The notes under the pieces were generated by a model, which did no database searches, was not told the origin of the DNA, and saw only the letters and a list, made by a program, of their open reading frames with translations. This document shows, one piece after another, positions 1 through 64,000 of a stretch of 64,000 nt of DNA; within the stretch, counting starts at the first letter, position 1, and each line of letters opens with the position of its first letter. This DNA is from Poronia punctata (Eukaryota > Ascomycota > Sordariomycetes > Xylariales > Xylariaceae), in contig MU401473.1 of assembly GCA_022579005.1 (NCBI GenBank), positions 1 through 64,000 of the forward strand. Direction: 5' to 3'. Both the position numbers and the translations under genes were made by a program.

Positions 1-3000
1 AGTACTACTTAATAATATAACTAATAAGCTAGCTAAGTATATAGTAAAGTTAATAAAGCAAACTTATAAAGTTTAAAACTTAGCTTATAAATTTGTTTAA
101 AAGACTTAAAAATAGCAAAAGGTTTAAGCTAATAAAAAAAAATAAAAAGTAAACTTTTTTATTTATAATTAGGTTTTTTTTAAAAAAAAAAGTTTTACTA
201 TAATAGCTTTTACTACTTATATAAATTTTTAATAAGTTAGTTTATTTAAAATCTTTAAAAAAAAAAGCTATAGTTATATTTTAAATTTGCTACTAACTTA
301 TAAAATATAAAACTTTTTTTATACTAATTAGCTATATAAAACCTTTAATAACCTTTTACTTTAATAAATCTAACTTTTTTTAAAACTTAAAAAAATTAAT
401 AAAAAGCTTAAGTATAAAGTATAGCAAGTTTTAAAATTTAAACTTTTTAAGCGCTATAAATATTTTTAGTACTAAGTAAATTAAATTAAGTATAACTTAA
501 ATAATGCCTAGTACTTTACTAGCAACTTTAAAAATATATTAATAGCTTTAAAAAACTTTTATAATAGCTACCTTTTAGCTTTTAAACTTTTAATACGTTT
601 TAATAAATAGCTATATGCTATAGTAGTAAATATAATACTAAAAAACTACTTAAATAACTTTAAAGCTGTTTATAAAAGTAAGCAACTTATTATAAAACGC
701 TATACTTAAGCTTTAACGCTTTATAAACTTTTAGCTTTTATTTACTTATTAGCTTTACTTAAGTTAAAAATATAAAAATAAAAGTTTATATTTAATTATA
801 TTATATTTAATAAATTATTTATACTATAACTTAACTAAACTAACTTATAATTTAACATTTTTACTAAAATAAAAAAAAGTTAAATAAGTATATATTTATA
901 AAAAAAACTTATTATAAAGTATATAAGCATAGTAAGTTATTAAAAACGTTTTTTATATTAATATTAAAAAAAAAAAAAGTGTTAGCTTTAAATAAAAAAA
1001 AAGTGTTAGCTTTTAAGCAGCACTTTTAATAACCTTTATAATAAAAAAAACCTTAGCTTAAGCGCTTTATACTTTAGCTTTAGTTTTTAAAAAAAGTAAT
1101 ATAATAGCTATGCTTATTAGTTTAAAGTTATATAACTAAAAAAACAATTATATAACTTATAAACTATATATATTATTATAAAGTAGGTTTAAAGTAGTAC
1201 TAAATACTACTTTTACTTAGCTAAACTTACTTAGCAAAACAATTTAATTAGTTATATACTTATATTTTTAGCTAGGTATTTATATATAAGTAGCAAGAAA
1301 ATAAATCTTAGCGTAGCTAGTCTCTTTTTTTTCTTTTTAACTTAAAATCTTTTATATAGCGTTAATATATAGCTATTATGCCTTACTAATTATTATATAA
1401 GCTAAATTTTTAAAAGTTATATTTTTTTTATAAGTTTATTTTTAGTTAGGTTTTAAGTTTGTTAGCTTTTATTAAAAAGATTTATAAAAGGTTTAGTTTA
1501 AGTTTAAGTTTTTTAAATCTAGGCCTATATTTAAAAAGGCTTGTAGTTTTAAGTATAAAAACTACTTATACTAGCTTTTTAGTGCTATAAAAAAAGCTTG
1601 TTTTCTTTTTACTTATATTAAAAAAAATCTATTTTTAAGTTTATAGCTTTTATTATATAACTAAAAGCAAGTTTTTAAGCTTTTTTTATGTTTGCTAGTA
1701 ATAGTATAAAAAAGTAAAAGTAGCTAGTATTTTTAAACTATAAAAAGTATTAAGTAAGTAGTTTTTGCTATTTTCTTTATTTATTTTTTAACAATATAAA
1801 TAATTTTAAAAAAAAAGGCTACGTATTTTTTAAAAAGTCTTTTTTTTAGTTTTTAAAGGTTTTTTTTATTAGTTTGTAAAGGTTATTTTTATTATAACGT
1901 TATATACGTTATAAACTTAAAAATAAAATCTTAAAAAGTAGTAATTTTTTAAAAAAGTAAAGGTAAAGTTTTAAATAATAAAAATTTATAATAATCTTAA
2001 GAAAAAATAGTAGTAATAAACGATTTTGTTTAATATTGTCTAAATTTAAAATTTTTAAGTTTATATATTATAAGGATCTTGTTTTTTATATAATAGTATA
2101 TAGTTATAATGCAGCTGATTAAGCAAACTTGCTAGCTACTATTTAATAGCACTAAAGATTTTAAGATCTAAAATATAAAAAATAAATTAATTAAAAAACT
2201 AGGTAGGTTTATAAATTTAGAGGTTTTATTTTAAGATTTATTTAAAGTTTTATAACCTTAGGTTACGTAATAAGATCTACTGGATAGCTATAAGATTTAC
2301 TAGATAGCTATGTTATATAGATAGTTTATAAACCTATTAGCATTATTATTATTATTATTATTAATTTAGCTTATTTAAGCAAAAAAAGTTAAGTAAAAGC
2401 TTATAAAAGCACTTTTAAAAAAATTTATAACTACTGCTATATAAATATTTGCTTACTTTGCTTTAAAGCTTTTATTTAAAAGTAAAATATTTACTTTTTT
2501 GCTTACTAGTGCTGTTTTAATATTTAAAAAAATAAAGCATTTAGCTTAAAATATAAATTTTATACTTTTTAAAGCTAAATTTAAAAAAACGTAAAAAATA
2601 GCATTTATAACTTTAGTAGCTTAGTATAAGTATGCTAAAGCATAAAACTTAAAGTTTAAAAGTACTATATTAACTGCTATTATAGTAGCAAAAATTATTT
2701 TTTTATAAGTAAAAAAGTTTTTATTAAAATTTTTAAATATAATAAAAACTAAGCAAAAGCTTTTAAAATAAAAGTTTTTTATTTATAAAAATATAAAATG
2801 CTAATTGCTTCTTGCTAGGTTTAAAATACTTTAGTATTTTATTATTTTATATATTACTATAATAAAAGCTTAAAATAAAAAAGGATTAAAAGCTTAAAAG
2901 AGCAAAAGCTTAAAATTTAAAAGCTATAAAGCTAAAAAAAAGTCAAAATATTTCCTAACTAAGAAAATAGTAGGCCCTTTTTAAAAAGTAAAAAAGGTAA

Positions 3001-3005
3001 AAGAG
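1..3005. repeat. RIP-like AT-rich island (degenerate repeat DNA)
   Basis: This stretch is made almost entirely of A and T, with TA and AT steps everywhere. C occurs mainly inside AGCT, ACT and GC contexts, and there is no long open reading frame. Composition switches within about 20 bases at the right edge, near 2990-3010, to ordinary roughly balanced DNA. In Pezizomycotina this is the usual result of repeat-induced point mutation (C to T, mostly at CpA) acting on transposon copies. I could not recognise the original element, terminal repeats or target-site duplications. A short (ATT)n run lies at about 2342-2364. The island reaches the left edge, so its full length is unknown. Confidence 0.8.
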
Positions 3006-4690
3006 GGAAGGTTGGTGTTAATGACAAACCAGAGCCTGAGCGAACTCACCATTGCCCCAGCCGATCGTCACGCTGGTCTTACCTCGCCAGCGCAAGTGCA
3101 GTCCATTACCTCGAAGGAACGCGCTTGTGTGATGAGCATGCCGAGCAAGGGGGTTGCACCGTTGCGGCACCGACGAGGCTCGTGGAGAGGTATTGTTCTC
3201 AACTTTCCCGACATCTACCCGTGCAAATCAACGTGGACGGAAGAAAGTGGACTCAGTTCAGAGATAGGGATAATCTCCTATCCGAAAGCTCGCGTGAACT
3301 CTTTTGTATCGACATACGAGTAGTCCGGGAGTAGCTGGTACATTTTTGTAGATAAGAGCGTCGAATCCGTTAGACTTGTCAAGCAAGGTCGTTACTACTC
3401 CTACTCCCCCCTATTTGGACCCCCTTTTATATCAACCCTACATATATCACCTACCTATACAGTATGTTTACGCAGTAAGATCGAGATAGATAATAGACTG
3501 CCTTGTTTGCCACTTTTTATCCACCTTGGAGATCACGGTTCTTTTCCACGATATGAGCCTGATGGTCTTACGAAAGCATCTTATTTCTAGGTCAAGATCT
3601 GTCAAAAACTTCCAAGTACAAGGATATGAGGACTAGACAGCAAGGTCTAACCCAGGAGGTCAGAGATTCTATGGCGGACATTACCCAGTATTGGCAGAAC
3701 GCTGTCACGGTTTACACCGTGTTTACGCAACAAGAGCCAGCGAAACGCTGACGATACCCAGATACCCAGCCTCACTTCCCCCTTTATAACCAGCAATAAA
3801 TAGCGTCATAGCTAGAAGGGAGTTATTTTCTCTTACTGCGATAACTATACGTCAAACCTGGAATTACCCGGTCGGGACTGTGACAGAGGCCGCCCATACC
3901 TAAGAGATACAGTGCGGAAGCATTAACACCGAATAAGTGTAAAATGTTACAAATAGATTAGTAAAAGTTAAACGCAAGGAAAAAATGTTCATATACATAC
4001 TGTTAAATAAATCTAAGTACCCGCTTCGGTTTATTAAGAGACTTTATGTACAGTACCTACATATCTGATAACCTACCTAATTATAGATTGACAACTACTA
4101 CGTTAACATTAGCAACTGTCAGCGCAAGTATGCCGGGATACTCCCGGTTCCGAAACCTGAACGGGCTCCGGACCTCCGTTGTCTCGGGGACGAAGTGTTG
4201 TGATTTTCCTAACGTACCGCTTAGTTATAGATCGACCTGAATCTCGGGAGAATCTGTTTAGTACTAGAACTCGGCCTTGTCCAGTAAAATATCTTTCACG
4301 TATTAACCAAATCCAACTGTCCGATTACACTTCAACGCTTTAATAAACATTGTATCAGTGCTGAATAGACTGTTTCCTTCCTCTCTAGACGTCTAGCGGT
4401 AGTTGTTGCTATACTTCAAAGTGAGTCTTGACGTTGGGAGAGTGCGGCTATCTATCTCCGACCTTTGACGGAGCGTTGACTGGACCTACCAGGTCGTGGT
4501 ATTAAGTGCTTTTTGTTGAGGTAAGTGCTAGTCTTACCACGATATACCATTATTCTCACTGCCCACCTAGTTTCCCACCCTTAACATCAAACCGTACAGG
4601 CCCTCTACTCCAGATATCTACGCCATACGACAGAGACCTGCAAGACTCAAGCCTTATTTACCAACCACAAGCCAAAGCCGAGGACCGACG
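3006..4690. other. Intergenic, no supported gene
   Basis: Base composition is ordinary. The only open frames are about 60-100 codons (around 3012-3334 and 4046-4240) and show no recognisable domain. The last roughly 100 bases before 4691 probably include the leader of the next gene. Confidence 0.5.
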
Positions 4691-5758
4691 ATGGATTTCT
4701 TTCTTGATGCATGTGAAGGTCTGGTGGAAAACGCCGCTCGAATTCCCGACGACGATACCCCAATCTCCCTGGCCGACACCAAACGCTGGCGATCTTTGTT
4801 TGGTTTTACTACGGCCGAAGCAGAAAAGGAGATCCGGGAGTGGAGATCGAACCTTGGCCGCGAACATCTCACGGATTTCGCTTGGGAGGCGGTCAAGACC
4901 AGCGCAAAGGGGTTCGACAAGGAATCTTACGAGTATGCGCTCGGAACTCGCCGCCTCCCATCCACGCAGCCCACGACTTTGGCGGCCCAGGACCGACAAT
5001 CGGGCTCAAAGGAAGCCAATGGAAGAAGAATGGGGAGCGCCTCAACACCGAAGAACATACGGTTCCTGTTGAGGCTTGAGGGCAAGATACCCACCGTTGC
5101 TGCTGCTCAAGCTATTGGAAAGCTTGACCGCCCGCCGCTCAAATACGAGGGCGAAAATGAAGACGGCGATACGACAGAGTTTTGCATCGTCGATACAGAT
5201 GCGAAGAAACGGATCCTACAAGGCTTAGCCGATATCAAGTCGGCTGCTCAACCATTTTTCATCCGTCTTCGGGAGGCTGAGAAGGATCTCTCGGCTGTCT
5301 GCCGCTATCCTACACTTGGCATCGACACGACTATGCCGCAACATCGTGTCGGCAACAATGAACGACCAACCCCAGGACAGGAGGAATACCCGGTATGGTA
5401 TGTCTTCTATGGTACATTGGCCGATAAGGATATCCTAGGTCGGCTTCTGCAGCGACCCGGTGGTGTCGATCAGGCCGCTTTGAGGCCAGCATACGTCCTC
5501 GGCGGCAAACTCGCAACTCTGGGCAAGTACCGAGCTTTGGTTCATGAGTATGGCCCGGGGGGGGAACCTGTCGCTGGATCTGCATTCCTCGTTCAAAGCC
5601 GCGAAGAGGAGGATGCGCTGAGGCACTACGAGACGGAGTTGTACGCCGTAGTCCGTTGCATCATTCATATCTGCAGTGGTTCAAGTGGGTCGGGAGACGT
5701 AGATAGGGAGGGAAAGGATCTTGAAGTCAATGGACTCACATTCCTGGGTGCCGCCTGA
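4691..5758 (+). CDS. AIG2-like / gamma-glutamylcyclotransferase-fold protein
   Basis: Single-exon gene for 355 residues. The C-terminal third carries the GGCT/AIG2-like fold: a first strand ending in VFYGTLADKDILGRLL (about residues 237-252), a central segment with the typical K-x-ALV pattern (KYRALVHEYG), then VAGSAFLVQS and the conserved acidic motif RHYETELYAVV, whose Glu sits where the family's catalytic Glu is found. The N-terminal ~230 residues are hydrophilic and not recognised; fungal AIG2-like proteins often carry such extensions. The frame stops soon after the LTF motif (NGLTFLGAA), a little earlier than many relatives, so a missed short 3' exon is possible. The chosen ATG follows a plausible leader and is the first in frame. 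Substrate is unknown; many fungal AIG2-like proteins have no proven cyclotransferase activity. Confidence 0.75.
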   Translation: MDFFLDACEGLVENAARIPDDDTPISLADTKRWRSLFGFTTAEAEKEIREWRSNLGREHLTDFAWEAVKTSAKGFDKESYEYALGTRRLPSTQPTTLAAQDRQSGSKEANGRRMGSASTPKNIRFLLRLEGKIPTVAAAQAIGKLDRPPLKYEGENEDGDTTEFCIVDTDAKKRILQGLADIKSAAQPFFIRLREAEKDLSAVCRYPTLGIDTTMPQHRVGNNERPTPGQEEYPVWYVFYGTLADKDILGRLLQRPGGVDQAALRPAYVLGGKLATLGKYRALVHEYGPGGEPVAGSAFLVQSREEEDALRHYETELYAVVRCIIHICSGSSGSGDVDREGKDLEVNGLTFLGAA

Positions 5759-7959
5759 TGTTGGTGGCTCGACGTAGTGCGACCGCCTATACGAAGAGCT
5801 TGACGTTTGTCGATTCAGTTGTCAATAGCAGTTATGATAGGCCTGGCGGAGCCTCTAGCAAATTGAAAATACCCTTTTTTATTCTTGCAAGTCTAAGATA
5901 TCTACATGCCTTTAATAGTTTGTTTGTTTACAAGCGGCCTAAACTACCTTAAGTATTCTATCTTAAACTGGCCCCAATCCCAGATTTGCTATTCTCCTAG
6001 GTAAACATCTACTTTTGTACGGTAGAGTTAGCTACTGCCAAAGTGATTTGTTTATAAATATATTTATCCCACCACACCTGACGTCTTACCTGCCACTGGT
6101 ATTCATGTCATGTCCATGTCGTGAATACTTGGGTACCGTATGTACCGAGGGAGGAGCCTCCTAAGAAGGTGCCGCCCTATACTTTGGCAGGTACCCGTGT
6201 GTGCAGGGACGACCCTCTACTACCCAGCTATATAAGCTATTCCTCGTACCAAGTTTGAGGGGTTCCCCTCTCATCGGTTCATCCTATTTGCACACTCATC
6301 AAAACTAGCTTCACTTTCGTCATTATTGGGACCTCGAGATAGGGGCAACCACTACCTCGACTTGAGACCATGGCCGTGGCTAAACTATAAGAATCTAGGG
6401 CTATACACTCCTTAGTCTGCTCGTTTCACCTGTGTCCGCCTTGTTCTATTTCGCATTTCTCTCTGCTTTGAATCTCTTTGCTCGTCTGTGCATGACCAGA
6501 CATCCTGCATCCCCATCACATGAACAACTACACCCGATCATCATATCGCAAGAAGACCACCATAAAACGAAGCAATACAACCGCTGTATTGTTGCCCGAT
6601 AGTAATAGTTGGAACAAAGACTCCCCCCCCCCCTTGAGCAGAGTGGGGATTGGCACTGCGGTACCTCTCACATTTAAACAGTGTGTTGGTCTGTGGCGAT
6701 GAAGCACGGTGCTTTCAAATTGGTCTACGAGCACAGCCCTTTAGCATACTCGTTGCCGATTGGACCAGCTTTTATGAAAAGACTCAGGGGGCGTGCATGA
6801 AGATTATCTCGGCAGCGAGGCAATGATGAATGGTTCTGATACCTTTGAAGGACCGATAAATCTGCCTGGTTTGTGATATCCCCAGTCTCTTATGACCATA
6901 GCTAATGAGCCAAAAGTCGCTGGTACGGCTACCCCACATCAGGAAGCCCAAAAAGTCGGTAAAGCGCTCCTGGTGGGCACGTGTCGGCGTTTATCGACGA
7001 CCATCACGTTTTCGCGCAATCATTTAAAAAGGCCGCCCAGAGCACCTGAGGGTCTAAGAAAATCTCGGCGTATCCAGCGCCGAAGAGAGCATTATCGAGG
7101 TTCAGCGATAACTCTGTGTGGGGAAATTGTACAAACCTACTGTCCAGCCGGCCTGTTGGCAGGCGCAACACGGGACAAGGCGTGACTTAGAATGAGAAGA
7201 AATATACCAAAGGACAAGTAGTGACGACTCACACGATGAGCCCGGGTCATTGAGAGCGTTAGCGACGGCAATGACCCAACGAAATAAGTGTAGGAAGGAA
7301 AAGGTATAATGATCTTAACATTTCATGTGTATGTAGTCAGTCCTCACCTCAATCTAAGCATCTCCCCCTTTCTCGGATCAGGGGAAGTACCTAATCTCCT
7401 AACGACTCAGTTACTAAGTGAACTAATCTAGCTAAGTGACCATTTCTCTGAGTTTATCGATGTGGTTGCATTTCCCGTAGTTACTCCAGTGTGTGTACTG
7501 TGTCCTGGATGAGCGTTTTATTACGTTGGCAAGGTGTCGTGTCTCGCTCAAGTCCAGGTGATGTGGCAGCATATCTACCTACCTAGGAAGGCCCTTTGGA
7601 GGATTCCCAAAGCTATTTGAAGAATGACCCAGAATATAAGACTTGTAATTTTCGCCAGAGATCCCGGATCCGGGACACTTCGTGGTTGGGTGCAACAGCA
7701 ACCACGCCCCAGCTCCCAGATCCTGGAGGCCCTGGTAAAGAAAAGGAAAGCTTTATAACGAACAGTAGGTTAAGATCACGGGCTTACTTATCCGGTACAA
7801 ACATAGTGCATGTTCAGATTACACTAGTCTAGTGCAGGTTTCCACGTTGCCGACTGCGGTGCAAGTTCACGCGAAGGCAATCCAGTTGGGTCATCCCCTT
7901 GAGTAGAAAATAAGGAAAATAACATATGGGACAAGGGACAGTGTCGGTAAGGCGCCGCT
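5759..7959. other. Intergenic, no supported gene
   Basis: Only short, unrelated open frames (60-97 codons). A C-rich run occurs at about 6626-6634. I see no RNA gene. The region lies between the AIG2-like gene and the DUF3435-like relic and may itself be old degraded repeat DNA, but nothing specific shows this. Confidence 0.4.
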
Positions 7960-8497
7960 CGAGATGCTGGTCTTCCCCAGTTCCAACCATTCGCTTTCCG
8001 TGAGAAGGGCCTTCCACAGAAGAAACATCTATGCGGCTCGGGCGTTGGTTTCCGTGCAGTTGAGGGCATGTTCGTCCCACTTCCCGCTTTGCATGGCCGC
8101 GTCGGAAGGCCGGACCGTGTCGACTTCGCTGTACGGCGAAGGCGGTCTCTGAACCCTCGCGGTGCCTGGATGCATCGGCAATTCCATGGCTTACCGGGTT
8201 TTGTATCATCCTTACATACCGTGCTTCGGTGAGATGGTCCGGCTGTGGATTGGGGCCTTGAAGCTCGAGCACGGCCTGGATCGCCGTCACCGGCGTTCGC
8301 AGTACCGTTTGGTTTTGCAAAGGGGCGGGATCCTTTCGCTCGATCATCTAGGCATGATCAACCCAGGCGTTAATCGCGTCAGTCTATTTTTGCACGATCT
8401 CAATTATCGGGAGCTCTCCATCTAAGTTGCCGAGGATTTCGGCAATGAGTCTCCGTTTGGGCAGGCTAAATTGGACCTTCTGGAATGGCTGCTGGGA
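7960..8497 (-). pseudogene. Broken DUF3435 ('FluG domain')-like relic, C-terminal part
   Basis: Read on the minus strand from about 8494, one frame gives QQPFQKVQFSLPKRRLIAEI followed by a region ending IINAWV-like (TDAINAWVDHA), the pattern expected near the C-terminus of fungal DUF3435/'FluG domain' proteins (KRLxxxIL, then AINAW). Two in-frame stops interrupt it, at 8384-8386 and 8348-8350. Both are TAG and could be CAG codons after a CpA to TpA change, which is RIP-like. The frame then runs on for over 100 codons. A shift into another frame between about 8160 and 8070 gives PHRCFFCGRPFSRK, resembling the cysteine-containing tail motif of the same family. DUF3435 is also the domain of Starship 'captain' tyrosine recombinases, but no catalytic core is visible. 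The identification comes from remembered family patterns only. Confidence 0.45.
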
Positions 8498-9003
8498 TCC
8501 ATGATACCGTGCAACTGTCTGTGAAGTTCTATGTTATTCCTTTTCTCAAAATGGTCCCTGCGAAGGGGATCCGTCGCCTTTCAGCGCCGCTCTCGGCCCA
8601 TTTGCTTTCTGCTCGCGCACCTTTCGGTCGGCGCCGGCGGCCTTTGTACCCGTAGACATTTATATACTTGGCGGCCCAGTGGTGTTCCAGAAATGGCGGG
8701 CCAGGGCGGCCATTTTTCGGAAGGCTTAACCCCGACACGGGAACTTTTGGTGAAATATTCCTGGACCAATGACTGAGGTTGAATTCGAAGTACCTATGTA
8801 CAGTTATAGGCACTCCAGGGCCTGTTATACAGGTGTACCTACTCCACTTGGGTACGGCTCTCCTTTCCAAATGACATATGACAATACAAGTATTGAGTGC
8901 ACAAGGTACATGGGTACATTCCGAATTGCTCCACGCTAACCGCAGGCACGGACCCCTAGTGGATCAGCACTTTCAACTTCATCAATCAAAGTCTCCAACG
9001 TTG
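8498..9003. other. Intergenic before mS33 gene
   Basis: No supported gene. It may hold further unrecognisable upstream sequence of the DUF3435-like relic on the minus strand. Open frames here (for example 8529-8870 minus) have no family resemblance that I can see. Confidence 0.4.
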
Positions 9004-9017
9004 CTTGTCGCGACAAG
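9004..9017. promoter_or_regulatory. Perfect 14-bp palindrome upstream of mS33
   Basis: CTTGTCGCGACAAG is a perfect inverted repeat without a spacer, 82 bp upstream of the mS33 start codon and directly abutting a 9-bp tandem repeat. Its position suits a dimeric transcription factor site. Function is inferred from location and symmetry only. Confidence 0.35.
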
Positions 9018-9050
9018 TCCGTCGAGTCCGTCGAGTCCGTCGAGTCCGTC
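9016..9050. repeat. 9-bp tandem repeat (AGTCCGTCG)x3.9
   Basis: Four nearly perfect copies of a 9-base unit lie between the palindrome at 9004-9017 and the mS33 start at 9099. The unit length would keep any frame open, but no gene reads through it convincingly. It may be leader or promoter DNA. Confidence 0.8.
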
Positions 9051-9098
9051 AACCTCCAGGCCATACCATCATCTACCCTGCCGGCGTTCAAACTGAAA

Positions 9099-9620
9099 AT
9101 GTCGGCCGTTCCCCGGGCACGGCTGCTCGACCTGATGAAGGTACACCACGTCCCCAACCAGAACATAACGCACCTCTCAACTGACAGCTGTCTCGATTAC
9201 CTTTAGGCCCAATGCCGGATCTTCGCCACTACTTATAACCCCGAGGGGATACGGATGGGAAATAAAGTACTCCGGAAGCGACTCCTGGGCCCGACCCTAG
9301 TTAAATACTACCCTCCGCCCGGTCCCACGGTCAATACGTTATTAAAGGAGTTCAAAGATCTTGAACTGGAGGGACTTGACGAAGACGAGGACGACCGTCA
9401 AGAACATATCGCAGGGTGGGTTTTGCTCGCGCAAATCCAGGAACTTGTACGGAAGATGCTAAAACCTTTCACAGTCGGAGAGCGCGTGGAAAGGCTCCGC
9501 CAAAGAAGAAACGGGTGGCTGCAGGTATGACTAGTTCGCAACCGCTACTGCCCATCGGGGCGCGTCCTGGTCCTTGTTACTGACATCGCTGCAGACCCAA
9601 CAATGAAGAAGAAGAAATAA
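9099..9620 (+). CDS. RSM27: Mitochondrial small-subunit ribosomal protein mS33 (Rsm27/MRPS33)
   Basis: Component of the mitoribosomal small subunit, encoded in the nucleus. Four exons were built by hand: 9099-9140, 9207-9415, 9475-9524 and 9595-9620, giving 108 residues. All introns are GT-AG (66, 59 and 70 nt), with branch-like GCTAAAAC and ACTGAC before the second and third acceptors. The joined protein shows the mS33 pattern throughout: N-terminal MSAVPRARLLDLMK, then CRIFATTYNPEGIRMGNKVL, a KRLLGPTLVKYYPP segment, an acidic LDEDEDDRQEHIAG stretch and a basic RGKAPPKKKR tail ending in four lysines. Length is typical for the family. There is no cleavable presequence beyond the basic N-terminus, as is usual for mS33. 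The largest single exon is only 209 nt, so simple ORF calling misses the gene. Start choice: first ATG of the conserved N-terminal exon. Confidence 0.9.
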
Positions 9621-11853
9621 CGATCATAATAGCAACAACCTTTCTTGTATCCATATGTATAACAGTTGTGAACTACACAATACCCGAAACCGAAATAGAC
9701 AGGAGGCTACCTGTGGGAATACAAAATCGAAATTTCGCAAATTACCAGATCATCGGACTCCACCCCGGCCCTCCGATCCTCCCATAACCCTACTATATAT
9801 CATTGTGATCGTTCAGCGACTGCAACACCCGGTACTTCAAGTAACCAACCGGTTCACATAATTGATTTTGACTCGAGTAGCCGAAATACCGAGATGGGAT
9901 GAGATAACGACTTTTGTTGAAGGGTGTGATGGTTCGGGTCAAATACTTGTTGTATAGCCTCGTCCATCACTGTGATATATGCCTACCCTGTTGATATAAT
10001 ATGATCTGTCTGTAAGTGAGTGTTTCGTGTATGTAATTGCAGTTGTAGGTTTCATGTTGATAGCAGTACTAAACATCCATGTAGGCTCTTGAATACAGGG
10101 GAGGCCGCCACCGTAGATTGAGCCTCGCATGCAACTTATCTCACGCCCCAAAATGAGACAGTCGCGCTTAGTCGTTGGGAGACTTAGTCATTGGGAGATT
10201 GAAACTCTATCCGGAGACTGCCATGCCTCGCCAACGCTTCACCATGTAGGTAGGTAGGCCGGCATGCTTTATAAACCAGAACCAGCCATGTTCAAAAGGC
10301 AATCTCACGCTGCTCTAGGTGTGTCCAAGATAGGGGGCTACGTAGTTACAGCACTGGTCCGAGTGGCAAATACACGCACGGCCTCCATTTAGAAACGTCG
10401 GAAGTCTATTGACACCAAGAAGGACAACCATATCAGTCATTTGTATCTACACGCACCTACAACAATGGATGTGTGATGGTCAGGTGCCTAATCCACGAAC
10501 AAGTCCATGAGTAACCTAAGTGAATAAGGTATCCTTTGGCTCTGCGTGGCAGGTACTACCCACCCCCAAAACTGCATTACCATTTGGTTTTCATACTTGG
10601 GGCTTTGCACCTTCCTGTCTGCTGTCTGACAAGTATCAAAGGATGCCAACACAATGGCAACAGTCCCACGCTCATATCCATTGAAGTATCTGTCACCATT
10701 CAAGACTTTGTTGAAGTAGGTACCAAGGCAACTGCGTTCATGGCCACCTGCCTGCCTGTGTACCTGACTACCTACCTACATACATGGGCTTGCATCAACT
10801 GCAGGCGACCTTGCCTTCATCTTTACCTACATGTATTTTCTGTTGCCCTGGTGAACTAATGTACCTCATTACTTCGGTGCAGCACCTCAGGTACCTTTCC
10901 ATTGTGGGCAGATATAGTTAGCTGCAAAGGTCCCTTGCAACTAACTTACATGTATTGTGCTGCCAATCTCTCCATCCCACTTGTTTATTATACCTCTTCC
11001 ACCTTTCCACCTCCCACCTCCCCCCTCCTACCTTCCTACCTTCCTACCTCGCAATCCAAACCCACCAACCTACCTGCACCTCATATCTCGACCCGGCACA
11101 CCAACCGGAACCACTCATTTTACCAATCTACGTAACTAACTACCTCTGTGGTGACTTCTGTTGCCGTTCTGTGACACTTCCATCTCAAGTTCATCTGAAG
11201 GTTCACAATCTAGCAGGTGCCGATACGTCGGGAAAGCTACTACGGTCGACACATCTGCAGGGCGATTTACCTGTGTGATTTCTGCAGGTTACTTCAATCC
11301 TACGCCCAAGGTAACCTAATCGACTTTCTAATCCATCTCGTCAAGTGTCTCTGGCGGCCTAGCGACAGCGCGACCCCATCAACATATTGCCTAGGTACTT
11401 GGTTCTTCCCTGTGGTGTGCCCTTGGAAGTCTCCACGTGGACACACTTCCCTCTCATACTATTTCTAGTACTGACGCCTTCTCTGGTTTGATTTCCTCTA
11501 CAGCCTCCAAGCTAGTTTCCTCCGCGCTTGTCGTGCTTTGGAGAGGCCCACGGGGGTTGCTCTATCCAATCGTGCCCGTCATCGTCTGTGGCAGACCCCA
11601 GAGTGCTTGTCTTTCGTCCCAATTTCTCGTCCGATCCTGCATCACATTCGTCCAGCAAGTTCTCGCCAACGTCTCTGGTCTTTTCATTCGCCATACCATC
11701 TAATCTCTTCGCTATTCCCTGCATCACCTACATTTCTGCCATCTCTCGTTTGGTTTCAGAAGTAGAGATTCAACCGGAACAACCATCTGCCACGGGCTCA
11801 TACCTCCGTATACCACTACAGCAAACGGAAGCCTGATTCGCGAGGCTAGAGCC
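9621..11853. other. Intergenic and probable long leader of the PUF gene
   Basis: No coding region is supported. From about 10,750 onward the plus strand becomes pyrimidine-rich (CCTACCTACC, CTTCCTACC runs near 11000-11060; CT-rich DNA to 11850), as often seen in promoters and long 5' leaders of fungal regulatory genes. TAGGTAGG/CCTACCTA words recur here. Some of the CT-rich stretch may contain leader introns. Confidence 0.5.
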
Positions 11854-14604
11854 ATGTCTACCAATCATTCGACCGGCTCTCCCGGTCCCGGTCGCACACT
11901 ATCGCTCACAAAGCACCAGGCGGACGAGAATACCAAAATAGGCAAGGAGGGTCCCTCCGTTGGCACTATGAGTGACCAGCTTAAGTCGCTCCTCGTTTTT
12001 GTGAGTAAATCTCCGTTTATCCTATACAAGCACAATTTGATATCTCTCACAGCAGCGTGGACCATGTCGGCCACGGCTGTATTTATACCACTATGCGACT
12101 CTGCAGTCCTTTTGTTCTTGTTTACTCCCATAACCCGTTCCCTGCACACACTAGCTGGGAGCTAACAGCGAGCTTTTTGCAGGAATCGGCTGGCACAACT
12201 TCTCAGAAGCGACCAACTGGAGCCCTCTCGCCCGCATCCCTTGTTAATCAAAGCTGTCCTGAGGTCAGTCCAGGCCAGCTGACGGAGCTAAATACGTTGC
12301 TCGAACTAATGGCTCTGCGGCAGAGGACCAAGCATAACCACGAGACCCCGCGCCCTGCCGAGTACGCCGACGAGATGGATGGTTCGCTGTCCAAATTGAC
12401 GTCGCACCCTTCGAGCCTTCCTCATGCCGGAAACGGCTTCAAGTACCCGGCGGGCCCTGCTAACGAAAAAAACCCAGCCCAAGCCACATCTGCTAACTCG
12501 CTGCCAATTACTCCTGCAGCTAAGGGCTACGGAAGCACAGCACCCTCCACTCGGCCTGCTAGCGCTGCAATGAATGAGGTCCCTGTCAGTGATGAGGAGT
12601 TGATGCGACTCAAACTAGAGCTCGCACAGGCCCAGGACAAGATTTATCGCCTCGACCAGCAGCTTGCTTCCACCCGTCCAGTACTTCGGGGACCAGAGCA
12701 GCCGGGCATTACCTCACCAGTGGAGGATAGGTTCCCAGTCGAGGGTCATCCTGGACCTATCTCAACCCGCTACTCGAATATGCAGACCACTAACTCGGCA
12801 GCGCCTTTTGTTAGAAAAGAAGGTGGCAATGCTTGGTCTGGGTACGAGGATTCCCGCTCTGACACCAGCGATGTCGTATCATCGGGTGGTTATAGCCGCC
12901 CTCGCAATATTTGGGGTGCAATGAAGCAAACTCCATCTGAGATGCCGCAGGCAGGACCATGGGTTGGACGAGCCGCCAGTCACAGTTTCGTCGAGTCTGG
13001 ATTGCCTTACGACTCTTCTAACAACGGCTTCCGAGCTGGTCGACTGACACCCGACTTCGATTTAACTACAAAGCCTGCCGGTACTCGACGAGGGAGCCGA
13101 TTCGACAATCGTTTTGGTGCCCAACCCTATGGAGGACAGCAAGGTTACGGAGGATACAACTACCCCCATGGACAGTACGAGTCAGGACCAATGCTATCCG
13201 GCGGCTCTCAGAACGGCATGGGAGCACCGGTGTACTCCAACTACCAACCCAACCCTGTCGGAACGTCTTTGTCGCCTCTCGCCAACGAATTCACTTCGAT
13301 GCCTAACAATAATGGGCCGTGGAAGCCCGAGGTAAGATCTTCCCCGGTGTTTTTGGTATAATGGAGAACTAACAAAGCCTCGAACAGCCCGTCTCGACCG
13401 AAGGACAGACATACTTGCCCACTACGGAGCCATTGAACTATCGCCGCCTCCTCGACCGCAATGTAAACTGCAACTGGAAGTATATTGTTGACAAGATTGT
13501 TTGCAGCAACGACCAGCAAGCTTCCATCTTCTTGCAACAGAAGCTCAAGGTTGGCACCCCGGATCAGAAATATGACATCGTCGAGGCCATTGTCGCCCAA
13601 GCCTATCCCTTGATGATCAATCGATTCGGCAACTTTTTGGTGCAGCGTTGCTTCGAGCATGGCACACCCGAGCAAGTCATCAAGATTGCTGAGGCCATTC
13701 GGGGTTGTACGCTTACCTTGTCGATGGACCCGTTTGGTTGCCACGTCGTCCAAAAGGCGTTCGACTCGGTTCCCGAAGATTACAAGGCCATCATGGTCCA
13801 CGAACTCTTGCGTCGCATCCCGGAAACTGTCATTCACCGCTATGCTTGCCATGTTTGGCAGAAGCTTTTCGAGCTCCGATGGACAGAGTCGCCACCCCAG
13901 ATTATGAAGTATGTGAATGAAGCGCTACGCGGAATGTGGCACGAGGTCGCTTTGGGTGAGACGGGTAGCCTCGTCGTCCAGAACATATTTGAGAACTGTC
14001 TGGAGGAGGACAAGGTATGACATTCGCCAGACGACAGCCTAATGAGTGACGTGGCCGTGCTGACTAGCCCTTCCAGAGACCCTGCATCGAGGAAGTGCTT
14101 GGCAACATCGACATTGTTGCCCACGGCCAATTTGGAAACTGGTGCATTCAACATATCTGCGAGCATGGTGCACCTGCTGATCGTAGCCGAGCTATTGACC
14201 ATGTGATCCGATATGCCGCTAAATACAGCATGGATCAGTACGCTTCCAAGGTAGTCGAGAAGTGTCTGAAGATCGGGGGCGCCGAGTTCCTCGCCCGATA
14301 TCTTGACCGAGTCTGTGAAGGCCGTATGGATCGACCTCGCATCCCACTGATTGATATTGCCAGCGACCAGTACGGCAACTACCTGATCCAGTGGATTCTG
14401 CAGCACGCCAATCCCCAGCACAAGGAGATTGTAGCTGCCCACATCCGAAAGCACATGGTGTCGCTTCGGGGTTCCAAGTTTGGTAGCCGTGTTGGTATGC
14501 TCTGCACCAACCCTGCCGTTGCCACGCGACCTGGACCAGGCGTGGGCCCTGGAATCGGTCGTGCACCACCGGGATCTCGCTTTGGTGGCCGCGGGTACCA
14601 ATAG
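11854..14604 (+). CDS. Pumilio/PUF-family RNA-binding protein
   Basis: Cytoplasmic 3'-UTR-binding post-transcriptional regulator. Four exons: 11854-12000, 12183-13331, 13388-14014 and 14077-14604, giving 816 residues. Introns are GT-AG with a GCTAACAG, AACTAACA or TGACTAG branch region, and phases fit. Residues 1-180 are low-complexity, about 184-208 form a short coiled coil (EELMRLKLELAQAQDKIYRL), 210-430 are Ser/Gly/Tyr-rich and disordered, and about 448-780 form the PUF domain. Eight repeat cores are visible in order: ASIFLQQ, GNFLVQRC, GCHVVQKA, ACHVWQKL, GSLVVQNI, GNWCIQHI, ASKVVEKC, GNYLIQWI. Repeats 6, 7 and 8 carry the N/Q, S/E and N/Q base-contact pairs that read U, G, U in canonical PUF proteins, so UGU-containing targets are expected. 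The tail is Gly/Pro-rich. Which ascomycete PUF clade it belongs to cannot be settled by eye. Confidence 0.93.
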
Positions 14605-15977
14605 TTCCCCACTGCCCCCGAGAGCCGCCCTTCTCCAACCGATTTCTGTCTGGAGAAACTGGGGCCAAAATGAGTAGCATACCCTGGCTACCTACCCACG
14701 CCTTTTCTTTCTTGCCTGTCGGTTTCAGTAACATTTCTTTGTCTCTATCCTCGGCTTTCCGAACTAGCAGAACTTCGACGGATTTCAGCTCGATTGTTGT
14801 TGGAGCGGTCATCATCTGACAAAGTCGCACAGAAGCAAGCATCATCTGGAGCAGACAATTTACAATTCATACGTCTACGACATCCTACGCCCGGCGGGCT
14901 ACTTACTGCCTTGTCTGGGTGCTTTGGACACATCATGGTTACGGATTTTGTGATATGACGTCGACAGTTCGGAATACAGTCACCCACCCTATTCGACATC
15001 CGACCATGAAACGCCCGTCAATGTTCTGACCTTGTTGGCCTGGGTAGGGATCGAATCGCGGCTATTCCCAAATGCCATACGACGTGTTGTCTCATTTAGT
15101 TGCGTGGATGGTTTCCTTGATCTCAACCGCGTAGACATTCTGCAAAGAATCAGATAGTCCCTGTGTTGGTCATTGGAGAATTCAGGTTTGCAGTTTTCGG
15201 TGGCATCACATGAAGAGAACGAAACAGAGTTGCAAGAGTTTGAGGAAGGAATAATAGGTCTAGGCACAAAGAGTTAGGAAGTGGAGGAAGAGGTCTCTAG
15301 TGCTCTAGTACTCTTGTATTTTGAGCTATCAGGGCAGTGTTATAAATAAATCAGCTTGTACTAATCAATAAGTTTCTATTACCCAGACGTGTTCCCTCCT
15401 CTTTTGTCCATCAAGTATGTATCCACAGCCGGTCGACCGTAAGAATGAGTATCTGTGCGTGACAGCAACAAGAACAGACATTGAGCGAACTGATGAGCCT
15501 TATCTGGAAGAGCACCTGAGAATTACTGATGGAGATTTGTTGATGCAGCAACAGAAGCGCCAACACATTTTCAATCTTCGTCTTATTCTTCCCGCCCATC
15601 GTGGTTTGTCTCTACTTCTTATTCTCTCTTTCCTCTGGGGACGAAACAACGTGACTATGCAATATATGTACATTTACTACACAACATGGCGTACATGTAG
15701 TGAGACAGTCCGACTCGAAAACTTCACTTCAGCTTTAACAGTGAAACAAAGGGAAAAACAGAGAAAGGAGAAGATGGCTGGTTGAGCTTGAAGCAAAGCA
15801 TCTTCCGCCCTTCACCTTCCTCGGTATGAGGTATCATGCTACTAATAGGGTTTTATATGTCCTGAACCCTCCCCGGGAGCCTTGTCGCGGCGATTTTACC
15901 TGTCCTATCTATTGGTCTCGATTGCCGGTTCAGTGTGATTGGATGAAAGAGTCTTGGGTTTGGTTGCATCTCGCGAT
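14605..15977. other. Convergent intergenic region between PUF and nuo78
   Basis: Holds the 3' ends of two converging genes. A 122-codon open frame at 15417-15785 (+) has no recognisable domain and is probably chance. Nothing else is supported. Confidence 0.5.
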
Positions 15978-18558
15978 TTATGCGCCATATGCTACCTGTC
16001 CCATGGGCTTGTCTTCTCCCATGCCGGGGGCCATGAAATTTGTGTCGGGGTTGCCGGTCGCTTTGGCGGCTGAGCAACGCGCCATCGTTGGTGAACTATT
16101 TTGCGGGTTGTCATGTTAGCCGGGGTACCTGGGCCATGAAATTGTAGTGGGATATATGCAGGACGTTAAAACTTACCTCCTGGAGATGACATCGGTAAAG
16201 TAGAAGTCTTCGATGACCTTCTTCAGGGGTTCGCCTGTGGGCTTGGCACCCTTGTTCTGATCCACTAACTGTACCTTGCTCAGTTGCGGGAGGGATGTGG
16301 GCTCAACGACGTCGTAGGCAGCGAGTGCGGGGCTGATTTCGGCCATTCTATCCCGGACCATGGCAACGTCATCGTAGGGTAGAGGGGCGCCGAGGAATTC
16401 ACTGGCAGCACGGATGATCTTCCAGTCGGTGCGAGCAGCGCCAGGTAGCGAGGTAGCAGCACGAGTCATCTGCACACGTCCCTCGGTATTGACGTACGTA
16501 CCGGCCTTTTCTGTGTAGGCGGCGCCGGGGAGGACAATGTCGGCGATTTGGGCACCCCGATCACCATGGTGGCCCTGGTAGACGACGAATGCATCCTTGG
16601 GGATATCAGCCTCGTTGAACTCATCGGCGCCGAGCAACCAGACGAATTTGGGCTTCGTCTCGGCAACAGCGGGGGATGGCGTCGTGAATCCAACCTCGAA
16701 CGCACCGGCCCTCGAGGCAGCCCGCTGCAGGATGTTGAAACCGTTGTGCTCTTCAGTCAAGAAGTTGGCGGCATTCTTGTCGACAAAGGTGCCGATAAGC
16801 TCGTAGAAAGCCTTGGCATCGGGGTGCTCGGTGACACCAGATCCGACGACAATCATGGGCTTCTTAGCAGCTTGCAGTTTCTTCCCAAAGGGACCGGCCA
16901 AGGCCTTCTTCAAGGCAGCGTAATCGGTACCGAGGTGCTCAAAATCAAAGGTCGAGTCCCATGTCTCACCGACGACGCCAATCTCCAGCTCTGACCGTAG
17001 CCACTGCTTACGAATTCTGGCGTTGAGCACAGCAGCCTCGTGTCTGGGGTTGGTGCCGACGAGAAGCATGCAGTCGACCTCTTCGACAGCCCAGATGGTC
17101 GAGTTGAACAGGTAGTTGGAGCGGACGTCAACACCGTGGGCGAGAGGGCTGCTTCCGGAAGGCATATCGAGGGCCAGGTTTTCGTGGCCGAGCTTGTTGG
17201 CTAGATCCTTCATGGCCACCAGAGACTCGACTTCCGTCAGCTCGCCGGCGATAGCTTTGAACTCGTTCGGCTTGGGGGCCAGATGCTGATAGGCTGCGCC
17301 GATCTCGGTCAAGGCTTGCTCCCAGGTGGCGGGTTCGAACTTGCCCTCCCTGCGGACAAGCGGCATGGTCAGACGCTGTGTCTTGAGGCCATCACAGGCG
17401 AAACGGGTCTTGTCGTTGATCCATTCCTCGTTTACATCGTCGTTGAGGCGAGGCTGGACGCGCATGACCTCGAGGCCACGGCTATCCACTCGGATGGCGG
17501 ATCCTAGGCCGTCCAATACATCGATAGACTCGGTCTTCTTCAGCTCCCACGGACGGGCTCGGAAGGCATAGGGCTTCGACGTAAGGGCGCCGACGGGGCA
17601 GAGATCGATGACGTTGGCAGACATTTCAGAATCGAGGTTTTGCTCCAGGTATGTGCCGATCTGGATATCGTTACCGCGGCCGAAGGATCCCATCTCGGGC
17701 GCACCAGCGACGTCGTTGGCGAACCGAATGCACCTCGTGCAGTGAATACACCGGTTCATCGAAGTCTTGATCAGAGGGCCGATATTCTTGTCCTCGACGG
17801 CTCGCTTGCCACCAACCTCGTGGAAACGACCCCGGTCGGCACCGTAACGCATAGACTGGTCTTGAAGATCACACTCGCCACCTTGGTCGCAGATAGGGCA
17901 GTCTAGGGGGTGGTTCGCTAGCAGAAACTCCATCACTCCTTCTCTGGCCTTGTGGGTGAGCGGCGAGTTTGTCTTGACCACCATGCCGGGTTGGACGGGC
18001 CAGGCGCAAGATGCGACGGGTTTGGGCGCGCGTTCGACTTCGACGAGGCACATACGGCAGTTACCGGCGATCATGAGTTTTCTGAGCGATATTGTTAGCA
18101 AAACAAGAGGTCGGCCGTGGGCGGGGACGCGATGCATTCGTACTCATGGTAGCAGTATCTGGAAGGTCACAACGGTTAGCTAAACAACGCACACTCCAGC
18201 GAGAATATGCAGGCTTTCGAATGACGATTGCTGACCTTGGAATTGTGACGCCTGCCTTCTCGCAAGCCTGGATTAATGCCGACCCGGCTGTCGTCTAGTT
18301 AGTGGCGGGATCTTTGGCTCCCCGTGACGAATAACCCTCATTCTCGGCTGCATACCTTCTATCGACACTTTCTTTCCATCTGCGGGCGAATTAGCAAAGA
18401 ACTCGAACCATATTCCTCCCCCTAGATGTAGATGACGGACCAACTGTGAGCTCGACTTCGGCCGGGCGTTGAGAAGTAGCGGAAAAAGCTCTCGAAGCCG
18501 TGGCGGAGAGCTGCCGGGGCGTCCGCCAAGCCGAACGAGCCAGCGTATGTCGAAGCAT
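15978..18558 (-). CDS. nuo78: NADH:ubiquinone oxidoreductase 78 kDa (75 kDa/NDUFS1-type) subunit, complex I
   Basis: Iron-sulphur subunit of the complex I peripheral arm, mitochondrial matrix side. Six exons on the minus strand: 18558-18441, 18379-18356, 18287-18236, 18158-18144 (a 15-nt microexon), 18081-16177 and 16095-15978, giving 743 residues, about the usual fungal length. Residues 1-28 are an Arg/Ser/Ala-rich presequence. Ligands are all present: N1b 2Fe-2S cysteines 67, 78, 81 and 95; N5 His127 with Cys131, 134 and 140; N4 Cys181, 184, 187 and 231. The molybdopterin-oxidoreductase-like domain follows. The last exon gives the tail SPTMARCSAAK...NFMAPGM; without it the protein would stop falsely at ...ISRR. 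The first intron has an uncommon GTCCGT donor but is needed to give the conserved VDGKK junction. The other splice sites are standard. Confidence 0.95.
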
Positions 18559-19839
18559 CGTGTCGTCCCGACGGAATACGAGGTAGAGGGGAGAGAGGGA
18601 CGGACAGGGGAGGAGGTCGCGGGTGGCGGTCAATTGAATGAACCAGCTCGAGTGTTGACGTCTCTTTTTCACTGGGTTGAGACGGCGCTCGGGGCTTGAA
18701 TCGAAGTCAAATCGCCTCTCAGTTGCGGATTACAGAGCAAGCACTGACCATTGGCTGCTCTGATTGGGTAAGTGGTCTAATGGATAGACACTAGTCACTT
18801 AAGCGGGTGATTATATCGAGAGCCCGGCTATTGGTCAATACCTTTGGTGCTCTCTACATATCCCCACTCAATTTCCAGTTTAGGTAACCCACAGAGAGCT
18901 ACAATTGGGACACGGACCACATCGCACTATCCACTTAAACCTAGGGTATTTAAAACTGGACGTGGTTTTCACCTTTTGCTTGCTTTCTCTTCTTTCCCAA
19001 ACAAAATTGTACCATGGGCACATTTTATTGTAGGTGAGCTTGGACAGGGACCTGGTTCGCCAGGACTCTTGTTGCAATCGAGTCTTCCTCTATCTTGTGC
19101 TCTAGAAAAACTATATGGACGCCGATTATGGAAGCACGTGAAGAGCTCTTTGGTTTTAATGATCACTGCCTCTTACCGCCGGTCGTTACATTCCCTTTTC
19201 CTCATTTTCTCCTGTTGAACGGTTTAGTAAGTATACTTGGGGCACCGGATGTCGTCCCTCTTCCAATGAGGCATGGATGGAGGCCCGTTGTTCTCGACTG
19301 CTCGTTATTGGTTATTTTTCGATCAACTGAAACGGCGTGTCTAGTAAATTCTACATGTCTCGTCGTATGCTGGATCTGCCCTTGTCTGCCCACGAATGTG
19401 ATTGGGCAGCGTAAATCGAAATCTCGGCTCGCGTCTTAGCGTTGTAGATTCTCTATAAATTTTATAAAGACCCGACATGTAGAGCTTGGGATCGTAGATG
19501 CACGGTTATCGCGTCCTGCTGTTGCGCTTGATACCTAGTGTTTCTTTCATATGAACCTATGATGGATTCTTGGTCGTGCCACAACATGCGTTTGATGTCG
19601 ACCAGCTCTTCTGCATCGGAAACATTGAGAAGCGCGAAACGAAGTTATCTAAAAGGCATATTCACTGTCGTAAAAAAATCAGAAACGCATTCGGCAGCAG
19701 AGGCAGTGTTTGGCAACTGCAGTTGCATCCTCTTGTTATTTTCTTGCTTGACCTCTCTCGCTTCGTACATCATTAGCCCCGGGACCCGATTATCGCTAGA
19801 CAGTCCGGTTTAGCAAAATCGCCAATCACCAATAACCTC
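18559..19839. other. Intergenic between nuo78 and tRNA-Lys
   Basis: Contains the nuo78 promoter (right of 18558). Short open frames on both strands have no family resemblance. A weak tRNA-like A-box at about 18769-18790 was examined and rejected. Confidence 0.45.
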
Positions 19840-19971
19840 GCCCGGTTAGCTCAATCGGTAGAGCGTGAGACTCTTAATCTCAAGGTTGCGGGTAAGTTAT
19901 CTGTTCAAATCTTGTCTGAGTTCTTATCCCATATTAACATCATATCAAAGGTTCGACCCCCGCATTGGGCT
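19840..19971 (+). tRNA. tRNA-Lys(CTT): tRNA-Lys(CTT) interrupted in the T arm by a GT-AG intron
   Basis: Exons 19840-19891 and 19951-19971 join to a 73-nt cloverleaf: acceptor GCCCGGT/ATTGGGC (two G-T pairs), D stem GCTC/GAGC, anticodon arm TGAGA-CTCTTAA-TCTCA with anticodon CTT, T arm GCGGG-TTCGACC-CCCGC, and discriminator T. No intron sits at the canonical position 37/38. Instead 59 nt separate the fourth and fifth bases of the T stem. Removing GTAAGT...AAAG restores a perfect T arm. Because the insert ends in G, the genomic junction still reads GGTTCGACC, so the internal B box is intact; the A box (TAGCTCAATCGG) is also intact. A T7 run follows at 20015. The structure is seen directly; expression is inferred. 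Confidence 0.9.
19892..19950 (+). other. Spliceosomal-type intron inside tRNA-Lys(CTT)
   Basis: 59 nt with donor GTAAGT, acceptor AAAG and a branch-like ATTAAC with its A at 19937, 13 nt before the acceptor. Size and signals match the protein-gene introns in this window (mostly 57-104 nt). It lies between tRNA positions 52 and 53, not where the tRNA splicing endonuclase normally cuts. Whether the spliceosome, the endonuclease or another route removes it cannot be read from sequence. Confidence 0.8.
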
Positions 19972-20014
19972 CAATTCCTGATGCCTTCCGGCTTACCGGG
20001 AGTAGCAACCACTC

Positions 20015-20021
20015 TTTTTTT
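20015..20021 (+). terminator. Pol III T-run terminator for tRNA-Lys
   Basis: Seven consecutive T residues begin 44 nt after the tRNA 3' end, the first adequate Pol III stop on the coding strand. This predicts a primary transcript with a long 3' trailer. Confidence 0.55.
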
Positions 20022-20688
20022 ATTTTGCTAAAACCCTAGAATTAGGAATATGGCGCTGTGCAAAACATACCAGTTACAGTAGTTACCCCTCGAACAGCCC
20101 TCCCTTGTCATGCTTGGGGGAAAGGGGTAGCCTTTGGTGCCTTTGAACTTGGATCTCAGCTTTCTCAATATAACTATGTATATAGAACAGTGTGCCTTCC
20201 TCCTACTTAGATTGTACCCAAATAGCCGGCATTACGGACTCGAAAATAGCAAGTACGCCGGGGCCCCTTCGCAGATGCAATGAAAACTACAACGAAGATT
20301 GTGAGAATACAGAGCCGGAGCCGTAAACGCGCATAGTCGGGCTATATCTCGCTAGAAGGGAGGAAGGTAAATAGGCATTATTGTTGGCTAGCATGCTGAG
20401 TAGACTGCATACTTCGGTGGAACGAGTATCTCGGTTTTGGCGCAGAGCCACCTACGACCCGATACTCTAGGTTGGTATATTCTAACGTCAAATGTTCAGT
20501 GATGTAGGGAGTGTTGGAAAGTTGCTATATTTTTAAGGAATTATGTGGCACACCTTGCAATTCCCCTACCCGACGCCTATCCTACCGACTTCAGATCGAA
20601 TTTCCTCGGGCTGAATATCAATGTCCACACGGAGATTCTAGAGGAAAACTGCAGGACAACGACTTTGAAAGCACACTGTGATTGAGAA
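20022..20688. other. Intergenic
   Basis: No gene or RNA signal recognised. Confidence 0.4.
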
Positions 20689-21294
20689 TCAATACATTGC
20701 GTGGTATGCAATGGCGACATCCCTGACTCTGCTGTGTTCCATGGCGCGAAAGGACTGGCTCGTGACGGAGCGCCGGCCGGCTCCAGTCTTCGGTCGTAAC
20801 CATGGGGACACTGAGGTGCGGTCAACCCAATGCGATAAACACCCCGCTTGCTCTCTACTCGTAGTTAGAATCGATTCTTCCCGTACTGACAACGAAGCTG
20901 CATAATCTACGACTTGTGAGAGCTGCACGATGGAAAGGTGCGCCACATCTCCATTCGGAGAATTGACTTTGCCAAGCCACATGTAGGTGTACAGCCTACA
21001 GGCCACCAGCCGCATCTGTATGGTTCCTCCTGCATGCGACAAGTGCCGAAGTGAAAGACAACCACATTTAGAATTATCAGGATCACATCCTTCCCATTTT
21101 GGTCTATTCCGCCACACGACAAATTCCCAAGAGAAATCATCGCATCGGAATTGCATGGGTGCTGGAACATAGGCAATATTGGGCTCAAAGAACTCCCGGC
21201 GAAGATGCCACGGTATCGTATCGAGTCGCGACCTCTTACTTTTTGAAGGCTTTCGATGACGTACGTAGCTGTCCCACGAAGAAAGCGCGCCCAT
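20689..21294 (-). CDS. Unrecognised open frame (201 codons), possible gene or relic
   Basis: An uninterrupted 201-codon frame with a stretch that reads like real protein: FFEPNIAYVPAPMQFRCDDF and then SWEFVVWRNRPKWEGCDPDN, rich in aromatic residues with paired cysteines. The rest, including the basic N-terminal 35 residues and the C-terminal half, looks random. I do not recognise a family. It could be an exon of an orphan gene, a decayed coding segment, or chance; an ORF of this length has a fair probability of occurring once by chance in 64 kb. No supporting splice structure was found. Confidence 0.2.
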   Translation of the reverse strand: MGALSSWDSYVRHRKPSKSKRSRLDTIPWHLRREFFEPNIAYVPAPMQFRCDDFSWEFVVWRNRPKWEGCDPDNSKCGCLSLRHLSHAGGTIQMRLVACRLYTYMWLGKVNSPNGDVAHLSIVQLSQVVDYAASLSVREESILTTSREQAGCLSHWVDRTSVSPWLRPKTGAGRRSVTSQSFRAMEHSRVRDVAIAYHAMY

Positions 21295-21910
21295 TGCGCA
21301 TACTGCGTCCTGTGATCAATCTTCACCGCTTGGCAAGAGCGTACGTAAGTGCTGGATGTACCTGTCACCCTGTGTCATCAAAAGGGCCAAAAATAGGACG
21401 GGATATAGCAGCTATGCTTTGCCATACGAAGACCTTGGATATTGTGTAGCCTCATATCCAGCAAACAGTCCACGCTTTTCTCAGCCTGACATTAATGTTT
21501 TCACCTCACACATGGTCTACAATACGTTGATAAAGATGACGATGAGAATTTTTTCCCCTTCTCCAACACGCCGGGAATCCTCCGATACTCATCCATCACC
21601 TGCATGCTTAATAAACAGCCGACCCCCGGGCCGCTCCTCATCAATTTCCGGCTTAGCATTGGTGGGTATAAAGACGAGATTGGTTTTCAACCGCACGTTA
21701 AGTCCATGGGCTCATCCCCACATGTAATTTACGTGAGATATCCTGAACGAAAAACATCGGCAGGATTCGGACTTAAGGTTTAATCGCGGATTTGGCAAGA
21801 TTTGGGTTTACACATTGCCTTGTTCACGTACCAACATCAAAGCCGATCGGGCTCGGCAGCCTCTCATTCTCATTTTCATTCTCATCTTCATCTCACATAA
21901 ACACAACAAG
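21295..21910. other. Intergenic, promoter of the MFS gene
   Basis: No coding region supported. The last 100 bases contain CATTCTCATTTTCATTCTCA-type pyrimidine/TCAT repeats just before the MFS start. Confidence 0.4.
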
Positions 21911-23605
21911 ATGGAGCCAACACTAACGCCAGTCCCGACCACAACATCAGCCATCAACGTCGACATCGAGTCACAGGCACAGGCACAGGCACACAACAAA
22001 GAAACAGACGGTCACATCACCGCCACCACCACATCATCCAACTCCAACGAAGTAATCGTAGACTGGGACGGTTCCGACGACCCAGCCAACCCATTAAACT
22101 GGTCTTCGCGTCGCAAGGGCTTCATCATCTTCATCGTTTCGGCATTGACATTCAACATCTCTCTGGCCCCGACCATCTTCGCCCCCGGCGTACCGCTCCT
22201 GCTAAGCGAGTTCCACAGCGATAGCACGTCGTTGGCCAGCTTCGTCGTGTCGGCTTATGTGCTGGCGTTTGCGATAGGGCCACTTGTTTTCGCGCCCTTG
22301 AGCGAGTTGTATGGGCGACGTGTTGTTTTTTGGGGTTCGAATTTGGCGTTTTTGGTTTTTACAATCGTCTGTGCGGTTAGTAATAGTATCGGCCTTTTCG
22401 TCACTTTTCGCATCTTGCAGGGCTTGGCTGGCTGTGTCCCACTCGTTCTGGGCGGTGGTGTTATTGGGGATCTTGTGCCTATTGAGAAGAGAGGACGGGC
22501 GTTGAGTGGTTGGCAGTTGGGTCCTTTGCTGGTAAGAAAGACTTCTGATTCTTATCAGAAAATGAAAGGCAAGTCTGGAACTGATTTGATGATTTTTAGG
22601 GGCCTGTTATTGGACCTGTGGCTGGAGGTTATATTGCGCAGAATCTCGGATGGCGTTGGTCATTTTGGATTCTTGCTATTTTGGTTCGTAGCCTTCTCGA
22701 ATTTGTCCCTCGTTCTCCTTTTCTCGTACCCCCTGGTTATCCTGTCTCTGTCTGCATAAAAGATCTAATATCCATTTTAGAGCGCGGTTCTGTCATTCCT
22801 AAACTTCTTAGTCCCAGAGACGTACCACCCGGTCTTACTATCCCGGAAAGCAGCACGTCTGCAAAGCCAAGATGGAAGTGTCATATACATTGCCGCCGGG
22901 CGGGCACGGAGCACGAAGAAGGAGTTGTTTCTCAAATCGATAGTCCGACCCCTAAAGATGATGCGGTCGCCCATCGTCCTAATCCTATCCCTACAGCTGG
23001 GCATCACCTACGGTTATCTGTATCTGCTCTTCACCACCTTCACCTTTGTGTTCGAGGAGCAGTATCACTTCCAACCCGGCGCGGCCGGACTCGCCTATCT
23101 TGGTCTTGGTGTCGGATTCCTGGGTAGTCTGTTCTTCCAGAGCTTAACTTCGGATTACTTTGCCAAGAAACAGGCCGAGGCCAACGGGGGCAAGATCAAG
23201 CCCGAGAGTCGCCTCGGTCCGTTGGTCACTGGTGTGCTCTTTGTCCCGGTAGGTTTGTTCTGGTATGGATGGACGGCGCAGTATAAAATACATTGGATAG
23301 TGCCTATAATAGGAACGTCTTTTATCGGCGTCGGCACAAATCTAGTCTGGATCCCTATTCAGTCATATCTCATCGACGCCTTCACCATCTACGCTGCTAG
23401 TGCGATTGGAGCCAATACAGTCATCAGGTCGGTGTTTGGTGTTCTTCTGCCGTTGGCAGGACAGCCTTTGTATGATAGGCTTGGGTTGGGTTGGGGAAAT
23501 AGTCTTTTGGGATTCATTGCGTTGGCTACTGTGCCTTTGACATGGCTTTTGATGAAGAAAGGAGAGAAGATACGGTTGCATCCACGGTTTCAGATTGACT
23601 TTTAG
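21911..23605 (+). CDS. MFS transporter, DHA1 drug:H+ antiporter type (Flr1/Tpo-like)
   Basis: Plasma-membrane exporter of small molecules, substrate unknown. Three exons: 21911-22531, 22600-22683 and 22781-23605, giving 509 residues with the usual twelve helices in two halves. The N-terminal tail is hydrophilic and has a QAQAQAQA tract, then the DHA1 hallmark DWDGSDDPANPLNWSSRRK before helix 1. The loop 2-3 motif is ELYGRRVV, and the family signature GDLVPIEKRGRALSGWQLGP runs into GPVIGPVAGGYIAQNLGWRW across the first intron. A long cytoplasmic loop with RKAARLQ and LFLKSIVRPLKMM links the halves. Intron 2 (97 nt) has a weaker GTTCGT donor, but the join restores the conserved FWILAIL-SAVLSFLNFLVPETY reading. 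ATG 21911 is the first that gives the typical N-terminus. No biosynthetic genes lie beside it. Confidence 0.9.
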
Positions 23606-26600
23606 ATTATATTTAAATGATTACAAATATGAGACACTGAAATGCCTGCCTTGTGGTCCAAGGTCATTTGAGATATTTGAGGACTGAATAGGAGATCTCG
23701 GCATATATAAGAACCAGCTTGTGGGGTATATCTCGGAAGGACCTCCTGATGTCGCTAGCGAGGGAGAGGGTATTGACGATTTACGAAATGAAATATCAAG
23801 AACGGTTCATCTAAAGCGCCCCACAAGATATTGAAAACTGGCATCGTTATGTTTGAAGAACACTTTTCGAATTACGGACACCCAACTTCTTGGTTCACCG
23901 GGGGGCGGAAGCGACATCGACAAAGGAGCAGTAGAGACATACCTCGATCATGATATCCCCGGCCCTATAAGCAGGTAAAGGAAAGCTGCGCATGTTCGTG
24001 GGTCTGGGTTACTTTCACGTTCCTCCCTATAGAAGCGAGAATTTGGTCCTTAACCAAGCTCATAAATGCGGACAATGCGTAGTTATTATGTTTGGTAGTA
24101 GTGACCTGAGTGAGGTTGGTCTCGTTTAATTTCGTTGTTTCAAGTGTGCCATGATGACTTGGAAGAGGGTTCATGACCCCCCATAATATGCAGTCGCTCG
24201 CAGCTGGCGAGGAAGTGAAGTATTACCTAGGTACCCAGCTGGTGCGCCCCAGCAGAGGTATGTTCCGGCCTTACGTTAGATAGACATAGGCATACTTGCA
24301 AACTTGGAGGCCAAGAGGGAGTTTCGCCGTCGACGATGTTTTCCACTCGAAAGATCGAGAAAGCTAGAAACAAGCAGGCTTAGCTCGTAAATGATACAAC
24401 TCCTTACTTACCAAATCCCGAAACCTCCACCTCCCTTTCTGCACAAGACAGGGTCTGACAGGAAGATTTATGAGTCATGAAATAGGCGAGAGCAACGTTT
24501 GCACGGTACCTCGGTGACGAGAGACGTAGGCGTTTAGTAGCGGTGTAGAGGGCGGGTCACACTCACGGGAGTGTGTTGTTGGTGACCCCTTGAAATTGAA
24601 ATTGTCATTGTAACATGCACAGAATGGGCCCCTTTAATTCCCCGCCGCTTCCGTCAGCCGTGCGGCTCTGTGTCGGTAAGCATATGCCCGAGGGCAAACC
24701 GGTCCGTCGTAGTACGTATGACAAAGTCGTAGAGGTCTGTTGTCAGTTGGCATTACCACGGTGCACAAATACACCACGAGATGGTATGCTTTACGACTCC
24801 CATGACGGGGGGAAGGTTTCTTGGACGGCCACCTCATTAGAAGGGAAAGCTCCCTACGCATGGACCGGGAAATAGGAACGTGGGACGTCGGTCATGTTTG
24901 AACCTTATGCCTCCCCGCTTATCCAAGTACAACAACTCTGTGCCCGGCCAAAGTGTCTTTGTAGCACCTAGAATATGCTTGCTATGAACATGTTAGTCAC
25001 TTCCCGTTGTTTTTCTGACAACACATCAAAGAGGCGGGGTACAGACATAACCACGACAGAGCCCAACACGTCCCTTATAGGTGAAGGGGGTGAAGCTGCT
25101 ATCCCTTAAGAGTCTGGATCATACGTTAGAAAATTAGTCAGGAAACATCCATCACGCGTCCGAGTTGGGTATCGAGCGCCGTCTAACAAATAGAATGAAT
25201 TTCCGTAGCACCAACACATGGTCCGCAAACTGGCACACATAATGGCTTACCCCTAGCGCAATGCGGCTACTTACAGCCTCGCTGCTCCCTTTTTGAAACC
25301 CCTGGTTCGTCATCCCAGAAAGCTGGGAAAGGCGGCTTGGAATTATTGACGGCTCACAGGGCCCAATCATCACAGTCCCCCATACTCGATCTGTGGCGGT
25401 AACAGTTCCAAAACAAGGCAAGGGATAAATAGCGGCAAACTGAGCTGATCTAGGAGGCTTTTGCGGCCCTTAAACGGGAACGGAATCAAGCCACTGTACT
25501 AGAAACCCCAGTCTTCTGGAATACATCTATTCAGGTCCTAAAGAATCGGACGGAAAACATTCCGCCGCTACGGAAGACTTGGCGGTTTCGGGGGCACATT
25601 GTGTCTGCGACTTCGTAGGGCTACCCAGTGCCGCACTTCGCATGTGAAGCCCGTGCTTGAGGCTGACAAGTCAGGCGACAGCCACTCATAGTTCAGCTGC
25701 GTAAGCCCGTAATATGTTATTTGAGTAGGCGATACCTTGACAAGAGCAAAGGGCGGATGTAGTTTTGTTCTCCTGATGCCGGAATATCTCGGATTATACT
25801 CTGCCCGTACAAAAGGCCCACCGGGAATACTGTCATAAGGTACTGATTACATCAGATCAAGTATTTGTATGGGGATTTCGATAAGTATACCGCCTTTTCC
25901 CTCCTCGCGATTGGACACATGGCTCTAGAAGGAGTTGGCGATAGGCAGTAGGTTACCATACCCGCAAGCTAGGCCCACGATTGTTAGACGCGGTTTGCTG
26001 AAACTCGTGATGGTGTGTGGTGAAGGCAACAGAGTACGAGTACATACCCTACTAAACAGGTACTGTAACGGGACACAGTGCCTGGAAGGCAGCACTGTCA
26101 GTCTGTCACATCTTCCCGAGAAACAGATCTACGTACTAATGTATGTAATAAAGTGGTACAGCATCTTGGACTGGTTTTCCTCAAGGGTATTGCTAAGAAC
26201 GGGGAATTATTGGCCGGGCGTATGAGCACTTGCTTACCGGTTGGGGATTTTCATGCAGGTGAGGTGCCGTCGCATTATCTTTTATCGGCATCGGCTTCTC
26301 TACTCCGAATTAACATGGACTAGATAGTCCAGACAAGTAGGGGTGTAGAATGGCGGGAAGGACAGAGAAGCGGAAAGAAGGATTCTCGCCAAAGCACCTG
26401 AAGAGATACCGAAAACAACCTTTCCTGTTCGGCGGAACTGGCTGAAATGGAGAATTGGTTTTTACACTTTCCAAAGGTCTCCTGGGCTGCCTGGTCAGTG
26501 GTCACAGGCCAGCGGCCCGTTAAACGTTTGTCCACGTTATTAAAGTGCTTTCTAGATCAGGACTAGCGTCATGGCCTTGGTCGTCTCTACCTTTCAAGAC

Positions 26601-27822
26601 GTGCTACCCAAAAGCGAGTTAGGCTTTCGCTTTTGGTCCCACCTAAGCGAAAGAGGTCGCGTCTATGCACCCTCGCGCTAGGCGTTCTTGTCAGTCTCAG
26701 GGTCTCATCGTCATGGGGCGATTACGAGACGTTCGGACTAAAGACCAGACAGGAACTAGATTTCTGTCGCCCCTTTTCAGATAACCTTAAATCCAGATGT
26801 AGGTTATTGATGATCCGAACTGGCAAATGAGGTTGCCTGGCCGTTGGGAAATCGAACCAACTCTCTCTGAAGTTTGTAGGTTACGCTAGTTACTGAAGTT
26901 CGGACTGTTGGCTGATGACACGGATGAAAGCCAAGTCACATCCGTTCGGTCTAAGACATGAACTTGACCGAGGTCAACGGATCTCGAGATAGAGCACAAG
27001 ACCCCGACCACGGTCCCATACAATGATTCATAACACGGTTTTATGCCACGGTCACTGCTATTTCCCCTATCACGGTTCGTATCTCTCTCCCTACATAGTA
27101 TGCTGCTCTTCCCCATATCACTCTCGCGTACCACACACCGCTGCGAAACCAGTTAAAATGTTTGTTAGCCGTCGCTGTCGAACCATCCCCCTCAACAACA
27201 ACGGTTTGACGTGTTCTGTAAATTGAAGTTGATGTCCCCCTGTGCCCCTGTAAGTGCTGTACCCCTGCACTCCCTGCTGGTCAAATCTGCCAAGCTTCTG
27301 CAAGGTACTGGCAATGTACTAGCGCCTATTCGGATCTTGGTCCATTCTGTCCATTCTGTGCGCCTGCACTAGCCAAGATACCTGCGCTATACTTTTTTTA
27401 AAATGCCACAATCTTGTACTCCGCCACGGCCACTTTGTTGCGCAACTTGGTGTTTGGACCTTCCTCTCGACAGTCATGCGGAAGGCGTCTGACTGGCCTA
27501 GGGACCGACCTTTTATGACGTTCCCAAGTGTATTTCCTCTCTACTTCTTCTGTCCAACATGACTGCGGCTCTTGGAGGCCTTTTCCGGGGTGCGCATGAC
27601 GCTATACATAAGGCCTCACCCGGTCTCTCTCCTGATCTTGACCTAGACGCTTGACCTGCTTGTCTGTTATCATTTCTTCCTTCAAGTTACTATACCACAG
27701 ACCCCGACTAAGAGACACGTATTGCCCTTTCGAACCAAATAAAACGAGAACCAATAAAGACCATATCGACTTTCACGATCATTACTAGCCGCCTACTTTT
27801 GACAGAGACGTGCTCATCCACC
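23606..27822. other. 4.2-kb intergenic region, no supported gene
   Basis: Ordinary composition with only scattered short frames (60-96 codons) and no domain resemblance. No tRNA; a GGTTCGATT-like word on the minus strand near 26850 does not fold into a T arm. The final 300 bases before 27823 probably include the promoter and leader of the coiled-coil gene. Confidence 0.4.
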
Positions 27823-28407
27823 ATGCCAGGGTACGCCCTATACCGTGATGGTGATTCCCTCCGGCCAAGTCTGGGGAGATCATACTCTTACGTAGAGAGA
27901 AATTACCACGAACGCCAGCGCACCAGACCCCACTGTGATGAAGACTGTGCTGGCGTCAAGATCGATCTCTACAACGACCTACTCGACCGAGAACGATCCT
28001 CACGACTAGAGGTTAAGAACCTCTCGCGCGAGAACCGTAAGCTCAAGAACGAGAACGCACGCCTCGCCAGCCTATGCGAACGAGATGAGGACATCACCAC
28101 CCGAGCCCGCCGCAGAATCGACGCATTGAAAGCGAAACTCGACCGTAGAGCCGAGGACCTGCGCGCCCTCCAGGAAGAGAAAGAAATGGGAGATACTCGG
28201 ATCCGGGTCTTGACGGGGACCATGTCGGACCAGGACCATATGATTGCCGAGTTGAAGGCAGAAAACGATAGGCTATCAAGAACCCTATACGAAGACGGAA
28301 GCAAGCTGTTGTCCCGCACGGCCGAGTTGGAAAAGGCCAACCGAACCATCGAACATTTACGCCAGGAGTTGAACTACTCATCCCCACATCGACGCTGGTG
28401 GAGATGA
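27823..28407 (+). CDS. Small coiled-coil protein, unknown function
   Basis: Single exon, 194 residues from the first true ATG (CCACCATGCC context); a longer frame reaching back to 27799 would need a non-ATG start. Residues 1-45 are Tyr/Arg-rich with HCDEDC, and residues 48-185 are an almost continuous heptad coiled coil (for example RENRKLKNENARLASL and IAELKAENDRLSRTL), very rich in Arg, Lys, Glu and Leu. It ends in a basic aromatic tail, HRRWWR. Such proteins act as scaffolds or dimerisation modules, but nothing here names a partner. It shares general architecture, not obvious sequence identity, with the protein at 34263-35144. Confidence 0.7.
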   Translation: MPGYALYRDGDSLRPSLGRSYSYVERNYHERQRTRPHCDEDCAGVKIDLYNDLLDRERSSRLEVKNLSRENRKLKNENARLASLCERDEDITTRARRRIDALKAKLDRRAEDLRALQEEKEMGDTRIRVLTGTMSDQDHMIAELKAENDRLSRTLYEDGSKLLSRTAELEKANRTIEHLRQELNYSSPHRRWWR

Positions 28408-28555
28408 CTCTCATTCAGGTGCCATGGCACCTCTCGCGGCTGTATTACATCTTTGGTTTGCCTGAGATGACTTGATCTTATGGTATCGGTTCGGAGTCGG
28501 GGTGCTTGCTTTGAGGGACTATGGATGGTATCGGATATGGTGGCATTATACAGGG

Positions 28556-28580
28556 GCATGGCATGGCATGGCATGGCATG
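28556..28580. repeat. 5-bp tandem repeat (GCATG)x5
   Basis: Five perfect copies of GCATG, 150 bases downstream of the coiled-coil gene stop, likely in or near its 3' UTR. Each unit pair contains GCATGC-like symmetry. Confidence 0.85.
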
Positions 28581-31500
28581 AGTTCATGTTATATAACGAT
28601 GATTTCTTTTTGTTTTTTATCATGTTGTAATGTTCCCATCTTCTATGATGTTATGATCATTTTCTTTAGACGGGTTGTGGTTGGCTACAGGAATTTGGGG
28701 TTTGGGGTATTGGTTGCGGAGTAACGGGTGAACTTTTTTTGTGGTTATACCCCCCGCTGATGTCTCATTTTCCAGCGAAGCTTTGTTGCATTACTTTTGC
28801 TTAGGTATCTATCTAACTTGGTGGCTATTGTTGTTCACCGACTTATCTACCTTAACCTACATCATTTCGAGATGGAAATACTCGTTCGTCGCCATTCCAA
28901 TATCTCGACTTCAAATGACGAAGATGTATTTGCGAGCGACACCCTTGACAATTTACGGCGCGTGAGTACGCGTTAGCTAAACGCCTTTTCATCATGTAGG
29001 CGAATCATGTGAGCCACATGTTTTAGCCCCCGACATCATCCAGCTTTGTGGCGATGACCGCCCAAGCCACTAGAGCTGGAGTAAGCTGGACACACGCACC
29101 CCTCACCTCCCCCAGTCACCAGAAACATGATGTATCTAGTCTACCTACTCTACTCAGAGTACTCGCAAGGTTACACGTCAGATGCCACCTCGAAATGAGC
29201 ACCTGTGATTTGCGACGATTGTATGCTACCTGCTCTAGTCTATCTCCCTTGATCTAACGGTTCAACCCCAACCAGTTAAAACCATGATCTAAACGGGATG
29301 AGATGAGATGAGATGGGAAGGACAAGATTAATTGAAATCGATGCACGTAGGTAAGGGATGCTACATCAACACGTGTAGAGTAAGTAATTACCTATGTACA
29401 TACCTACTTCATCCAGTAACCTACATAGATAATGTACGTTAGGTGAGAGATAGCCACAAAAACTGTCATCATCATCATCGTGTGGGTATTTCAACAAGTC
29501 TCCTCTCCACTTTACGCCTTATCACCAAATCGTCGGAACACATGCGATGCGATGCGACATCGCGCTTAAATTTTTTTTTTTTTTTTTTAATTTTGTCGCG
29601 TCTCGGAAACTTCTCGTCGGTCTTAGCCTTTGCCAACCCAACTCAGCCCTGCGCAATCCTCCCGATCGTGAACCTACTATACTGTATGCCGCATAGTGCC
29701 CGCTGGAGGCCTGCAGCTACGGAAAGAAAATCACAAGCTAGCTATATTTTAGGGCTTATGTAACGCAGCGCATCTATTCATCTGCATGTCATTTAGGTAT
29801 ACCTTGGTGTATGTAGCTAAAGTCGGGAGGATTAGGGGGCCTGGTGGGCACTTGGTGTTGGTTTTCATTGCCTCTCTCTTCTTGGCCTTTTGCGGCGGGC
29901 GATAAGTATGCTACGTAACAAGGGAGTTTTCAGAATACCCAAGGCATTGTGTTTATTTAGGAGTCATTAGTCTACCTAGAAGTAGACCGTCATGTTGAGG
30001 TATGTAATTACCACATGGAGACATTCTTGATTGAATGTTGCTATTTTCGTCTCAGTTTACCTAATAGGCGACGCGTCTAATTTGACAGGAGATAGCGAAG
30101 GGAGCCTGCTTAAAGACATTGTTTTGTAGGTACCTAAGTACCCAGTCTAACACCTAACAAATTAATGCATGAGAACCCCGACACCCTGAGCAGCTGAACA
30201 ACGCCATCTTCTCATACCAGGCGACTAGAGGAACAAGTGCCTTTCTACCCATCAAGGTCAAGTACCCTAACAACGATAAGCGCTAAACTTTAGTCATCCG
30301 TAGACCGAGATAGGACCAACTGTGAACGGGCTTGTCCCAACTTTGGCGTTTACTACCCAATTCGGAGCTGACGGCATACCTCGTGGCATGTCAAAATCTG
30401 GCTTGTACATGTGCCTGGTAAAATAAATGATTATTCACCAACGTTAAACCGGCAGGTCTAGAGGTTGTCGCTTAACTTAAACGGGCTTCAGAGGATTTCC
30501 TGTGGCTTGAAATCGAAAAGCGCGAGGCAGATTTCCTCAAATCATGTCTGAGAAAGCTCCTGTTTATGGAAGGCCATCGTCCATATGGTGACAGAACAGG
30601 TTTATGCGTAGGGTCATGTTGGTAGGTCGCTAGTACGTGTACAATCGGAAGGTGGCTACGTTACAAAATCCGGGGTGCAGCGATAGGGTGTAAGTCAACG
30701 ACGATGAAAGAGAAAGAAATAATAAGCATTCGGCGTGTGTCGACTGGGACTCCGGGCAAGGTAATCACATATGTAAGGTAGGTACTTGCGTCGACATAAC
30801 TTCCTTCCTAATTAAAGTCTATTGCCAAGTTGCCTTGTATTGCGTCCCGTTGCTTTGTGGGTTTTCTTAGTGCGCTTATAGCCCCATCAACCTAGCTCAA
30901 GTTTAAGCGCGATAGACGCAGCCTGGGGCTGTGCTAACACACGCGAAAAAAACCGGGTTGTCTTGGAAACTGTGGCTAGAACACCGATTCGGCCCCCACA
31001 CTTCACAACGGAGAGAAGAACTGCTTAACCTAAGAGAACTATTGTGTCTTAGCGGTGGCTAGAATCAGCACTTCACCGCATTTGTTCAAGAATGATCCTC
31101 TAGGGGATAGGAGGCCTTCAAATAGGCAGAATACACAATTCAAATACAAATAACAAAGTGTTCAAATTGATATGACGACAGTTCTTGACAAGAATAGAGA
31201 AAAGGCGGGTAGTCTAGGCTAGGTAGGTTAGAATGAGAAGAATGGCAGAGATTTTGACAGGGTTGGAAAGAGGGGCTCGTGGTCGGATATTTGGTTAGTG
31301 ATCCGCAAACGAAAGAAAGATACGTACCTGCACGTACGAGTGCTCGTACATCTCCTAAGAAACAATGACGACCCTTAAGCCCCGAATCCGAACTTACCTA
31401 TCGCTGCCTGTCCCTATATTTTGGGATGACTATTGCAAGTCCGAAGGTTCCAGCAACATCATGCACTTCACAGCTCCAACGTGATCGCCCTCCTCAGCAT

Positions 31501-34262
31501 TTACCTTACTTAGTAATAGCAAGATGTACTTAGTAGTAAGAGGTAGGTAATGTAGGCAAAGACTTATATAGGGTGGCGACAAACCCCGCAGACGGAGCCT
31601 AGACGACAAGTAACCGAAGAGAAAATGGAAAGTGTAAAAACCCCCTTGTCCATCACGAACAGGCTCCCGGTACAGTACGTCAAACAGATGGAGCAGGTGA
31701 ACTATCCAATGGCCAAATATGTTGCCTGGAACCCTTCTTTCCAAACAAGAATCCCAAATCCACTCTAGCCCTACAACACACACTAGACAGAGGGACTAGA
31801 CTCAGGTGTACGAGACAGGTGGAAGAGCCGGACCATTAGACGGGCTAGGAAACCGCTGCTGTATCGTTGATCCCTGCATGGCTGCATATGTAATGTACCT
31901 GCTGTAGATGCTAGTCTATCCAAGTCAATAGGTTGGGTTAGATGCCGCTGTCCAGTAGATCGACTAGTCCAAGGTACCTAAAGTATCCAACGTGCCAGTA
32001 TCTAGGCTAGTGTAATTAGTGGAAAGACCTAAGGGTACTGATTTTAGGACAGTTTTACGCGCGGTCGCTGCTCACACTTTAGCGATCCGCGATGTCGGAC
32101 GGGCCATTACTGACATTTTGACAGTCCACCGACCTCTACAAACGTCATGCACGGAAATGAAACGCATATATCTCAAATGTGCAACTATCGACGCGGAGTC
32201 GATGTGAGTCATTACACAGAAAGCGCAATGTAGCTCTCTGGTTGGTGTTCGGGATGATATGGAACTCGTCTAATTGGCCATATTTGTCTGGTAATGCACA
32301 GTTGGGTGTCATCGCGCGTCCTGGCGATATGCAGGTTTACTAGGCACATAGTAGTATGTACGCTGTAGCAAAAAGGACCCGTCGGCGGGAGATTGGTGCA
32401 TTGTGTTGCGAGAAATTGGAGATTTCGGGGGGTAGAAAAGGTCCAAGATACATTGTAAAGAAATTTTGGCGACACACCGCTCCGGGCAGCTACAACCAAA
32501 TACAGCAAGTTACCACGGCAAAATGGAAAACCACACCAAGCTCGCAACACCGCGCGTTGAAGATTAAACAGGCGGTGACCCTACCTAATTTACAGCATGT
32601 AGACCACACTAAAGACCACCATACGCACACTACATATCCTGCTTTACCCCGAATCTTTCCGCGTGTCCCATCGTTCTTGCTGGTGCGCGGACCATCTTGG
32701 GGGCCAAGCCAAGGCGTCTCAGAAGGCTTCCTTTCCTCCTCTCCCTCTCTCTCTCTCCCCCCCGCGCTCTCTCTCTTCTGGCTTTGTCGTTCTCTCCCTT
32801 TTCGGTGTAATACTGATAACTGAATGGCCCCAGCTGAATGATGGAGGGATACACAAAAGGCCTCGGGCCTTCCCCCCTTCGAAGGTGGAAGGTGGAAGAT
32901 TTCGAGGGATTTCCCGTCACTCTTTCTTCTTCTCACTCACCCGTTTCCCCTTTGGTCCCCAGACTTTCTTCTGGGCTCTCCCATGTTCCTGGCCCGTCTC
33001 TCATTACCCCACCCTCGTGGGGATTATGATGTAGTACGTATTATGAGCTCAATTGACAATTGCGGATTGCGATATGTGTGCCGAGAGCGGACCAAGGTCG
33101 CAACATCCATCTGATCAGTGATACCGGGGTTACTTGCAGGAGATAAGTACATGTAGGTATTCGCAGTCGGAGAGACGGTAGGTGCGGTACATTTAGTTGT
33201 ACATCTGGCCAATCCGGCTCTGTATGTGATAAATGAATAAGCCAGTCGAATCCCTGGTAGAAATAAGCATATCATGCCGGGTAATCTGGTAATCGAAACA
33301 TGGGAAATCTGTACATTAATCTGTACTTTGGCTTGGTAATGCTCCTTCTTGGTAATAAATAACTTGATCCGTCCGCCACAATCAAGCTAAAAGTAGTAAA
33401 CAGCCAAGCATTTTATTTTTTTTGTGTGTGGGCTGAACCCTGGCACTCTCTCTCTTGCGCTCTTTGCTGGCTGCGGCTCGTCTGTCGCGCGAAGGATCCA
33501 ACAAGACCTGAACAGGGGGTGCGTTGCCTGGAATTATGACTCGAATTTTGCGAGGCAGCCAACCTTTTCCGTCCCAATTTACCAACTTTCGCCGACCGTG
33601 ATCATTTGCGCAAACACAATTCGAGCTCTCTCCTCTCACTGTTGGTTTGCGCACAATGCGCGCGATTGCATAGCAAATTGTGTCGTTGCGCTGTAAGTGC
33701 GCCCGCGAGTGTGCCAGTCAAAACTGCTAAGCCACCCACTCATCTGAGTATTACGACGGTGGAAGGGGTACGGCATACTTGCTTGATACATAACATCTCT
33801 TGCCCCGACTCTACATGGTCTGTCGCTTCGTCGCTCCATTGTTCCTATTGCTCAATTCTGTACAAGCTCGCATCTCTTTGCCTTCTATTTGACCGGTCAC
33901 CTTTTCTCTATACCAGGCAGCCATCCGCCATTGGGGAATCATCTGTCTCCATTCACCTCTTATATACCTCTATATAAGGTATACATATATATATATACTC
34001 ACGGTCGGTCACCGACTGATCATTTCTTGACTCATCCACTCATCTTTCCCTTCTACCAATCACACACCCACCTGCATCGTTCCTCCTTCCAATCGTCTTC
34101 GAGGTCTCCATATCCTGTGTGGCCGCTTATACGTGACATCGTTACTCCTGCCCTCCCGCTTGTCCATTACAGCCTTCGCCTTACTGTCACCTCTCGGCTC
34201 GCTCGTCCCTTGCATCGCTCAGCCCTATCTGTCAGTATAGTACCGACCGACGGGTATTCACC
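28581..34262. other. 5.7-kb intergenic region with simple repeats
   Basis: No coding region is supported; open frames are short and unrelated. It contains GATGA x3-4 at 29297-29316, an 18-base T run at 29571-29588, a CT-rich tract near 32733-32760, and many TACCTA/TAGGTA words. At 33960-34000 a TA-rich block including CTATATAAGG precedes the CT-rich leader of the next gene and could be its core promoter. Confidence 0.45.
31334..31349. promoter_or_regulatory. Inverted repeat GTACGAG-TG-CTCGTAC
   Basis: Seven-base arms with a two-base centre, perfectly symmetrical, inside a gene-free stretch. It belongs to a family of TACGAGTA-type words that recur in intergenic DNA of this window. Function unknown. 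Confidence 0.35.
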
Positions 34263-35144
34263 ATGTCGTCGGGCTCCGGCACCCGGGTGAGGTTCTCCTC
34301 CAACAACGCGGTACCCAGATCGATCTTGAAGAACAGTGATAAGCACGCAGGCGACTCAGGTGTTGGTTCTTCCTCGAGCGACCATACCGGCTCGAGTGGC
34401 ACTCTCGACGAAGGATTTACGGCTCGGGATTTTGATATCCAGAGCAACGATACCGCAGCACTTCGTGAAGCGCTGCGGAATGCTCTGAATGACCTTGAAT
34501 CATTGAAGGTCAAGTACGACAGAAGGGGGGACGAGTGCCGCGATCTGCGCAAGAAAGAAAAGCAAGCTAGCAGCCTCTACCAGGATGAAGTCGAACGCAG
34601 CGCCGAGATGGAAGACCGCATGAAGAACCTAGACCGCGCCCTCCTGGTCGCCAACAAAAAGATTAGAGAGCTCGAGGAGGAAAACACGGATCTTCTACGC
34701 GACAAAGAAGACCTAACCAAGAAACACGAGATGCTTGAGGACGAATACAGCTACCTGCGGGCCGACTTGGACAAGGCCAAGGCCGCTGGATACCAGAAGG
34801 AAAGCAAGGAAATGACCAACCGAATGAAAAGTCGGATCAACAGAGAAACCGGAAGCTCACGGCCCCCGGCGTCCAAGAGCTCCCACTCATCGGACGGTAC
34901 TTCGTCGAGCAAGCGATCTAGCCGACAGATCGCGAGCGAGCCTTATATTGAGCCACTACGGCCAGCAGCCAATCCCATGATCTCACCGTCCCCGAGGGGC
35001 TCCAGCTATCCGTTGGCGGGGCCAGAACTCTCGGGCAGCTCCCGGAGGCCCGCAGCGAGCGTGGCATCAAACGCCTCGTCAAGTCGTGAGCATGGGAATT
35101 ACGTGCCACATCCTCTTCCAGACCGTACAAGACATCGCTACTGA
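34263..35144 (+). CDS. Coiled-coil protein with PP1-docking-like N-terminus
   Basis: Single exon, 293 residues, with a long CT-rich leader. Residues 8-11 RVRF match the RVxF docking motif of protein phosphatase 1, and residues 20-23 SILK match the second PP1 motif ([GS]IL[RK]). Residues 31-36 DSGVGS match the DSGxxS phosphodegron read by beta-TrCP-type F-box proteins. Residues 60-185 are a long coiled coil (for example RALLVANKKIRELEEENTDL and LEDEYSYLRADLDKAKAAG). Residues 195-293 are Ser/Pro/Arg-rich and disordered. The motif set suggests a dimeric PP1-targeting or scaffold protein with regulated turnover, but short linear motifs occur by chance. No family was recognised. ATG 34263 is in a good context and is the first of the frame. 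Confidence 0.75.
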   Translation: MSSGSGTRVRFSSNNAVPRSILKNSDKHAGDSGVGSSSSDHTGSSGTLDEGFTARDFDIQSNDTAALREALRNALNDLESLKVKYDRRGDECRDLRKKEKQASSLYQDEVERSAEMEDRMKNLDRALLVANKKIRELEEENTDLLRDKEDLTKKHEMLEDEYSYLRADLDKAKAAGYQKESKEMTNRMKSRINRETGSSRPPASKSSHSSDGTSSSKRSSRQIASEPYIEPLRPAANPMISPSPRGSSYPLAGPELSGSSRRPAASVASNASSSREHGNYVPHPLPDRTRHRY

Positions 35145-36872
35145 TCTCTGAGTAAATGAGATGGCCGTCATTTGTTTGTTCTGTACCTACAATTGTTAAG
35201 CCGAACGACGATACGACGTCCCGAAAATATGGCTTATTCCGTTTGTTTCCTTTTCACTTCCATCAACTTCGAGCAAACACATCACAATAGACTAGGGCAT
35301 CCAAGTAAGAGAAGCGTCCCATTGTGGAGCGCCTAGGGCGGGTCACGGGTGGAAGAAGATATTGAAGCATCTGATAACGGCGGGTGCCTGCGCTGTTTTC
35401 CACTGGCATCATGTACCTCGTCTCTTCTTCGTGGGCCATTTCTGTTTGCATGTGTCACACGATCTGTCCGACATGGGCTTTCCCCACTTGATCCAGGCAG
35501 AAACCGGGCAGACAGACAGGCAGACAGGCAGACAGATGGTCATGATCTGGCCTGACGTTTGTCCATCTCTATATTCAGCCATCGACCCACGTACCCCCAT
35601 CTGTCTGCCGGCTGCCAGGTTCTGCAAACGCCCTATCACTATTCCTATCCTTACTTGGTTTCCTGCCTGTTACATCTACCGGATTATCCCGAAAGACGTT
35701 ACACCTTGCCAGTAACGTAGCTCGACTTACCGAGCCAACACGCACGGGTTGCTGTTGTACGATTGTTTGGTACCTCTCAGTCCCCTTGCATCATTATACG
35801 ATGAGTTCGCATCCGGCGTAAGTCGGTAATGTGAGGCAAAAAAAAAGCTAAGCGGAGCGATGGATCTTCACTCACTGCGCCCTCACTACGCCCTTCTCGC
35901 TACCCGCCCTCTTGATACCCCGGGGAGCACACCCATATATAGACGGTCGGTGTTGTTTTCAGTAACACAGGGAGGATGGTATTGGCGTTCTGTGTTTGCT
36001 TATTTCCCTTGTTGATGGCGGCGCGGCCACGCTCCCGTCGCCACGTCGCCTTGCAACACACTGTCCGCAACGATCCTTGCGCTTTTCCTACTGTCACCAT
36101 TTTTCTTGCCGCATGAAGAGGGTGGTTTGACGGGGACTGTATGAATGTACGGTGTGTTTCTACCTGTCACCTAAATGGGGCTTTAGTTTAGTCATTTGTC
36201 TGTCGGTCTGGCTTTGGTATACCGCAACGGGTATCAAAGCAGTGGAAGGTTACTGTTTGTGTTTTATCTCTTCCCTGTCTTATTGTCTCTTTTTTTGGTT
36301 TGGACTTTGCTTGGTATAGCCCCTATAGAATCTTGTACCTGTCATGATATCCGCCTGTATCCAGCTTGTTGCAAATGCACAGCTTACGAATGTTTGGGAA
36401 GTTGTTTAGCCAAGTAGTGAGAAATGTTACGAATGACGGGTGATTTTTTTTTCCTTTTTTCCTTTTCATAGACATTAGACATAGACCGCTTTACCTACCT
36501 TTCTATTTGTTGTGCGGAAATGGGGAAAAGTTTATCATTGTTTCTCATCACACCAAAATCTATCCCTTTCTGTGATCAAACATGCAAATTATACCCTGAT
36601 GATCATTCCGACTCTCGGCCCATCTTCATGACATCTTAATCTCCCTCTGATTTCAAGATAGGATATCATCACTTTCGACTTACCTCTGCCCCCTAAGTCC
36701 ATTTCAAAACATCGGTCAAACTCGTTGCCATCTACGAATCAGCCACCGTAGACAAGCGAGTCTAGTTACGTGTAAATTAACCTAGTTAGGTAATTGTACA
36801 ATGGTGACCATGACATGAACATGAACACATGCCGAGAAACCCGAACCAGTACCACCACTCACTCAACCGTCA

Positions 36873-36903
<31 letters not shown>

Positions 36904-39106
36904 TATATTATCGCGTCGTCAAGCGCGGGTAGCACGACGTAGATGATATTTCCTCCTGAAACAAAAGAAAAGAAACGAAATAGCCCAAGTCCCAAATATG
37001 CGGTATAGACCCAGACCGCACCTCGGATTTAAAGTAACTGTAACGTGGGGGCCGGGAAAAGGGGGGGTGGTAAGTGAGTGGCAAATTGGACAGGGGTAAG
37101 GGTAAGGGTAAGGGTCTTTCGGGGTGGTGTGTAGGATTCTGGGTGTTTGCGAACCTGTATGGTCTCGAGGTGAGGGGAGTGGAAGGATTGTGTGGCGGCT
37201 TAGGCAGATGAGAGACGGACGATCGCGTGGGGTGAAAAGATGACATCTATGTTAGCCGAACCTAATGATGTACATACACTATATGTATGTTGGTAACCTA
37301 ACCTGGGTTTATTTATTACATATCCAAGGTCTGGACATGAAAGAAGGATAGACGAGAGGTCAACCAACAGAGATCCCTTTCAAAATAACGGAAGAAAAGG
37401 GTTACTATCCCGACCACACCACGATCAGGCAGGAATCTTTACACCACAACTCAGCTTAGCTTAAATGCAGGGACATCATCAACCCAGTAAGTACCTTGAA
37501 ATATTCTTTCTCGTTTCCATCATCTTCCACGAGGACCAGCATACGTAAGTCGCGTAGTATGATAGCTTTTACATCTTCCAGTTTCTTCTAACAAGAACGC
37601 CTTGCAAGGCAGACAGATAGCAGGTAAAAACACCAGACCAGTCAAGATATATAAATAAATTAATAAATAGGTAGGCAACTAATATTTCTTGCAGTTTCCC
37701 CCTCCTCATCCCAATTCCCACTTCTATCCGTATCAACATTATTTCTATCCCTTCTGCCTGCCTTACCTAGATTTACGTTCCATATCCCCTCAAGCCAACT
37801 AACTCATACACAACCACCACGTTCTTCTCCACTCACTCGCCTGACGCCTTATAGGCAACAACCAACCCAAAAAAACCAAGGTCTTAGACATTAGACAGGT
37901 AAATAGGTAAGGTAGGCAAAGAAAAGCAAGTCTGTGTGGGGTGAGGGGAAACCATGGGCAGGCAACCAGACAGCCCAAACCGATTCCACGTCGTAGGTTA
38001 GTAGGTAGGTAGGTATGCTGTTGGTTTCTACCTGCATACAGTATATAAGTAAGTAGCCACAGGGACAGAAAACACATTCACATACACATACACATGTAGT
38101 TGACCGGTCCGTGGGATGTACCGGTACAAGTAAGGTGGTTGTTGTTTTTGTGGGGGATATAGGGATTATGTAATCAAGTATCTTTTTTGCTTCCTTCTTT
38201 CATCTCCCCCCCTTTTTTGGCTACTTATTTACTACGAATGATGTACAAGTATATATATATATATATATAAAACTAAAGACAGGTGCTCCTACCCTTGCAG
38301 GGAATATCTGCCGAGTTACTCATGTTGGTTGGATGTTCCCTTTCCTAGTCCTCCGTCCTAGTCTTCCTCTTCCAAGTTAATTCCACAAAACTTTTGAAAA
38401 CATGGCCTATACAACCAACATACTCGGTCACTAGTATCGACCGCGTAAACATGAAGGAAAGTGAAGGGGGCATCACCCTTGTATTCCCATGTTATAGGTA
38501 CATACATACATTAAGTAGTCACAATGATACTTGGTAGGGTATAAATCAAAACCTTAATCTAACAGTATCTTGATTAGATATATACTAACATCTAGAACCA
38601 AAGCCGACTGTAGGCTCCGAAGCAACCAAGGCAACAGAAGTTGCTGACGCCATCTCCTCGCGTCGTGTCCCCGTTATAGCGCTACCTTAGTCGTATCTGC
38701 AAAACAACACAAAGGAATGGAAGAAACCTGATTCAGAGTTATGTAAAGTACAAACGCTATCCCTTTTATTCCTCTGTTACTTCGGGTATATTCCACCACC
38801 CGGCTAAAAGACATTGTAGTTATATCCGACACTGAGTCCATGAAATATATTGTAGTGGTTTATCCCAAAATACCAGTCCCGTGAGCGGATGATATGCACA
38901 GCACCTCTCACTCCACAAAGATCCTTGCCAATCCAACCGCTCAAAACAAATTGCTTGACCAGACCCTTTCGCTGTCGCCAAAATATGCAGAAAATCAAAT
39001 AAAAGCACGGGCTACCCACAGAATGACTCGGGCAAGGGGATAGATAAGAAAACAACTATAAACGATTGTGAAATAGCAAAGTATGATGTTTTTAGAGCTT
39101 TGTGAA
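35145..39106. other. 4-kb intergenic region with microsatellites
   Basis: No supported gene. It contains a CAGACAG/GGCAGACA tract at about 35508-35535, (AC)n at 36873-36899, (GGGTAA)x3.7 at 37094-37115, (TA)n at about 38250-38269, and several TAGGTAGGTAGG clusters (for example 37998-38015). A minus-strand Pro/Ser-rich frame at 36908-37246 is low complexity and not believed. Confidence 0.45.
36873..36899. repeat. (AC)n microsatellite
   Basis: Uninterrupted AC dinucleotide run of about 13 units in gene-free DNA. Confidence 0.9.
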
Positions 39107-42100
39107 TCAAGAAAGACCAAGCCACCTGAGCGCCTTTCGACTACCGCCTTTGCGAGGCGTGGCTTGTTCTGCCTCCCGGGCCGGCGCTTTCCACGAAGGT
39201 ACGTACTTGCGCTCTGCGTCTTCTACGATACCCTCTTCATCGTCAGACGTACCAAAATACGGCACCGCGTCCCCGAATTCTTTAGAGGCCACCGCTGCAG
39301 CGACAACGTCGGCCCCCAGGAGATTCTGTAGTTTGGGACGCCTGCGGATGTTGTGCCCGGCTGCGGTCTCGATGTTTGGTGGCGTAGGACTCCGAGACGG
39401 TTCCGACGGTGTTGGTGCCGGCGTCAGCCGTTGAAGGTCAGCGTATGTCCTTATCGAGCCGTGATCCGTCGAAGGCCGTTCCGGTCGCCTGGGCTGCTCT
39501 GCTGGCGACGGTGCAAAACCGAGCATCACTGCTGCCTTGGCCAAGGGCGGGTAGAGTGCCCAAACATGGTAGAGGGCCGACGTCGTCGTCTCCTCTGAAG
39601 AGTAATCGTGTGTTCTATAGTCGTCTGCCCGGGCCTCTAGCGCCGACTTAATGGGGACGTATATCGTGGAAATGCCAATCAGTAGTGCCCATATGTTGAC
39701 GATGAATTTTGCAATTTCCATTTCAGAAGCCGCCGAGGTGAGGATAAAGTTGGCCTTCGAAAACGAAGTCTGCGAGAGTCGGCTCGAGTCTCTCGCTAGA
39801 TTCTGATAGCTCCTGTACGGTCTGGGAGGGGGAGCCTTTCCATCTACGATACCCGCCACCTTGAGTATGTCTGCGCCGACTAGTTTCTGAAGTGCTAGAA
39901 CAGTGCCTAGATACTCTGCGGGGTATTCGAGCAGCAGAAATCCGGTGTTGGGATGGGCTGCTAGGTATGTCTCGAGATGTGACATGATGACAGTCGCAAG
40001 TAGTGTCGGGTTGGATAGAATGTCGGCCTGGGCTTGTTTGGGTCGCCGTTCTACCGTCAATGACCGGATGGCGCTGGCTACAAGATATCTAAACGCCATG
40101 TTAGGGCTAGACAGCCACCCAGAGGGGTCAGTAGGATAGACATACCTAAAATCAAGCTTGCCGCTCCGGGAGTTGCCGTTGGGTGCTAGACCGAGCTTTT
40201 CCAACGAACAACTGACAGAGTGTAGAAAGTCTCTATCGGCATTCTGCTGGGCCCCCACGGCTAGTATTAGATGGACATTTCTCGCCGTTCCCAGCCCCTC
40301 GGTCGAAGTTGTCCGAAACACTGGCTGCCAAAAGCTACTAAAACCGGGCAACAATGGGAAATCAAACTGATATCCATCGCCTTCGGAAGGGAAATAATCA
40401 GCCAGAATGACCCTTAATGAGTCCTGGATGGCCACGGCCGTCTTATATTCCGCAATATGGAAGTCGCGTATGACTTTCCCCATTAGAGGCTCGGGGCCTG
40501 GGGGAGGCGGTGTTTGCGCCGGAGTTGGGGGTACTGATATAATGCGAGTTGTGGTAACGGCCTTCTTCGGTGGAAATATGGTGGCCGGGTGGAGGGTATA
40601 ATCCCCTGTAGGTGCAAAGGGATCGTAAACGTCAGGAAGATATATGGGCCTCACTTGTTCCACAATCATTTGTCCCTTCCCCGTAGTGTCGACTGTTAGA
40701 TTTGGCGTCGACGATCTGGATCTAGGTGGACTAGCAGGGACTGTGTGCTCTCCCGTCTCTTTTGAAACCTGGGCTGGCTTGGTCACCGGATATGTACCAT
40801 CCCTGAATGACTGAATTATCGCTTCCACACCGGGGTCGCTCTCGTCACCTTTGAAGTATATCACCATATCTTCAATCATTGGGAGGACTGTCTCGAATGG
40901 TGCATTCGCATCGATTTCCGCTTCGCCTTCTACGGACTCGGAAGTTGCGTCGTTTTCGGCATCCCTATTCGACACCTTACGCATGTAGTTCCTCTCTAGA
41001 GCCACTATCCGACTGAAACGAGGAACCGGCTGCTTCGGGTTTGGGGTAGTCAATCTCAGCCGAGGGCCCCTTCTGAGCCCTGTATTATCGGGGTTGATGG
41101 GTTGTAGAACATGGTCCCCGTGGAACCTGGACCGGAGCAGGGGGTTGGCCAAACCGCCCCTCTCATCCCCAATGGCAATCTGATTTGCCGACGTGGTACG
41201 CCTATGAGGTTGCAGCGACGGCGGCCGGATGTCGACGAGTTGGGCCTTTCCTACCAAGGCGGGGCTGGTGCGGTTGGTCGTCGTCATATCGTATGCTTGG
41301 GAATCGTCTACTGGTGTTAGAGGACCAGACGAGTCCATGTCGTCTGCGACACTAGGACAACTCGATGCCGAGTTTGGATCTGCCAGCTGTTCTTCGTCTG
41401 CCGCCATGTTCCGCCACTTCTCAATTTTAAGAATCTGGCTCTGCCTTGACATGTCAGGTAAAGGGTGTTGGAGTAAGTCGGGTTCATGATTAAACATCGG
41501 CCGAGCTGGCACGCTTGTGCTACGAGGTCGAACTGCATACGTAAGATCGAGGACGTGCACACTCTGGAGGGAGGCTGTTTCGAGGTCCAACGCATCCGCC
41601 GCCCTCATCGCCCTGGAGACGGGGTCATCCAGAGCTTCGTAGTTATCCCCGTCCGTCCCTGTCCTTGTGCTTTCCTCCTTTTTAGCCTTCTTCGGCCGCC
41701 TGAGCCCTGTGATTCCATGTCGAACTAGCTTCCTGAATATCGTCTGGGCTTTCGTTATGTCGCCTCTCGTCTCGTGCCTGCTGATGGCGGCTATGCAGGT
41801 CATGTATGCCGTCGCTGTACCCCCGTTCATGAACACTAGCCGCTTATCGTCGGCCGTAGACTCCTCCAGAAACGAACGAGCCATCTCCGCTCGGTCATGG
41901 TAGGCTTCGTGCGTCTTGAGTATAAATTCTCGGGCATCGAACGGCGAGGCAGCATTGTCGTCTTCCCCGTGGCGTTCAATGGGCGGCAATACCAATGTCT
42001 TGGCCGAACTCGGAAGTAGACGAAGTTGCGTCGAAATAACCTCCTGAGCCCCCTCGAAAGCTATCAAGCTACCTTCATATCTCGTCGTCCTTTCCTCCAT

Positions 42101-42130
42101 TTTCGTCGTCATCCCATAGCAGGGAGCCAT
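39107..42130 (-). CDS. Large conserved-looking fungal protein of unknown function
   Basis: Two exons are proposed, 42130-40146 and 40088-39107, giving 988 residues. The whole region also reads as one 1007-codon frame because the 57-nt intron (40145-40089) is in frame. The intron has a GTATGT donor, a CCTAACATGG branch site and a CGTTTAG acceptor; removing it joins GKLDFR to YLVASAI. The N-terminal third has helical stretches (REFILKTHEAYHDRAEMAR; TAYMTCIAAISRHETRGD) and a basic RRPKKAKKEE patch. The middle is Pro/Ser/Thr-rich and disordered. Residues ~550-900 look globular (FPLLPGFSSFWQPVF; HPNTGFLLLEYPAEYLGTVL), and one hydrophobic segment, FIVNIWALLIGISTIYVPI, could span or lie on a membrane. 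No catalytic motif is recognised. The start could instead be Met11 (MEERTTRYEG). Confidence 0.8.
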   Translation of the reverse strand: MAPCYGMTTKMEERTTRYEGSLIAFEGAQEVISTQLRLLPSSAKTLVLPPIERHGEDDNAASPFDAREFILKTHEAYHDRAEMARSFLEESTADDKRLVFMNGGTATAYMTCIAAISRHETRGDITKAQTIFRKLVRHGITGLRRPKKAKKEESTRTGTDGDNYEALDDPVSRAMRAADALDLETASLQSVHVLDLTYAVRPRSTSVPARPMFNHEPDLLQHPLPDMSRQSQILKIEKWRNMAADEEQLADPNSASSCPSVADDMDSSGPLTPVDDSQAYDMTTTNRTSPALVGKAQLVDIRPPSLQPHRRTTSANQIAIGDERGGLANPLLRSRFHGDHVLQPINPDNTGLRRGPRLRLTTPNPKQPVPRFSRIVALERNYMRKVSNRDAENDATSESVEGEAEIDANAPFETVLPMIEDMVIYFKGDESDPGVEAIIQSFRDGTYPVTKPAQVSKETGEHTVPASPPRSRSSTPNLTVDTTGKGQMIVEQVRPIYLPDVYDPFAPTGDYTLHPATIFPPKKAVTTTRIISVPPTPAQTPPPPGPEPLMGKVIRDFHIAEYKTAVAIQDSLRVILADYFPSEGDGYQFDFPLLPGFSSFWQPVFRTTSTEGLGTARNVHLILAVGAQQNADRDFLHSVSCSLEKLGLAPNGNSRSGKLDFRYVYPTDPSGWLSSPNMAFRYLVASAIRSLTVERRPKQAQADILSNPTLLATVIMSHLETYLAAHPNTGFLLLEYPAEYLGTVLALQKLVGADILKVAGIVDGKAPPPRPYRSYQNLARDSSRLSQTSFSKANFILTSAASEMEIAKFIVNIWALLIGISTIYVPIKSALEARADDYRTHDYSSEETTTSALYHVWALYPPLAKAAVMLGFAPSPAEQPRRPERPSTDHGSIRTYADLQRLTPAPTPSEPSRSPTPPNIETAAGHNIRRRPKLQNLLGADVVAAAVASKEFGDAVPYFGTSDDEEGIVEDAERKYVPSWKAPAREAEQATPRKGGSRKALRWLGLS

Positions 42131-42700
42131 GTAAGCAATCTACTATGTGCCGGAACCAGGAAGGCTATATAGGTAGTTCCTCTTAGTGATATCCCAAGCC
42201 GGAAAGCGGTCGCATAGAGAGACGATGTTGACTGATCGATAGGTGGGAATATTGGCCGGTTACATAGCCGGGTGGCCTGGGGTTACGATCCGGAAAAAAG
42301 AAAGAGAAGATGAGCAACTCGGGAAATGATAGACAAGAGAACCACAGGCGGGTGTGCTAAGTAATAACCGTTGGCTTAAGCAGCGGCAGCGGCGACGGCT
42401 GACCAAAACCAACAGCCAAGAACGCAGGAAGGGTTCTGAGGATTGCTAACCTACGATGGTTTGGGTTTAGACAGCCGGGGATGTGTCGAAGTAGTGAGCG
42501 AAGGAAGAAAGCCGGTGAGCCCGGGCAGTATGGGCGGTTATGAGGGATGAGAAGACAAAAATTCCTGTTGTGACTGACTTACATAAACTGTTCACCCACC
42601 CGTGATTATCCCTGCGTATCTATGCCTGCCCAGGCTTGCCATGCATAGTCCATCAATCACATCTGTCAAGATACCGGTACCTGGCAGACCAACTTCACCA

Positions 42701-42726
42701 GTACGAGTACACGTACCTACTCGTAC
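42701..42726. promoter_or_regulatory. Inverted repeat GTACGAGTA / TACTCGTAC
   Basis: Nine-base perfect arms (42701-42709 and 42718-42726) separated by eight bases, about 570 bp upstream of the start of the large minus-strand gene. Part of the recurring TACGAGTA word set. A dimeric DNA-binding protein site is possible but unproven. Confidence 0.35.
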
Positions 42727-43754
42727 GTACATGATGAGATGGCCCATTCACATATTAAACAAAAGAAACGTCGATCTAGCTGGATCCCTGCAAGCTTCCC
42801 GTGCACTAATCTCCTGCTGGGAAATTGCGGTTCTCGTACACGGCGTGCTGCAGCGAACCCAGGCTGCCCAACACCGGCCAGGTCGGTATCAAGTCGTCGA
42901 TGCAGACTTATTCTATACCGGGTGCTGTTTTTTGCTGATCTCATCCCATCCTCTAGACTAGAAGACGCAACGACGTGTTGGCCGGACTTGAACGGACGGG
43001 TAGGAACATTTGTGTGGGCCCGTTTTGGCGCCGTCGTGGGCAGTGGGGAAACAAGACTTTCTGAGCCGTGGCCGCGCCTCGACGCACACACTAACGAAAG
43101 CACGCCAGTGCGCTAGAAGGTCTGGGGTCCGGGTATTGGCGACCAGGCTAGTGACCAGGTTTATAGTGACTGGGATCACGCAGCTCTGGAGATGAGGAGG
43201 AGCTATGTCTGTATTACACTCTACATTGGTAGAAAAAATAATAATAAAAATGCTCGGTTCCAGCTTGGCGTCTGACGGTGTGAGACTATGCTCGCAAACT
43301 GTCCCCTGCATCGTCGCAGGTTGATGAAAAATGAGCAACTACTAAATTCCGTTCAGCAACAGCCTCATGTGATGGCCTAGCAGGTCTCGAACATGGTTTT
43401 TTCACGGGCGTGCAATGCGAGGGAGTGACCAGAATGGCGCCACCTGAGCCGGTCACGCTAATAACTGCCAGAGGCAAAAGCAGGGTTGCGCCTCCCCTCC
43501 TTCACCTAAAAGAGTGAACGGAAGTGGCTGTTGATGTTTGCTTAAAAGCAGGTACTGCCGTGAATCATGCTCTGTGGACTAGCGTTGGCGTTCCGATGGG
43601 TGAAACACAAGCTTGGCGTCTTTTTTGGCACCTTAGGTCAGTACCTCTACCACGTACTTTACCTAAGTAGTCTAGTCTAGGTATTACACGTAGAAGGTAC
43701 AAGTGTGTATGTTGGAGCAGGTTGCTCATCCCAAGTTGTTCTTGCCTACGAGTA

Positions 43755-44057
43755 TCATCTATCCAACACATGTGTGCATGCACTCGGAATCAGCGCAGAT
43801 AGCATGGTGATTGGCCGAAGCTTCGTCGCCCTGTAATCCATGTAATCCTGGGTATCACCACCGCCAGCGGCCAAAGCCCCCAGCCCATCAGATAGGTTGG
43901 ATATATTTCTCGTCAACGCGCTAGGCTTCGTCAGGTATAATGGGGGATCCGGCTTGTCAAGGGCACGGAGCAAATCCCTAGGGAAAAGGCATCCAGCGAG
44001 GTTAGGTAATTGCCTGTTGGTCAGCCTGTTGGCTGTTCTAAGTTCTTGCACACACAA
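43755..44057 (-). other. Protein-like segment, possible exon or gene relic
   Basis: On the minus strand, an acceptor-like CTAACCTCG...CCCTAG sequence is followed from about 43980 by a protein-like segment that includes RALDKPDPPLYLTKPSALTR and then NISNLSDGLGALAAGGGDTQ. The frame ends without a recognised partner exon. I cannot assign a family. It may be one exon of a gene I failed to assemble, a decayed copy, or chance. Confidence 0.2.
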
Positions 44058-46498
44058 TACCGAGTATGTACTTGTCGGACTTCATTTTCCCCCACATCCG
44101 GGAAATCCTTCGTAAAGACTTCACCCCAAAAAGGTTGGAATGCCGCCGTACAAGAACCAAGGTCAAGCACGCGTCAGACACTACAAATTAGCACTAACCT
44201 AAGGTTAGGGCTGATAGCCAGCAAATTTACGCGCTCAGATATTTAGTGTCTGCAGAACATTATCGACATGGCACACAATCTAAAAATACATACACGTGAA
44301 CGTGCAAATGGTTGCAATGAATCTTGTTAGCAGGAGAGCAGAAAAGTAAGCCCCCCAGATGTCGTCAGATGTTTGTTTGATGGTTGATATGTAGATCCGT
44401 GAGCTAAGACACCAGACAAAACGGAAATGCTGGCCTAGATTACTATATGACTGGCCCGAGAGGAGATCAATTGAAACACATTGAGTGGCGCCTCTATAGC
44501 CGTACAGCTGTCCGGTTCATTACCTCTCCCGAGGTTCCAGATAATCAATAGCGATAAAATGTACACTTACACTGAGGTATGTTTGTGTTACATTTGTTTC
44601 ACAGCATGTAGCAGAAACACGCCCTCGTACCACACGGGCATGAGGATATCAGAACGAGCTGCAAACAATCGATTCCAACACACCAGAAACTGTCCGACTA
44701 CGGCAGAAAGATGGCCGAGCTCGTAAAGATCAAGGGATCTAATAATAACTCCCTCGGACTCGATAATAAGAGGTGCAGAAGTATGGTAATGGGAGCTTGC
44801 TCTTCTTTATCGGGGTTTATTAATCTCGTCATTTTATTTTCCTCACTAATGACCCCAGCCCTGCAAGCAATGACAAGCATGGAAGAAATGGACTTACCTC
44901 AGCTCGGGCCTAGGTTTACCTTGCTTAGCGTGCCCGTAGGTCAGGGCATTAACCTGTCCTGGGACTGGCGTGCCTGAATCAGTCGACTCTGCCAAGTTCC
45001 CCGCCAAGAATTGGACTAGGTTGCATTTGCTATAGGCATTTCATCTGAAGTCCTAGACTACTCGTACGGACGACTGTAGTTGGCCGGCCCTTCTGCACGT
45101 TTCCTACGTCGCATTGCAGTAGGTACGAGAAGCAGGTACGAGTACAACTCGGGTTATTAAGGTAGTGACTACGTGTACGCGGACATCCATCCTTTAATAG
45201 TCCCAAACTCCCACCATCGGAATCAATACTACAGATCCTGCGCATACAGATATGCCGGATTACACGTACCTCCTGTGTTTCTGTTCCCATAAGCAAGTAC
45301 CTACGAGTACAACATCACAAATATCAACCATGCTATGATCACAGAATCACAGAATCATCATTCAAACACTGTCTCTACAGTATTCCAAGTGAGAGACAAT
45401 CGTACCACCGATCAACTTGCGGCTATCTCATAAGATCTCTTGGCTCTTCTCGACTCAGAATCGAACACGTGTATCGCGTACATGTGGTTCATGGGTCCTT
45501 AAGAAAGGCGGTGGCACAAAAGAGAAGTACAGACTCATCCCAATCCGTCAAAAGAGGATAGACATATTCCTGGGCACACTTCCAGAATCGCACCTCGCAA
45601 AGGTACCCGAAGTGTGCTTGCTGTCAGATTGATTAATACTCCGTACCTAGGTCAACAGTCGCCGAACACAAATGCTAAACGAAGGTAGCGCCTCGTCCTT
45701 AGGACTAGGGATTATTAAGGCAGCGACGGTGATTTGCGGAGCTTGCTGTACGTCAGCGCTAGTCACCTTGGAAGTTGGAAGTCCAAGAGCTGTACCTAAC
45801 CCTTCCGTGCCCTTGTTCCGCCCTACAGAGTTATCTGAATGCCAGGCCAGAGCACACATACCAAGTAACCTAGCTCAAGCACACAAGAACTAACCTGGTT
45901 GAATGGACTACCGACCGACTTAGTAAACTTGTAATTATAAGCAATGGTGAATAGCCGAGCGCCTCCATCATGTCGGTGGTCGGCACAGCCAACATTACAA
46001 GGTATCCCCCGGCCATCATGTGCCGTCCTTCACCAGCCAAAGCCCTTGTTGCAAGCATTTTAGTCTGTATCCTGGCGGTTGCCTTGCAAGCGCCACACAC
46101 ACATCACATAGTACGCCTCGGTCATTCGGTTTCTTGTGTGTTTGGGGCCATAACAAGCCATCAACCTGATAACGACGTCTTAGGTAGTTGCCGTAATGGC
46201 AATCTAGAGACGTGTACAGACATATTAAGTGGCCAACAGATGTTATGATTTCTATTGGGCAAATACAGGTGAGTAGGTTGTACAGAATATTTCATCTCCA
46301 CCAACGGCCCGGGCTATCGGTAACTAGGAAATTACTTTGAACGCCCAGATTACAGTACGGTTACACAGCAATCAGCTCAACATTGGGGAACCCATACTTT
46401 GGCTGTCCATGGCCCAAAAGACGCCGACAGACTATATAACATAGTCTGATAAGTGCCGAGGACCCCGAGCTCGTCACTTTTTATTATTCTTTTCTCTG

Positions 46499-46532
46499 GG
46501 CTGAAGGCTGAAGGCTGAAGGCTGAAGGCTGA
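46499..46532. repeat. 7-bp tandem repeat (GGCTGAA)x4.9
   Basis: Nearly five perfect copies of GGCTGAA in gene-free DNA, 34 bases long. No reading frame is believed through it. Confidence 0.9.
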
Positions 46533-48720
46533 GATCGAAGGAAAAGGAACAATTTGGCCAACTTTGACCCACCCCGAATATTGTGGATATAATAAGTGTG
46601 GCGGGAGGTGTAGGTAACTGATAAGCAGGTACGCTCGTAGAAACGTCGGGATACAACAGTAAAGGCAAGCACGAAGAGAATTATGACGATCTGTCGACGC
46701 CGACAACTTACCTTGGCCTTCACATACAGTTGATGGTATATATTGAGATGTGATCGAGTACCTACCTGACATTTCATCGGACGTTGGTTGTCACATCTTG
46801 CCGGAAATTCCCCGTCGACAATACATTGACAATGTCACCCACCTTCTAATCGCAATGCCGGGGTACGGTACCTAAACATTTCGTGCCATGGTGTCTTTCA
46901 AGCTGGTAGGAGGCTTTCCAATATTGGCGTTTACTACTCGCTTCCCCAGACCCTTTATCTTGGGTCTGAGGTGCCAATTGACTCATATCTATGTAAATAC
47001 TTACTTCTAAGGGTAGGGTCCAGCCCTGGCTAATGTGTCTCGATAAAGATATGGACGCATGTGCTAGATGGTCGAGGGGCTTATACCTAGGGTGTGTTTG
47101 CGGAAAACAGCGTGTTGCGTTATATTTCTTGAAGCATACCGTACGTACTTCCACTTGGCAGGATCCTTTGGTAAACTGGAATCCCCAGCTACCCACCTAT
47201 CCGAGGGGGTCAGCTGTCCTTTCAACGGCGTGCTTCATTGTTCGTCTAGGTAAGAGTTTGTCGCAGTCGTTACACCGTAGATGTAACTCACCGTGGTGGC
47301 GATAGGGGCAAGCGATGATTCAACAACCGCACAAGTGTGTCTTGAGCCTGCATGTCCGAGTAAAATGCCCGCTCAGGCTTCCCTTGGCTGCCAGACTGGC
47401 TTTCTCCCACTAGGTCAACATACAGTGACTAATTCCATGTCAATTCTCAGGTTCGGTATCTCGGGGGAGGTTTATGCATAAAAGTCGCGGGCCTTGGACT
47501 GGTTAAGGACCCAGCCTTCTACTATTGAAGCCTTTCGCTCGATACATGAAGTCCAGCGACTTGTCCGCCATATAGACCAGTGATCAGTAATGAGAACTTG
47601 GGCACTAAGCATCTCCCGCTGTGGCCAACCGTATTTACGAACCGTGGCGGCGCATTCAAGGCCGTCCAGTATGGACAATGCGTTGAGTGTGAAGATTGCA
47701 GATTGCAGATCGACACCCCGGAGGGCACAACACCTATGGCCGCTAAAGGCCGTCAAAGCCCGGGTTCGTTGTCGTTATGCACAGGCGGCTTCGTCGGTCC
47801 CTAAGGTCCAAGGAAAAACGCGGCAAAGAGATTGGCATGTATCTCTGACTCTAAGTTGTGAGGTTTCAGGTCCAAGGTCCAAGGTTCGAAATATCTGCCG
47901 TGTATAACTATGGTGGTCATCCTAAGGCCTCGTAGGTACTCGGTTCTCTCTGCGGACGAGGCCCGGAGTTGACTAACTTACAACTCACAACATAAAAGCC
48001 CTACATGCATCAGGTCACGCCTCTAAATTAAAGGCTTCTCACCTTCATACTTTCCATATCCCTTTACGATCCTCCAATGACATATTTTCAAACATCTCCC
48101 CACAATCCTGCCTATCCTTGTTACTGTTCGTTGACGAGCTTAACGTAGGTATTGATTGCCCCAAACGCACCTGTTCAGCATTCATCCCGGCGGATTGCAA
48201 CCACAGGGTCGCATTGCTCATTAGACATGCGTAGACAATAAGGGAAAGGGCACACGAGGGTGGATTGCCCAAGGGATGAAAACATGCAAGTAGGTAATCA
48301 AGCGGCAGGTTCGGATACAGTGTCCAGGCCGCGGCAAAGAGATTCGAGGCTTTGATCAATCATATGGTGTAACTACATAGGTACCCCTCTCACCCCTATT
48401 CTCTTCTCTGCACGTTCGGTTCCCATTTATTTCTATGCAAGACTCGAGGATATCAAGGAGGTCTGACCTACGTTCTGACCTCCATTTGCCAGTGCTCGGC
48501 GCGGTTTTGCTTGCTACCTACCTCTGCCGAGGGGGATTGAAAACATGCCTCTGCCCAGCAGACGATTACATGCTTTGACGAACTGATGAACGGGTACCAA
48601 GGCGCTCGTTGCCGTATATCTAAAGGTTGATAAGGACGGTACGGGAAAAGGGAGTTGGTCGGTTGAAAATAAGAATACGCGGCAGGCGAGCATATACCAA
48701 ACATACAGAGATTTGAATGG

Positions 48721-48935
48721 TTTTGGGGGGGGGGGGGGGCGGCGCCCCCCCCCCCCGCCGCGAGGAGCGTAGTTAGTGGGAGGGTGGGGGGGGTGGGGGG
48801 GGGGGGGANNNNNNNNNNGGTTCGGGTAAAGGGTTTTGGTCGGTTTAAAATAATAATACGCGGCAGGCGTGCATATAACAAACAAAACCTTTTTTTTTTG
48901 TTTTTCCCCCCCCCCCCCCCCCCCCCCAAAAGAAA
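48721..48935. other. Assembly gap with unreliable homopolymer flanks
   Basis: Ten N lie at 48809-48818, flanked by long G and C runs. The sequence right of the gap (about 48819-48889) is a degraded copy, roughly four bases in five matching, of the sequence left of it (about 48636-48706), sharing AATACGCGGCAGGCG and neighbouring words. This is the look of one locus assembled twice from poor read ends. Open frames across it are not real. Confidence 0.85.
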
Positions 48936-49567
48936 ATCCATCTTTTTTTATTGAGATGCTATTGTTGATCCGATGAAGAAGACGCGGACGTGGCTACCGT
49001 ATATACGATAGAAAACGAAGACCTGTCGCGGTCGGGACCGGAGACGGGGGATTGGGAACCCGTGCGGAGTGAGAATTTTAGCAGGGCTAGATAGACGCTA
49101 AATATATAAAAGATGCGCTTAAGACTATTGGCTGAAACTATTTAACTATTAGCTGTGGTCCGATGCAGTCTACCTACTTGTAATTCATTAGACATAAAAA
49201 ATGTCGCCGGCCATAAGCAAATAAGGGCAGGTATGCGTCGGTGCCGGCGGGGGATTCGGGGTAACTGTACGTGCATCTTGGCGCTGAGCCACGCAACAGA
49301 AGGATTGCCTAATTATCCTAGGTATAAGAAACGTCTTATAGTAGGTAGGTAAGACGGTATCGACGGACATGTATATAAGACGAATGACCCTTTCTTTCAA
49401 AAGACGCCGATTCATTTTGTATCATCTCTCATTACCCTATACCTTACATCCAAGGTAAACTGTATCTCAGGTAGCTTACGAGTACCGTACCAGTACAACC
49501 TCATTCATTGCCAACCAGTCAACAAAACAAACACACAGCGTTACAAGAAAGAAGAAAGGAAGAAACC
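48936..49567. other. Intergenic, SDR promoter
   Basis: No gene. A TATATAAG box at 49372-49379 lies about 190 bp before the SDR start and is a plausible core promoter. Confidence 0.45.
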
Positions 49568-50788
49568 ATGACATCCGCCACTGGATCAATCCTCGTCACA
49601 GGAGCCAACGGCGGGCTAGGCTCCAGCATCGCGCGGCAAATATCCTCATCCGCCAAATACGCCAAAACTTACCACGGGATCTACACAGTGCGCGACGTAG
49701 GGCGAGCAACAGAGGCGAAGAGAGCAGTCCAAAAAGCCGACTCGACAGGCCATACATACGATCTGGTGGCCTTGGATCTTTCCAGTCTGGCGAGTACGCG
49801 GAGGGTCGCCGAGGAGATAAACCGGAAGGTTGCAGAGGGCGAGATCCCGCCTATCCGGGCCTTGATTCTGAACGCCGCGACGCAGGAATATACGGGCCAT
49901 ACGATGACGGGGGATGGGTTCGATATGACGTTCCAGACGAATTATCTGTCGCATTTCTTGTTGACGCTTTTGTTGTTGAAGAGTATGGATAAGGAGAATG
50001 GGAGGGTTGTTGTTTTGGGGAGTTGGAGTCATGAGTGAGTACTTGCCCCTTTTTTCCTTTTTTTTTTCCAATTTCTCGAGGAAGATATACTAGACTAACA
50101 CCGGAACCAGCACGGCCGATAAACGAAATTTAATTCCCGGAGTAATGAGACCCTACGCAGAAGAAAAGTATAACCTCATCTTCAAAGAACCCATCTCAGC
50201 CGAGCCTCTGGCACGAGGGAAATGGAGCGTCCCTACAGAAGAGGATAAATCGGGGGATAATGGGTATAGAAGATATGGTGCATCAAAATTGTGCGAGATT
50301 ATGTTTATGTGAGTTTTTACTTGATCAACCACAGAAAGAAAGTAAAAAAAGACTGACGAAAGGGGGGGGGGGGAAAAAGGCGCGAACTCTCCAAACGCAT
50401 CAAATCAGATCCAACCCTCTCCTCCCTATCCATCCTCTCCGTCGACCCGGGCGCTATGCCCACATACCTGACACGTGAGCGGACACCGAATGCGCTGGCG
50501 CGAAATGTCATGAAGAGCGTTGCTTCGGTCGTCATTTCCGTCGTGGGGCATTTCCGGCCAGGGGCGGATTTCCGCACGACGGAACAGTCGGGGAGTGATG
50601 TCTTATATGCTGCTTTTGAACTTGATGGGGACGAGGGCAGGCCGAATGGGGTTTATTTGAATGGGAGGTTGCCAAGTGAGGTGAGTGTCGAGGCGAGGGA
50701 TGAGAGGAAGTGTGAGGTTTTGTGGAGGGAGAGTTTGGGGTTTGTGGAGTTGAAAGAGGGGGATACGGTTTTGGAGGGGTGGCGGTGA
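49568..50788 (+). CDS. Short-chain dehydrogenase/reductase (SDR), classical type
   Basis: NAD(P)-dependent oxidoreductase, substrate unknown. Three exons: 49568-50034, 50111-50308 and 50380-50788, giving 357 residues. The cofactor motif TGANGGLG is at residues 11-18, the NAA-type motif follows in the mid region, a Ser sits in GSWSHD (residues 151-156), and the catalytic YGASK pair is Tyr211/Lys215. PG of the conserved SVDPGAM follows. Both introns are GT-AG; the second contains a G homopolymer before its acceptor and a GACTGAC branch. The length is above the ~250-residue core because of an insert between the Ser and Tyr motifs and a C-terminal extension, a layout common in fungal SDRs related to retinol dehydrogenase or 3-keto-steroid reductase types. 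It is co-oriented with the tannase-family gene about 1 kb downstream, but no functional link is shown. Confidence 0.92.
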
Positions 50789-51784
50789 TGTTGTTTTTCT
50801 TTTTCTTCTTCTTCTTCCTTGTATGATTTTGTCTTCCCTTTTCTTGCAATGTTAAGAGTGTTCATCCTCATGATGGTATGGTACCTGGATAATGCGCTAG
50901 ATCTAATTTCATTAGAGTTGTATTGTCTCGTTTTTTGGTTTAATAATAATAAATATAACCCCGGCTCTCTCCGGAGAATGAAACTCCAAGTTTGCGGGGA
51001 ACCGGTTGATGGAACCTGATTGGATCGGATTTCGGAGTCTCTTACCTATCTATACCTGAAGTTTCTTTAACCATGGCTCCTAGTACCTACGGTAAGCCCT
51101 ACATCTAAATCTAGAAAATCAAAAAGTATGAGCACGTTTATTCATGCACGTACATCAAGTCTCGACCGTTAGTTGATATAGGTATTCTCTTTCCACTATA
51201 TGGCAACCTCATGGGATCCTCCAGGTCCACAAACGTACCTAGGGAACTGATGAACCATAAACAAGCGCAACCTGAAGGAAGCCATCCAATCCATTCCTAC
51301 TTGTACGCTTACCATACCAGCTCAAAAATACTAACCTAGGGTATATATAATTTCAGCCTGTCACTCTTACTCGCTCGGATTCTGCATGCAGCTATTCTAC
51401 CCAGATACACATTGCAGCTTACACACATACTCTCTCTAATGTGCTCTTATTGGCTCTCGTAAGCAGTAGGTAAAGTCAAGCAGGTAAGGTAGGTAAGTGA
51501 ATGCAAGTGCGTCAAGACTTGTGAGTTGGCTTCTCTACTTGCGTGAACAATCAGGTACGGATTTGGAAGGAAATGATGCGGAGCAGTAACACCGCATCCC
51601 GGAAGATGAGATATGGGGAACCCGTACCTCTTAACCTAAGGTAGGAAGAAGTGGTAAAAAGTATATAAACAGGCTTGCTCGTCGCTTCTTTTGATATAGC
51701 ATCGCAACGCCACGGACACCAAGAAAGTAAGGGTAGAAAGCCCGACTATCTATTTCCCCTCTCTATACTCTCGGTCAGACAGCC
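50789..51784. other. Intergenic, promoter of the tannase-family gene
   Basis: No gene supported. Holds the SDR 3' region (T/C-rich tail after 50788) and the promoter of the downstream esterase. Confidence 0.5.
51662..51669 (+). promoter_or_regulatory. TATA box of the tannase-family gene
   Basis: TATATAAA, 116 bases before the start codon at 51785, well placed for a short leader. A TATA box fits an inducible secreted enzyme. Confidence 0.5.
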
Positions 51785-53415
51785 ATGTTCAAAACTCTAA
51801 CCCTTATCCTCGCAGCCTCTGCGCTCGCAACAGCCGAAATAATATCACCCCGTACAAGACCAGTCGCCTGCGAATCACTTTCCGTCAACCTCCCCTACGG
51901 CGCAAGACTTCTCAACCTCACAGCTACGGAACGCTACAATGTCACGTACGGAGATATTCCTGCTAGCGTCGACATTTGCGATGTAGAAATATATCTGACG
52001 CATCGAGATGCCGGGGATGTCGTCCGTACGGCTATCTGGTTGCCGCTGGATAAAGAAAAGTGGAATGGTCGGTTTCAGGGGACTGGTGGTGGTGGTGTAT
52101 GTTCTTCTCATCTCCATCCCTTGGGTTAAGAGCGTAATTTAACTCTCGTATAGTACTCCACCGGATACTTTGATTCGCAACTCCTACCTCCTGTAGCACT
52201 CGGCTATGCAGCTGGTTCGACGGATGGCGGGGTGGGCGAGGATGGTGATCCCCCATATTGGCATCGTGATCAACAGCTCATCGAGAACTTTGGTAATAAT
52301 CCCCCTATTCCTATCCGCATCTTCATTTCCACGACTGACAGACGGAAACAGTGCATCTCTCGATCCACGAGATGACAGTCATGGGCAAGGAAATAACAGA
52401 ACTCTTCTACGGAATACCGCCAGCCTACAGCTACTGGTACGGATGCAGCACGGGCGGACGTCAGGGTCTGAGAGAAGTCCAGAGTTACCCGGACGACTAC
52501 GACGGCGTATTCGTCGGCGCACCCGCTACGAACTGGACCGAGTTGCTCACGGCCATGTTTTGGCCCGTAGTGGCGCAGAAATCGCTCGCCGAGCCCCTGA
52601 ACGACTGCCAATTGAACTTCATCACGGACGCGAGCGTCGCTGCCTGCGATGAACTGGACGGGGCAGCAGACGGAATCATCGGAAACCCGCTTGAATGCAA
52701 CTACGACCCGGCCGTCTTGGTCGGGGTTGAATATCCCTGCGACGAGGACAGCAGAACCGTAACGGAAGAAGATGCGGCAGTGTGGGCGGGGATTCGCGAC
52801 GGGCTCCACGACGCCAACGGTAAACGGTTGTTTTACGGGTTGCGCGAAGGCGCTAATTACACGGAATTATCCGTGAAGCCCAGCTTCGACCCGCCGAGAC
52901 AATGGATCGCCGATTTCCTGCTCGACGACGAAGACGCCGACCTCGACCGGATTGGTCTCGGTGGACTCGTCGAGCTGTTTTATAAAGCAGAGGCCGAATT
53001 CGGAGACTTATGGGGCACGACCGACGCGGATATCTCTGCGTTCAAGGAACGAGGTGGCAAGATTATTACTTGGCATGGCTGGGCCGATCAGTGCATCGCG
53101 CCCGAGAACACGATCGATTACTGGGGACGTGTGGTGGATGAGTTTGGCGACAAGAAGGAGGTGGATGATTTTTATCGCGTCTTCCTCGTCCCCGGTCTTT
53201 CGCATTGTTATGGCGGTCCTGGGCCTCAGCCGGATCTGTTTGATACTATCAGTCCGCTTGTGGAATGGGTCGAGGCCGGAAAGGTGCCGGATACGCTCTT
53301 GTTCGACTCGGGCGATGGTCCGTCGAGGAATATCTGCAAGTATCCTGAACACACGAAATATAAGGGAAGCGGGGATGTGACAAAGGCCGAGAATTGGGAA
53401 TGTGTTAGCTCTTAG
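51785..53415 (+). CDS. Tannase / feruloyl esterase family secreted esterase
   Basis: Secreted carboxylester hydrolase acting on plant phenolic esters (feruloyl or galloyl esters; which one cannot be told). Three exons: 51785-52096, 52154-52292 and 52352-53415, giving 504 residues, normal for the family. Residues 1-18 form a signal peptide (MFKTLTLILAASALATAE). The catalytic Ser183 lies in GCSTGGRQ, Asp396 in WHGWADQ and His435 in GLSHCYGGPG. Cys182 and Cys436 sit next to Ser and His, the CS-D-HC disulphide arrangement typical of this family. The lid/Ca-binding region with DELDGAADGIIGNP is present. N-glycosylation sequons (NLT, NVT, NWT, NYT) fit secretion. The first intron is 57 nt with an in-frame-length donor at GGT-GTATGT. 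Confidence 0.94.
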
Positions 53416-53585
53416 GGGTGGGGTCTCGAATGTTTCCAATCATTCTCGAATGCCTACTTGTCGAGTTGGCTTAAAATAGACTCTGACTACTTTATGAGCC
53501 TCTTCTGCGAGCTGTATCCCATCTGACATAGAGACAATCTCAGGAATGCATGGTGGATCGTCTCGTGATACTCTGTGTATTGGTG
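53416..53585. other. Short convergent 3' spacer
   Basis: 170 bases between the stop codons of the esterase and the WD40 gene; the two transcripts probably overlap at their 3' ends. Confidence 0.6.
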
Positions 53586-54906
53586 CTAATCTTCTTCCAT
53601 TAACGCGGCAAGCTCGGCCTCTTCTTCTGCTGTCATCAGACCATCGCCTGACTCTTCTTTCGCGGTTTCCTTTTCGACTTCCATGGCACTCTCCTCTTTC
53701 TCTTTGTTGATCCTGTCCAACTCACCAGTCTGCAACGGCCACGTCCGCACCGTGCCATCTATAGAGACGGACACCACTCGCTTGCCATGATCTAGGACTA
53801 CCAGATCGGTCACCTCGTTATAGTGACCTTCCAGTGTGCAATATAGTTTCCCAGACGTACGGTTCCAGACTTTGACATCTTCATCGCGGCCAGCCGTGAT
53901 AACCCATTGGTCCGTCACCGCAACGGTCCTTACATGATGGCCGTGTTGGATTGTGTCGTCGGTTGTAAATCCCTTTTGTCTGGAGAGGCACTTGGATGTA
54001 CCATCACCACTCGACGTCCAGAGATCCACGTCTTCACCCTCAACGTCAAACACCAATTTGTATACAGTCGTGTCGTGCTCGAGGATGTTTGGTCGGACCG
54101 AATTCGCTTCACCCGGGACTTGCTCTGCAAGCTGTTCAACCGTATCGGCTGTGATGCGCCATCGCCGGATATGCGGATCACTACTGGCGCCGACCAAGAG
54201 GATGGAATCAGGTGTAGACTCTACAGGATCGATGACGAGGGACTGCACTGCCATCATAGTGACAGTTTGATCCTGAATAACGTGGATCCGAGAAGCTGTC
54301 TCGATATCCCAGACTATGATCTTCTTGTCTGCACCTCCGCTGATGAGACATGCCTTGGAACCTAGCTGTGCGCATACAACGGCTTTCACAAAGTCGGAAT
54401 GACCGCTATACTTGCGCCCGGGCTGTTTCGTCTGGAGATCCCATGACCATATATCTTTATCCCAAGACCCGGCGAATACTGTGCCGTTCGTTGGACCGCC
54501 TACTGCTACGCAGGTGACAGGGGCAGTAGGACCTTTGAACACTTGCTTGGCTTCTCCTGACTAGAACCATGTGAGTTACTCGGACTCGACTGCGCTTTCA
54601 AATGACCCAAGATATGTAGTAAGTGTATGATTAAACTTACATCTACATTGACTCTGCGCACCGAGCCGGTAGACTCGGCGATAAGCAGGGAGCTTGGTGA
54701 CGAAGGGTCTGGGATAGCGGCGAGTAATTTTGACTTGAGCACGACGGGATTTCCATTCTTGTTTGTGGCTTTTGCCGTTCGTCTGTCAAGTAAGGCTTGT
54801 TCGGCACTAGGCAGATTATATTAGAATACGTACTGTCACGAGCTTGAAAATGTTGGATAACTTACTCTGTTTGGAAGAAATGCCCAGGCGATGTTCCCTT
54901 TTTCAT
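53586..54906 (-). CDS. WD40-repeat protein, unknown function
   Basis: Three exons on the minus strand: 54906-54866, 54806-54641 and 54560-53586, giving 393 residues. The start was chosen because the 41-nt first exon (MKKGTSPGHFFQT) is preceded by an in-frame stop, splices in phase, and yields a smooth FFQTDAEQALLDRRTAKATN N-terminus; an alternative longer first-exon frame stops at once after splicing. About six WD repeats follow, with GH...WD pairs such as SGHSDFVKAVV...KKIIVWDIET, GHHVRTVAVTD...DVKVWNRT and GHYNEVTDLVV...GTVRTWPLQ. The C-terminus is a Lys/Glu-rich helix ending in EEEAELAALMEED, a typical acidic interaction tail. It is probably a scaffold protein; complex and compartment are unknown. 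It is divergently arranged with the Ctf4 gene. Confidence 0.88.
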
Positions 54907-55574
54907 CTTGCCTGACGGTCCCTGTCTCTGTCTGTTGGTCTACCTGAATCGATGATGTTTTTTTTTTGCGGGTTGGCTCGATACACCTCGATCTCTTTTT
55001 ATTTTGAATGGATATCGCAGAGGATTTCATAGGCTTTTTCTCTCGTCCTTGAATATTCACAAAATCTCTAGGCAACAAAATACCAGTTCGAAATCATACA
55101 ACCAAGGGGTACTTGGAGGGGTTCGTACCTTGAAAAGAACCCCACGATGATTCACAAATGCGGTTAGACTCATATAGTGGAACTGTGAACATTGGATTTG
55201 GAAGTCAGGCCAGCACGGACCATCAAAATTGGAAATATTGACACCTACCCTGGAGACAATGGGTACGCGCTACGACACATAATCGTGGTGGGGTAATACA
55301 AGTTTAATTGATTGGGACGCGTCGCGGTGCGGTCATGTCGCGTCTAGTCCGGTTCCCAGTGGTTCCCAATTGGATTACTTCGACATTTGCGAGGAATCAA
55401 TTGTTGACACTAGGAAACCATCCTACGTTACTATATCAATTTGAACGAATCGCGATTTCTGTACCTGTCGTCTTTTCTTCACGGCTACAGATGCCAATAT
55501 AACATCGACGTATTGGACTTACGTATCGGCAATCGACCCAGGCCGACCGCCTTTTCTTTCATCTCTCACTCCCC
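54907..55574. promoter_or_regulatory. Shared bidirectional promoter of WD40 gene and Ctf4 gene
   Basis: 668 bases between two divergently oriented start codons. No TATA box on either side. The half near 55400-55574 is C/T-rich on the Ctf4 side. I see no MCB/E2F-type ACGCGT element; the nearest is GGACGCGTCGCG at about 55316-55327, which contains ACGCGT and would suit S-phase control of a replication gene. Confidence 0.5.
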
Positions 55575-58169
55575 ATGGCATCTACGGCCCCTTTCCGCCC
55601 AAGAGCCCGGCCGGCGCATACCCAGGGCTCTACACATTGCGCCTACACTCCCGATGGGTCAAAACTGGTCACAGTAGGCTCCAACAACACTATCCGACTC
55701 TACAAGACTGGCTTCGACGGAGAGCCTATCAACATCGATGACTGCCAGGAACAGAATGTCAGCGTCGCCGCCGCAGATGACTTCTTCGTCGTAGGATCCG
55801 AAGACGGCACCGTCAGCGTATACTCGATAAATAACGCCGCTTTCGACCGATTTCTTCTCCGGACCTCGCTTCCCATCAGAGATATCGCATTGTCTCCCGA
55901 CACTACGTGGTGTGCCGTAGCAAGTGACGAGTTGACGGTGAAACTTGTTCGAACCGACGACAACAGCAAGCTCCGACACCTGCGAGCACATAACAAACCT
56001 ACGAAACATGTTTCCTTTGACACAAAAGGAGACACGATTTCTTTGGCCTGCACAGACGGCGTGGTGTACGTCTACGATCTCGGCGGTGCGGAAACAGAGG
56101 ATCCCGAGTTGATTAGGAGGGTAGATGGTGTTATAGGCACGTTGGATATCGAGTCGGAAAGCAGTGCCGACATTGCATGGCATCCCGACGGCCGCGCCTT
56201 TGCAGTTCCCACCCCCACGCGTGATATACAAGTCGTGTCCAAGAATGACTGGGAGAGGCAACGGGTATTCGCGAATGGACACACTGGCGAGATTACCGCT
56301 CTAGCATGGTCTCCAAACGGAGCCATGTTGGCATCAGCTGGGAAAGATAAGAAAATCTTGTTGTGGGACACCAAGACGCAGGCCGTCATCTCCCGCCACG
56401 ATTTCGCAAATGTCCTGGATATTGCATGGCACCCTACCAGCAACATAATATCCTTCACAAACTCGGACGGGGAAGTATACATCTACCCCGACTTTGTGTC
56501 AGATCAACACGCCTCCCTACTGAAGCTTCCGAAACAACCCGCCCCTTTCATCCACGATCCTCTAGCCGAGACCAGCAACCTGAGAAGACCAGACACCAAT
56601 GGCTTACCCATGGTTTCGAGGCCTCGGAGAGATTCGGTTGGTAGCTATGACTCTCTCATGGACGGGCCTTTGCCGGAAGATGAGGATTTCGTTGAAGATG
56701 ACGATGGTGCTGGGTACGTGATTAACGGGAATGGAAAGCGGGTGATGGATGGTCTTGGAGAGCCTCTAAGTAAACGTCGCAATGTGCTGGAAATCGAGTA
56801 TCATGAAGCCTTCCAACCCGGGTCGACACCTTGGCGAGGGAACAGGAAATACCTCTGTCTGAACCTCATCGGGTTTGTATGGACTGTTGACCAGGACGGC
56901 CATAACACAGTCACTGTCGAGTTCTACGACAACGAGTTTCACAGGAACTTTCACTTTACCGACACATCACTATACGATAAGGCATGTCTAACGGAAAACG
57001 GCGTGGTCTTCTCCTGTCCCCCAACCGGTGACACGCCGGCAACGCTCTTCTATCGACCTCACGAGTCGTGGACACATCGTACCGATTGGAAGACACAGTT
57101 GCCCAAGGGAGAAGCTGTTCTTGCCATGTCTCTGACCGATTCGTTCTTGACTGTCACGACCACGGCCAACTACGTACGCATTTACACACTCTTTGGTATA
57201 CCTTACAAAGTGTATCGGCCCAAGAGCTCACCCATGGTCACATGCGCCAGTTGGAGAGACTATGTCATGACTATAGGCAACGGCCCGGCTGGTGGAGACG
57301 GACGGACGAGGTTACTCTATACGATTGAAAATATCAAAAGAGACGAGATCTGCCAGAACGAAGATACAGTAGCGCTTCCTCCAGGCGCAACATTAAAGAG
57401 TGTCTTTTTCTCAGACAGCGGTGTAAGCGATGGATAGCCTCTCACTAATACTCGACCTGTCAAGCTAACACGTTTCTAGGATCCATGTATCTACGATTCT
57501 ACGGGAACCTTACTCACCCTTTTACATTGGCGTCAGCCGTCTAGAGCCTGCTGGATACCTCTTCTCGACACAAAACTACTGCCGCGTCTGGCTTCAGGCA
57601 GAAAGTCGGAGACATACTTCCCAATTGCCGTGGCCGACAACAAATTCCACTGCATCATCCTCAAGGGCGGAGACGAATACCCATACTTCCCACGTCCCCT
57701 GCTTTCAGAGTTTGAATTCTCCGTTCCTCTCACGTCCGAACCGCCGAACAAGAAGAAGCCAAATCCCGACGCGATGGAAGACGACGACACAGTAGACGCC
57801 ACAGATGCCGATTCCGAAAACCGGAAACTGGAGCAGCAGTACCTACTCAAAGGCATCGAGGCGGCGCAATTACAAGACCTGGCCGATTCGACCCGAGGCA
57901 GTCACAAGCAGCGATCTCAACTTGCGCGTGTAGAACTTGAAATCGACAAGGCGCTTCTCCAGCTCCTGGCGATCGAGTGTCGCGAGGGTGAAGATAGGGG
58001 AATGCGAGCTCTGGAGGTAGTTGAACTGATGCGCGATCGTACAGGCCGCATGTTTGAGGCGGCCGGCAAGATTGCCGAACGATACGGACGCACTATCCTC
58101 GGAGAAAAGATTCGCGAAGTGGGCGAACGGCGCGTAAGCGGGTTAGAAGACGATGAGGAAGATCTGTAA
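55575..58169 (+). CDS. CTF4: Ctf4/Mcl1/SepB (WDHD1/AND-1) replisome hub protein
   Basis: Nuclear replisome adaptor linking CMG helicase to DNA polymerase alpha and to cohesion factors. Two exons: 55575-57422 and 57480-58169, giving 845 residues, matching fungal Mcl1/SepB length. Residues 1-310 form an N-terminal WD40 propeller (TPDGSKLVTVGSNNTIRLY; LAWSPNGAMLASAGKDKKIL). Residues 355-400 are an acidic linker (LPEDEDFVEDDDGAG). Residues ~410-705 are the SepB domain propeller (KYLCLNLIGFVWTVDQDGHN; NEFHRNFHFTD), and after residue ~720 come C-terminal helices that form the trimer and bind clients (LEIDKALLQLLAIECREGE). The intron is 57 nt with a GTAAGC donor and GCTAACAC branch; it sits after SDSG, in phase 0. 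Some fungal relatives have an HMG-like tail, which is absent here. Confidence 0.94.
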
Positions 58170-61100
58170 ATAATCCAAACATTTTTTCATCTGTCATGGA
58201 ACACATTATCGTATAGGTGGAGTTCAAGGCCAGATGACATTTTTACTTGTACGTTGCGTTAGGTCTTTTGTCACGAGGAATGACAGAAATAGCATCATAC
58301 TGTTTTGTTTGTTTTGTCTCCTACCTACCATGGTTGGAATAGAGTACATAAGCCGTACCAAATAATGTCAAAGAATGGGAATATAACATTGATACTTATT
58401 CTCGTTGGTTGACTCTGCAGCATACTTGCTATAAATAAGGCAAGAATGAATGGTTAACTTACAACGTACATGTCGGTTCCGGCATGTCATCGGGTTGTCC
58501 GTGATTGTGGACATTTTCATACACGTACATGCAGATTTGCCCAACCTTGCTTGGACCTACCTAATACATCATACACGTGTGAGAGGCTCGGTTAAGTTGA
58601 AGCTAAGCCGTTAAAGTAAAAAGAGAGATATTTGGAAGGATTCGGAGTATGATTGCTGATATTTGTCGACCCACACAGGTGACAGGTAAAGGGAAATATT
58701 TTACTCAGTACCTAATCTATTTATCTGCATGTTTTATAATTTACGTGTCTACCTCTTCCCTAGACGACGTTGAAAAGAAGACAATAGACTGAATAAAAGA
58801 ATAGAGAGACTCGTTATCCTTGTTGTGCAACTTTGGCTATGTAATATTATTATTAACTCTGGAGTACTCGTAAGTCGAGTCAAAACACGCTGACGGGCAG
58901 GATGCCGGTTTCAGAAAGCATGGCAGATAAACCTAACCTTATGATCCTTGCACTTAACCGAGTAAGTAAGTAATTCTGCACGTGGGAAGTAACAGTATAT
59001 TTTTCTGTTGTGTAAAATATTAGCCGACCTGTCTGTTTGTGGCACAGCGGTTAAGTAATGGCCCCCATCTTCCATTCTAGAAAATCCAAACTTTTTAAAG
59101 TGAGGAGAAAAGTTTGGACTTTAATACACAGACATTATGACGGGATGAGAGATCAGGAATATCTATCCACCTAAGCCTAGAAAGGTGGTAAGAGTCAAGA
59201 CAACCGATATGACTAGAATGGAATAACAAATAACGGCTTTCGGCTTGTTTTGGTTTTGTCAACGGCTTGCTTGTGGAGACTGTGTAATACCTGAAGTTGT
59301 ATAACTTTGCGCCGTCTAAACAAACTGTCAACTACATAGGTACATTATCGCGGCGATGCAACCTGTAGAGTTATAGCATCACGATATATGGTCTTTGAGG
59401 AGCTCTTTCTCCGTTTATTTACTAGGTAGTCTAGTCAGCTGAAAGAATAATAGAAAAACAGGTCAGTGCTCCCTATTGCTTGCATGTTTTAATGTATTCA
59501 TCTCATTTCATACTAACACCATAAAAAGCCTAGCGTTGCTGACGGACTAACCTAGATCCTCCCGGCAAAGCAGCCAAGAAGCAGAATATTGAAAAGAAGA
59601 ATGAAATACTTGGAAAAGTAGACTAGGTAAATCGCCCGCTAAAAGATGTACCAAGATATCTGAATCCAAACAAGCAATGACTATCTCGTTGGTAGACTCG
59701 GAGTAAGATCTCTCGGTTAGAATGTTAAAACGGTCGCTAGCCACACTAAACCTTAGGTGCTTAGATTACTAACACCGTCGAGTACCTATACGATGGCAAA
59801 ACAGAGGCGAGACGAAGAGCTCGTTTAACCGTGGTCGGGTCGATCATTACGGCAAATGTCACTATTTCGGCGTAGCGTATCTTCAAGTGCCAGATCACTC
59901 CCGCATTGAGCCAAATGCAGGATCTCAACCCCCGAGTTGTGTTACACGCTAGTCTAGATACAGTTCGTATATTGCCAAGTATGATGCTGGCTATTGCCTT
60001 TCCAGAATATCTGGTTCTGACCTATTAGGTGACAGCTACCGTCGTTGCCGTTCTCCCTGCGCCGCTTCCTTCGGCCCAGATATAACCAACAGTTTTCCTT
60101 TAACATGCAGCAACAAGCACCGGCTGACGTTTTTGTAAGCTTGACCTAGTTGGAAACCCAGCTGAAATTTATTGCCTCGTAGGAATATGCCGTTGGCAAT
60201 TTATTGCTTGCCCTTTTCTTTTCGTCCCACGAGTACAAACCAAACTCAAAGAGGAGTGAGTGAGTGAGTGAGTGAGTGAGTGAGTGAGTGGTAAGAAGGA
60301 ACGATGCCGAAACATGAGTACTCGTATTATCCCGAGTTTTTGCGAATTTGTCGGCAATAAAAAGGAATACTCGAGAGAAATTGGTCGGTAGAATAGCTTC
60401 AGAATTCGGAATCCTGTCCTGGGGGACCTTGCAATTATTATATTACATATGCTGACCAGGAATGCGTTTTCAGATATTCATCGACAAAGTTGAAACCTGA
60501 CCTTCTCCACCAAATTCTTCATCCCTCAACGACCCATTATCAACCCTTGTTCAAGCATGGACACCTTGTCCCTAGAGACGAATCAGACGGTTCGGTTTGA
60601 GCTTACGTGCTTTGGTCTTAAGTCAGCAAAAACGTGTTTCCTGTTACTTTTCCCTACTAGACAAACTCCACCCTGATGCCAAGTTTAGCTTGTATTCCCA
60701 CGCTTATCTTCGCTAGGACGGGAATCGAAGTTCGTTAGTCTAGTGTCCTCAGTCTAAGTTCGCGGCACTTTCAAGACACTCCGCGGTAGGTATTCCTTCC
60801 TTCCTGTCAACGGCAATGCAATAGGTATCGTACCGAGCTATCTAGTTAAAAACAGAAACCGACGCTTATTTAGTTTACCTGGAATGAACAAAACATCAGG
60901 CTCTATAAAGAAGTGACGCCAGGTATAACCTTCGAGTACTAGAAAATACTCGATAACAGTGTTGTAAGATAGACGGACTTCCCTCACGGCATTAGGAATT
61001 CCGAAATCCCCTACGTCGTATCGTACAAGCTAAGGTACAATAGGTATGCAGGCATAATACACGTACAGAAAAGAAAAGGCCATGTGTGGTCAAATGGCAG

Positions 61101-61615
61101 GGTTGCAGTCATACTACGGCATCCCATTCTTCTGCATAATCTTAAAAAGTTCTTATTAACAAGACGACCAGGGTCCGGCAAGAAAAAAGCAGGGGAGACC
61201 CTTTTAATACTTGGCTCCACCCCCACACCCGCGAGAAACCCTCCACAAGGCCTTTATACTATCTTTACTCTTACCCATCCTTACCGTGCGTATTTGTTCT
61301 CTTTATGATACTTTAAACTCTATACCACAGCTTAATCAACTTTGGAACCCGAAAAAAAGATTGGCGATTCGACCAAGACGAAAGAAGAATAGGGCTCGAA
61401 GCTTATTTTTCAGTAATACTTGGGGGGACGAGGACGAAGTCTATATGGACGTCGTCGATTCTATTAGCTGGGCCCGAGATACAACGATAGGAGGAGGAGG
61501 AGGAGTCGAATAAAGACAAGGAACCGGAAATGCTGCGTTGAAACTCACTCTTTTCACAGAATCAACCGGTTCGTCGGAGAGAGTGGTTTTTTCGGAACCG
61601 GAACCTTTTGGGAAG
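58170..61615. other. 3.4-kb intergenic region
   Basis: No gene recognised. It holds GAGT repeats at 60254-60290, two GTACTCGTA words (58864-58872, 60318-60326) and, from about 61200, the probable leader of the SAT4-type gene with an AGG-rich run near 61489-61505. Confidence 0.45.
60254..60290. repeat. (GAGT)x9 microsatellite
   Basis: Nine uninterrupted GAGT units in gene-free DNA. Confidence 0.9.
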
Positions 61616-63524
61616 ATGATGATGCCCGGGAACGAATGGGAGCTCTACAAGAGACAAGCCACCATAACGACGACAGCGACAGCACCGACACCGTCTGTAC
61701 ACGACAATCATGGCGAGGAACCGGGCGCCTTTAATCATAAACCGACCGTCGAGGCCTTAGTCATTACATTTACAGTGAGTACTGACTGACTGATGGCAAA
61801 CTTTTGGGTGGTGGTGAGAGTACTCATTCGTTTTACCAGGTCATAGCGTGGATTTGCGTAATTCTGCGAATATGGACGCGCCATCGACTTCGGGCTTTGG
61901 GATGGGATGACCTTTTCGTTTTTATTTTTCGGGTAAGACAATCCCTAGGAAGACGGGTAGATATACTTGTGTTTTTTTTTTTTTTTGGTTGTCAACTAAC
62001 ATGACTGGTGAAAAAAACAGATCACAGGGACAGCGGGTGGCGTATTTATTCTTTTATGTAAGTCTACCATGTCCATTATGATAACTGCCATCCTTCCCAG
62101 GAGGTTGTGAGTTGTCGCGTATGTCACCGGCTAACTCGTCTCCTACAGTATTTGATAATGGACTCGGCAAACATTATGCCGATATAGGAAAGGAAAATCA
62201 GAGGATGTTTCAAAAGGTGAGACTCTTTGATACATGTCCAACTTCACATACCTGTAGGCACGAATACCTAGGCAAAAGGGAACTAACCGTGACCGACAAA
62301 ACATCAGAAATACTACGTCGCATTACTGGCCTACACAATATCGACAGCGCTAATGAAGCTCTGCCTATTATCTCAATATCTCCGCCTATTCGCCGACGAC
62401 ATGCGGACGCGCAGGTTATGTTGGTTCTTTATTGCTCTAACCAGTGTATGGGGTCTCGCCTTTTCCGTCATCGCTCTGGTACCGTGTGTACCCATCGTCA
62501 GTTTCTGGGACTGGGCCGACACGACAGCTCGATGTTACGGTTTCGGGTCGCGTGTGCCGGCCGAGATAAGCAGTACATACGGCGCCCATGTCACGACCAA
62601 CGTCTTGCTCGACCTCATCGTCCTTGCCATACCGATACCGCATTATTTCAAGACTTTTAAGGAGAAGAGGCAACGGGTCGGCTTCACTCTTATGATTCTA
62701 CTGGGTATATTGTAAGTCTTGGTGAATCCTACAATCTGCGACTAAGAGGAAGAATGTAAAAGGTTGGATGAAAAGGGGGACTTGAACATGACACATACTA
62801 ACACGACTTTTCCAGAGTCAACCTGGTCAGCATATGGCGTCTACACGTCATAATCCGCACCCGAGCCGCAACCTGGCCCGTCCCCGACCCAACCTTTTAC
62901 GGACCCCAGTCCTTCGTCCTCGCCGTCCTCGAAGTCGACCTAGCCTCAATCGTGGCCTCGGTCCCGGTATTCTGGCCCATGCTGACCCAGAACTGGGGCA
63001 AAATCTTCGTCACGCAAGAAGTCCACGTAACGCGCCATCACCGCCGCCTATCCGGCGAAGACAACTTCGAGCTCCACGCCACCAATTCCTCCTCCCGATC
63101 CCCCAGCCGCGCAACAAGCGACGGCGGAAGCCTGAAGCTCGTCATCCAAGACACGGAAGGTCAAGACCGCGGTCGACGATCAGAGAGTAAATCGCGAAGT
63201 CGTAGCCAGAGTCGCGCGCCGGAGAAGAAAAGATACGACATGAGCGATCCGTATATTCGCGAACGGGTATATCCCCTCGATGGCGGGAACATGATCATGT
63301 CGGAGGCGCAGGTGATTTCCGAAGGGGCGCAAGGGTTTGAGCGGAATTATAGGGAACATTTCAGTCCCGGGGTTTCTTTATCTCAACCTGCTTCGATGGA
63401 TAAACTTGATGGGGCGGCTGCTGCTGCTTCTGCTGCGGCGGCGAGGATGAGTACTGATCATAATAGGGATCGGTCGTGGAGTATTTCTATATCGAGGAAA
63501 TCTTCACAGAGGTTTCTGAATTGA
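61616..63524 (+). CDS. SAT4/Pth11-like seven-helix membrane protein (fungal rhodopsin-domain family)
   Basis: Six exons: 61616-61774, 61840-61932, 62021-62057 (37 nt), 62149-62216, 62308-62711 and 62816-63524, giving 489 residues. All introns are GT-AG, and four show clear CTAAC branch sites. The first of three consecutive ATGs was taken as start; no signal peptide or CFEM cysteines precede helix 1. Family motifs in order: ALGWDDLFVFIF after helix 1-2, GLGKHYADI, the helix pair YYVALLAYTISTALMKLCLL, CVPIVSFWDW with ARCYGFG, NVLLDLIVLAIPIPHYF, and FYGPQSFVLAVLEVDLASIV. The cytoplasmic tail (~190 residues) has an RS-like stretch (SESKSRSRSQSRAPEKK) and a poly-Ala run. Some relatives act as surface sensors (Pth11); most have no known role, so receptor function is only inferred. 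Confidence 0.9.
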
Positions 63525-64000
63525 TTTTTTTCTTTTTCTTTTTCAATCAAGCGAACAGACGATCGAACGAAAATGGAGTGAGATATACGATAGGTTAGAT
63601 TTTGGGATATGGTTGGGTTGGGTAGGTTGTTTGTTTGTCTGTTGTACATAAAGTTATTATCTTGTATATACCCCTTATGCATTTACTCTTTGATAAAATC
63701 TCCAAAATACAAGAATGCCGCAGGGCTAATCAAACATTATCTTCTTACAAGGTGTCCCATCTCTGATTGTATTGAAAAGGAGAAAAGTAAGGTGAAATCA
63801 TCCAAGCTACACACCGTTGCGTAGGTAGCGGCATATTGGTAACGGTCTAGATTGCCTACGCAACAATTACAATATTATTGGACTCGATGTAAGAAAAAGT
63901 CTTTATTATTAGACAGTTATATCTGCACGAACACTGGCGAGGCCTTGGTCGTAGGCAATAGAAGGGCAGAGACGACTAACCTAGTCCTTATGCCGGTTGC
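63525..64000. other. 3' region with a 10-bp inverted repeat
   Basis: Downstream of the SAT4-type gene. GTTGCGTAGG (63816-63825) and CCTACGCAAC (63855-63864) form perfect 10-base arms around a 29-base loop; this could be a hairpin or a small element end. No coding region is seen before the window edge. Confidence 0.45.

Follow-up and report, generated by a model that had tools for sequence, protein, structure and literature searches.

In textbook accounts, introns of nuclear tRNAs are removed by the tRNA endonuclease and those of mRNAs by the spliceosome, the normal substrates of which are Pol II transcripts. The U6 snRNA gene of fission yeast carries an mRNA-type intron in a Pol III transcript that is spliced by the spliceosome; an origin by reverse splicing is proposed in passages of PMC10484740. 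In excerpts of two reviews, nuclear tRNA introns are located at 37/38, the exceptions being those of a red alga and of nucleomorphs (PMC4090602, PMC3978253). Breaks outside 37/38, the T arm included, are described for tRNA genes of the red alga Cyanidioschyzon merolae and of nucleomorphs; the passages concerned either credit the tRNA endonuclease with their removal or offer no explanation (PMC9602550, PMC4090602, PMC3978253). The string 'spliceosom' has 0 occurrences in PMC4090602 and one in PMC3978253, where it concerns protein-coding genes. For tRNAscan-SE 2.0, a search for non-canonical introns is described for archaeal tRNAs in a section of PMC8450103. Among the matches listed from the open-licence literature, none named a nuclear tRNA gene with a spliceosomal intron.

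Poronia punctata (Xylariaceae) is a dung-dwelling fungus. Its assembly comprises ~45 Mb; the stretch analysed here (the window) covers the initial 64 kb of contig C20 (304,650 bases). A 509-aa protein of Poronia punctata is 100% identical to a window reading frame over the aligned part (66% of that frame, which continues into an intron), and two more window proteins match named Xylariaceae at 96% and 90% identity. Nine of the 15 tRNA-Lys(CTT) genes found in the assembly very probably (probability about 0.85) contain, between tRNA positions 52 and 53, an intron of the U2 spliceosomal type, are transcribed by Pol III and are freed of the intron by the spliceosome, with a single gain as the most likely origin. 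Like U6 of fission yeast as described in those passages, they would have a spliceosomal intron in a short RNA made by Pol III. The host is a spliceosomal RNA in fission yeast, whereas in Poronia punctata it is a tRNA family, interrupted in the T stem and in 9 gene copies. The U6 gene of Poronia punctata itself is intronless, unlike that of fission yeast. With the genes of C. merolae and nucleomorphs, as excerpted, the Lys(CTT) genes share breaks outside 37/38; they differ from them in conserved spliceosomal signals. Canonical 37/38 introns, also present in this genome, are located in the anticodon loop, are 10–34 nt long and belong to other machinery. tRNA genes would join the hosts of spliceosomal introns as a new class, and a tRNA family carrying them would break the division between tRNA and mRNA introns. 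If the reading is true, tRNA precursors made by Pol III are open to the spliceosome, and splicing can directly limit decoding. A natural test is at hand, with a single cell encoding this tRNA in nine interrupted and six uninterrupted copies. Judged from sequence, the finding is real, strong and surprising.

The window gene and its family

The window gene (19840–19971, forward strand) is composed of the following features.

19840..19891, + strand: tRNA-Lys(CTT) exon 1, positions 1–52, with A box and anticodon CTT
19892..19950, + strand: 59-nt intron at tRNA position 52/53, bearing spliceosomal signals
19892..19897, + strand: 5' splice site GTAAGT, preceded by exon GG, complementary to the U1 5' end ATACTTACCT
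19934..19938, + strand: TTAAC resembling a branch site; its branch A, 19937, lies 13 nt before the end of the intron
19948..19950, + strand: 3' splice site AAG (TAG in the other 8 interrupted copies)
19950..19958, + strand: B box GGTTCGACC; in the unspliced gene the first G comes from the intron (same in 9/9 interrupted copies)
19951..19971, + strand: tRNA-Lys(CTT) exon 2, positions 53–73
20015..20021, + strand: T-run T7, presumed Pol III terminator by sequence

The window gene minus its insert is a 73-nt tRNA-Lys(CTT) with a complete cloverleaf, letter-identical to the uninterrupted gene L017 (C270:12024-12096, also labelled L028; 68.2 bits to the Rfam tRNA model; called tRNA-Lys(ctt) by ARAGORN). 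The 3' end of the window gene is misplaced by two finders (ARAGORN, 19839–19923; cmscan, 19840–19894), so that similar genes may have been missed. The whole-genome tRNA family search covers 19840–19971 in one match of 50 bits. A preliminary description of this gene had reported the 59-nt insert at 52/53 with its 73-nt product, the GTAAGT donor, TTAAC 13 nt from the end, the terminal AG and a B box kept intact in unspliced DNA by the last G of the insert. Its coordinates and letters are correct, and the B box statement holds for all nine interrupted copies.

Fifteen tRNA-Lys(CTT) loci are present in the assembly, nine interrupted at exactly 52/53 and six uninterrupted. The same 15 were obtained in two whole-assembly searches, with the window gene and then with the uninterrupted 73-nt tRNA as the query. 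Nine interruptions at one position with like signals are more than chance, as counting these genes, a check proposed in the preliminary description, makes plain. The observation is confirmed and is larger than first described: the account of a single gene was real, narrower than the nine interrupted genes found, and left the conserved trailer (below) unremarked. In 8/9 interrupted copies all 73 exon nucleotides are the same; L016 differs by a single additional C in exon 1. T68 (ATTGGGC, acceptor strand) is common to all nine interrupted genes and uninterrupted L017; C68 occurs in the remaining five uninterrupted genes.

Homology among loci starts no more than ~25 nt before the tRNA and stops no more than ~35 nt past the T-run, with an isolated 20-base match in addition (BLAST of 14/15 loci, all but L016, with flanks of 1.5 kb). 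Because homology ends close to the transcribed unit, the exon identity does not come from recent segmental duplication; gene dispersal through RNA is possible. Conservation was measured among copies inside one genome. A contiguous pattern of Lys(CTT) plus donor had 0 matches in collections of viral contigs and genome contigs, neither of them fungal and both silent on other fungi.

A box, whole B box and a run of at least five T, 32–51 nt past the 3' end, are present by sequence in 15/15 loci. The A box is unaffected by the insertion point. The last G of the intron restores GGTTCGACC, so the B box is intact before splicing. All 15 copies thus appear to have a type 2 promoter and a terminator for Pol III. 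Inside the nine introns there is one T4 and no longer T-run (1 versus 2.1 expected; the depletion is not significant).

L017 is the sole uninterrupted gene of the T68 subclass. It is either ancestor-like or the result of intron loss, perhaps via spliced RNA. L016 (C43, near 390–560) has a 91-nt intron of two tandem units, both of which begin with GT, contain CTAAC and end in TATAG. With the extra exon C and a broken trailer hairpin, this copy may be decaying.

Splice signals and intron interiors

The nine introns are 59, 65, 65, 61, 62, 64, 66, 64 and 91 nt long (91 nt in L016, 59–66 nt in the other eight). GT...AG borders are present in 9/9. Donors are GTAAGT (7/9), GTGAGT (1) and GTAAGC (1); acceptors are TAG in 8/9, the window copy having AAG instead. 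The branch-like sites are CTAAC (5), TTAAC (2), CTGAT (1) and CTAAG (1), the last two being weak; YTRAY fits 8/9, and the branch A lies 13–17 nt from the intron end.

Mean pairwise mismatch over the 36 pairs is 0.074 at donor positions 1–6 versus 0.637 at positions 7–20. It is 0.074 in the last three intron bases versus 0.667 just before them. In the branch pentamer it is 0.206 versus 0.698 and 0.634 on the flanks, the branch value being lowered by a script that chose sites in favour of YTAAC; donor and acceptor were not chosen so. Unrelated sequence of the same composition should give about 0.72 (hand calculation from base counts). (C/T)TAAC at the right distance occurs in 7/9 introns and was reached by 0/5000 dinucleotide shuffles, which ignore copy kinship; the contrast in divergence between signals and interiors is therefore the better test. 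Stretches such as ACATGTTCA are still common to some introns, which speaks for common descent. The pattern as read from the genome indicates long selection for spliceosomal removal, with the interrupted copies probably not dead.

Eight mRNA introns from three window genes, delimited by spliced protein alignment, are 57–97 nt long; the 59 nt of the insert are near the low end of this range, as the preliminary description had it. Their branch sites are CTAAC (5), CTAAT (2) and CTGAT (1), 11–20 nt from TAG or CAG. In branch site, spacing and length the tRNA introns match these mRNA introns (n=8). mRNA donors are varied, with GTAAGT in 1/8 versus 7/9 for the tRNA introns; the donors of the tRNA introns are stronger than the mRNA sample and not typical of it. 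Four U1 candidates are present in the genome, all under the Rfam cut-off. The two that were inspected (L075 and L076) both begin with ATACTTACCT and are able to pair with GG|GTAAGT. Window 16173–18137 (− strand), with upstream exons, is a gene for the 78-kDa subunit of NADH-ubiquinone oxidoreductase; it has five introns of 61–81 nt.

The structured trailer

All 15 Lys(CTT) genes (window 19962–20021 and L009–L022) have a trailer of 32–51 nt before the T-run. In the window gene the possible helices are as follows.

19962..19984, + strand: possible alternative helix H1, tRNA 64–71 (GCATTGGG, 19962–19969) with trailer CCTGATGC (19977–19984), loop CTCAATT
19985..20002, + strand: trailer hairpin H2 (CTTCCGG/CCGGGAG), directly abutting H1
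20005..20010, + strand: trailer GCAACC, possible helix H3, complementary to exon-1 GGTTGC (19884–19889) just before the 5' splice site

For H1, trailer CC(T/C)(G/A)ATG(C/T) can pair with tRNA 64–71 over 8/8 bp, G-U included, in 15/15 genes. H2 has 7/7 pairs in 13/15 genes (6/7 in L013, 3/7 in L016); after base shuffling the mean is 0.05 of 15 genes, relatedness ignored. Ten different stem sequences occur among the 13 fully paired hairpins, which implies many paired changes. H3 is weaker than H1 and H2: a CARCC-type stretch able to pair with GGTTGC is present in 10/15 genes and is matched by 3/2000 shuffles, kinship again ignored. Below the Rfam threshold, four of the 15 loci gave tRNA only and no family for the trailer.

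In partition-function folds, H1 prevails over the acceptor stem in 8/9 unspliced precursors (exception L013) and in 2/6 uninterrupted genes. It also prevails in 7/9 spliced forms with the trailer attached, so splicing alone would not free the tRNA fold. Uninterrupted genes also have the trailer, which is therefore not merely a splicing aid.

As controls, 24 other tRNA loci were taken, two of them dropped for wrong strand (L035, L036), and T-run position and fold were compared. Among the 22 retained, the T-run lies within 30 nt in 17, and two have none within 75 nt. Trailers of 40–42 nt, folding at −4.0, −9.8 and −4.2 kcal/mol, occur in L042, L044 and L051; long trailers are therefore not entirely confined to Lys(CTT). 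The trailer of the Lys(CTT) genes may delay the tRNA fold and so make a T-stem intron tolerable, with release by trailer removal or a helper protein.

Proposed processing of the interrupted genes

In the preferred explanation, Pol III would transcribe the interrupted gene, with the A box untouched, the B box whole thanks to the intron G, and the T-run ending the unit. The trailer would hold the 3' half back from folding in the precursor. U1 would pair with GG|GUAAGU and U2 with the CUAAC-like site; the spliceosome would excise the insert, after which T arm and acceptor stem would form and the ends would be trimmed. The product would be a 73-nt tRNA identical to that of L017. The intron would have been gained once in one copy and multiplied as the gene dispersed, each copy then drifting under selection on splice signals only. 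The machinery of mRNA splicing would be needed to make a tRNA, as the conserved signals suggest.

Of the two options named in the preliminary description, a Pol III transcript passing through the spliceosome or a tRNA endonuclease put to new use, the first is strongly favoured by donor, branch and acceptor being held in nine copies with diverged interiors, and the interpretation in that description is to that extent supported. Inserts that are endonuclease introns in a non-canonical place, cut by SEN at a bulge-helix-bulge (BHB)-like motif and joined by tRNA ligase, are very improbable. T-arm introns are known in some eukaryotes, at 53/54 in C. merolae (an excerpt of PMC9602550), and passages of two reviews hold the splicing endonuclease responsible for introns of this sort (PMC4090602, PMC3978253). 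The enzyme has been described as a reader of structure, whereas the conserved elements here are GTAAGT, CTAAC and AG. In this genome, canonical introns sit in the anticodon loop, the usual SEN site, and the insert is at 52/53, not 37/38. BHB pairing in the nine genes does not exceed that of shuffles in 9/9, by a crude and weak test, since the score also failed to set apart five canonical 37/38 introns (6–7 of 10 versus 5–7). An origin of the interrupted copies as dead or SINE-like relics of tRNA-Lys, the cell relying on the six uninterrupted genes, is very improbable. Six intact genes do exist, which the preliminary description had named as one part of the case for a dead copy, and the interrupted ones could for that reason be silent; homology between loci stops near the transcribed unit, as in retroposed copies, and, according to a passage of PMC4090602, inserts in the D or T arms of eukaryotic tRNA genes mostly affect a single gene out of many synonymous ones, and such genes are presumed pseudogenes. 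Here 9/15 genes are affected, all at one position, and damage is apparent in L016 alone. The interrupted copies do not have the appearance of dead genes: splice signals, B box and T-run are retained in 9/9, and decay would hardly leave exons unchanged in 8/9 beside nearly saturated interiors. Least probable of all, and very improbable, is a tRNA contained in a longer Pol II transcript, an ordinary intron of which interrupts it, so that the spliceosome acts and there is no Pol III unit. Pol II transcripts are the usual substrate of the spliceosome. Against this stand flanks that differ among the 14/15 loci compared, the promoter boxes and the T-run close behind all 15 genes, and the single T4 as the longest T-run within the introns, a scarcity that is not significant.

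A wider form of the spliceosomal reading is tentative and on balance doubtful. The AAG-codon tRNA, a major nuclear tRNA of this fungus, would be made largely by the spliceosome, and the trailer would be a folding switch, blocking tRNA fold, end trimming and export during splicing. It would pair with the tRNA 3' half and with the sequence preceding the 5' splice site, and trailer loss or a helper would release the fold. The switch is weakened by the trailer helix still prevailing in most spliced forms that retain the trailer. If the AAG reader is made in this way, tRNA supply depends on pre-mRNA splicing capacity.

Within the gene sets tested, T-arm introns are private to Lys(CTT). U6 (1) and SRP RNA (1) gave full-length model matches with no break, and 5S genes, 47 scored of 1940 candidates, are all full length and unbroken. 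Matched copies of Thr(AGT) (5/5), Val(AAC) (12/12) and Gln (CTG and TTG, 8/8) are uninterrupted. Asn(GTT) has 1 uninterrupted copy and 4 with anticodon-loop introns of 10–13 nt, one of these four misread as Thr by ARAGORN. The tRNA family search scored 63/2574 candidates, and the genome tRNA set is incomplete, so that other isotypes may have T-arm introns as well. Canonical anticodon-loop introns (ARAGORN, 10–34 nt) occur in Lys-TTT (three), Ala(TGC), Leu(CAA), Leu(TAG) and Asn (four). All three copies of tRNA-Lys(TTT) seen (L051, L059, L060) have such introns, 22–31 nt long by ARAGORN. Both lysine tRNAs of Poronia punctata seem to need splicing, by apparently different machines.
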